NCBI GenBank assembly: GCA_949318235.1
Contig: OX439134.1
Coordinates: forward strand, 15,962,091-16,026,090
Direction of reading: 5' to 3'
Length of the DNA: 64,000 nucleotides
Source of the DNA: Ecdyonurus torrentis
Lineage: Eukaryota; Arthropoda; Insecta; Ephemeroptera; Heptageniidae
Below the pieces are notes generated by a model. That model was given only the letters and a program-made list of their open reading frames with translations, ran no database searches and was not told the origin of the DNA. Below, piece after piece: positions 1 to 64,000 of the stretch (position 1 is the stretch's first letter; every line of letters begins with the position of its first letter). A program made the position numbers and the translations under genes.

Positions 1-261
1 CAGTAAAAAAAAAGCTACATCTTTTAGAAATAAAGGTATGATATACAATTTTTGTATTTGGATAGTTATATAACTTTTTGTTACTATGATTTCGCTCTAT
101 TGCTAGGTTTCTCTGTGTATAACTCTATCACCTTCTGTAAATAATACTGTTTTCATATTTCTTTCAACACATATTATTTATATTTTTTATACATGTGAAA
201 AAATAACTACTAATTGCAGGTATGGTCATTTTACTAAAAATGAATTTCTATTAACACGATA

Positions 262-305
<44 letters not shown>

Positions 306-1972
306 TCAACTGAAATTTCCATCTGATTGCCCTGAATGACCATAAACCAATAGCAATTCATTTTTAAGTAAAATGACAGTAAATAAATTATGTAAATTGC
401 AATATAAATATTAACCATGCATACTACAATGTCACCTAATCTAGGTAAATGTCATCTAATCTAGATGAGAATCACCTGTATCGTAGCATGTGTTACCTGC
501 ATTAGGTATAATTGTATAGTATATCAATACCTTTTCGAGGCTATAATGAATACCTATTGCAGTTTACAAAAATTTATGTATTAATCTAATCTATGCCATA
601 GAATTTGTTTTTTCTTCCGTGACATGGAAAAAAACAAAATGTGTAATTTATTCTACATTTATGTCACTATAGCATCTATAGCATAAATTATGTTATGATG
701 AACAATTGTTGCTGAAAATGAGCCAGCAGAATTATTATTTATTTTTGTTCGTACTTATAGAAATAAAATTTTAAATCTTCGATATATTGAATTTATATTA
801 TTGCCTGTTGGGAGAGTCATGTGCTTTACTGTTTGCAAATAATAATATAAGTTATACATATTATATACAAGGAAAGAATAAATTTCGTAATTTATGCTGC
901 ATTTATGTAATTATAGCATAAAGGTTGCTAAATTAACAGTTAAATTGAGTAATTATGCTGTACAATATAATATTTATACTAAATGACTAAATGTACCATA
1001 TAGCATTAATATAAAAAAATATTAAATAATAGCATAAATTTGTTTATATTGAACAAATTGTTCTGAAAATGAGCTATAGCATAATTATTACGTACTTCCA
1101 AAACCACTTTCAAATTCAAAGAGACTAAACATTATAATATATGTTTCAAATTATCTATTTCAGTCGAAGCTTTAATCTCAAATTGTGATAATGGAATAAT
1201 ATAAATGAATTTCAATTATTTACAGACGTCTAAATAATTGAAATTCAGAGACCTTTATTCTCTTATTAAGCTATAGATAAATTGAATAGAATTATTCTGA
1301 ACGTCCTCGTACGTATGAAGAAAGCTAATTACATATATATTAATTAAATATTAAAAAGGGGGAAGGAAGGAAAAAAAACATGATAAAATTTAATCATTGA
1401 GTCACTTATAATAAATCAATTAAAAAATTTTGCAGTATGGTCAAAATCCCCGTGTTAAAATCTCTATTTACTAAAATTCTACAATACTTTCTCTAAATTA
1501 ATGTTAATATTTTATATTTTATGATAGTTAAACTTAAATTGCATGCGAAGTGTGAAGTTCTTTAAACTCTCCTTATACCTCTCTTGTGTCATTCAAAATA
1601 AAACCGTTACTTCGTGACATTTTAGAAAAAAATAACACGAATAAATTATTGTAATAATTCTTTGCAAATTTCTTTCGTTCTATCGCGAGCCTAATATTAA
1701 TTAAAATTAATATACTTTAATCTCCAGAAATTGATTATTTTAACTCAAATATAATATTTTAATACCTATAATATGATATTATTTATTACTATATAATTAA
1801 TTACTATTATTACCTCTTTTTTTTTTTGTTATCAATACATTCATGATGATAAATTATGTTTATGCTATATTTTCCATTCAAAAATAAATAATATATACTT
1901 TACAATATAATTTCTCGGTACAAGAGTGATTGTGTCAATTATACTAAATTTTTACAAGTAGTGAAGGACTGA

Positions 1973-2011
<39 letters not shown>

Positions 2012-2540
2012 TACCATAAGAAGTATTCAAATATTGTATGACATACGTACAAAAATATTTTAAAATAAAAGTTATCTTTTATTTTTTTTCTGGGTCTTCT
2101 ATACACTCCTTTATAATTAAAAAAAATGTTATCGGCATTTCTAATTACGTAGTAACTATACCACGTTGCACTATGTTACTTTTTTAATTTGCTAGAATCA
2201 TACATTTAGAACAGTGCGCAGTATGTATAGAAAATTACAAACATACATGAATTGGCAACTTTGCAAAAATATATTAATTGTTTTGAAAATTAATATAGTG
2301 GAGAAAATCTGTGCAGCATTAAATAAATTAATGATACTACAGTTATTTTTAAATCGTTTTCAAACACAGTAATATTTTTAGTCATGGAATAAATTTACCA
2401 TTTTCGTTTCAGAAATTTTCACTCAATCTATAAGTATGAAAGTGTATTCTATACCACACAACAGGATAAACCCGTGAGATTAAATATAAATTAATGAGGT
2501 GAGGTGAATAGGTGAACCGTCCCCATTGCAGATATCTCTG
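1..2540. other. AT-rich non-coding DNA, no gene seen
   Basis: No reading frame with protein-like composition or splice context was found. The stretch holds poly-T tracts near 265-296 and 1977-2004 and scattered short A/T runs. The segment around 400-520 (CATCTAATCTAG..., CCTGCATTAGGTATAATTGT) is a diverged copy of a repeat also seen near 7510-7660 and 10930-11095. Confidence 0.6.
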
Positions 2541-2544
2541 ACTT

Positions 2545-2700
2545 GGCATGAGTGGCGTAGTCAGGATTTTTCAAACAGGAGGGGTCCAGCCACTGATCTG
2601 GGTCCAGCCCATAGTGAGCATGGGTGAGCATGCTTTTTCAGACCTGATGGAGGGGGGCTGGACCCCCAAAACATCCCCCTGAATACGGCCAGCTGGACAA
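2545..2700 (-). repeat. GC-richer interspersed repeat, copy 1 (reverse of 4663-4828)
   Basis: This short island reads GTGGCGTAGTCAGGATTTTT at one end and carries GGGGGG runs and a CAGACCTGATGG block. The same blocks occur in reverse complement near 4663-4828 (GTCAGGTCTGAAAAAGCAT, GGATACGCCCCTG). Two inverted copies with clear divergence indicate an old interspersed element. Short frames reading through it are not supported as genes. The 2709-2912 segment just downstream is less AT-rich than its surroundings and unexplained. Confidence 0.6.
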
Positions 2701-4662
2701 TACCAAATATGGTCAGAGGCATGAATATCAAAAATAATAAAATATCCTTTACACCTCTCTTATACCGTTTTACCTTTGACACATTGACGAGCATCAAACG
2801 TGTGGCGACCACAACAGCGCATTCAGTTCATACTACTTCCTCTGAAAAAGCCGCATACTCACTCAGAAAAGAAACTCAAGATCTCTTGCACGTCAAACTA
2901 GCACGTGCATAATACAATTGCTTTAAGTAAGCATTTAATATAAAAAAATTTCTAAGTATTTCAATTTTAACGAAAACCGAAAATCATCTTTGATCATATA
3001 AAGTTCATTTCAAGAAATTCAATATTACATTTAACTTGACCAGTGTTAACCTTAATCATATTTTATAAACAAATTTACATTAACTTATGGTATGATTGCC
3101 CGATTTTGGTACTATTGTTTCGTCATGCTCCAGATTTGTCGATTTGATCAAATATGCATCAACATTTTTTTTTACAAATAAGGATCAGACTATTTTCTAT
3201 ATAAAGAATGGATATATATACAGTAAATATTGTAGTATTTTATGCTTGTAAATAATCATAATAAAAGCCAACTGGCTCCTTGAAATTTTTTATATTACAA
3301 TTTCATTGCATGTCACAATTTAAAAAAAAAAAAACTAAATATAGCGCTAAAAAAAATACATAATATATTGTTTTCATGGCTTTTTAATTTCATCTCCATT
3401 TTTGCTACACACGGACAAAAGTATACACGTAATAATTATGCTAGCCCAAATGTCAGAAAACATTTATTGATATAGCAAGACAATTTCAGTCAATATTATT
3501 GAATAATAATTATATGATGTGTGTACAGTATGATCATTGTTTTCAAATCAAAAAAAAAAAAAAAAAAAAAAAAAAAAACGTTTACGCTATTTAACATGAA
3601 TTACGTAATTTAATTTATCAGATGATATTTATAAATTATAAATAATATAAGAGATGATATTATGCAATGCTAATAGAACCTATCAGTGAAGCACACTGGC
3701 CAATCATAGTCTAATTGGGACCATGCTATCCTATATCCTTTTGCATAGCTGGATCATATTTTTAGCAATTTTCTATAATGCACAGAAGCATGAAATTTTT
3801 TTTTATAGTTAATTTTTTTTTTTCATAACAAATTGAATTTAATTGGCAATGGAAATAAAATGTATTTAAATGAAGTTTTGAGTCAACTGAAATCTACATC
3901 TGATTGCCAATAGAATTAAATTGTTTATGAAAGTGAGACTGTACAACACTTTTACTTATTGTTTTGAAACTCAAATTTCCTGAGTATAATATATCCTTAG
4001 CGTCGCAAGGTTCTATTTAAGACGATTTTTGAGAAAGCTTCTGTAACGAGACTACCTCGAGGCCAATATATTTATGCGGATACTACGTATAAGTACGTGC
4101 ACGTGTTTTAATTTTTAAGATAGTTTTTTTTATTATTATTATTATTTAACAATTTGAATATGCGATTTTATTAATTTTGGTATACTGTACTATTATCACT
4201 GGACTTATTTTCATTCATCTTTTAATTATTATTTACAAAATAAGTTGAGTTATATTTTATTGTAAGGTCAGAGAATTCTAAAGAATAAAGATGTATAATG
4301 TAAGTATAATATATAGTACACGGATATACACATACAAAATATAATACGCAATTAGCGGAAAGTCAATTCCCCGCGATGGTTTTCTCATGACTCATGATGT
4401 ATATCATGGTTTTCATATCATACCAAATTTACGACATTTAGCTTTTGTATCCTTCTTTTGTTTATATAATGTTAATGTTTAATGTTATTATTTATTAAAA
4501 TACATGCATTACGAAATATTAAGATTTTCTGTAAATTATACACTATAATTTTACTTGATATGTTTTTTTATGTTATTTATTGACGAAGCAGTTTTTCTGA
4601 TAAAGGTTTGAGATCACATTTAGTGAATAGGCATTTTGCCTTTTTCATATCACCCGTTGGGT
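2701..4662. other. AT-rich non-coding DNA, no gene seen
   Basis: Apart from the 2709-2912 island with somewhat more balanced base composition, this is AT-rich sequence with a poly-A tract near 3550-3578. No conserved protein, RNA gene or clear splice pair was recognised. Confidence 0.5.
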
Positions 4663-4828
4663 TCTTACAGGGGATATTCAGGGGGGAAGGGGTTTGGGCT
4701 CTGGACCCCCCCCCTCCCCCGTCAGGTCTGAAAAAGCATAGGAAAATGGGGTGGTTTCCCCCCTTTTCATATACGCTCAATATAGACTGGACCCCTCCCG
4801 CCGCAAAATCCTGGATACGCCCCTGGGT
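4663..4828 (+). repeat. GC-richer interspersed repeat, copy 2
   Basis: The partner of the 2545-2700 copy in opposite orientation, with long C runs, GTCAGGTCTGAAAAAGCATA and a terminal GGATACGCCCCTGGG. A 136-codon frame crosses it, but the frame is just the repeat plus AT-rich flank. It is followed at 4880-4915 by CAATAAAG and an (ATT)n tail, like the 3' end of a retroelement. Confidence 0.6.
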
Positions 4829-6028
4829 TCTTACTTCTTTTGTTTTTGTCTTTTTTCATATATGTATACAATCTCATTTTAAACCCAATAAAGAAATTAT
4901 TATTATTATTATATTTATTTTTGATACAGTTAAAAAGATTGTACGTTTTGTAGCCGAGATATTTAATATTTCATTTTTTTTATGTTTTTTTTTTATACTG
5001 GACATAATTAATAATTAAACGTAATAAAATTCTGAAATCAAATCTACATACCTAATGTAAAATTTTAATAGTTTAAATATTATTAAAATAGTGTTATCTT
5101 TGTTGAAAGAAACCGTTTTGGCGTTTATCATATTAAATTATAAACTATACTGAAATTTAACATAATACATATTATACTGAATTAATTTAATTTAAGTATG
5201 TATAAATGGTGTATTATATATAACACATCTAAAACCACGAAGAGTAAGAGGAATTACTGGCTAAAATTTTTACGTAGATTAAATATAAAAGAAAAAAAGA
5301 AAAAAGAAAGAGAGAAAAAAACAACAACTTTATATTGTTTGCATGATAAGAAAAAGTGTTATTTCCTCTTTACATATAAATATTATAGATTCAAATAAAA
5401 TAATTTTATTATATTTGGCAAACGTTCAATGACCTGTTCAAAGTGCCGTGAACAATAAATTTAATTTTATGTGTTTGGCTTGCAAAAGTCGAGGACATTT
5501 TCTTATGGTATATTTCTCGCGCAAAAGTTATAATGAAGTACTATTATATCGTGTGCAGTGTCATACACGTGTTACAGATTATATTAATATATTGTTTTAT
5601 CGTTAGGTTATATGTTATATCAATGTCTTTACGAAGGTTGAAGTATAAATGATATATTTGTCATATTGATTTGATTCCCAGCTTACATATTGCTTCAATT
5701 TATCAAAAATATAATATTGTTAGTATTTTGTTAAAAATTATTAATACATTATCATTTTTAAGCATAAAAGATATTTAAAAGTTATTTTAATATACGATAA
5801 TAAAAAACTGAAACAAAATAACATAAATGAATTGACAAATTAACAAATTATCAACGTGAATTGCAATTGCAATTTGCAGCAAAGTTACATAATTATTATG
5901 CAAAATAGCTGAAATTATGTTGTAGAGAACCAATGTTAACAAAAATAAGCTCGTATTATTATGACATATTTATTTATATATCAGTGAACAAAAATGAATT
6001 TTTGCACTTATTGCATCTCTTTCTCCTT

Positions 6029-6059
<31 letters not shown>

Positions 6060-7792
6060 TTTTTTTTTTTTCCCCTCCTTGAGAGTAGAATAAAAAAAAC
6101 TATACATATTGAGATTCAATCATTAATAAACCGTATTATTTTTACTTTTTGACCTTAAAGGTTTTATGATCAGAAGTTTGTTACAAAAAATAGCGAAACT
6201 ACATTTTATTTTATTTACTTTTTAATAATCTTACCGTAAACTGGGACTATATTATATAAAGTTTAAATAAGATTTTCTGGGTGTTTATACAGTATTATAT
6301 ACATCCAGAAAATCTTTCTGAAACTTATTTGCAATAGACAGCAGAGATCGTCGTAACCTCTGAACCTGTTCCGGTTCATGGAACTAAGGCAATAACTGGT
6401 TCTATAAAGTACCTTATTAATTTACTTTGCAAAAATTCCAACAAAGGGTAAAATTGTATTTTTAAATTTTGATATATATTCAAGATGGAAATAAAATGTC
6501 AGAAGGAGTGCAGAAGGTGGGGCACTGCATGATAATATCGAGATAAAAGGGGTTCAAACTAAAGTTAATGATTGGTTACTTTGGATTTTGGGTGATGATA
6601 TGCATGAACAATGGCTAAAATATGAGATAAAATTTGAAGCATTTCCGAACTACTTCCGAGGACCGGTGCTCAAGATGGGGTTCTTATAAGAACCACCTGT
6701 TTAGGAACCGCAGTTCTTCAGAAACAGTAAAAATTGGAGGTGGTTCTGGTCCCTGGTCTCAAAAAAGAGAATTAATTAACTTTTACAGTCAGTATATCTT
6801 TAATTTTAAAACCCATAATTCAGAACAAAGATAGTAAATCACATTTTCAAATAAATTTTATAATTTTTAGTTTAACTATAATGTAAATACGATTGTGATA
6901 ATAATGATTATGGAAAATAGACGAATAAAAAAATAAATTGACCACTAAATGATGGTCTTTTTTTTTTATCAAAGGAAATGTATATAATATGCGTGAGAGT
7001 GTATAATATCACAAATACAATATCCGTTTCATAGAAAAATGAACTGTTTCCATGTTTTATCATTTTAACAGTGCGTGATAATTTTGTATAAAATAAAAAT
7101 AGGTTTGTCAGATAATAATGCAAACACAATACTGACTTCCTATAAAAGAAAAAAATATCTTTGTGCTTTATACTGCACAGGTTGATATGATGTAATCTAT
7201 TTTTGCATCACTGTATTCATCACTGTATCACTATATTTTTATTTGTTGAAGAGGAGGTACATTATCCTGTATAAACTTTTCTTAGAAAATTGCTTATAAC
7301 TTTTATTATTTTATTGTCAATATAATTATGTACTGCGATAAAAATAAGTAAATGTCAATAATCTAATAGCAAAAGGCAATGTATTCTTCATTTACGATAA
7401 TACAATTACTGCTGGATTTTCAATTATATAATTTATATATTTTATATTATAATATTTATTTATAATATATTATATAATTTGTAAAATTGCGCGGAAAAAG
7501 TTACTCCTGTACAAATCCTGTAATTTGCAATAGGTAAAAATTTACCTCCAGCAGGCAATGATACTATAAATAATATACAATGTTATACCTAATGCAGGTT
7601 AAATGTCATCTGATCTAGGTGAGTCACAATTTTAGTATGTGTTTTACCTGCATTAAATATTAAATTATTAACTGTATACTGTATAGTGTATGGTATGTAA
7701 GAATTCTCTAAAACAAAATACTTAAAAATTGTAATTGCAAGGATAAAGAATAAAAATGACTTAATAATAATTAACAAATAGGGTATAGCTAT

Positions 7793-7824
<32 letters not shown>

Positions 7825-7946
7825 ATTTATATTTAATTATAGCGTAATAATAAATGTCTTCATGCGCCTTTTGATTCAGTGTGTTTCATATTAGATTAGA
7901 TAAATATTTATTTCTGTAATTTAATTGCTTCTTAGATTTCACATCA

Positions 7947-7980
<34 letters not shown>

Positions 7981-8580
7981 GCAATTACTTTTTCTGCACT
8001 TATTATTTATTAATATATATTATGCAAATATGCACACATAATGCATTATACGTATATAATATGCAAACGATATACCCATGAAATAAGGAACTTCAAAATA
8101 TAAAGTTATCTTTGCAAATAAACAAATAGGTCACGAATTAAATGAAAAAGGTCAAGAAGTACTTCAGCTCTATACTTCTCAATAATCAACTTCAAAACTT
8201 AACACACTTTATAATATACGTATATACCATACAGAACTAATTGAGAATAGGGGTCGAGAGTTTTAGCATTGACTATAATATATACAACTGATGCACGCAT
8301 AAATGTGAGGTCAAAACGTATCAACTTATTGAATATGACAGTTTTCAATTGAAGTATATTATATGAATGTTTGAATCATGTGAGTTTTTTTTTATTGAAA
8401 CTTATTGAAATTGCAATTAGACTCGCATATTTTCTTTCATTTAAATAACGACGAGACGGGAAACGTTGCATTGTCTTAAATTACATGTCAAAGTATCAGA
8501 GCATACAGTATTATGATATTTCAATAAGTTTTATTATTAAGTTTTACTACTCCTTCTCCCTTCCAAAGAGGTCGGCTAAG
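4829..8580. other. AT-rich non-coding DNA with repeats
   Basis: The stretch holds an (ATT)n tail near 4898-4915, a CT/poly-T tract at 6019-6072, a small inverted repeat at about 6262-6335, an imperfect GAACC-rich inverted repeat around 6355-6760, and a copy of the CCTGCATTA repeat near 7510-7660. Poly-T tracts lie at 7790-7815 and 7947-7974. No gene could be supported. Confidence 0.5.
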
Positions 8581-8581
8581 T

Positions 8582-8899
8582 TTCAAAGGCATAGAATACC
8601 TTAAACAAAAAAACTTGTCTATCCAACATACCTGAATATCAACGTTAATTTAGCTGGAGCCATTGATTTCTAATTTATTTTCTATTCACAAAATGATGCG
8701 TGCGTAATATGACGTCACAGCTCGCCTGGTCCAAGCGCGTGTGCAAAACAAGTGAGCTGTGACGTCAGAGTTCGCATGCATCATTTTGTGAAAGGAAGAT
8801 AAATTAGAAATCAATTGACTCCAACCTAATCAACATTGATTTTCAGATGTGTTAGGATATTAGACAAGTTTTTTGTTCATGGTGTTTTACGCCTTTAAT
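8582..8899. mobile_element. Fold-back MITE, family B
   Basis: The two halves are inverted copies: ATCAACGTTAATTTAGCTGG and TTCACAAAATGATGCGTGCG on the left are mirrored by CATGCATCATTTTGTGAA and AATCAACATTGATTTTCAG on the right. A second copy lies at 18636-18951. Both carry a TGACGTCA palindrome in each arm (8710 and 8760 here). No coding capacity is seen, so this is a non-autonomous element. The right end reads CCTTTAA; the left TTAA is eroded in this copy. Confidence 0.8.
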
Positions 8900-9412
8900 A
8901 AAAATAAACTTTAAACTCATGATGTAATTATGCTGAACATCTTATCTATTATGCTATATATTATGTATAATCGCTACACAATATATAGCATAAATTATGA
9001 TATATGTAATACAATGTTATACTGTATATATATTATGTATATAAGTGTTGGAGTGTTGCTGTATTGAGCTGGCATAATTCTTACATGTATTTATATTTGA
9101 ATGTACATTATTCTTGTTATTTCTTAGAAAAAATTGAGACAATAACGAAAAGAAAAATACGGCAATACATTATATTTCTTTATCACTTACTTTTTGTTTG
9201 ATAAATTATACATATGTTTTTTGGCGCAAGAAAACATAATTACTGATAAAAGTAAATATACCTAACTTCATTATAACAGGTATAATATATTCAAATTACA
9301 TGAATAAATTTATATTACATTGATGATAATTTAATTATATATATATACTTATAATAAACTTTAAAAGCCAAATAATAAATAAACTATGACTAAAAAAAAA
9401 GGCTTAATAATA

Positions 9413-9512
<100 letters not shown>

Positions 9513-9744
9513 GCTTTTTATACTACATTATAAATATATTGATATACAATATATTGATCTTTATTAATTAAAAACAACGAAGAATCAAATCATAGTCAAA
9601 TCAATTAAAAAATATATATACATCCATGATTCGTCTATTTCACAAAAGTTTTATATTTGCATATATGCTAGAAAATTGAGTAAAAGTTGCATCTCAAATT
9701 TTATACCAACACAAGATCTGGTAAAGTGGTAGAGGAAGAAGAAC

Positions 9745-9749
<5 letters not shown>

Positions 9750-9811
<62 letters not shown>
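9750..9811. repeat. (AG)n microsatellite
   Basis: About 60 bp of AG dinucleotide. The overlapping RERERE frame is not a gene. Confidence 0.97.
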
Positions 9812-9814
<3 letters not shown>

Positions 9815-10360
9815 CAATGACAGTCTATTACATTCATTCATTTTTGCTGAAGGTTATCATCATACATAAATATATTTATTTCCATTTGTTTTAAAAGCAT
9901 AATCTTCAGTATGCTCTTAATTATAAAGTTTGTAGCAATATCAAGTTGCAATCACTGCAATATACAGTATGTTGTTTCAAAAGACATAATTGCAATAGAA
10001 AACATCATATATGTGAGTCATCCTCATTAAATGCATCGACATGTCATGTTTTACAACAACAAATATGCATATGAAAAGACACAGTCACCTGTCTTGTTAT
10101 ATAATATATATATTTTAAGTTCAAAGAGGTCTCTGTGAAGCAAGAATATATTATGTAAATTAACTTTTGAATTATTTTCGTATAAGATTCGATATGTAAC
10201 GACGATACCTTGTTAGCATATTATCACTTCATTATTTAAATGACAAGTTCTATATCTATTTTATCTTTAAAGGCTTGATTATTTTAAAAGCCTTACATGG
10301 TAAATGGGCTAGTTATCAGCAGGCAACAATTATAATATTTAAACTACACCTTTCACTCAT

Positions 10361-10705
10361 TTAAAGGAATAGACCAGAGAAAAACATATAATTATTTATA
10401 TTACAAAACAGTTGATGGGATTTACATAAATAGCTTTAGTTTGCCTCAAAACCCAACTGTAGCTCTGTAGCAGTGTCCAGAAAATTCGATTTATGCAACC
10501 TGCACAACATTTTCATACGAATTTTTGCATATTTCTGACGTCATAAACATGAATAGTCACTTAAATTGCATACTTTACAGTATTTTCACGCTCTATCGTG
10601 GGGCTACATTAACATTCTGGTAAAAATTGTCATCAGTTTTGATGATCCCATTTCGTGTTTATTCATTAAAAAGTACATGTTGTTTTATGTGGTCTATGAC
10701 TTTAA
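10361..10705 (+). mobile_element. TTAA-ended MITE, family A, copy 1
   Basis: A complete copy of about 345 bp, beginning TTAAAGGAATAGACCAGAGA and ending TGGTCTATGACTTTAA, so the ends are inverted repeats bounded by TTAA. Other copies lie at 13241-13487 (3' truncated), 16814-17118 (internal deletion), 23535-23879 (reverse) and 46402-46747. The interior has a conserved TTTCTGACGTCATAAACATG block and no reading frame. TTAA ends suggest mobilisation by a piggyBac-like transposase; that is inference, as no transposase is in the window. Confidence 0.85.
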
Positions 10706-10929
10706 GGGTTTTAAATTTTAGTGCAAAAGAGATGATTAAAGAATCATTTTAGTGTAAAAATTTCAAAACTCTCAAATGAGAGCAGCATATTACAAAATAA
10801 GCAGCAAACATCTGCGCCGATAATTGCGTACAAGTATGGCGATAACTAGTACAATTACCATATATTATGTTTTGATAAAAACAGTATCGTTACGCGGACA
10901 TAAATTACGACTAATGATAACAGGTGAAC

Positions 10930-11095
10930 AAGTCCTGTAAATATGCAATAAGTTAATATTAATCTGGAACAGGTATTGATATACTGTAATGTTATAACTG
11001 TAATCATAAGTGAATGAAATGGCATCTATAATCTAGGTGAGACACACCTTTATCGCAGTATGTGTTTTACTTGCATTAGGTATTATTGTAGTATA
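10930..11095. repeat. Interspersed repeat with CCTGCATTAGGT motif
   Basis: It shares blocks (CAAGTCCTGTAA, ATGCAATA, AATCTAGGTGAG, GTGTTTTACTTGCATTAGGT) with segments near 400-520 and 7510-7660. The copies are diverged. The class is not recognised. Confidence 0.55.
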
Positions 11096-11485
11096 TTCTA
11101 TTCTATAAATTGTCAGAAAACAATTGCTGTTATGAGATGAGTTGACATTTAATATTCTGTTTATATAATTGTGATGTACTCTCTATTATTTATCGTTTTT
11201 AAAACTATGTAATAAAAAATGTCAAACCATAAACCTCTGACAGAAAGAATATCAGAGGACTACGTTAGTGGGTTTTGTACCTTTTGCGGCCTCAATAAAA
11301 ATTATTATCTATTATCTATAATATCAGACTTATATTATTAGCAGTTTCAGACTATAATGTTAACCTACTGCGATTTACTTGATTAGTGTACCTGCCATAA
11401 GTATTAATTATTTTCCGTGTATAACTTGGTATTGAAAAAAAAAAAAATAATAACAACCGTTTATACGATATATAATATAATTATG

Positions 11486-11849
11486 TAATGAGGAATTCTA
11501 AAAAAAAAATAATAATAATAAAAAATAAGTCATTTTATTGCATATTCTGACAGGAGGACATCATCCTAAATCGACAGATATGCGAATTTCTAATTTTTGA
11601 GTTCATTGAGTATTTTTAATTGATTTTTGAAAGTCGCGAAATGACGTTACGGTCGTTAAATTTTCCTTATACCCATGCATAAGTTTCCGCCTGTGAAAGT
11701 CATTTTTTGATAGCCAAAAGTTAATTAAAAATACTTGATGAACTCAAAAATTAGAAATTCACGTAATAATCGATTCAGGAAAATGTTCTGTTTTAGAATT
11801 TATATATGAAAGAAAATTATCACCTAAAAAAAATTGATCTTCCTCATTA
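11486..11849 (+). mobile_element. Fold-back MITE, family C, copy 1
   Basis: The ends are TAATGAGGAA and TTCCTCATTA. Inside, TTTTTGAGTTCATTGAG and its mirror GATGAACTCAAAAATTAG form the arms, with CGATTCAGG blocks near the ends. Related copies lie at 14410-14763, about 35135-35430 and about 63238-63515. No coding capacity. The element ends about 40 bp before the acceptor of ORAI unit 1. Confidence 0.8.
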
Positions 11850-11893
11850 GTCATCACATTATTTTATGAATTATTGTTTTCTATTTCTAGAAT

Positions 11894-12530
11894 ATGAGCA
11901 AAGACGACTTAATAAGCCATGAACAAAGTATTGGAACTTTGAACAACGTACATTTCATTGATGATGAGACTACATCGAACACATCAACATTAACTGTGCG
12001 ACGTACTGGAATATCTCGAGTGAACACGGTATCCGGAACTTTAACAGAACATGAGGCTACAGCAGCCGGTAACACATTACCTCAAACTCCCCCGGTATCA
12101 CGTTCTGCAGGTGCTAGAAATGCTGCGTTACGTCGAGCGGCTCTGTTGATTCGTGCATCCAGATCAGCGGCTTCTCTACAAGGGACGACAGGGTCACTCC
12201 CAAGACCTGGATCTTTAAGAGCATGGCCACCACCACCGCCTTCTAGATCTCAGTCACTTATCTTTTCAGCACCTCCAGCTCAACCTTGTTGTTGTTGTGG
12301 GACACCTGGGGACACGCAACAAGCAGCGAATCAAACTTTTGTGGGTGGAGGACCAGCCTTTATTAGAAGTCCGGTAAGTAATAAAAAGAAAAAAAAATCA
12401 TTTTTTTTAGCAGTAACTATAAAGAATAATAAAACCCAAAGAATTTTTATTAAAGTGAACTAATTTGATAAGCCTCACTATGTAAAGTATTTATGTGTAT
12501 GTAATATTAATAGGGAGCTGAGCCACACAT

Positions 12531-12619
<89 letters not shown>

Positions 12620-14513
12620 ATATCAAAGGACACGACAAAAAATTACGTAATACATTTAAATTTCTATTCATTGCCTCATATATAACATAAAAAAATGTTG
12701 CTTAACTTTTGGAATTACATAAATATTAATTATACTTTACAATGCAATCAGTATAATGTTATGTATAGCATAATTAGTATATAAATTAGCATTAAAATTA
12801 AACATGATGCTTTAAATATGCCGTTGAAATATTATACTAGCTATATAGTACTAAATAGCATAATATTATAATTATTATGCATTTCCGAGTGCACATAATT
12901 GAATTTTATTTATACTATATAGATTCAAATTATTTAATTTATTTGTAATAATAGATGCATTTCGTAAAACACACGAGTTATAAATACGGACGCTTTTCTC
13001 TTCCAAAATTAAGGCCTGTTCAAGTTGGTGAAATCGAGCAAATTATACCTCGCACTTTCATGAAAAAGTCATAGACGATTGTAATATATTTTACCATTCA
13101 AAAACTGGTACTCAATTTGGAATGTTATTCTTATGAAAAAAAAAAAAAAATGCTCAGATCAATTTAAATGGTATAATAAAAGTGATAAAATATATTATCA
13201 GAGTTCTGAGTCCCCCCCCCCTCTCTCTCCCTCTCTCTCTTATAAAGGAATAGACCAGAGAAAAACATAAGCAAGTGATGGGACTTACATAAATAACTTT
13301 AGTTTGTCTCAAAACCCAACTGTAGGTCCGTAGCAGTGATCCGCAGAAATTTTTATTTATGCAAACCGCACAACTTTTTCATACTAATTTTTGCATGTTT
13401 CTGACATCATAAACATGAATAGTCACGCAAATAGCATACTTTACAGTATTTTCAATTTCTCTCGTGGAGCTAAATTAACATTCTGGTGTGTAAATTTCCA
13501 AATTTGAGCGAACATTGACAAATCAATATATATTATGTATTTTTTTTTAATTAAGTGTCCAAAACAACATTTCCCAAGTTATCATACTGTATATGTTATT
13601 GAATTTTCATATGTATAGTAATGGTCTAGTAATTTGTGTTTTGGACTTTTAATCATAATATTTTTCACACGTACAGAAAAGAAGAAATAACTTAATTTAT
13701 ACTGCTTTTTTGACATTATAACATTGCTAAATTGGAAAAACGGTCGTATGTTCTAAGCAATATAATATTATTTATAAGTAGAGTGTATAGTTGTTGTGAA
13801 TAAATGTTACTTATAATATGAGCTATAGCATATTTATTTTGTACATAAATATAATTATTTCACTTTATCTTAACTTGTTTTCTTTCCTCATTCCTGTGAT
13901 TATTATTATAATTAGACTGATTGATGATTGACGTGATTTCAGAGTCGCACCTCTGAGGACCCTGAGGCTCAGAGTAACCCTGATGGTAGCTTGACACCAA
14001 ATGGTCTCTCTTGGAGACGTCTGCACGTTAGCAGAGCCAAACTGAAAGCTACTGCGACCACTTCAGAGCTGCTCTCAGGATTTGCCATGGTCAGTATAGG
14101 CCGAAGCAGCCGTCAATCGCTGCCTGAGCGATAACCGTGCGACAACTATCGCTGGCTCCCGATTGGCTTTGCGCAAAAAGTTAGACCAATCCTAACTCTA
14201 GCGCACTCTAACGGTCCTTGTCGCAAAAAGACCGACTGACGGCTGCGTCGGCCTTATATAACTCACTCTATATATTATGTAATGCATATTATGTATTAAA
14301 AATAAAATCATGAATAAATCTTTACTACACGGAAAGTATAAATTACGTAATTAAAGCTGCATTTATGTCATTATACAGCATAATTTATGCTAAATTAAAT
14401 CAACATAATTAATGAGCAAGACTACAAAAAATTTAGGGGCTCATCATATACCATATTCTAAAAGATCGTCTTGAATCTATAAATATATAAACTTTTAATT
14501 TTTGAGTTCATTA

Positions 14514-14545
<32 letters not shown>

Positions 14546-16083
14546 GGAAACTCACAAAATGATGTCACAGGCTTCAACTTTTGTATGTGGGCATAGGAAA
14601 AAGTTGCAGCCTGTGACGTCATTTCACTACTTTCAAAAATTAATTAAAATTACTTAATGAACTCAAAAATTAGAAAATTGCATATTTATAGATTCAGGAC
14701 AATGTGCAACTTTAAGAATATGAAATAAAATTATCTTCTAAAATTTGTTAGTCTTCCTCATTATGTTGTACAACATAATATTTATGCTTTGTAGCATAGC
14801 CATTATATGAAGTATAGCATAATATATTATGCTGTATTGAGCAAATTGTGCTGGGATTGAGCTATTTACGTATTGATTTTTATCAGTGTGCATAAAAACA
14901 GAATTAAAAAAAATATTTTTAAAGATATTATTATTTTAAATTATAACTATAATAATTATACTTAAGTTAAATTTGTCAATGAATTGCTTGCAAAGTATAG
15001 ACAGACAACATACATGAATTAGAACCACTCAAATAAATGTTTTCTAAATTAAACTTTATATTTCAATTGACCATAAATATTATTGATAGCTTTTACAGCG
15101 CAAGCCCGATTTTTTTTTTGTCATTATTTGTCATATTATTGATAGTTAAATGCTCTCGTTAAACAATAAAAAAATAAAACATTTTTTTTTTTTCAATCAC
15201 AAGTATACTTGTCAATGCATTGCCATGTAGTTCTGATAACGGCACGTTTTATCTTTTACCGTACACAGTGGCCAAAAAAAAAAGAATAGAGATTTTTACA
15301 ACCGGATGCATATCTTTGTTTCAAACAATTTTCTTCATAGATAAATACTAACATTTTATCAATATAATATTGAAATTAATTACGTATTCAATTTTATTCC
15401 TATGTATAACTTGATAAGAATCCGAAAAAAAGGTGTGTCCGGTTGAAATAACCACTCTTATTATTTTAGCAATGTTATAGTATTTATAAAAAAATATGAT
15501 AATATTACTTTAATTATGTACAATTATTCCATTAAAAAAATAAACTGAACTCCCACATTTTCTTTTCCAGGTAGCAATGGTTGAACTACAAATAAACGAT
15601 AATACTAAGGTTCCTGAATGGCTCTTCGTATTGTTCTCTATCTGTACCACAGTTCTGGTATCAGTTCATATTTTTGCCCTAATGATCAGCACTTACATAT
15701 TACCAAACATCGATGCCATAAGTAGACTACAAACAAGTGAACTCGTAGTCGAATCTCCACATGAAAGAATGCGTTGGTTTATCGAACTAGCTTGGGGATT
15801 TTCAACTGTATTAGGTCTTTTTTTATTTTTAGTTGAAGTTGCAATTTTATGTTGGGTTAAATTTTGGGATTATTCTTTTACTGCTGCTGTAGCTTCAACG
15901 GTAATTGTTGTACCTTCTTTAGCAATTTTTGTTGGATTTGCTGTACATTTTTATCATACTTTAGTTGTACATAAATGTGAGGCTTCTGATGTAGATTTAA
16001 AACAATTAGAAATTATGAAACAACAATTAGATATTGTTACTGAAAAAGAGGCTATGGGGAAAACAGGATTTGGAAATATATAA
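11894..16083 (+). CDS. ORAI-type CRAC calcium channel, unit 1 (3 coding exons)
   Basis: Store-operated Ca2+ channel subunit of the plasma membrane; in animals ORAI assembles as a hexamer opened by ER-resident STIM. Exons are 11894-12373, 13943-14089 and 15571-16083, all phase 0, giving 379 aa. An acceptor (TTTCTATTTCTAG) just before the ATG implies an upstream 5'UTR exon. Residues 1-160 are a variable N-terminus with an LRRAALLIR segment and a CCCCG cluster. Exon 2 gives the pre-TM1 helix ([15 protein letters not shown]) and exon 3 the four TM segments. Selectivity-filter Glu is E214 (human E106); H242 matches H134 and E298 matches E190. R91 is T199 and A94 is E202. The [20 protein letters not shown] tail keeps the hinge and C-terminal helix that bind STIM. 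It looks the most canonical of the four units. Confidence 0.93.
12530..12616. repeat. (GA)n microsatellite in ORAI unit 1 intron 1
   Basis: About 87 bp of GA dinucleotide, roughly 160 bp after the exon 1 donor. The rest of this intron is AT-rich apart from the family A MITE at 13241. Confidence 0.97.
13241..13487 (+). mobile_element. TTAA-ended MITE, family A, 3'-truncated copy
   Basis: It starts TATAAAGGAATAGACCAGAG (TTAA mutated to TATA) after a C/CT-rich tract and follows family A until ACATTCTGG, then loses similarity. The family TGACGTCA site is mutated to TGACATCA here. Lies in intron 1 of ORAI unit 1. Confidence 0.8.
14096..14258. mobile_element. GC-rich inverted-repeat element next to a splice donor
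   Basis: The ends GGCCGAAGCAGCCGTCA and TGACGGCTGCGTCGGCC are near-perfect inverted repeats of about 17 bp, flanked by TATA on both sides. The element begins only about 6 bp after the exon 2 donor (CATG|GTCAGT) of ORAI unit 1. It is far richer in GC than the surrounding intron and has no reading frame. Confidence 0.75.
14410..14763 (+). mobile_element. Fold-back MITE, family C, copy 2
   Basis: It runs from TAATGAGCAAGA to GTCTTCCTCATTA with internal arms TTTTTGAGTTCATTAAG and TTAATGAACTCAAAAATTAG, a poly-T expansion at 14519-14545 and a TGACGTCA at 14614. It lies in intron 2 of ORAI unit 1. Confidence 0.8.
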
Positions 16084-16813
16084 AATCTAAATTAAAAAAA
16101 AAAAGTCTTAATATTTGCAATTAAAAGTTGAAGAGATGTTTAAGTTTATATTGTCTAAATAGTATTTAAAAAAAAAATTGCAAATGCTGGTCTTATTGTA
16201 AATGAATATTATATAAATTTATAGTATGTATGTTTATATGTAAAATTATAAATAGTGTATTTTAGTATAGATTAAAATTATATGACAATAATATAAAAAG
16301 TAAAAATAAAATGAAATTTAACATAATTATAGCAAAACTTTAAAAAATAAATAAATAAATAAATAACATATAAAGTGTATATTTTTTTAATTATAGTTGA
16401 GGAAAAAATAACTTTGTAATTCTGATATATTCATTGCATTACTCAACATATTTTAACGTTACAAATCAATGTTAAGTCATTGTGATTAATTTTTTGAATA
16501 TTTTACTCATTAGAAGCATTTTTGAACAATTATTTCAGTTTTTTTTAACTTATATAGCCTCTGACGACGCCGCCAAAATTAGAACTGAAACTATGTATTA
16601 GATTATTAATGTTTATATAATGAGTGCTTCTCGTTGTCCTAAGAATCCTAAGATGCCACAACAATAAAAACTTTGAAAATCATCAATCTAATTCATGACG
16701 TCATATCATATATTATACATCATGATTGTGATTATATGATATTCATGTGTATACATTATGACTATTTAGTAAATAGTGTTGAAACTAATGTAATAATAAT
16801 AAGTATAACTTTA

Positions 16814-17118
16814 TTAAAGGAATAGACCAGAGAAAAACATAAGCATTTATATCACAAAACACTTGAGTAGCTCCGTAGCAGTGATCAGAAATTTCGATTT
16901 ATGCAACCCGTACAACATTTTCATACTAATTTTTGCATGTTTCTGACGTCATAAACATGAATGTTCACGCAAATTGCATCCTTTACAGTATTTTCACGCT
17001 CTCTCGTGAGGCTACATTAACATTCTGGTAAAAAATTGTCATCAGTTTTGAAGATCCCAAGTCCTGAATGTTTATTCATTAAAAAGCACATGTTGTTTTA
17101 TGTGGTCTATGGCTTTAA
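16814..17118 (+). mobile_element. TTAA-ended MITE, family A, internally deleted copy
   Basis: TTAAAGGAATAGACCAGAG to GGTCTATGGCTTTAA. Compared with the 10361 and 46402 copies it lacks about 35-40 bp between CACTTGA and GTAGCTCCGTAGCAG. Confidence 0.85.
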
Positions 17119-17814
17119 GGCGTTGCGAGGGCTTTACAGCCCCATTTTACAAAACCTTGGCCACAACATTAAATGTAAATATTACATAAGCAAAAAATAG
17201 ATACAGCAATGAAACAACACGTAAATTGTTAATAGATTTGACTTAATACATTGCTAAAACTTTAATGCAATGGATGTCCGTTACTGAATGCGGCGTTCGT
17301 GGGGCCTCATTAAAAAAAAAAAAAAAAAAAAAAAACGAAAACTGAGAAAACTATATCGAAATAAATTATTTTTACAATGTAATTTTGTTAAGTCAATAAT
17401 TTTATATTTACAGTAAAATTTGCGTGTATAAAAAGCTTTTATTATTACAATATTTATGCAAAATATATATATACATAGAGTTTAATCATGTCAATTATGA
17501 TGCATGCTTGTTTGTTTGAGATATTTATTGTTATTACTTTTTTTTTACAATAAATTATCAATTTTTACTCAATCGTATAGTTGTTGTCTTTTTTTTTTTT
17601 TTTTTAGTTTTATTTCCCTTGAAGATATTTATTTTTAATTCAAAATTTGATTATTAAATTTATATTATTTCATTTTCCACAGTATAAAATAGCTTTATTT
17701 TGGTGGCTGCAATATACAGCTTTTTATTTATAAAAATTAAATCACATTCAAAGTTAGTAACACTCTTATATAAAACTACTCATATGGCCTTGTTATGTTT
17801 ATGTTAAGTGCGAC

Positions 17815-18145
17815 TCCATACATGAGCCGGCCGTGGAACATATAGATCGTGAAACAAAGGCCGGTATACGAAAATGACTCATTTTGACAGTTTAAAAATC
17901 CTTAATTTTATTAGCAATATTTTTAGAGCGTTAATGCTGTTAATAGATTGAATTTATTTCTCAAGTATGTGACAAAAATAATAAGAAAAAAAATCAATTT
18001 CCCAAAGAAAACAGCCAAGAAGTTTATCCAATGCAGAGCATTGTTGTTTATTGATCCAATATGGCGTTGACGCGCATTTAGTATGACGTCATGTGCATAC
18101 ACTATGCGGATATATTTATATCCTAAACTGCAGCTTCATGTTTTT
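17815..18145 (+). repeat. Interspersed repeat family F, copy 1
   Basis: It shares GGCCGGTATACGAAAATGA, TTTATCCAATGCAGAGCA, CCAATATGGCGTTGA and AAACTGCAGC blocks with 49670-50210 (interrupted by nested elements) and, in reverse, with about 51780-52040. Carries TGACGTCA at 18084. No coding capacity seen. Confidence 0.7.
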
Positions 18146-18635
18146 CAGTAATAAATAAAGGTACAATATTTGTTATGATTCATCTGTTGTTACATTGTTG
18201 TTTGTTATCATTTTATCTATACACATTATAAATAGGAGAAAATGTGTGCTCTATATATTATAGTAAATAAATTTATGGATAATATTTATTTTTCATTATT
18301 TGATAAAAAGCTTTAGTTATGACGGACATGTGAACGATTTACAACTAAAAATGTCAACAATGCAATATCACTATGTTTTTTACCTCTCTTTTTTATATAG
18401 TTTAAGTAAATATAAGCCTCTACTATGTTTAAATAATAAATACATACACTGTTTTCTAAAACTGATATACTATATTATTGCCTTTGAGTGAAGGCATGGA
18501 AACCAATTTTTAATCACAGGATATAAATACGAATGTTTAACACAAAAAGTAGATTATAAACCAAACAAAATATTCTTTTGAAAGTAATTTACATAATATA
18601 TAGAGTCCGTTCTCGTTCACGGAAAAATAAAATAC

Positions 18636-18951
18636 TTAAAGGTGTAGAACACCTCGTACAAAAAAGTTGCGTAATATCCTCACAAACCTGAAAATCAACG
18701 TTGATTTAGCCGGAGTCATTTATTTCTAATTTTTGTCCATTCACAAAATGACACTGGCGGTTACTGACGTCACAGCTCACCCGGTTTACGCGCGCGTGGA
18801 CTAGTGATCTGTGACGTCAGTTACCGTCAGTGGCATTTTGTGAATGGAAAATAAATTAGAAATCAATGACTTCGGCCAAATCAACGTTGATTTTCAGGTT
18901 TGTTAGGATATTACACAACTTTTTTTTGTTCATTATGTTCTATGCCTTTAA
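18636..18951. mobile_element. Fold-back MITE, family B, TTAA-ended copy
   Basis: TTAAAGGTGTAGAACA at the left and TGTTCTATGCCTTTAA at the right form the ends. The arms include ATCAACGTTGATTT and TTCACAAAATGACACTGGCG mirrored by CAGTGGCATTTTGTGAATGG. Each arm has a TGACGTCA (18765, 18812). It is the better-preserved partner of 8582-8899. Confidence 0.85.
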
Positions 18952-20099
18952 TTTATGCTGCATTGAATAATTATTATATTGTATAGCACATATATGTGGC
19001 TATTTTGTAAAAACACAGTAATTATGCGGCAAATCTTAATATTTTTAACTAACTGCTATGCTATGTATAATATAATCACTATATAAAATAGAGCATAAAA
19101 TAAATTGTTATGCATAAATGTTACTGCATTGAGATAGCATAATTATTACGTATTTATTTTTGTCAGTCTGTTCATTAAACAACAATGCACCACAAATTAC
19201 ATAATAATATTTTCATTTTGTATGTAAAACAATTAAATGAGAAATTATAATAATTATAATATTTCATCTGTTCAAAAGTAAATAGATGAAACTGCTCTAA
19301 AAAATCAACATAGAAGTTGGATATAATGCAATAACTTTCATTTTCATAATAATATATTGTATTGTAACCAAAAACTAGCACTTAAGGATTGTATATAGAT
19401 TGCTTTGCTTGTATCTCAAAATCTAAAAAGAAAACTTCCAAATTTTATGATGCCATTTGAAAATTAATAGTAACAGCTATATACCTATGATAAAATTTTC
19501 AGAATCCCGTGACCATCAGATAAGAGAGAAATTAATTATTGAAATTAACATGGGTTCTTATGGGACTAAAACTTTAAAATATCATAATTAAAAATCTAGC
19601 ATGGTAAAACCCCCCAAAATTTTGTACACTTTTGAAGATACCTAATTCTAATGTATCACTTTACAAAATTTCACATTTTTCTGTCTTTACAACTTTTTAG
19701 TTAAATCCCGTAGTAACTGATTTCCCGCCTTAAATTGCAATGCTATTCTTATGAGAAAAAAACACGCTGGTTTTGAATGGTAAAATATTATCACAATCGT
19801 GTATACATGCAGTTGTTAATAATTTCAGATGCGGAACAATTTGTGGTAACCAAATATTTATTAAATAAATAAAAAAATAATAATAATAAAAAATAAAAAA
19901 AAAGCGATCTAACAGCGCATAGTGATAGTGATACAGATAAGAGTTGCAGAGATAATACAAGGAATTTTCTTGTTAAATAAGTTGCATACTCTACAGGATA
20001 AAATAAAATAACTATTATAATTAATTTGATTGCTTATTTCTTTATTAATTTTTTTTTATATATTATTTTCAAAATCTCAAGTTATTTTTGTTAGGCTTA

Positions 20100-20243
20100 T
20101 CTCTTCTATTTAGTCACTTACTTTGTACACATGCGCACTTGTATGACGTCATTCACAAACGAGATATGGCAATCTACAGTCCTCGATATTCCAGGGTTAC
20201 TCAGGTGCACATAAACACACAAACTATAGGAAAAAACGCTCAG
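20100..20243 (+). other. Candidate 5' exon of ORAI unit 2
   Basis: A stretch less AT-rich than its flanks ends in a strong donor, CGCTCAG|GTGAGTAAG at 20243/20244, and could join the acceptor at 21120. If so, a short frame from ATG 20166 ends at a TGA overlapping the unit 2 start (ATGA at 21153), so it would be an upstream ORF rather than an N-terminal extension. A TGACGTCA site lies at 20144. Its true 5' limit is unknown. Confidence 0.35.
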
Positions 20244-20394
20244 GTGAGTAAGCAAAATTTTTTTTGTCTTATATTATATAATATTATTCAGGTGCATTTT
20301 CGTATATAATTGCATAATCATATAGCGAACATTAGATAATGAACTCTGAGATTCTGTGTAAATTAGCATAATTTTGTTGTTGCATATATATAAA

Positions 20395-20502
20395 TCAAAA
20401 TACATTGTTTGACACAATAGCTTTCGTGAAAGCTAAGCCATTTAGGCTCCATTTAAACTTTAAACTCAATAAAGAACTTATTATTATTATTATTTTAAAT
20501 TA
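20395..20502 (+). repeat. Possible retroelement 3' end with (ATT)n tail
   Basis: AAACTTTAAACTCAATAAAGAACTTATTATT resembles the segment at 4875-4915 (TTTAAACCCAATAAAGAAATTATTATT). A shared AATAAAG followed by an ATT-repeat tail is typical of 3' ends of short or long interspersed retroelements. No coding part is seen. Confidence 0.4.
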
Positions 20503-21152
20503 TGATTATTTAAGGTATTATTTGGATCGTCCAGTTTAGGTGCATATAGCATAGAACATTTTTGTCCAAAATTTATACAATATTGAAATTTAGCAGTGAC
20601 GCTGTACACAGTAAGGAATAGGTATACCATACCTCTCTCCTATAGCTAAATCGACTTTAAATTTGTTTTAATTATATATATATATCTGTTTGCAATCATT
20701 TATTTTTTTATTAATTTTTCATGCTACAACGATTTAAAAATATATAATATATGCATATAAATATTGTAGGGTGTATTAATCCAAATATACATACATTTTT
20801 TTATGTACTTTACTATATTGTTACTGGTAATTTAGTGTCAATGTTTCAATAGTAAAAAAACAAAACAAAAAAATCAATCAAAATTATTAGTAATCAAATA
20901 TTTATCTACTGTATCTAAGTTACATCGGTGAAGCTTTGAGTGCCCTAATTTTCTACAAAATTTCATTTTTTTTTTTTTTTTTTTTTTTTTTTAGATTACT
21001 ACAACCGAGGTTATACTGTAGAAATATTTAAATGAGGGATATTAGAACCACTTTTCAGCATTTTTTTTTTCATAGCTTCATTATGAAAGAAAATAATCAA
21101 AGTGAACTCTTATTTTACAGGTTTTGAACACCGACTTCAATTCAGAAAAACA

Positions 21153-22818
21153 ATGAGCAACAATAAATGGAGAGAAAATATCAACATACCTCGTCTTTTA
21201 ACAGATGATACATCAAACAAGCAATGGAGTACATCTGATATACATTTCTCTCAACTTGATACACATCCTGCTACTAGTTTAGGTAGTTTAAAATCAATGG
21301 CGAGCGTCCCAGACTTAAGAACTCATATAGACAGTCCACATAGTTTACATCGTACAGTTCTGATGATGAGAAATAACCCAGAATCCTTGCAGTTTAGTAG
21401 GTATCAAGATATGGAGGACTCGAATGAGATGATATGTACCACGGAATGTTGTTGTTGTGGAGAACAGGTGGAGGTAGCAGAGGAGAATACGTATTTGGTG
21501 AGTAAATTAAGCCTGTGAGTTTCTTAGACAAGCAAACAGTTTTGAGACCTACTAACTCATCCGTTTCAACGTAATACGCATGCGTAGTATGTAGTAACGG
21601 AAGCGAATATGATCGAAATCCTATAAAGTTGGCCTCAAAAGTCTCAAAACAGATGCTTCTATATATAAGAATTATCATACACAAATTATCATATATACCA
21701 AAATTAAAAACTTTAAGTCAAGTTGTTGTTTTTTTCTACAAAAATGAAATTTGATATTCGATATAATTAAATATAAATAAATATAGAAATAATGCATGCT
21801 ATTTTATAAAATAAACCGCATATTATAAGAAATTTTAAAAGTCGAAATTTTTACTGTTTTAATTTGCTATATATGTACATAAATTGCAGATATGTATGTT
21901 TTAACATAATAAATAGTAATTTGTAGTTTTCATTTTTTTTTTTTTTACCCTTCACATAAATGCATATTTTCTATTAAAACATTTCTTACTTATATCAATT
22001 GTCTTGTGATATAATATATTTTTCAATTGTGTTTAATAGGATGAGTCCGAAGAAATGACTGGTGAGGCAACATCGTCTATACTCTCTTGGCGTCAGTTAT
22101 ACATCAGCAGAGCTAAACTTCAGGCTGCAAGTACAGCTTCCGAGCTCCTCTTTGGATTTGCGATGGTAAGATCATATAATATAATTAAAAAGCATAAATA
22201 TGCATAATTTGTTGCATCAATATTGATATATTCCTATTCCAATTGTTCTATGCTATGTATTCATTCATTCATTCATTCATTCATTCATTCATTCATTCAT
22301 TCATTCATTCATTCATTCATTCATTCATTCATTCATTCATTCATTCATTCATTCATTCATTCATTCATTCATTCATTCATTCATTCATTCATTCATTCAT
22401 TCATTCATTCATTCATTCATTCATTCATTCATTCATTCATTCATTCATTCATTCATTCATTCATTCATTCATTCATTCATTCATTCATTCATTCATTCAT
22501 TCATTCATTCATTCATTCATTCATTCATTCATTCATTCATTCATTCATTCATTCATTCATTCATTCATTCATTCATTCATTCATTCATTCATTTCCATCC
22601 TATTGAATTGTTTACAATTTTTTACTATATTAAAAATTGCATTGCATTGTCTTATATTATAATTACGAAAATAACAGAATAATATTATTAAAATTTACAT
22701 AAATATTTACTCGTATGATATGATATACTCTTGCTAAATTTCCATGATGATTACAATATACTAACGTATTTTGTTACAAACATATTAAAAAATAAGAAGG
22801 AATACATTATATTATTAA

Positions 22819-22879
<61 letters not shown>

Positions 22880-23421
22880 ACAATTAAAAGAAACCCCCAT
22901 GTTCAAATATGTATACTATAACGTTAATTTGTCTCTTTTACATCATGTTACAGATCGGTCTTGTAGAATTACAAATCAACAAACCAACCAACGTCCCAGA
23001 AGGCATGTTTATATTATTCTCCATCAATACGTCATTTCTTGTGATCATACATATTTTAGCATTAATGATCAGTACATTCATCCTACCTAACATTGATACA
23101 GTAAACAGTTTACATCCAAGTGCACTGATAGACGAATCACCACATCATAGAATGAGATGGTTTATTGATATAGCGTGGGTATTCTCTACCATGTTAGGAA
23201 TGTTTTTATTTTTATTTGAAGTTATTTTATTTTCTTGGTTCAAATTTTGGGATTATTCATTCTCAGCAGCACTCTCATCTACTGTTTTTATGACATTGTC
23301 GATTTCAATTTTTATTGTGTTTGCTTTGTATTTTTATCATACTATGAATGTTTATGTTTATGATTATAATAATGTGATTGTAAGAGATTTAGAATTAACT
23401 AATGAAGTGCAAGATAAATAA
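21153..23421 (+). CDS. ORAI-type CRAC channel, unit 2 (3 coding exons)
   Basis: Exons 21153-21497, 22040-22165 and 22954-23421, all phase 0, give 312 aa. The ATG at 21153 was chosen because the acceptor at 21119-21120 cuts off an ATG further upstream. Exon 1 encodes a variable N-terminus with SLHRTVLMMR and a CCCCGE cluster, parallel to unit 1. Exon 2 has LSWRQLYISRAKLQA. Exon 3 has the filter Glu in IGLVELQIN, a conserved His at the H134 position (LVIIHILALM) and Glu at the E190 position (FLFEVILFSW). R91 is Thr, A94 is Glu, S97 is Phe. After TM4 the usual LVxHK hinge is replaced by MNVYVYDYNN and the C-terminal helix is short, so STIM coupling may be altered. It lies 5.1 kb after unit 1 in the same direction, as a tandem duplicate. 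Confidence 0.92.
21524..21655. mobile_element. MITE family G, diverged copy
   Basis: Related to 39770-39928, 43084-43660 and 43766-43920: CAGTTTTGAGACCTACTAAC at the left and AAAGTTGGCCTCAAAAGTCTC at the right are imperfect inverted ends. It lies in intron 1 of ORAI unit 2, just after the donor. Confidence 0.5.
22259..22592. repeat. (TTCA)n microsatellite in ORAI unit 2 intron 2
   Basis: About 330 bp of uninterrupted ATTC repeat lies roughly 95 bp after the exon 2 donor. Frames reading IHSFIHSF across it are artefacts. The same intron of unit 3 carries the reverse-complement motif. Confidence 0.98.
22822..22878. repeat. (CT)n microsatellite near an ORAI acceptor
   Basis: A pyrimidine tract of about 57 bp, 75 bp before the exon 3 acceptor of unit 2. 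Confidence 0.97.
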
Positions 23422-23534
23422 AGATAACGAGAGCTAAATTGTGGTTTTAGAATTTTTTCCGCCTTTTTTTTTTCCTATGCAATAATTAATTAAATTAATT
23501 TTAATTTATTTTTCAAATAACTATCTTTGAAGCA

Positions 23535-23879
23535 TTAAAGTTATAGACCACATAAAACAACGTGTGCTTTTTAATGAATAAGCACGAAATGGTATGCTCA
23601 AAACTGATGACAATTTTTACTAGAAAGCTAATTAGCTCCACGAAAGAGCGTGAAGATACTGTAAAGTATGCAATTTTGCTTGACTATTCATGTTTCTGAC
23701 GTCAGAAACATGCAAAAAATAGTAAAAAAAATGTTGCGCGGGTTGCATAAATCGAAGTTTTCTGATCACTGCTATGGAGTTACAGTTGGGTTTTGAGACA
23801 AACTAAAGTTCTTTATGTAAGTCCCATCTAGTGTTTTGTGATATAAATGCATATGTTTTCTTCTGGTCTATTCCTTTAA
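23535..23879 (-). mobile_element. TTAA-ended MITE, family A, reverse copy
   Basis: TTAAAGTTATAGACCACATA at the left and GGTCTATTCCTTTAA at the right, a full-length reverse copy about 115 bp after the unit 2 stop. TGACGTCA lies at 23697. Confidence 0.87.
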
Positions 23880-25021
23880 TGTAAAAGGTCAGAATTATAT
23901 GGAAAATATATATATATTATATATAATTATATTATATTGATAATAAATAAAAAAGAAAAATAACACTTCCTGATTTTTTTATTATATTATTATAGTTTAG
24001 ATTTGTTAAATAATTTTAAGGCATTATTATTACAGAGAGTACAGAAAGTTTCTATCCATTGCTCTTTATTGCACCAAAACAGTCCATAAAAGATAGGGCT
24101 CCCTAATGTCCTTTATTAAACCATATTAATTTCTCATTGTGATTCTTAAGACAGAAGTTATAATAAAACTGAAATGAAATAATAATAATAAGAAAAATCA
24201 TTAAAATTTATAAAAACAAAGTCAAAAATAAATATTTAAAATACTATCCCGTATATGATATCAGAATCAAAATAACATAACTTTTACATTGCAATATTGT
24301 ACATTACATGATGTCTTATATAGCATAAAATAATGTTGGGCAGCACAATTATTTATGCTATTGGCTATTATAAAACAACAGCATTGACGTGTGCTAAAAA
24401 TAAAGCAAAAAATACGTTTTTTCTTCTCACTTCGTGATTTATAGTATTTTACTTCTATGTTATAAGCAGAGATTTTAAAAGTATGTATTTTTATAAATGA
24501 GTTCTTGGTTTTTCTATATTGATTTCGTCGCTATAGCAGGGACAAAAATGTATACGTAATAATTGTTCTCGTTTATATTCAATATGCAGCATAAAGCATA
24601 ATCTATGCTATAACTATAATTCATAAAAATTATGTTACAAAGCATAAATATTATATTATAAAGCATAATTATTTATGTTTTGTTCTAATTTAGCATAATT
24701 TATGAAATAATACAGCATATAAATTATGTGATTTATTCGTTCTGTAAGCATATAGAAAAAATAAATAAAAAAACAACAAAAAATATAAAAATTAGAGATT
24801 ATCCAGTAAAAATGTAATTATAACTAATATAATAATAAAGATAAATTTGTTTAATTCCACATAGAAAGTTATTTAAAATGTCCTTTAAAACTTTTTACTA
24901 AAAAATATCACTGCGGCAAATAATAATTAAAATAAAAAAATATGGTTAATTTTTATTTTTTAAATAAATATGATGTATTATGGTATAAAGGTTTTAAACA
25001 AAGCTATTTACATTCTTTGAT

Positions 25022-25057
<36 letters not shown>

Positions 25058-25089
25058 GTAAGTTTTGTTATAAGTAATATTATGTTGTT

Positions 25090-25271
25090 AGAAAAGCAAC
25101 GCATGCGCCTACTTAACGAACGTAAGCACCTGACCACTTGCTAATTAATGTTAACAAGTGCCGCGGTCACAACAACGTCTTCCCAGCCCAACTCACTTCT
25201 GCTCTGCTGTTATATATCATAAAGTGGTTGGTGGAAAAGTTTCTAATTATCTCTTTACCTGCTTTTTGAGG
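25090..25271 (+). other. Candidate 5'UTR exon of ORAI unit 3
   Basis: A segment less AT-rich than its flanks (GCATGCGCC, GTGCCGCGGTCAC, CAGCCCAACTCACTTCTGC) ends in TTTTTGAGG|GTAAGTTAT, a consensus donor. It could join the acceptor at 27195. Assignment rests on composition and donor quality only. Confidence 0.35.
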
Positions 25272-25663
25272 GTAAGTTATAAGTTATAAGAACTTTTAGC
25301 TTAAAAATATGTTAATTAAAAAAACCTTTCATATGTAAACAAATATGAGTTTTTAAATAAAATTCTTTGTGCGACATTTATCATGCTTCTGTTTAAAGTT
25401 GTCGAATATAATTAAAACTCAAAATACTTTTTATTAAATTTATTTATAATAATAATTATTATTGTTATTTTAGAAAAGTGCGACGTATATTTTAATTATA
25501 ATTTTAAAGTTTCACTGTCATGATAGAACTTTTTTATGTATTTTTTTTAAACTGACCTTTTTTGTATATAATTTTAAAAGAAATTTGAATTTAATTTATG
25601 GATTTGCACTTGATGTTTATTGATTGGTGGGCACATTATTTTAGGTCTGATATCCCCCCTTGT

Positions 25664-25669
<6 letters not shown>

Positions 25670-25701
<32 letters not shown>

Positions 25702-25710
25702 CTCTCTCTG
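25670..25710. repeat. (CT)n microsatellite
   Basis: About 40 bp of CT repeat. It explains the short SLSLSL and RERERE frames on the two strands. Confidence 0.95.
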
Positions 25711-25800
25711 ATATGGTAGATGATTGTAATAAACTTTTTTTTTTTTTTAATTTCATTACTTCAATACTTCATTACTACGTACTTCATACTTTCATTACTT

Positions 25801-25970
25801 CCAGGCTCAGACTTGCCATAAGAGCTAGTACGCGAAAGCGGACGTGCCCCCCCCCTCCCCCTGTTAGGAGACCCCTAAGGCCGTAAAAGGGCTGTAACGA
25901 GGGTGTTACGTCCTTTTTGTGGCCCCTAACCCCTTTCATGGACGAGACCCCTTGAGTGCCAGTCCGACCT
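25801..25970. mobile_element. Inverted-end element with C-rich core
   Basis: AGGCTCAGACTTGCC at the left and GCCAGTCCGACCT at the right are imperfect inverted ends. The core has a long C run and GTAACGAGGGTGTTACGT. It is markedly richer in GC than its flanks and non-coding. Confidence 0.45.
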
Positions 25971-27207
25971 TGATTACTTCTGTTAATTGCATTAACACTT
26001 TACTACCACGTTTTTTTTTTAATAAAATTAGCAAGCTATTGATTGTACGGTTGAAATCAATGATATTTATTCTCATAGTAACAAAGTTGATATTTTTTTT
26101 TTGTTATATATGTGGCTAAAAAAAAGTAAAAAAAAATATATATATTTCCGTGGCTGTGTAGTTACGTCAAGGTTGTCCGTTATTGCGATAATACTTTGTA
26201 TATCATGGAAAAATATATAATCAGCGAAATAACAAGAAAAATGGAAACTACTGCGTGTGCATGCCGCGGCTCTTACATAACTTAAAATACGTAAATACAT
26301 AATCAAATAACGTAAACCAAGGATATTATTAAAATTATTATGTTCAAAACAATTAGCTGCTCACTATAATATGAATATAACAAAAATAGGAATTTAGAAT
26401 AAAATAGCTCTTTTTAAAATATTAAAGGCAGAAACAATATGAGTAAAATTTTTTATTCAATTTTAGTAAAAACTTCTTGACCTAGTGTAACTAATTTAAT
26501 GTCAATTCAAAATTGGCTAATGGTCAGAATGAGATTTAAGGTCAGTTTAACTTGGTATTTTTAAGAGCATTTTAACCAATTTTTAACAAAAAAGTTAAAA
26601 TTTAAACTTTAGAAAACTAAGAATCAGATAAAGGTTTAGAAATGGATTTAATATAGACGACAAAACAATTATGGGGTATATAATATTTATACTTTTATTA
26701 CGCCATATGTATAGAAGTACATACGGATCTATATTATAACTGAAAGGCTCTATATACAGATAATGTATTGAGGCATTGCTTAAATTGGTAATAATTTGGC
26801 AAAAATAATAAAATTGGTATTTTTCTATAATTATCAAAGAAATATTTTTTTAAATTAGAGTTATAGTAAAATTTTATTAACAAATCGTATTTATTTATTT
26901 AAAATTATAACGTAAAAAGGGAAGAATAATACATATATATAATGTAAGAGTTAGACTGCGATATAAAAAAGATCATTCATTTTTCTATTTTTAATGAGCG
27001 AATCAAGCAATAAATTTTTCCGTTATTCCAGTCAGCCCCAAAATAATAATTAAAAACATAAACGCAGATAGAGCTTTTTTTCCCTCAACAACCTAATAGT
27101 TTGAAATTTAAAAAATAAACAAAAATAAAGTCTATTTAATTTTTTTTTTGACGTCGTCTTTATTATATTAATTTATTTTATTTTTAAATTTTCAGGATTC
27201 ACTGAAA

Positions 27208-29464
27208 ATGCCTCAATCTAAAAAAGAACATCAAAATTCACAAAATAGCTTGAGTTCTTCTTCTAATGAAAAACTATCTAAAGAATCTGGAGAAAATAAA
27301 TTAAAAAAGTTATTAAGATCTCGACCTCAACATTCTCCTCCATCTCCACCAACTCAAAGACGTAAACTTAATCTATCTGAAAGTGATGAGGTTGAAGTTT
27401 CATTTCACCCAGACGCAATTAGTAAACCTTCAGCATTTACAGAAAATATTGATAAAATCGTACAAAGACCATTCAAAGATAACATTCAGACTGATGGACC
27501 ACCTATCGTACCACCTAGACCAAAACATCTAAGTAAAAAATATGGAATGCTTGCGTATTTAAATTCAAGAGTAAATCTAAAACCATCAACAGAATCTACT
27601 TTACCACGAAGTAAATCAATGCCTTTATTTTTAAATATTAATTCAAGTGATAAAGAATTAAATACAACAAAATCTGAAGTAAAACTGGAACCAATAAAAA
27701 GAAAAATATCAAATTTACTTCAACCTTTAGATTCAAAAATTAGTAAAAATTTTCATAATTCATTATCTGAAGGGTTTTCACGTGAATTAAGAAAAGTAAA
27801 ATCAACATTATCTATAGCAAAGAAAAATCCATTATCATTACCTAAAAATAATGAATTAAATAATAAAGTTGAAGAAGAATATAAACATGATATTAATATT
27901 GATATTATTGAAGAAGTTGATTCAAATGAAGATTCTAATTCAAAAAGAAGTTCAATTCTTTCAAATTTATATTCAGATATACAAAAATCATATACAGTTC
28001 CTATTGTAAAAAGAAAATATACAGTTTTAAAAAGATGTAAATCTTTACCTGAATTTACTAATCAGAAAACTGAATTAAAATTTTCTTTTAATGAATCACC
28101 ACCTTTATCATTAATATTTAATAATAGAAATATTAGCTCTCTAAATGATGAATTAAATCATAAAAAGGAAGTTGAAAATGAAGACTTGGATAAATCGGAA
28201 AATACGGACAGTATTGCAATTTTCGTCACAAGTTATTCCTCCGATGAAGATGATTCTTCAAAAAATTCAACAGAAGAAACTATGGAAACTACAGTTATTG
28301 TACATCCTGAACCTTCTGAACTAAAAATTCCTGAAACTGAACCTATAAAACCTGAACCTTCAACTCCAAAATCATTCAGGAATATTTCAGAAAAAATAAA
28401 TAATTTAAAAAGAAAATCATCGTCAAGCTTAACAGATAATAACAGAACATTTTTAACTGTTAATTCTATATTAAATTTAAAACGTAATTTAAGTTCTGAT
28501 TCTTTAAATAATTTAACTACAAGTAATAAATTTGCTATTCAACCAAAATATCCATTAAGAGAAAATTTAAGTATGGATACTTCAAAAGGACTTCAAGGGC
28601 AAGCAAGATTACGACGGGCAGCATTAGTAGTGAGAACTACAAAATCTGTTTCAACTATATTTGCACAGGATCATAAATATTGCTGTGAAAATTGTAAGAA
28701 GAAAGAGAGAAATCAGCAGGTAAAATAATAATTAATTTGAGTTAAATTGCAATTTTAATTTAGCGAATAAAAAATTAATAAGGTCATATATGTACGAGAA
28801 AATAAGAAAATTAGTACGATATACGATATGTGATCATGTTTAATAATTTATTAATTTTTTTTTCTTCTTTTTTTTCTTTTTTCCAGGTTTAAAAAAAAAA
28901 AAATTTAAAAATAGTTTTGAAAAGTAATATTTTGAATATCCTAATAACTTTTTTAAGACAGAACTATCGGGCAGACAATATTTTATCGCTTTCACCGTAA
29001 CTTAAAAAAAAAAAAATACTTCCAGTACTCTTACGTAAGAAATCTTAATAATACAGTATAATAATAAAGTGGTCTCTTTAGTTGTTGTTGTTGTTTTCAA
29101 ATCTTCAGATTTTATTAATTTTCTTCACTCATACATATTTTTTTAGAGTTATTTACCTATTTACTTTAACATCAAGTATTTTGATGCAGAAAAAAAAAAT
29201 TCTAAACGAGCTTGATTTTTCGTTGAAATATTTGATATTTTCAGAATATCTTACAAGTTAGAGTATTTTAGAAGTATTATTAAATTTATAATTCTTTAAA
29301 AATACGCGGAGTGTACTGCATGATAAAAATCCCTTGCAGGTTCTGTAATAAATAACGAAGTAGTCGATTATCTTAAGCCAGTGGAATAGACAAAAATATC
29401 CTATCTTAAAATTGCATTATAAATTATAGTAAATACTACAATATCGTCTTTTTTTAACTCTATA

Positions 29465-29500
<36 letters not shown>

Positions 29501-30723
29501 TATTAGAATGTATGCAGTAAATCTATTGATTCATCATGATGTTATAACAAATAACAAATGTACATTATTGATAGCATATTTGTAAAAATGTATATTCAGC
29601 AAAATATTTTCTATAGCCGTATCACAACGATCCTCAATACGAGCGAGATGGAAGTTTGACATTATTGGGTCGATGTTGGCACAGGCTCCACGTCAGCAAA
29701 GCTCGTCTTAAAGCAACTTCCACCACGTCAGAGCTTTTTGCAGCATTTGCGATGGTAACTTAATATTTCATATAAAATTGATCTGATTTTTTTCTTTATG
29801 AAAATTTACAGTAATAGAAAATAAATAATTAAATCTTAGAGTATAAAAATACAGTATAGCCCATTTTGTTTTTCCAGCAGATAAAGAAAAATGTTGCGAA
29901 AGAGTCGTATGTATATGCAATACCATTAATAAAAATAGTTTATTTTATTATATATACGTATGCTCAATCAAGTATTTTCATTGAAATTCATACTAAATAT
30001 ATGCAGAACGTTTAGAGTATAACAATTTATATTTCGCACTTGATTGTGAATCCAAGTTCAACGAAAAGAACAATTGGAATTAAAATTAATACTTCTTTTA
30101 AAATGAATGAATGAATGAATGAATGAATGAATGAATGAATGAATGAATGAATGAATGAATGAATGAATGAATGAATGAATGAATGAATGAATGAATGAAT
30201 GAATGAATGAATGAATGAATGAATGAATGAATGAATGAATGAATGAGCACTTACAAATTGTGATTTTAACAATAACTACAGTATAAGCAATGACGATTGT
30301 ATAATTTTTTAAATTGTTACATTTATTTTGCAGGTTGCTTTGGTTGAATTACAAATCAACACACCATGTACAGTGCCAGATATATTTTGGATCCTGTTCT
30401 CCATGAACACCACTATGCTAGTCGGTGTCAACATTCTTGCACTCATGATCAGTACCTTCATCCTCCCTAACATTCACGCGGTGACAAGACTACACCCCAC
30501 TGCTCTAGTCGCAGAGTCACCTCACGATACCATGAAACGTTTCATAGAGTTAGCCTGGGGTTTCTCAACTTTTCTCAATCTTATGCTTTCTATCATCAAT
30601 ATTGCACTCATCAGTTGGGTCAAGGTATGTCGGAAAATTTTATTATCTATAGAATTTTATGATCCTGACGAAATTAATGGCAGGATTTAACTATTGGCAA
30701 ACGTAGTAATAAAAACTTAAAAC

Positions 30724-30763
<40 letters not shown>

Positions 30764-31405
30764 TATAGAGGGATGAAACTTTAAAATCTGAATACCCAGA
30801 GAATAGGATTAGATTTGATCACAATACAATAAGACTCAATATTGCAGTGTAGTACGTTGCATTAAACGAATAGCTATTTAGAATAAAATAAAATTAATTT
30901 GAACACAACTTTTTTTTTTTTTTTTTGGTACAGATAAAATATTTTCTCATTTTAAATGCAGTATTTATTCAGAAGTTTCGCACAGTATATTATATTTATA
31001 TATAATAAAATCAAATTAATTTAAACAAATTTGCAAAAAAAAAAAAAAAAAAAAAAAAAAAATGCTGTTATTTATTTTAGATTTTTTTTTTTCTTATTTC
31101 AGTTTTGGGATTTTGGTGTCGCTGGGGCTATAACATCAACTGCTATCGTAATCCCGTCTCTTGTGATTTTCATTCTTGTCGCATTACATTTTTATCGTAT
31201 ACTAGAGGTTAATGAGAGAGAAATAGCCAGTGAAGAATATCATGGGCAAGCATCGACCAATCATAAAGGAGGATTTGATAACCCAGGCTTTGTCAATACG
31301 GAGGAAACACAAAGACAAGACGATGTATCGATCAGAATTAATCAGGTTTGTAATTGCAAGGAGTCAAAAAAATGTTTTATCATAATAAATGCATTAAATA
31401 AATAA
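27208..31405 (+). CDS. ORAI-type CRAC channel, unit 3 (long N-terminus; may continue into unit 4)
   Basis: Coding exons 27208-28719, 29617-29754, 30334-30624 and 31103 onward, all phase 0. Exon 1 gives 504 residues, far longer than usual ORAI N-termini: Ser/Lys/Asn-rich, probably disordered, with proline motifs (SPPSPPTQRRK, PPIVPPRPK) that resemble SH3 ligands, then LRRAALVVR and a CCENC cluster. Exon 2 is CWHRLHVSKARLKA plus TM1 start; exon 3 has the filter Glu in VALVELQIN. Odd residues: human H134 is Asn (LVGVNILALM), E190 is Asn (LSIINIALISW), G98 is Ala, R91 is Thr. An extra intron splits WVK/FWD. After TM4 the LVxHK hinge is lost. Exon 4 either ends at donor CAG|GTTTGT (31345) and splices to unit 4, or reads on to a stop at 31405 beside AATAAA, giving 747 aa. 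Confidence 0.88.
30103..30246. repeat. (GAAT)n microsatellite in ORAI unit 3 intron 2
   Basis: About 144 bp of uninterrupted GAAT repeat, 88 bp before the exon 3 acceptor. It is the reverse complement of the ATTC tract in the matching intron of unit 2. Confidence 0.98.
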
Positions 31406-32194
31406 AGGAGTAAATAAATTAATAAGCATCAAGTATTAAATATTTAAAAAAAGTAATTAATTGTTTGATAAAATGTTAAGTATTTATAGAAGCAGAAGAA
31501 TATATTTCATAATAGCTCGTGTCTTTGTGTAATATTACTTTAATACAGTAAAATTTATGTATTTTATTCGTGTTCCATATTAATTTACCTGTGACATGAA
31601 TGCAATTAATGCATGAGTACACGTAAAACGTTATAGTCGTCCTCTTCATTACAAAAAAAAAAAGTTTAATCCGTTTATTTAATATGCTGTCATAATCTCA
31701 TAATCAACTATCTTAGTGTGTCAATTGAAAAAAAAATATATATAAAAAAAAGAATAAATAATAATTATTATATTACTTCTTTTCCGAACTCTATTTTGCA
31801 GTATTATACAGTAGTTTAAAAATATATATTATTAATGTAAAAAAATAAATCGTATTATCTATAATCTATCTACAATTTTTTATGCATAAAGTATATTTTA
31901 GTGCTTTTGTTAGGTAAGAAATTATTAAATTCTCTAAATTTTTTAGCTGTTGAAAAGTGAATGAACTTGAAGTATTAAAAATATATCATAACGAATAAAT
32001 AAAATAAAAAATAGTTCACATTAGAGACCGCATATAAAACTATAAAAATTCTAAAGTTAATTATTGGAAAATTATTTCATGAAATTTTATAACATTTAAA
32101 TATCGCAATTATTTTACAGCCTATCAACTACTATACTATAAATATACTGTGACTACTACTACTTTATTAACTACAGACTATATTTTCCTATCAG

Positions 32195-34072
32195 GTTCAC
32201 TCAGACTCTCGTGCAGACAACAATGCTGATGGCAGTTTGACACCTCGAGGTTTTCAATGGCGATCACTTCACGTCAGTCTTGCCAAATTAGAAGCCACAT
32301 CTTCAGCTTCAGAACTTATGTCTGGTTTTGCTACGGTAACTTTTTTTTTATAATATTTTCATGAAAACTTCGGAATATTAAAAATAACTGAATAACAATT
32401 ACACTATAAAATTATGTGCTTACATTACATATACATCCATCTGTATTTGTAGGCAAATACTATTTTTAAATAAATGATACATGAGAATTATTTAAATCGT
32501 ATCACAGCAGAACATGTTTATTTGGTTATAAAATTATATTATAAAAAAAAAATAATAATAAGCATAGAAAAAAATATACAATTTTTAAAACTGCAAGGTT
32601 TAAGCCTGACAGGATATCATTACGTTTAGAGAGTATTATCAAGGAATCTCCTACGAAGAAATCACCACAATTTGAGTTTAAAAAGAAGTAATTTAAAATC
32701 TGTTTTGATTTTGTTAGATGATCAGCGTTATTATATATCTCCCCTTAAAAAGATCCATTTAAAATCGCTATTAAAATCGCTCGATATGGGACTATCTTAT
32801 TAAATACACATATTTTGTTTCTTTAAGTTTCTGTACCTCACAAACTGGAGTTGAAAAATTGTAAAGTACGCAACTTTAGGAATTCACGACGTCATGAAAT
32901 CTAGGTCTGCAATTGAAATTATAAAAAGAGTTCCTGCTAAGTTTTCTGTGCTGTTTATGATGCTAGTTATTTTAAGATTTATTTTATTGTAAATACAAAG
33001 CATTAAAAAAAAATATAATAATAATAATGAATTATATTGTTTATTATTATTAAATTTTTTTTGTAAAATTAAATTGTAATGATACTAATGATCAATTAAA
33101 CCAACCAATAAGGCTACACCTTGGTTGGACAATGTATGAAAATGAAATATTATTAATAATAAAAAGGGTTAAAAGATATAATAAAGTTATGCGTAATGTT
33201 TACCCGTCGAAGTGAACGAACAACACCTTACAAATTTTACTCAATATGAACGATCTACGTTTGGTGCTTCTACGCGTTTTAACATGAGAACTAGATGGGG
33301 GAACTTGGAAATTGTAAAGTGTAGAACGTTCATTTTTTCCCCAAATTTGTAAAGTGTAGTATGTTCACTTCGACGGGTAAGCATCGGCATGTAAATTGGT
33401 CATATCTTGTAATTTATCAAAAAAGTTTTTTTTTTTTTTTTTTTTTTAAATACAGGATCCCTTTTAATCGTATCGTCTAAAAACTTTTTTTAAGAAGCAA
33501 ATTATAACATTTACTAATTAACGTATCTTAAATTATAGATGGCAACCGTAGAACTACAAACCAACAGCCCAACAGTAATCCCGACCTGGATGTTCGTATT
33601 ACTGGCAATCAACTCAACTGTGCTAGTTTTATTAAATATATTTGCACTCATGATAAGTACATTTATACTACCCTGTGTAGAAGCAATTACACACCAACGT
33701 GGTAGTAATTTAGCACACAACTCTCCTCATCAATATTTAAGAAAATATGTTGAAATTGCATGGGTACTTTCAACAGTTCTAGGAATGATCGTGTTTTTAT
33801 TTGAAGTAATAATTTTATCATGGACAAAATTTTGGGACTTTTCATTTGATGGTGCGGCAGCTTCTACTGCTATAATATTAATTGCTATGCTTGTATTTAT
33901 TGGTTTTACTGCTTATTTTTATTATACTTTAGTTGATCATAAATGTGAGACTTCTGATGATGATTTAAAACAATTAGATGAAATGAAGAGAAAATTAGAT
34001 GAAGCTACAAGTGTTATTAATACAAATAAATTTCATATGGATGAGTATTTTACAGGAGAGAGGCTTATTTAA
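32195..34072 (+). CDS. ORAI-type CRAC channel, unit 4 (no own start exon seen; likely spliced from unit 3)
   Basis: Two coding exons, 32195-32335 and 33539-34072, phase 0. The first matches the second coding exon of units 1-3 (DGSLTPRGFQWRSLHVSLAK) and follows a good acceptor (TTTTCCTATCAG). No exon with an ATG, LRRAALL segment and Cys cluster lies between 31346 and 32194, so the simplest reading is splicing from the unit 3 donor at 31345, for a total of 952 aa. A separate short protein starting at ATG 33539 would lack the pre-TM1 helix. The filter Glu is in MATVELQTN. Human R83 is Leu, K87 Glu, R91 Ser, V102 Met and H134 Asn (LVLLNIFALM); E190 is kept (FLFEVIILSW). The LVDHKCETSDDDLKQLDEMK tail keeps the STIM-binding hinge and helix, closest to unit 1. 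Confidence 0.87.
33200..33380. mobile_element. Inverted-repeat element in unit 4 intron
   Basis: Perfect 18-bp ends TTACCCGTCGAAGTGAAC and GTTCACTTCGACGGGTAA. The 181-bp element has no reading frame and ends about 158 bp before the last ORAI exon. A repeated TTGTAAAGTGTAG block lies near its right end. Confidence 0.75.
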
Positions 34073-34471
34073 TTTATAATTTAATTGTATGAATTAAAAA
34101 AAAAAAAAAGAAATAAATAAATAATAATAAACAATAAATTTTATTCAGATTCAAATAGGCTTTCTCAAAGTGCCTTGCAATTTTTAAAATGCAACCCGCA
34201 TATCTCTTCCGTTAAAACAGTTGCATAACCACTAATTCTCGCAGGGGCATAGCAATTTTTTTTTTAATTATTATTTAATTTAACTGCCACACGCTTGTAC
34301 ACATATTTATAATATTTATCTGTTTCGTAAAAAAATACAAAAAAAATACAAAAAAAAAAAGTTCGTGAGAATTTGTAGAAAATCGGAAATTTGCGAATTT
34401 TACAATTTCGCTATTTTCTTTCTTTTGATTATTTAGCACTTCTATGCTTGATTAATAGAAAATAATAGTCT

Positions 34472-34474
<3 letters not shown>

Positions 34475-34559
<85 letters not shown>
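34475..34559. repeat. (GA)n microsatellite
   Basis: About 85 bp of GA repeat. The SLSLSL frames on the opposite strand are artefacts. Confidence 0.97.
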
Positions 34560-34563
<4 letters not shown>

Positions 34564-34596
34564 TCTTGATCTTTTGTGCATTACATATTGTAAAAT

Positions 34597-34702
34597 GCTG
34601 TTCGTAAACCCTGTTCTCTTGCACCAAAAAATGCGCATTCCATTTGAATAACCATAAGCGATCGTCATTTTTGGTGCAGAGAACAGTGTTTACGAACAGC
34701 CT
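34597..34702. mobile_element. Short hairpin MITE, family I
   Basis: GCTGTTCGTAAACCCTGTTC at the left and GAACAGTGTTTACGAACAGC at the right are inverted ends; the inner arms TTGCACCAAAAAATG and CATTTTTGGTGCA also pair. Further copies lie at 49866-50092. About 106 bp, non-coding. Confidence 0.8.
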
Positions 34703-35134
34703 AAGTGTTTTTGCTGTCCGCACATGCTTTAAAAGTGCAAATTTTAAATTATAAACACACATGACTGAATAATACTGTACTTGTAGAATTCAAAAATAAA
34801 AAGTTTATACAGTATAACATTTAATTAGAATTATTAAAAAATTAATAAACCACCGTTAATTTATTCCCGCTAATCAACAAAACCTGCATAAAAGTGACTG
34901 AAGATGGGACAATAAAAATAAAGCTATCTCTATGTGATACAAACTCGTAGGTTATTATGTCATTACATTTTTATTTACTTTCAAAAGTCATAAAAATGAT
35001 TATAATTTTATCAAGATTCTAGAAGATAACATATGAAATAATATTGTAAATCTCTTATAACAACACAAAAAGAAGGAAAAAATTAAAGTGAAATATTTGT
35101 CATAATTTTTACTGTATCTATTTTTGAATAAAAT

Positions 35135-35430
35135 TATGAGGAATGCCAAAAAAATGTCGGGGGCTATTTTACTTCATATTCTAAAAAAGGACACTGTCCT
35201 AAATCGATTGATACGCCAATTTCTTATTTTTAAGTACATTAATATTTTTAATAATTTTTTTTTTAAAATTGACGAATTACATCACGGTCGGTAACCTATT
35301 TGGGCATAGGAAAAAGTTGCCACCCGTGAAGTCATTTCGCGACTTTCAATAATTAACTAAAAAAGTAGAAATTCAAAGCAGGACGATGCCCTTTTAGAAT
35401 TTTCACTAAAATTATATTTCTTTTTTATAT
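35135..35430 (+). mobile_element. Fold-back MITE, family C, diverged copy
   Basis: It has TTATGAGGAATGCC, CACTGTCCTAAATCGATTG, the ATCACGGTCGGTAA block and CATAGGAAAAAGTTGCC, matching the copies at 11486 and 14410. The right half is shortened. Confidence 0.65.
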
Positions 35431-35567
35431 ATTATAGTTTTCTTATGCATTATTATACACTATAATATTAATAGATATTACTGATTTTCACCTAAGAAAA
35501 ATGAATAACTATCCTTAGCAAAAAATACTTAGTTAGATTTATATTTAAAAAAAATTGCACAAGGTAG

Positions 35568-35609
<42 letters not shown>

Positions 35610-35660
35610 GATCATCATAATGGCTCATTTGTTTATAAATAACACTTCTTTTTTTTTGGA

Positions 35661-35742
35661 AAGATAGATATAGAAACACATAAAAAAGAGAGGTAAAAGA
35701 AAATCTTTAACCTCTCTTTTTTATGTGTTTCTATCTATCTTT
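35661..35742. repeat. Near-perfect short hairpin
   Basis: Arms of about 38 bp (AAAGATAGATATAGAAACAC and its mirror GTGTTTCTATCTATCTTT, with AAAAAAGAGAGGTAAAAG and its mirror inside) separated by about 5 bp. Transcribed RNA would fold into one long stem. No other copy was noticed in the window. Confidence 0.7.
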
Positions 35743-36093
35743 TAATTATTATCAACCTATCGCAAAGTCGATTTTTTTCCTAATTATATATTTACTTCTT
35801 TTTTTTTTCATTATTTTTATTTCCACAAAATTGCTACATGATATTATTTGATATTACCTTTTATATTCTTTATTATACCATATTACCTATTTCAAGATCA
35901 GAAGTAGCAAAATGAAAGTGATCAAATAAGAATACCTAAAAAGTATTATTTATTTTTAGTAATTTAAACAATAACCCAATTAACTGTATTATATATTTTT
36001 TTTCCATGCAGTAAAATCATGCCACAGATTTTCTTTTGAAATATAACTTCCCTGACGCACAATCAAAATAATTGTCCTATCACTTGTTACATA

Positions 36094-36699
36094 TCTTCAG
36101 GCTAGAGCACAACAACCACGTTTCTTCAAAAGCAACAAAGTTCAAAACAAAACAACAACAAAGACAAGTTTCATCTTTGCTGCTTTTGTAGTTAAATCTG
36201 CCAATAAGAGAAATTGAAGACCCTCTGATGAGTTTATGAAAGACCATGTATAACAATGCATTTATATCAGTTTTTAAAATATTAAAATTTAAAAATAATT
36301 TTTCTCTATACATCGATCTTATTGCGAAAAAAAGGCCTATCTCATTTTTTGTCAGTGGAAGCAAAAGGCCTATCTCATATTTTGTCAGTGGAAGCAAAAG
36401 GCCTATCTCGTTCCCGAACGTTATGGCGATAGCGCTCGAGATAGGCCTTTTGCTTCCACTGACAAAATACGAGATAGGCCTTTTGCTTCCACTGACAAAA
36501 AACGAGATAGGCCCTTTTTTCGCAACAAGATCGATATGTATAAATATGTTTGTATTATATTTGTGTAGCTTTTGACTATCATTTCTAATTGTATCAACTG
36601 ATACAATAACCTAAGCCGATATACATTGTTGTATATTGTGATTGTAGGATGAAAGAAATGAATAAATATATTTTGAATTTGAATACGGGTTGTGCTCTA
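36094..36699. mobile_element. Inverted-end element with a tandem-repeat hairpin core
   Basis: The ends TAGAGCACAACA and GGTTGTGCTCTA are inverted repeats. The core, about 36320-36536, has three direct copies of AAAGGCCTATCTC spaced by TTTTGTCAGTGGAAGC, followed after CCCGAACGTTATGGCGATAG by three inverted copies (GAGATAGGCCTTTTGCTTCC). It is bounded by GATCTTATTGCGAAAAAA and TTTTTTCGCAACAAGATC. Frames across it read the repeat and are not genes. Confidence 0.7.
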
Positions 36700-37955
36700 C
36701 GGTGACGATATTCTGTAAACATAACTTCATGTTATCATGACCTGCATTATGGGTGTATATTTTTTAGGAAAAAGAAAAACACAAAATATAATGAGAATTT
36801 TTAACTTTTTATTTATTATAAATATTAGTACTGCAAATTTGATATAGTTAAAGAATAGAAAATCATAATAAAATAAAAAGTAAAAACTAAAGAGATGCAA
36901 CTAAAAAAATAAGTCATAATGTAACATGCACTTAGGGACACAATAACAGAAAAAACTTTTATTATATCTTAATATTAGTATACAATACAAACATAGCATA
37001 AAAGGGATGGGAGAGAGAGAAAAAAAAATGTATATTATAATAAATGCTTTAATTTTATTGTTTTTATTAAAATTTTAAATAACGACAAGTTTTTTTTTTG
37101 ACCAATCAAATTAAAGCATTCACTCAATCTGTAAAAAAAGAAAAGGTTATTATTATTTTGCATACCTAGTTTAAGATCCATCCTCCTTATACATGTCCTG
37201 TCCTGTAACTTTTTCCTTTGTCCTTTCCTGATCCTTGAGTGTACCGTATCCCAAATCCTATCCCTGAATCCCACGGCGATCCTTTAATCCTGCGCATTAT
37301 ACTCTTTTTTTTTATCCTCCCATATGTGTGCTTTTGATATAATCTTTTTGCATGTCCTCTCCATGATGTTTAAAATTTTTGTTAACGATATATAATTTTT
37401 CTCTGATCCTCTTGCCTATTTAGTCCCTGCTTGATTCCTTCCATTTTTTTTTTTATTTTTTTTTTTATTATCCCAAAAAATTTGAAATCCAATGTATTTT
37501 CTCCAACATCCTTTATGTCTGTCCTTGCATTTTATAGAACAGAAAAGAACATAAGACATTAGAATAATGTACTGTGGTTGGTGGAAGTGAATTTTTTTTA
37601 CTAAACTCAAAAAAAAGTTTCACCAAACATTTATTTTTTTTTTAAATAAATTACAAAATATTTTATGGCTTGTAATTTTTAATATTTTAATATTTTAAAG
37701 GAAAAAGAGAATAATGTTTAAATCAGAATCTATTTACTTAATGAACAGTCTGTTAATAGGATATTTGCAAATACCTAATTAATGTCATTAAATTGCACCT
37801 ACTTTGCATGTAAGTGCAAATAGGGTTAAAAAAAAGAATAGAAGTATTAAAGAATGTAATTGCAAAATATTGATTCAGAATAAATTTAAATTATTTTTAC
37901 TAATCACAAGTTAAAAAAAAAAAAAATTTAAAAAATTTAAAATTGGCAATAAACC

Positions 37956-38092
37956 TTAACCTGTTCAAGACGGAGCAAGTATGATACTTGTTACTGTGCA
38001 TGGCCTCTCATGCCTCTAGGTCATAGTAAGTAAGGGCAGTGATTGAGGTTCAGAGGACCACACTGCACCAAATGCCATCATGAACAGGTTAA
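37956..38092. mobile_element. Small TTAA-ended element
   Basis: Perfect 12-bp ends TTAACCTGTTCA and TGAACAGGTTAA enclose 113 bp with no reading frame. It has TTAA at both ends, as do the larger MITEs here, but a different terminal sequence. Confidence 0.65.
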
Positions 38093-38287
38093 AGTGTGCG
38101 TGCAGATATTTTACGATATTTTACTTTAAGTCTATTGTTCCTCTACTTAACCCTTTGCAACGGAGGTGCACATTGTCATTACATAACGTACTTAAATGCA
38201 TATTAACTAATAATTATGGTGACCTTGAAAACATGGATCATCACAATACTTTATTATTGTGCTGTAAATTTTGAAAAAATAGAGATA

Positions 38288-38402
38288 TACGACCTCATGT
38301 TTTAAGCTGATCTCCAATTTGGGTACAGTACTATCTTAACCCAAATTGGTGTATTGTGGGTTAGTCTAAAACATGAGGCTGCCTAATTTACAGAGCTCTA
38401 CG
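38288..38402. repeat. Imperfect hairpin
   Basis: CCTCATGTTTTA and TAAAACATGAGG form outer arms; CCAATTTGGGTACAGTA is mirrored by TTAACCCAAATTGG. Likely another short MITE. Confidence 0.55.
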
Positions 38403-39072
38403 CACAACGAGCAATATTATTTACATTCAATAAAGCGAGTTTTGCAAATTTCCTATTGTAGTACATTGAACAACTTTTTAAAAATATAACATAGCAGCAA
38501 TGCATTGTCAATTTGTTACATAAAAAAAAGTAAATGCACAGTACAGTATTTAAAAATGAGTTCACCAAGTCAACAAGAACTCCAATTTAAACATTTTTAA
38601 AATAAAAATATAAATATTTTAATCATTTAAATGCAATTAATATTTAAAATAACAGCCATAAAATATTACCAAAAAAAATAAAATTAAAATACCTTTAAAG
38701 AAAACAACAAAAAAGTTAAGACATGCCACAGAAGTATTTGTTAATTAAAAATTAACTTAAATTTAGTTACATAGTAAACCTGGAATATGTTAAAGTCATA
38801 TTTACAAAAGCAAATTTATCAATTATTTAATTTAAAGTACTTAATGTAATAATGATACAATTTTTATATATATAATAGCATTCATTAATCCTAACATTAA
38901 AAAATAAGTACAAACAATTATTAGGCCTATTATTTAAAAAATAAAAAATATATATATAGGATTTACTTATATATAAAACAGAAAAAAAAAACTTTTGTTT
39001 TTATAGAAACAACTGTACTTATTATTACTAAACCTAATTATTAGCACACAAAAAAATTATTTTTATTCAAAG

Positions 39073-39103
<31 letters not shown>

Positions 39104-39769
39104 TGGGAGGCACTAGGTAGAGGTATAGACCTCTGTCACATTATTGCCCCTGGTTGCCATCTTTGTGGTAGTAAAATATGCTGTCCAATATATAGGAAAA
39201 TACCATTCTTTTCCCTTGTTTAACTCTACAAAATAATTAGAACCTAAAACATTGGGTTTGTTTAAAAGCATAAAAATAGTTCCTATTTTTTTTTTATCAT
39301 ATTCTTTAACCACCAAGATGGCACCCATGTACAATAGGGAGAGATAGTAGTCTATATTTAAGTAGGAAAAAAAAATACATAAAAAAAACAACTATAAGAT
39401 ATAAAAGGTTGTTATAGGTAATATCGTACCGGACTGAAATCCTTTCCTATTTTTTTGATCCCTAATATTCCATCGATCCGTATGAGTGATCCAGTGTTAT
39501 CCAGAACCTTTGGTCCATGTCGGATCCAGTCCTTTAGAAGTAGAAGTTGGCTCGGCCAACATATAAACAAATCAACATGTTAGACATAATTCTTATGGTT
39601 GTGTTTTTTTTTTCACAAGATAAAAATACAAACAAAAATGTGATTTTAATTTTTTATGAGGAAGATTATTAAAAAAAAGCAGGAAATAGTATTATTATTT
39701 AAACTGAATTTATATCAGTTTGTAAGAAACACAATTGTGGATAGGTAAAATATGAAATTGTCTCTATTT

Positions 39770-39928
39770 ACTAATAAAGAAGCAAATGTTTTGAGGCTGA
39801 CGTTAAGTGAGTTTCATCATAACAGCTTCCGTTTCTATGTACTACTACACCAGCATGAAATGCATGCTCACGTTAGAGCAAAATTGTTTAAAGTTGGCCT
39901 CAAAACGGTTGCTTCTTTATTAATTAAT
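39770..39928. mobile_element. MITE family G copy
   Basis: CTAATAAAGAAGCAAATGTT at the left and GGTTGCTTCTTTATTAA at the right, with TTTTGAGGCTGACGTTAAG mirrored by TTTAAAGTTGGCCTCAAAA. It is an uninterrupted relative of the element at 43084-43660, showing the empty TTAA site. Confidence 0.8.
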
Positions 39929-40293
39929 AAGAAGTGGTTTATTATGGAAGGAAGAAAAAAAAATGTAAAATTACTTGATTTCACATAGATAATACATTAA
40001 AATTTATTTATTCATGATTGGATATTTATTAGTCATTATACAAAAGGGAACATTTAAAGTCAAGATTTGAAGTTTTAAAATCAAGAATCTAAAATTTTAC
40101 ACAATAAGAAGTGAGGGGAAAAAAAAAAAAAAAGTTCTAAGTGAGCATTTTTATAATACGACTTAAATTAAAAAAATATATAATTATGATGGTACACTTG
40201 TTATATGGCTTTAATAATAATAATAATCAAAATTATTAATGAGGGGGGTGCATGTTATACGATGGAATGTATAAGGATATGAGACGTTAGTTT

Positions 40294-45303
<5,010 letters not shown>

Positions 45304-45530
45304 AATTTACTCACAAAAACAAACAATAAATTTGATGTCGAACAGTGTAAAACGTAGTAAGCCGGTCTTCTTCTCAAGAAATGCCACAAATGGCGTCAGT
45401 GAAAATGGCGCGCGATAAAAAGTAAGAAAATGCGCGCGCAACTTCACCGCGAAAATCGATTTATTTTTGCAGCTCGTGTGACGAGCCGGTAACACGAGCG
45501 CTTCATGAAACAGACAAAACGGAACCGGCG
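45304..45530 (-). promoter_or_regulatory. Probable SRSF 5'UTR and promoter
   Basis: Just upstream of the SRSF start codon the sequence becomes rich in CpG (ATGGCGCGCGATAAA, AATGCGCGCGCAAC, GAACCGGCGCACTG), unlike the AT-rich surroundings, as expected for a housekeeping promoter. The transcription start cannot be placed from sequence alone. Confidence 0.55.
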
Positions 45531-47860
45531 CACTGCAAATTTTTGCAATAAAAAAGTATTATTTTTACAAATAAAAATACAGAAGTAGGTGTATGAAATA
45601 TAATTTAGGTCAAGGTGAATATATAACATAAATATTTCGTGTATTTTATTACATATTTTAATGTTATATGTATAGTAATGTTGTACGTAGCATATATTTA
45701 CATATATTTTTTATATTTTATTCTATGTCATGAAGATCTATAATCAGTTAGTGCACATATGTGACATTTTATACTGCATCAAAGTTGGTATTTTATGTGG
45801 TTCATCAATTTAATTATACACGTTGTTAGTATATAATATAAGAATCTCCTACAATATTTTGTAGGAGTTTTAAATATATATTTTTACATATTATGACGAG
45901 CACGAGCACTATAAAAGCAACATTTTCTGACGACATAAATGTGAAAATAAATTGGTACAGTAACTCATAATATAATACACTATAATATGTATATATTTTT
46001 CTTTTTTATTTACATAATTTAGGCATGATTATACTTATAGACGCATGTTATATTATTATGCTAGCTAAAATTTTTTAAATGATTATAGTCGAATGATTGC
46101 ATATATTTAAATGTTGCTGATTTGTTTGTAGGTGGAAATTAATAATTAATTTGCTAGCTTGTTTAAATATCGATGTGTTTAAAATATAATTATTTTAATT
46201 TGTAAAAAAATAAAAAATAAAATCAGTAATATATTATTATTATTTTTTTTTACTTTACTATATATATAGTGGTTATATGTATGCTTTAATATTTTTATTT
46301 TATGCTTATATACTGGGTAAAAAAAAAAAAAAAAAAAAAAACATAACCATAACACTTCTATTTATGTAATACGATGTCATTTATTTATTATAGTTTAGTT
46401 TTTAAAGGAATAGACCAGAGAAAAACATAAGCATCATTTATATCACAAAACACTTGATGGGATTTACATAAATAACATTAGTTTGTCTCAAAACCCAACA
46501 GTAGCCCCGTAGCAGTTATCAGAAAATTCGATTTATGCAACCCGTACAACATTTTCGTACTAATTTTTGCATGTTTCTGACGTCATAAACATGAATTTTT
46601 ACGCAAATGGCATACTTTACAGTACTTTCACGCTCTCTCGTAGGGCTACATTAACATTCTGGTAAAAATTGTCAACAGTTTTAAAGATCCCATTTCGTGT
46701 TTATTCATTAAAATCCACATGTTTTTTTATGTGGTCTATGGCTTTAAATTCAAATTATGTTCAAAATTATATAAAAATAAACAAAAAGAAAGTATATTAT
46801 TTTTTACAAAACTAAAATATATAGTATTGTATTTATAATATAGTAATATATAATATAATGTAATATATACCATTTTTCCTCGTTTGTTACGTATAATATA
46901 ATATTCTTTGACACGGAGCTGTGAAAATATGAAGACCATAATGTTTGTACTAAAAAAAAAATCCTTTCAAAATTTGATAGTATATATATAGTGGAACGAT
47001 AAAAAACATAAATCTGTGTATTATTATATAATACACACATTATATAATACACACATTATTTTTTTTTTTAAATATCATTCTATCTATTATTCAGTTTCAG
47101 TTGACTATAATTATTATCATGTTTATTATTATTATTATTATTAGAGATTTCATACGTATATTTATAGCACCAATTATAGTTTATGAAATTTGGATAATAA
47201 TTGATATAATATATATCATTCAAGTTTATTTTAGCATATTTACTTTTGTTTATACTTATATTAAAATCAAACGCATGTAGTGGCGTTAAAGTTATATAAA
47301 AAATAAAACTTTATAATATTAATAATGCTAAACCCCCCTCCCCTTTTTTTTAAAATTTGGTAATATAAGGATAACTATTTTCAAAGCAGTCAATTTTAGT
47401 GCAACCTGTTCAGGACAAATATTTTTATTGTGAGTTAAATCATAGTATTAAATTAATGTATAATTATTAATTAATTATATTTTTATACTTTAAGGATGGT
47501 TATAGTAATTCAGTTATAATTCAAAAACATATAATAATTAATCTATTAATTAAAACCTTTATTTGCTCTAATCATGTTTGATGATAATATAATGAAGGGA
47601 TAAAATTAAATGTCAAAGACATATTATTTATGAAATAAAACGTAAAATGTTTTCATATATTAGAGAAATGCTATTTTTAAACAAAACTCTGCACCGCTCT
47701 GCACGAGGGATAGACAAATTTAAATTTCCATCGATTTTTGCGCGTGCTTTCCTTTTCACTTCTCTCCACCAATCACAAACATGAAATGCATTATGGGTTG
47801 ATAGAAGTCTCTGGTAGAAGTCTCTAAGCATCCGCCAATGAGAAACGCCAAATATTTTCC
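45531..47860. other. Intergenic region between divergent SRSF and DYNLL genes
   Basis: AT-rich. Contains a small hairpin (CTCCTACAATATTTTGTAGGAG at 45847-45868), a poly-A tract at 46319-46341 and the family A MITE at 46402-46747. The last 150 bp become less AT-rich toward the DYNLL promoter. Confidence 0.5.
46402..46747 (+). mobile_element. TTAA-ended MITE, family A, full-length copy
   Basis: TTAAAGGAATAGACCAGAGA to GGTCTATGGCTTTAA, 346 bp. It has all the internal blocks, with TGACGTCA at 46578. Good reference copy for the family. Confidence 0.87.
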
Positions 47861-48021
47861 CTCATATGTAAGAAAGTTCTTGATTTTGAGCTGTCGTCTG
47901 TGTTTCAAAAAGGCTAGAAATTTCACTTTTTACCAACTTTAACTGAATTAAAATCATTCCAAATTGTTCCTGTATACATCAGGAATATAATTCTCTATAA
48001 ATTTTAGTGTCTACAGCTTAG
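47760..48021 (+). promoter_or_regulatory. Probable DYNLL promoter and non-coding first exon
   Basis: CCAAT motifs occur at about 47768 (CCACCAATCAC) and 47832 (CCGCCAATGAG). About 190 bp further on, a strong donor TACAGCTTAG|GTAAGTTA lies at 48021/48022. The + orientation and position fit a non-coding first exon that splices to the DYNLL start exon acceptor at 55436, like vertebrate DYNLL1. Inferred from signals only. Confidence 0.5.
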
Positions 48022-49669
48022 GTAAGTTAATTTTTTACAAATTTAAATTACAAAACTGTCAAAAATAAAATTGCTTGTCGGAATACCGTTGTCTTGAAAT
48101 TTTTGAAGCATGCATTTATCATGTTTTAACATTTTTACACAAGTTTTAATCCATTTATTCTAATAATCACTCATTAAAGAATGATTTATCATTGATATTA
48201 TCTTAAAATGCTAAATATTTTATGGTTAAATAACTAATTTTGATGTTGATGTGCATCGCGTGTTCGGTTTTTTTGACAAACGTCTTTTCTGATGGTGGGC
48301 GTTTGCTTATGAGATCATGTCCATTTAGGTATAAAATTTTGATGGTTATGAAGGCCGCTATTGCATAATTTTAATGCACTCATTAACTTTGACACCTATA
48401 TTCACCTTTTTTTAAAAAAATAATTAATAAATTTTTATTAGCATGCCAAAAGGCACAAAGCACGAACGAATGCAAAGGTATGCATTTATAATTTTGCGTG
48501 TAAAAATAATCTGATATATATTTTTTTACCTTCTGTTTCTTTTTACACCTTGCAATGTAATAATTAGAACAACATAACGTGCATATTAACATACATAGTT
48601 GAATAAAATTTCGCTTCCTCTTTGCTCTAATAACAGCATTGCAGAGAATTTTATTATCGTACATAATAATACGTTTCCATGGGAACTATTCTTCAAGAAA
48701 AAAAGAAAAAAAAAAAAAAAAAAACTTGTTTTGTCGTGAAAAATTTAATTTTTCTTTTGTCATTTTTAAATTTTAGACATTATTTATTTGAAATTTCTTT
48801 AAAAAAATATATATCGAAAAAAATGAAAGTATAGGCATAAAAAAAAATTAAAAAAAATATATATATATTGAATAACGCCCAATAAATGATTTTTTAGTAT
48901 TTTAAATTAATTACAACTTTTAAAATTCAAAATTCAAAGATACTTGAGAGAAAAAAAAATGCATCGATAGGGAGAAGAAAAAAAAAAAAAGAAAAAAAAT
49001 ATATTGAAACAAAATTTTTTGAGTATGCGGGTAATAAAAAAGCACGTGCTATCTTATAGTTTTTATGAACTTCACGAGAAAGAAACATTATAAAATGATA
49101 TAAACCCCTTTTATAACATGCGTTTATTTTTCTTATTATTTTTTTATTGTCACTCAGTTTTTTTAAGCATAAAAAAAAAAAAAAAAAAAAAAGACAAAAG
49201 TTATCCCTTACGAAGATTAAGTATATCTTTGAGTTAACAAAATGATAAAAAGAGAACTCTTTCGAACGACTTTTATATAATTAAATTATTTTCCACCCCA
49301 GTAAACATTTAAAAGAACTATAATACGACTTCAAAAAGATCAAATAATATCGATTTTTATGCTCACAAAATTGTATTATTAATTTATATTTGTAATGAAA
49401 AAGTTAGTTGGATATGTATGACATATAAACAATAATATATTTAAATTTTCTCATAATTTAATTTACTGTTGCCCTAGATATTTTGTTCAACTTTATGATA
49501 AAGTATAAAATTTGAACGCGAGCGTGCGAGAGCAAAGATATAGATAAATAGAAAGACATAATGCAGTTAAAGTAATGTTTCTTACCGATTAAGAATTTTT
49601 GCTAATTTTTTTAGTAGCCTATATCATGTTTAAATCTACCCATAATTATCCATAGGATGGTTGCATAGA

Positions 49670-50210
49670 CGACGCCATTTGTAAGCACGGGCCGGTATGA
49701 GAAAATGATACATTTTGTCGGTTTGAAAATACTTTGCAATTTTTTTGAGAGCATTGATGCTGAACACTTTAAATTACGTTTTCAAGTATGCAAGAAATAA
49801 TAATTTTCTAAAGAAAATATCCCCCAAAAAATCACGTTTATCCTATGCTGAGCAATGCTATTAATGATGTTCGTATACCTTGTTATTCGTGCCCAAAACC
49901 ACAAAAAAAATGACAATTACCTAATGCTTTTTAAATAGCATGCGCATATTTTTAGAGCAAGGGTACAGGGTTTACGAACATCATTAATGCTGTTCGCAAA
50001 CCTTGTTCTCTGCTCTTAAAATGACGATCAACTTTGGTTATTCAAATGGAATGCGCATTTTTTGGTGCAAGAAAACAGGGTTTACGAACAACACTATTAT
50101 TCATTGCTCCAGTATGGTGTCGAAGAGCATTCAGTCTGATGTCATGCGCATACACCATTTAGTATAAGTGTCATTTGAATATCTCTGTCCTAACTGCAGC
50201 AATTTTCTCA
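49670..50210 (+). repeat. Interspersed repeat family F, interrupted copy
   Basis: The left part 49670-49860 (GGGCCGGTATGAGAAAATGA ... TTTATCCTATGCTGAGCAATG) and right part 50097-50210 (CATTGCTCCAGTATGGTGTCG ... CTAACTGCAGC) together match the continuous copy at 17815-18145. They are separated by family I elements. Confidence 0.7.
49866..50092. mobile_element. Two tandem family I hairpins nested in family F
   Basis: GATGTTCGTATACC...GGGTTTACGAACATC (49866-49983, diverged) is followed directly by GCTGTTCGCAAACC...GGGTTTACGAACAACA (49988-50092). Both match the hairpin at 34597-34702. Confidence 0.75.
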
Positions 50211-50860
50211 TAATTAAAATCGTCTTTAAGATGTCCACGTAATACTAAAAAAAGAGAAGGACTTAAGAGCCCCCCTCAATTTTCCAGTACTTTGACACAT
50301 CACCACAGGTAACTAGCATTGAAAATTCAAATATATAGGTGGTTAATTTTGTTATATAAATTAACCAGAAATCCGAACTATATAGTATTGATTATTCATT
50401 ATAGATTTCGTAAAAAAAAACACTTTCTGATATTAGTAAAAGCGTACTGTTTTTAGCACATTAGTGTTATAAAACGTTTAATTAGTTAAAAAGACGACAC
50501 TTCATTATAATATATCATAAAAGTTTTAGAAAGCGAAAGTTTAGTTTTTGGTGATTGCAAAGACTGCAGTATAATATTACTTACAAAAGAAAAAAAAAAA
50601 AAAAGCTCCATCGTCGCCGAGTATATTATGTATAGTAGTTATTATCGTGAGTTTGAGCCAGCCGGTTTTTATGTCCTTGATGTTTCTTTTGTATTATATA
50701 TGTATAACCAGTCTAGTTACCAGTCTACTGTACAACACAAAAATACTTGAGGAAATTTACTTTACGTACCAAAAAAAATAATAATAATAATAATAATAAT
50801 AATATAGATGTTTAGTATGCATTTTTTACTGACATTGTTTATAATAAAAAAAATATACTG

Positions 50861-51080
50861 TACAGTCAGCTGGGGTGACTTTGAACGTCCGGGGTGACTT
50901 TAAACACCCAATTATCTCTGTCTTGGGGCCTTATTTTAAAAATTTAAAGAATTATACTATTGTTCAAATTTGGTTTTGATCTTCATGACGTTTCAAAATT
51001 TTAAAATGAGTGTCCAAAGTAGAAATAAGTGGGTGTTCAAAGTCACCCCGAGCGTTCTAAGTCATCCCGGTTGACTGTAC
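50861..51080. mobile_element. Inverted-repeat element with GGGGTGACTTT motif
   Basis: TACAGTCAGCTGGGGTGACTT and GTCATCCCGGTTGACTGTA form the ends. The motif GGGGTGACTTTGAAC/GGGGTGACTTTAAAC occurs twice on the left and in reverse twice on the right. 220 bp, non-coding. Confidence 0.7.
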
Positions 51081-51779
51081 AATTTTATCTTATTTATTCT
51101 GTTCTATATTAACTTTAGTGTGTTTTTATAACTAAATAACTTCAGAATTTAATTACGTTTTAAAAGAGAACCTAAATTACATTTTGTTCATTGTGCAATT
51201 TTTTTTTTACGTAAACTTTAAATTATTCTGTAATATAACATTATGTATTGTAAAGATTTTGTATAGTAATTAACTTAAGTCCTTTGTTCTTTACTAAGCA
51301 AACTAATAAATATTTTTCTATACCATATTTAAGTTTCAGCTGTGATATGTAAACTAAATTACATACTGTACCTAAAGTATTGTTCTTTACAGTCTTGCAC
51401 ATGTTCACATATTCTTTGCACCTCGTATCTGCACTCTCGTTGATATAAATAGATTGTTATTTCATTATTCAAAAGTGTACTTATTGATTTCTATATCGAC
51501 AACTAAAATAGAATCAATTGAAAATTTATTACTGTGTCTCGTATTCATTTCAATACATGATAAAAACGATATAATATAATTGCATTTAAAAAGTTTTGCA
51601 TTCTAGTAATACAAAAATAAGAAATAAATGTTGAGTGCAAAATTTCAAGTATAATATTACCGTAAAAAGTAAGTGCACTGATACAAAAGAGTATTTTATA
51701 ACGTGGTGGATTCGGGTGTATATAAAGGTGTATGCGGATGACGTCATATTTATTGCGCTTGGAGGCCATACTGGAGTAG

Positions 51780-52040
51780 TGCATAACATTGCTTAGCATA
51801 GGACAAACTTCATTTAAGCCAATTTTCTTTGCGGGAAATCGGTAAATTTTTGGTTATTGTTATTTTTCTCACATACTTGATATACTAATTCAACATATTT
51901 ACAGCATCAATGTTCTCAAAATTATTGCATTATAGTGTTTTTAAACTGGCAAAATGATTTTTTTTCCTACGTCACCCATGTTATTGAGTTATCCAACATG
52001 GCGTCGACTTTAACATGAATGCATAGACCCTATAGTAGGA
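51780..52040 (-). repeat. Interspersed repeat family F, reverse diverged copy
   Basis: AAACTGGCAAAATGA, GAGTTATCCAACATGGCGTCG and CATCAATGTTCTCAAAA match reverse or rearranged blocks of 17815-18145. The boundaries are uncertain. Confidence 0.5.
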
Positions 52041-52197
52041 TGAAACCATATAATAGTTGACGTATAACCTTTAAACGTCAAATTTTATGTGATTTCTTCT
52101 AACCATTTATGGGTTATGATATTATACTGATTTTTTTTTCAGTGTAATCAATTGTATTGTAATAAATGAAGTGTCGACTTTTATGAAACACACATAA

Positions 52198-52211
52198 TAC
52201 TGTATATATAT

Positions 52212-52270
<59 letters not shown>
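52198..52270. repeat. (AT)n microsatellite
   Basis: About 70 bp of AT repeat with small interruptions at the left edge. Confidence 0.95.
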
Positions 52271-52273
<3 letters not shown>

Positions 52274-53714
52274 TATAAATTTATTACTATAAACATAAAT
52301 AACAGTATATTATCGTAGAATTAATTTTATTTAATTTTAATTAAGTTTGCTTATTGCGTGCAAATACATTAGAATTTTATAGTATGTACTTTATTTATTA
52401 CAAACATGCAAATGCATAATTTAAAATAGTTATTACCATAATATATATATTATAAGATAAAAAGACAATGATAATAAATGTGATATTTAAAAAAAAAAAA
52501 TGACATTAGTAATATATAAAAATTGAAACGTTAAAAAGGAGCGCTATAAAGTAGTTGATTACTATTACGGTATCATGAAAAAAAAAAATGCATTCAATAT
52601 AATTTTTATTTATAATAATAATAAACTTCCCGACATTTATTAATTTGAAATAAGGTTATCGACGTTGTTCAAATTTGAAAGAGGTTTTTCGCTATCTTGT
52701 ATATTATTGTTTGTTATATTATATATGATATAATATGATTATATCAAAACAAAATAGTAAATTTCATATTAAACTTCTACTCCTAAGGGAAATTTATATA
52801 AATTTGTACAAAATACATTGCTTTTTTTTTGTCAATATAATCGACAACAAATAAAGTAAATCTTTTTTTTTAAATCATTTATTTTAAAGTAGGTCCTATG
52901 ACATAATATTATTTTATTTCCATAAAATTTCTATTCCAAAGGGAAATTTATCCATGTTTTACAAATTTTTTTTGCTACTGTATCTATAATAAAATCCAAA
53001 ATTATTTTGACACTTTTTTTTTAATTGGAAAGTAATAGGATTAAAAATTATTCACACTCTTTGGTTCATATATACACACACGATTGTGATAATTTAATTT
53101 ATCTATCAACTGGCGCTGAATTTGTAATAATAGTGTTTGCAACCCTGCTTTTATTTTTATTTATTATTTTTTTTTCGACAATCAATTACTTTTTCAATAA
53201 AATTGCGTTTTTTTTTCTAGCAAGGCAACAGGGTTAATGTTATTCTATATATAATAATAATATAATTATAATCTTTTATTAAGGCGCATACAGGGCTATT
53301 TCAGCCATATTCCATAAACCTGGGCCATAAATTGAGTCAATAATATTACAATAAAAAGACAAAACATTACAATATGCAAATAAAAACCTAATTAATTAAT
53401 TCTAGTTATGGGAACAAGAAAAAAATAGGCACTGATTTTAAATGGTAAAATATACTATCGCAATCGTACGTGTGCTAAGTAAACTGTAGCCCCCCCCCCC
53501 CCCCCTCTTGTTAATGAATGATAAATTTCAAATTTTGCATCTCTGCACCTTTTTTGTATTAAATTTTATAATACAATTATATAATAATAAAAAAAAAAAA
53601 AAAAACTCCCCGTTTTTTTTTTCTCTCTAAACGCCCTAGCTTTGTCAGCATTATATTAACCTTACGTTGAAAGCAAGTTGCACCTCCATCATCTTTCCTT
53701 ATATATTACAGAAT

Positions 53715-54790
53715 ATATCGACGAAATCAAATAGTAACCTCGTATCTTAGATTTTGATGTTTTCAAGTTTACAGTAGCACTGTAGCTCAGAAAAAAATTA
53801 CAAAAAATTAACTTTTATTTTATCCTAAGGCACATGTATTGCACATTACTTCAGCACAGTTTCAAACTTTTCCAGCTGATGGTGTCTTTGTAATTAACTA
53901 ATTAGTAACAAAAAATGACTTTTTTTTGTGTAATTTTGAAAACAATGATTTGAAAAGTGCATTTCCTCTGAAAGTACATGAGATAAAAATTTCAAACTCA
54001 AACAACCAATAAAGGAAATATTGATTATTCATGCCATGTATACAAAAAAAAATTGCAACCAACCCCTTTGCCAAAAAATGCAAAAAACGTAACTTTGTAA
54101 CTACAAGGGTTTTAAAGCTGAAAATCACTTTAGGGGTAGAATTGTGTATTGGTAATATGAAACCATTCAAATTATTTTGTTAAGGTAGTTGTGGGAGGAA
54201 ATATATATTTATTTAAAAAGTATATGTACTCTGGGTTGCATTTTACAGGCTGAATGTGCTGCGGGCTGCATTTATTAGGCGCTCTCAAGAATTTTACATC
54301 ATAATTTGGGGTTATTTTAGGGTTATTTCAATTAAAGTATAAAATCATTTTACCAATACAAATTTATGGCTCTAAACTGATTTTCAGCTTCTAAACCCTT
54401 ATAGTTTCACAGTTACGTTTTTTGCATATTTTGGCAAAGGGGTTGGTTGCAATTTTTTTTCGTATGCATGGCATGAATAATCAATATTTCCTTTATTGGT
54501 TGTTTGAGTTTGAAATTTTTATCTCATGTACTTTCAGAGGAAATGCACTTTTCAGATCATTGTTTTCAAAATTACACAAAAAAAGTCATTTTTTGTTACT
54601 AATTAGTTAATTACAAAGACACCATCAGCTGGAAAAGTTTGAAACTGTGCTGAAGTAATGTGCAATACATGTGCCTTAGGATAAAATAACAGTTAAATTT
54701 TTGTAATTTTTTTCTGAGCTACAGTGCTACTGTAAACTTGAAAACATCAAAATCTAAGATACGAGGTTACTATTTGATTTCGTCGATATT
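53715..54790. mobile_element. Large fold-back element, arms of about 440 bp
   Basis: 53715-54165 is mirrored by 54335-54790: for example ATCGACGAAATCAAATAGTA against TACTATTTGATTTCGTCGAT, and CCAGCTGATGGTGTC against GACACCATCAGCTGG. A spacer of about 170 bp (GGGTTGCATTTTACAGGC, GCGGGCTGCATTTATTAGGC) separates the arms. Similar frames appear in both arms (AKGLVAIFF, NNQYFLYWLFEFEIF), but only because the arms are copies; no protein family is recognised. Confidence 0.85.
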
Positions 54791-55449
54791 TTAGCGTCGG
54801 CGCTACAGGTTGCTTCTATTCTATATAATATACCGCTTCTCTGTGTGCTTTTTGCCTTTTCTAAAATAAACGTGTAGGCGTAGGTCGGAATATACACGCG
54901 CGCGCACTGTATAGCTCCATCATACACACAGCATCCAATGTATTTCTATACATCATTCATTCTTCAATCATCTAACAAAGTGACAACATCAAAATTTAAC
55001 TTCAAAATAATATTAATAATATTAATCTTATATCTTGTGAATATATAAGAAAATATAGTGAGATTTTTTGTTAATATATATATTTGCCTCGTCAAATCAA
55101 TATTTTTACAAAATAAGCTTATATATATAGGGGGAATGCAGGATCGAATGTCACGTAGTGAACAATTCCGTCAATCTTTTGTATCTTGGAGACCTAGAGG
55201 GAGTGTTTCACCTGGTTATGTACTGTACGCATGATTTAAAATATACACACAAACATATTATATGAAAAAAACACATTATTATTATATAGTAACTTTTTAG
55301 TAGTATGTAAAAAAAAAAAAAAAAAAAAAGTCATAATGATGAATTTATCTGCTGAATTAAGACGACGACGTTTTATAATGAGTACTGCTGTAACTAGATC
55401 TGAAGAACATCCCCCTTATGTGGTACCATGTTACAGGGCCAGTTCCATA

Positions 55450-58375
<2,926 letters not shown>

Positions 58376-58573
58376 TCCGAGGCCCTCCCCCTCCCCCTCC
58401 CACACAAAATACCCTCCATTCACAGTAAAATGTGAATTTCTATCTTTCCTATTTCCCATCCCTCCCTTCATTATTTTTTTCCCCATACCCCATGCACCCT
58501 AAAATAAACAAACAACAAAATACAAAAGAAATCTTCAACACCCTTCTAATAATGAAAAAAGACTTTTAAATGC

Positions 58574-58604
<31 letters not shown>

Positions 58605-58900
58605 GCTTAATTTAATTATTTAAATTTTTGTTTTACTTTTTGCCTTGCCTTTATGTATATGTTTCTTTTTCAGAATCTCTAAAAAAAATAAGTGTGAATG
58701 ATTTTTTTTTTCTTTTGGTCTAATAAATACAATTTTTTTTCCAGAAGTTATGTCTAAAACTTCAATGATTTTATGTAAAAAAGTAAATAATAATAAGTGA
58801 AATGTACACTTAATTTCATTGTAAAATGGGGAAAAAGAACTTTTTTTTTTTCATTAATTAATTTTTCGTTTTTTACTGTTAAATAAAGCTTGCTTTTATT
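58376..58900 (+). terminator. DYNLL 3'UTR with polyadenylation signals
   Basis: The stop is followed by a C-rich stretch (GGCCCTCCCCCTCCCCCTCCC), then AT-rich sequence with AATAAA at 58503 and 58882. The latter is followed by a T-rich stretch. The signal actually used cannot be chosen from sequence. Confidence 0.45.
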
Positions 58901-60133
58901 TAATGTTTATATCTTGCCTTTTTATTTTTAATATAATAATAAATAATAAAAAAAATCTATCTTTATTACTAAAACATAAGTATATAAACACAAAGATAGC
59001 AACTACAAATAAAAAATGACACTCCTTCCTTCTTTTATTTTAATTATTAAAAAGAATTAAAACTGGAGGCACTAGTTTAATCTACATAACTTATATAATA
59101 ATATATTATATAATTAATTAATTAAAAAAATTACATGAACAAAATGAAAAAAAATTATAAATGTTGTGCTAAATTGATGTTAAAAAAAAAAATGCAAATT
59201 GTTAAGAAAAAAAATGCATGATTTGGTGTTTAAAATAGGGGTAGTTTTTATCATATTAGAAAAAAACAAATAAATGCTTGCTAGGTATTGCTATAATTAT
59301 TTTCTTTGGCTCAAATTTAAATGGTACAAACTGCCCCCACTCCAATTTAAAAAAAATTTTGGTATCAATATCGATAAAAAAAATCAGGAGTAAATATTTC
59401 TAGATATTGAACCAAAAGGATTTATATATATATTATATTATAAAATTTGATGTACAGATTGTAAGATTTGCTTGTGATAAAATGACTGGTAGGCCTTTAC
59501 CAACCATTTTTTTTTTTCGTTTATTTTTAATTTATTATTTTCTATTAAAATATAATAGAAATTTATATTTAAAAAAAATCATCATGATTAATGTTAAAAA
59601 AAAAGGATAATCAAGGTATTTTTTTTGTCGTTTTCGTTAAATATCTACAATGATCAGTATTAAAAATATTTTAGAAAACCTTTTTTTATTTACAAGAAAA
59701 AAAAATTTGGAGAAAAAAAATATTTTCCATAATAAAATTTAAAATAATTTAACAACATTTTTGTAATTAAAAAAAATTGGCACTTATTAAAAAAAAGGGT
59801 AAAGGAAAACTAAGAAGACAAAAAAAATTCAAAATTGTGGCACCAGTTAATTTTATTGGAGTCCATTATAATGCATTACAAATTATTAAAGTACAGTAAT
59901 TTAAAAAAAAAAAACTGGTGCCACAATGGTTCTAACCAATGTAACAAATTTATAGGTGTGTTTATTTTAAATGTTAAAAAAAAAACTGGTGTACTAAATA
60001 TTAATTAAAAAAAATATATATAAACAAAGTTTACTGATGTATACAGTGAAACAACACAAAAAATAAACCATCAATAAAAAAAAAAGTAATTAATATGAGT
60101 TTTATTTAACAAAATAATACATTTTTTTAATTA
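58901..60133. other. Gap between convergent DYNLL and COQ5 genes
   Basis: Very AT-rich, with many short A runs. It probably holds the ends of both 3'UTRs. A small imperfect mirror around AACTGGTGCCACAATGG (59914) and AAAATTGTGGCACCAGTTAA (59830) was noted. No gene. Confidence 0.5.
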
Positions 60134-60235
<102 letters not shown>

Positions 60236-60408
60236 CTATAAAAAAAGAGGGGTTTTAGTATTATATTTCCATTAAAAAACATGCAAAAGTGGTAAAAAAA
60301 CAACAACCAACCTAGAAATAACTAATGGACGAAAGTTTAAAGCTACTAATAGTTAAAGTCAAAAATAATTCCAGCCTAAATAAATAATATCAACATTATT
60401 ATTTACTT

Positions 60409-60775
60409 TAAAGAGGAAGTTCATAGGTTACAACATGGCTTCTTCAATGTTAGATAATGAGAAGAACTGTTCATAAACTCACATATGATGACCCAAAGCC
60501 CTTCGGTAGCCCCTTGAACTTGCACTCATCCGGCGAGATATGCAACCCGCTACAACATTTTCTATAGTAAAGTCGTAACTATGACGTAAAATATATGGGA
60601 CGGGTTGCATATCTCGCAGGATGGTCACGAATTTGCGGGGCTACGGAAGGGCTTTGTTTGGGTAATCATATATGTAAGTTTATGAACAGTTCTTCTCATA
60701 ATCTAACATTGAAGAAGGCATGATATAACCCGAGGAGGTTCAGGGGTTATTATAACCCCTGAACCTCCTCTTTAA
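60409..60775. mobile_element. Fold-back TTAA-ended MITE, family L
   Basis: TTAAAGAGGAAGTTCATAGG and GAACCTCCTCTTTAA form the ends. TTCTTCAATGTTAGATAATG and CATAATCTAACATTGAAGAA pair, as do CCCTTCGGTAGCCCC and GGGGCTACGGAAGGG. A nested palindrome GGTTCAGGGGTTAT/ATAACCCCTGAACC lies near the right end. It lies within the COQ5 gene body, about 170 bp from its last exon. Confidence 0.8.
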
Positions 60776-61892
60776 AATATAGTTAAAATGTAATTATAAA
60801 ATGTTATTTTAATAGGGTTATAAAGGATTACAAAACACCATGCAGTATAGAAGTAGAATATCAGGCCAAGGAAGGTTAAAATTACAATTTACGTCTACAG
60901 CAAATAAGCCTCCCAATAAAGCAGCAAAGATGGATTGCTCGAGAGTAGACAAAAGTTTCCGAAATATTTGTATTATGCAACCCGTAACCACACTGCTATC
61001 TTTATGAGAAAACGTAGCGGCCGTCGCAGCCTCGCTCTTAACTTTTGTCCAGAGGTGTACAACGATATAAAAGCTTACTCTATTGCATTATAAAAATATC
61101 ATGAATTTGTAAGAAGGATTATGTCAATAATTGAAGGCAATCGAGAAAAAAAATAATCATACACAGTTTGTGTCCGAAAATTATAAACGTCAAAAACAAC
61201 AACAACGACAGCAACAACAACTTATAGTTCTATAAACCGTATACCCATACAGTGTATTAAATATAATTATATTATATGGCCTGTAGGCCCTGTAAAACAC
61301 TACTGTAAGATTTGAAGTCTAAAATATTTGTATTTTTTTGTAATCTACTTCCTTCTCCATGAAGCAGAAAGCGATCAGAATAACAATAAGAAGTGCAAAA
61401 AGAAAAAGTATATAATATTACCCGATGTACAGAATAAATTTTTTTAAAATTGATTGTAAATTCAACTACTCTCTCTCTCCTCCTCTCTCCTCTCTCTCTC
61501 TCTCATTCTCTCTCTATTTTATTGAAGCACTTCAATAAAATTTATAATTAAATATCTAACTAGCAATAATTAAATAAAAGAATTTTTTATGTTTCTAAAT
61601 ATATTTTCTCTTCTTTCTATCGTGTCTGATTTAAAATAACATTTTAGAAAAAAAAATGCAGCAAATTAATCTAACGTAATATAAAATACAATTAATATCA
61701 TAAAAGGTATAAATTTTAGAATTCTATTAAAAAATTAGGCTTATTCTAATTAAAAGGTTTTTGTATGTGATTAGCAAAGTGAAATTTGAGAAAAGCAGCG
61801 TCTCTCTAAAATACTTTTTGACATTGTGGTTCACGCGATATCACAGTCGAGTACACCATACATTTATAAAAGCGGGTCGACTACTCACCCTT

Positions 61893-62149
<257 letters not shown>

Positions 62150-62274
62150 ATATTATATATATTAACACATACTTATAGACTGTATAGGGAGTATATTTTT
62201 GCTCACATAACTAATCAATATTCGGTATTAAAGTTTAGCTTTGAGTTGAGTTGACAAAATACAAACCTAATTTT

Positions 62275-62317
<43 letters not shown>

Positions 62318-62762
62318 GAAGCCAATATAATATTATACTCTCTCTTTTTTTCCATCGATTTTTTTTAAATGACATCTATACCTTATTATAACATTTTTCT
62401 TTTATAAAAAAAATTAAATTTTCTTTACTTTTTCCTTTTATTTATAAATCGTTTCACGTGTTTCTTAAAAAAAAAAAAAAAAAAAAAACTGTTGTGGTTA
62501 CTTTTTGTAAATATTTTTCTAAACATTTTAATGAGGTTTGCCATTTTTAATTAATTATCTTCTTTTTGATAGTTTATAGTAACCATTACTAATAAGTAAT
62601 AAGCTCTTTATTTATGTCTTGTCAAATTATAAATATTTGTAAAAAAAAAAAAAAAAATCATAAAAAATCATAAAAAAGAATAAACAAGTGTCTCATGATT
62701 ATACAATCCTGCATACCTAACAAAATGGTAAATAGAAGTAAATTAAAATGTTTTCATTGATG

Positions 62763-62765
<3 letters not shown>

Positions 62766-62803
<38 letters not shown>

Positions 62804-62805
62804 CT

Positions 62806-62874
<69 letters not shown>
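62766..62874. repeat. Interrupted (CT)n microsatellite
   Basis: About 110 bp with the same kind of CTCC interruptions as the 61895 tract, suggesting related history or repeated slippage. Confidence 0.95.
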
Positions 62875-62875
<1 letters not shown>

Positions 62876-63237
62876 TTTTAACAGGTTATTTTTTGTTTTT
62901 ATGTTAACAATATAAAACTAAAAGATCAATTGTTCATATATATTAATTGAAATTTAATTTTTAAAGTGAAAACCTGTAAATTCTAAGAAAATATATATCT
63001 TATCTGGTAGCTAAAATCGAAACTTTTACTTAAAAATATAACTAAATCGGAGCTATATCCTAGATACGCATGTAATTAAAAAAATAATAATAAAAAAAAA
63101 AAACGTGGAATATTTACGACCACACAATTTCTTCAAGTATTACGTGATCAACGATCAAAATGAATTTTTGTTCATTCACTTTAAATTTCAATTAAAATAT
63201 ACATTTAGCGACCACTAACTTATAAAGGACACAAACA

Positions 63238-63515
63238 GAGGGAGACTTTTTTTATTGCATTTTCTGAAAGAGGACATCATACTGAATCGATTAACGTGAC
63301 TTTTTGTAATTTTTGAGTTTATTAAGTATTTTTAATTAATTTTTGAAAATCGTGAAATTGACTTGTGAGTAACTTTTGTATGAGAGTATATGCAAAATTT
63401 ACTGACCGTAACGTCATATTGCGACATTAAAAATTGTTTAATTATACTTAATGAACTGCTCAAAATTTACAAAATCTTACGTCAATCGATTCAATATGAA
63501 AAAAAACAAAATTTA
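63238..63515. mobile_element. Fold-back MITE, family C, copy 4
   Basis: GAGGACATCATACTGAATCG, TTTTTGAGTTTATTAAG and TAATGAACTGCTCAAAATT match family C blocks. The terminal TAATGAGGAA motif is eroded. Confidence 0.6.
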
Positions 63516-63930
63516 TTGTTAATATGTACGAGTTATAAATAGCTTTAGGTATTGGAATTTAATAAATGGCATTATTAAATAAATACAAATTAGTATCATA
63601 AACAACATAGTTGTACTGGAGTTAATTAAATTATCAAGAATTATGGATTTGAAATGCGAAGAATGTAATCACAGAAAGTTTCACATTATTTCAAATTAAA
63701 TTTCAATTTGTAAAAGAAGCATATTTTACACAAAATTTATAATTAATAACTAGTTAGTCAATAATTATTATATGGTTTATAAGTATATAAATATGTAAAT
63801 TAATTAAAAAACAAAAACATAACACACTGTGATTAGAATGTTACGTTATATTTTATTGTATTTGTAACAGAAATACATTGGAAATACTATTAAAAAAAAA
63901 AGAAAAGAAAAAAAAAAAAAGAAAAAAAAA

Positions 63931-63965
<35 letters not shown>

Positions 63966-64000
63966 GCTAGAAATGTAGAACATTCAATTATGGGGAGCAA

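What the first reader, a model, noticed from the sequence alone, without database searches (positions are those of the whole stretch)
27208..34072. Two ORAI channel units appear to be spliced into one natural tandem-dimer protein
Unit 3 exon 4 ends ...ATT AAT CAG|GTTTGT at 31345, a usable phase-0 donor. The next exon with an acceptor in the same phase is 32195, the pre-TM1 exon of unit 4. Nothing like the ATG-containing first exons of units 1-3 lies between. Unit 3 has lost the STIM-binding hinge and helix, while unit 4 keeps them; that would make sense if unit 3's tail is now a linker and unit 4 supplies the one C-terminal coupling helix. ORAI channels work as hexamers built from dimer pairs, and researchers use artificial linked dimers to study them. 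A natural linked dimer (about 952 aa) would assemble as three chains. The alternative is that unit 3 stops at 31405 and unit 4 has an unseen start.
Basis: partly seen in the sequence, partly recalled or inferred. Interest (0 to 1): 0.92.

Follow-up and report, generated by a model that had tools for sequence, protein, structure and literature searches.

The report
Possible natural two-in-one ORAI calcium channel
In what is probably a mayfly genome, two neighbouring calcium-channel genes look as if they are spliced into one double-length protein whose halves have both lost a residue that keeps related channels shut; the DNA favours this reading but no RNA has yet shown the join.

Summary
Four ORAI units lie in tandem on the + strand. 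Unit 3 exon 4 ends at a phase-0 donor (CAG|GTTTGT, 31345); unit 4's pre-TM1 exon begins at a phase-0 acceptor (32195). The joined frame is 952 aa with two Pfam ORAI domains.

Further evidence favours the fusion. The donor resembles the cluster's others. The 19 codons after it look non-coding. No ATG exon with a good phase-0 donor lies between the units. Unit 4 is intact and shows protein constraint, yet cannot start alone without losing its N-terminal helix.

Two points are new. And both halves carry Asn at the TM2 'steric brake' histidine (H in 123 of 123 relatives fetched); unit 4 also lacks the TM4 proline, any replacement of which opens human ORAI1. I infer a STIM-lean or constitutive hexamer of three chains.

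No transcript was available. No two-domain relative was seen among 123 fetched proteins; one protein search was uninformative and the window's own genome could not be searched. New variant of a known kind; fusion about 0.6 likely.

The parts
27208..28719 (+). Unit 3 exon 1: ATG and 504-aa N-terminal region ending in an RRAALVVR...CCENC stretch like that of unit 1; phase-0 donor
29617..29754 (+). Unit 3 exon 2, pre-TM1 region
30334..30624 (+). Unit 3 exon 3, TM1 to TM3; Asn at the TM2 brake position, Asn at the E190 position
31103..31345 (+). Unit 3 exon 4, end of TM3 to TM4 and the divergent tail that would become the linker; STIM-coupling hinge and helix residues lost
31346..32194 (+). Proposed 849-nt intron joining unit 3 to unit 4; codons 31346-31402 look non-coding; rival stop at 31403-31405
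32195..32335 (+). Unit 4 pre-TM1 exon (exon 5 of the fused gene); no in-frame ATG before the residue-96 equivalent
33539..34072 (+). Unit 4 last exon (exon 6): TM1 to TM4 and the C-terminal coupling helix, stop
11894..16083 (+). Unit 1, conventional ORAI: exons 11894-12373, 13943-14089, 15571-16083
21153..23421 (+). Unit 2, divergent ORAI: exons 21153-21497, 22040-22165, 22954-23421

Best explanation
Units 3 and 4 form one gene whose main product joins exon 4 of unit 3 (31345) to the pre-TM1 exon of unit 4 (32195): a 952-aa chain with two complete four-helix ORAI domains and about 54 cytosolic residues between them. Shown: the open phase-0 frame, two ORAI domains, splice-site quality, no separate coding start found for unit 4, protein constraint, the residue changes. 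Inferred: that the junction is spliced in vivo, and everything about assembly and gating. Three chains would make one hexamer holding the two diverged cores in fixed 3:3 proportion, probably alternating. Only the three unit 4 cores keep a STIM-binding helix. All six cores carry Asn at the TM2 steric-brake histidine (H134 in human ORAI1, H206 in fly), and the three unit 4 cores lack the TM4 kink proline (P245). Since small residues at H134 and any residue at P245 open human ORAI1, and H134A channels keep working with a damaged hinge, the channel is probably partly or fully open without STIM, which would explain how unit 3 could lose its hinge and helix.
For: Frame and length; two Pfam ORAI stretches; donor 31345 and acceptor 32195 in the range of the cluster's other sites. 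The 19 codons after the donor score as non-coding: 18 of 1384 left-out coding windows are as low (2 of 898 without unit 3 exon 1), while the 19 codons before it score like coding DNA (743 of 1384 coding windows at or below; 279 of 3662 open non-coding windows at or above). No ATG exon with a phase-0 donor in the gap. If unit 4 began at exon 5, three out-of-frame ATGs would precede the first in-frame one, which lies at the residue-96 equivalent. Unit 4 is an open 224-aa frame; between units, differences are most frequent at codon position 3 and least at position 2 in 6 of 6 comparisons. H134 site: H in 123 of 123 fetched relatives, N in both unit 3 and unit 4; P245 site: P in 123 of 123, I in unit 4. 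Passages on H134, P245, hinge independence and dimers: PMC7825772, PMC12893689, PMC7948504.
Against: No transcript or peptide. No other two-domain ORAI among 123 proteins fetched. Donor 31345 is of middling strength and a phase-0 donor this good has about 5% chance of occurring in that stretch. Exon 1 can splice past unit 3 to 32195 in phase. Chance absence of a start exon is likely anyway (0.28 expected). In an artificial ORAI1 series, one disabled C-terminus of six cut open probability by about 90%, so a channel with three coupling helices should be poorly STIM-gated. H134N itself was not found tested in print. 16 of 486 windows of unit 3's own exon 1 score as low as the post-donor stretch.
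Confidence: 0.6

Rival explanations
1. Shared first exon: unit 3 exon 1 is spliced either to exons 2-4, which end at the stop at 31405 or in an unseen short terminal exon, or directly to unit 4 exons 5-6. This gives two ORAI proteins of ordinary domain content (747 aa if the stop at 31405 is used, 728 aa for the other) and no dimer.
For: All introns are phase 0, so exon 1 to 32195 keeps the frame and gives 728 aa. In-phase acceptors leading to a stop within 0-10 codons exist in the gap, best 31802 at 7.15 bits. Exon 1 ends in an ORAI-type N-terminal motif that would suit either core.
Against: Needs three exons skipped as a block. If exon 4 ends at its donor, the codon scores being non-coding beyond it, transcripts with exon 4 must go on to a further exon, and 32195 is the best-scoring acceptor listed for 31346-32400.
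Confidence: 0.2
2. Unit 4 is a separate gene with its own promoter and a first exon not recognised here, and unit 3 ends on its own.
For: Strong donors 5' of units 2 and 3 (20243, 25271) suggest that those units have their own 5' exons, and a fairly strong donor, 31913 (TAG|GTAAGA, 9.05 bits), lies in the gap.
Against: The frame into 31913 ends in an in-phase stop, so that exon would be non-coding, and exon 5 then offers three out-of-frame ATGs before an in-frame one that cuts off the pre-TM1 helix. The 200 nt before 31913 have GC 0.17, against 0.33 and 0.405 before 20243 and 25271 (80 and 23 of 425 non-coding windows reach those two values, so the contrast is modest). No other donor above 4.2 bits in the gap.
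Confidence: 0.1
3. Units 3 and 4 are decaying copies: unit 4 lost its first exon and unit 3 its C-terminus, and the open joint frame is accidental.
For: Both have changes at positions invariant in the 123 relatives, and long branches.
Against: The exons are open and in phase at 42% identity to each other and 57% (unit 4) or 44-48% (unit 3) to unit 1. Codon-position differences are those of constrained coding sequence. The filter Glu (E106), L95, F99, L138 and W176 are kept in both.
Confidence: 0.08

Closest known systems
ORAI / CRAC channels (Pfam PF07856; fly Orai structures such as 4HKR, 6BBF, 6AKI)
   Same: Each half is an ORAI domain by Pfam; unit 4's last exon matches the fly Orai chains at E about 1e-36; selectivity-filter Glu and key pore residues kept.
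   Different: Two domains in one predicted chain; Asn at the TM2 brake in both halves; unit 3 lacks the C-terminal coupling residues; unit 4 lacks the TM4 proline.
Engineered ORAI1 dimers and other concatemers
   Same: Two subunits in tandem joined by a cytosolic linker, assembling as hexamers by the published interpretation (passages of PMC7825772; PMC7948504; PMC7178029).
   Different: Engineered linkers of 18 residues join near-identical subunits; here about 54 residues would join two cores of 42% identity, and the release-type residue is in both halves, whereas dimers with it in one half stay store-operated.
Constitutively open ORAI mutants (human H134A/C/S/T and P245L; fly H206A and P288L)
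   Same: Same positions changed: H134 site in units 3 and 4, P245 site in units 2 and 4.
   Different: Native states, not mutations; Asn at H134 and Ile at P245. H134N was not found in the one search made for it.

Membership tests
ORAI / CRAC channel (PF07856) | ORAI domain above the Pfam cut-off | tested here: met
   952-aa model: two stretches, 286.7 bits against a cut-off of 25; unit 2 and unit 1 one stretch each
ORAI / CRAC channel (PF07856) | Selectivity-filter Glu (E106) in TM1 | tested here: met
   E in all four units and in 123 of 123 relatives fetched
ORAI / CRAC channel (PF07856) | C-terminal STIM-coupling residues (K265, L273, L276) | tested here: not met
   Unit 3 alone fails: E, Y, Q. 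Unit 4 has K, L, L. This bears on STIM coupling of unit 3, not on its ORAI domain
ORAI / CRAC channel (PF07856) | Ca2+ current gated by store depletion through STIM | not testable with these tools
   needs electrophysiology
Natural ORAI tandem dimer (proposed) | Open in-phase frame across the junction with two ORAI domains | tested here: met
Natural ORAI tandem dimer (proposed) | Transcript joining 31345 to 32195 | not testable with these tools
   no reads were available; the protein collection, which holds sequences from unnamed assemblies too, gave no two-domain match
Natural ORAI tandem dimer (proposed) | Orthologous two-domain proteins in relatives | tested here: inconclusive
   0 of 123 fetched proteins has two domains; P0004 gives two matches that are the halves of one domain split by an insertion. 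83 of the 203 hits were not listed, one search returned nothing, and only two mayfly species were recognised among the named hits

The most novel reading that the evidence does not exclude
A natural, obligately concatenated ORAI heterodimer: three 952-aa chains form one hexamer with a fixed 3:3 proportion of two diverged cores, the TM2 steric brake replaced in all six positions and the TM4 kink proline in three, so that the channel conducts with little or no STIM, while the one remaining STIM helix per chain serves placement or fine tuning.
Probability: 0.4. Interest if true: 0.85.

Novelty: new variant of a known kind. Interest (0 to 1): 0.62.

Why it matters
How many STIM contacts and how many released gates are needed to open an ORAI hexamer has been studied with artificial concatemers and point mutants. 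A natural concatemer with release-type residues in both halves would be an independent, evolution-tested experiment on the same question and would show that an ORAI hexamer can be built from three chains in a living animal. Even if the fusion is not made, a four-copy ORAI cluster with native changes at the H134 and P245 sites would be unusual: the 123 relatives fetched here are invariant at both.

Tried and rejected
Unit 3 ending at 31405 as its main end: disfavoured by codon scores, not excluded. The GC drop at the donor (0.41 to 0.20) was not used as evidence, because 159 of 1372 coding windows have GC that low. Polyadenylation-type signals: AWTAAA occurs 5.7 times per kb on this strand, so those near 31405 say nothing. 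A first coding-score test trained on the very exons it was compared with (1 of 1375 coding windows as low) was over-fitted and is replaced by the leave-one-out test. The idea that unit 3's tail is a remnant of unit 4's lost first exon: the alignment to unit 1 exon 1 was reached by 8 of 500 shuffles, but those to unit 2, unit 3 and Neocloeon by 457, 209 and 102 of 500; over four tries this is weak and not claimed. Units 3 and 4 as sister copies: neither shown nor rejected (p-AU 0.162); units 1 and 4 as sisters, although the most alike by identity, are disfavoured (p-AU 0.033); long branches make both unsure. Rfam and tRNA scans of the window: nothing. Viral contigs: no relative. Literature: seven searches listed no paper that by title or abstract describes a natural ORAI tandem dimer or a mayfly ORAI; the library holds open-licence papers only, and one search listed 20 of 24.
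Full report
What the window is. GC is 28%. Unit 1, the conventional ORAI, matches two mayflies best: Neocloeon triangulifer (P0008, 61% over 378 columns, 412 bits) and Cloeon dipterum (P0007, 60% over 369 columns, 393 bits), the N-terminus included; the next of the 123 proteins compared has 331 bits. In both trees the branch that sets units 1-4 and these two mayflies apart from the other insects is well supported (100/99, 100/98). No tool names the species; 'mayfly' is my inference.

The observation. Four ORAI units lie on the + strand. Unit 1: exons 11894-12373, 13943-14089, 15571-16083. Unit 2: 21153-21497, 22040-22165, 22954-23421. Unit 3: 27208-28719, 29617-29754, 30334-30624, 31103-31345. 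Unit 4: 32195-32335, 33539-34072. All coding introns are phase 0. Units 3 and 4 joined give an open frame of 952 aa with two Pfam ORAI stretches.

Is the junction more than chance? Of 2921 GT sites on the strand 56 reach it; it beats 3 of the other 8 coding-exon donors of the cluster; no other donor in 31216-31420 is above 4. About 0.05 phase-0 donors this good are expected by chance in 31217-31405. Acceptor 32195 (8.16) is the best listed for 31346-32400, but 0.56 as good are expected per 849 nt, so it counts mainly as the homologous border of the pre-TM1 exon. Six further acceptors above 5.5 between 31380 and 32160 lead in phase to a stop after 0 to 10 codons; 32177 reads into the same exon in frame.

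Where does unit 3 end? If it ended at its own stop, 31346-31402 would be coding. With leave-one-exon-out codon scores this stretch has -0.52. Of 1384 coding windows 18 are as low, 16 of them in the AT-rich exon 1 of unit 3 and 2 in unit 2; without unit 3 exon 1 it is 2 of 898. Of 3662 open non-coding windows 3012 are at least as high. The last 19 codons before the donor score 0.18, the middle of the coding range (743 of 1384 at or below); 279 of 3662 non-coding windows are as high. This is moderate evidence that exon 4 ends at 31345.

Where does unit 4 start? In 31346-32194 there is no ATG exon with a phase-0 donor of 6.6 bits or more; 0.28 are expected (4 in 12,000 nt elsewhere), so the absence is consistent but weak alone. 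The one strong donor in the gap, 31913, follows an in-phase stop; the next best has 4.16. If exon 5 were first, three out-of-frame ATGs precede the first in-frame one, at the residue-96 equivalent, so the pre-TM1 helix would be lost. The 200 nt before 31913 have GC 0.17; those before the strong donors 5' of units 2 and 3 (20243, 25271) have 0.33 and 0.405 and hold a CATGCGC motif each, but that motif occurs elsewhere in the window too and 80 and 23 of 425 non-coding windows reach those GC values, so the promoter argument is slight. Unit 4 is nevertheless an open 224-aa frame whose last exon matches fly Orai structures at E about 1e-36, and in 6 of 6 comparisons between units the differences rank position 3, then 1, then 2, as under protein constraint. 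So unit 4 probably takes its start from upstream exons. Between 23422 and 32194 the phase-0 ATG frames with a donor of 6 bits or more are those in unit 3's own exons and two small ones (23574 and 26499).

Unit 3 exon 1 can be spliced straight to 32195 in phase, giving a 728-aa ordinary ORAI. This is not excluded and could exist beside the fusion. It needs three exons skipped as a block and another end for unit 3.

Residues. On an alignment of the four units with the 123 proteins fetched (all but one from insects or unnamed sources as far as named; P0005 is a flatworm's), the TM2 histidine (H134 human, H206 fly) is H in 123 of 123 and in units 1 and 2, but N in both units 3 and 4. The TM4 kink proline (P245 human, P288 fly) is P in 123 of 123 and in units 1 and 3, L in unit 2, I in unit 4. 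E190 is E in 122 of 123, N in unit 3. V102 is V in 110 and I in 13, M in unit 4. S97 and G98 are invariant in the 123; both are A in unit 3, and S97 is F in unit 2. R83 and K87 (R and K in 122 of 123 each) are L and E in unit 4. M101 (M in 122 of 123) is T in unit 4. K265 is K in 118 and R in 5, E in unit 3; L276 is L in 123, Q in unit 3; the L273 site is hydrophobic in all 123 (M, I, L or V), Y in unit 3. Unit 4 has K, L, L at these last three. Several of these human numbers were placed by alignment with recalled numbering. The 123 proteins were hits to the fused sequence itself and are not an even sample.

What these residues do elsewhere. From passages of two reviews: H134A/C/S/T (also V, M, E) give constitutive current, side-chain size being what matters; any residue in place of P245 opens the channel; H134A works with a damaged hinge; L273D in one of six subunits cuts open probability by about 90% (PMC7825772; PMC12893689). 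From passages of PMC7948504: artificial dimers with H134A (shown) or P245L (stated as data not shown) in one half stay store-operated, from which the authors conclude that more than three release mutations per hexamer are needed. PMC4598629 (passages) argues that one arm of a STIM1 dimer suffices for coupling. H134N was not found in print.

Mechanism. The residue pattern suggests another order: the brake residue changed in both halves, six of six in the assembled channel, above the limit of three reported for artificial dimers; the need for STIM at each subunit then fell, and unit 3 could lose its hinge and helix and turn its tail into a linker of about 54 residues (model positions 686-739). 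Engineered linkers of 18 residues suffice for dimers, so length is no obstacle. This whole paragraph is inference; Asn at H134 is untested as far as I found, and changes such as K87E, R83L and V102M in unit 4 could as well impair the channel.

Relatives. One search (residues 485-952 of the model; candidate lengths about 524-1666) gave 5 hits. One search (448 aa; about 246-784) gave 203 hits, 120 of them listed. In both, only the 7994 candidates sharing most words were scored. Scanned with a profile of the ORAI core, 122 of the 123 fetched proteins give one match; P0004 gives two that are the halves of one domain parted by an insertion; the fused model gives two full ones. One search (305 aa) returned nothing from 2087 candidates although known ORAI proteins match unit 4 well by BLAST, so it carries no information. 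The window's genome could not be searched. Absence of a fused relative is therefore weak evidence.

Verdict. The fusion is the best reading of the DNA, at about 0.6. The STIM-lean gating is a motivated inference. It is a new variant of the ORAI family, not a new kind of system.

Noticed in passing
22954-23421: Unit 2 has Leu at the TM4 kink proline, the same change as the disease mutation P245L of human ORAI1, and a diverged hinge (K265 site V), and S97 is F; it too may be a release-type ORAI.
   Followed up: partly
31264-31293: Unit 3's tail holds GGFDNPGF, which resembles FxNPxY/F-type endocytic sorting signals (recalled, not tested).
   Followed up: no
22259-22593 and 30102-30246: Long perfect ATTC and AATG arrays (reverse complements of each other) sit in the homologous introns of units 2 and 3, between the pre-TM1 and TM1 exons, in opposite orientation.
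   Followed up: no
20166-20243 and 25150-25271: Likely non-coding 5' exons of units 2 and 3: strong donors (14.2 and 11.4 bits) after stretches with CATGCGC, one with TGACGTCA beside it.
   Followed up: partly
36330-36518: Two facing arrays of a 33-bp unit that look like inverted copies of each other; the - strand reads as a 176-aa frame without Pfam match.
   Followed up: no
40294-41717: On the - strand an RRM exon (Pfam PF00076) and a frame rich in Arg, Ser and Gly; it looks like an SR-type splicing factor gene (the name is recalled).
   Followed up: no
55240-55590: On the + strand the first coding part of a dynein light chain gene (Pfam PF01221).
   Followed up: no
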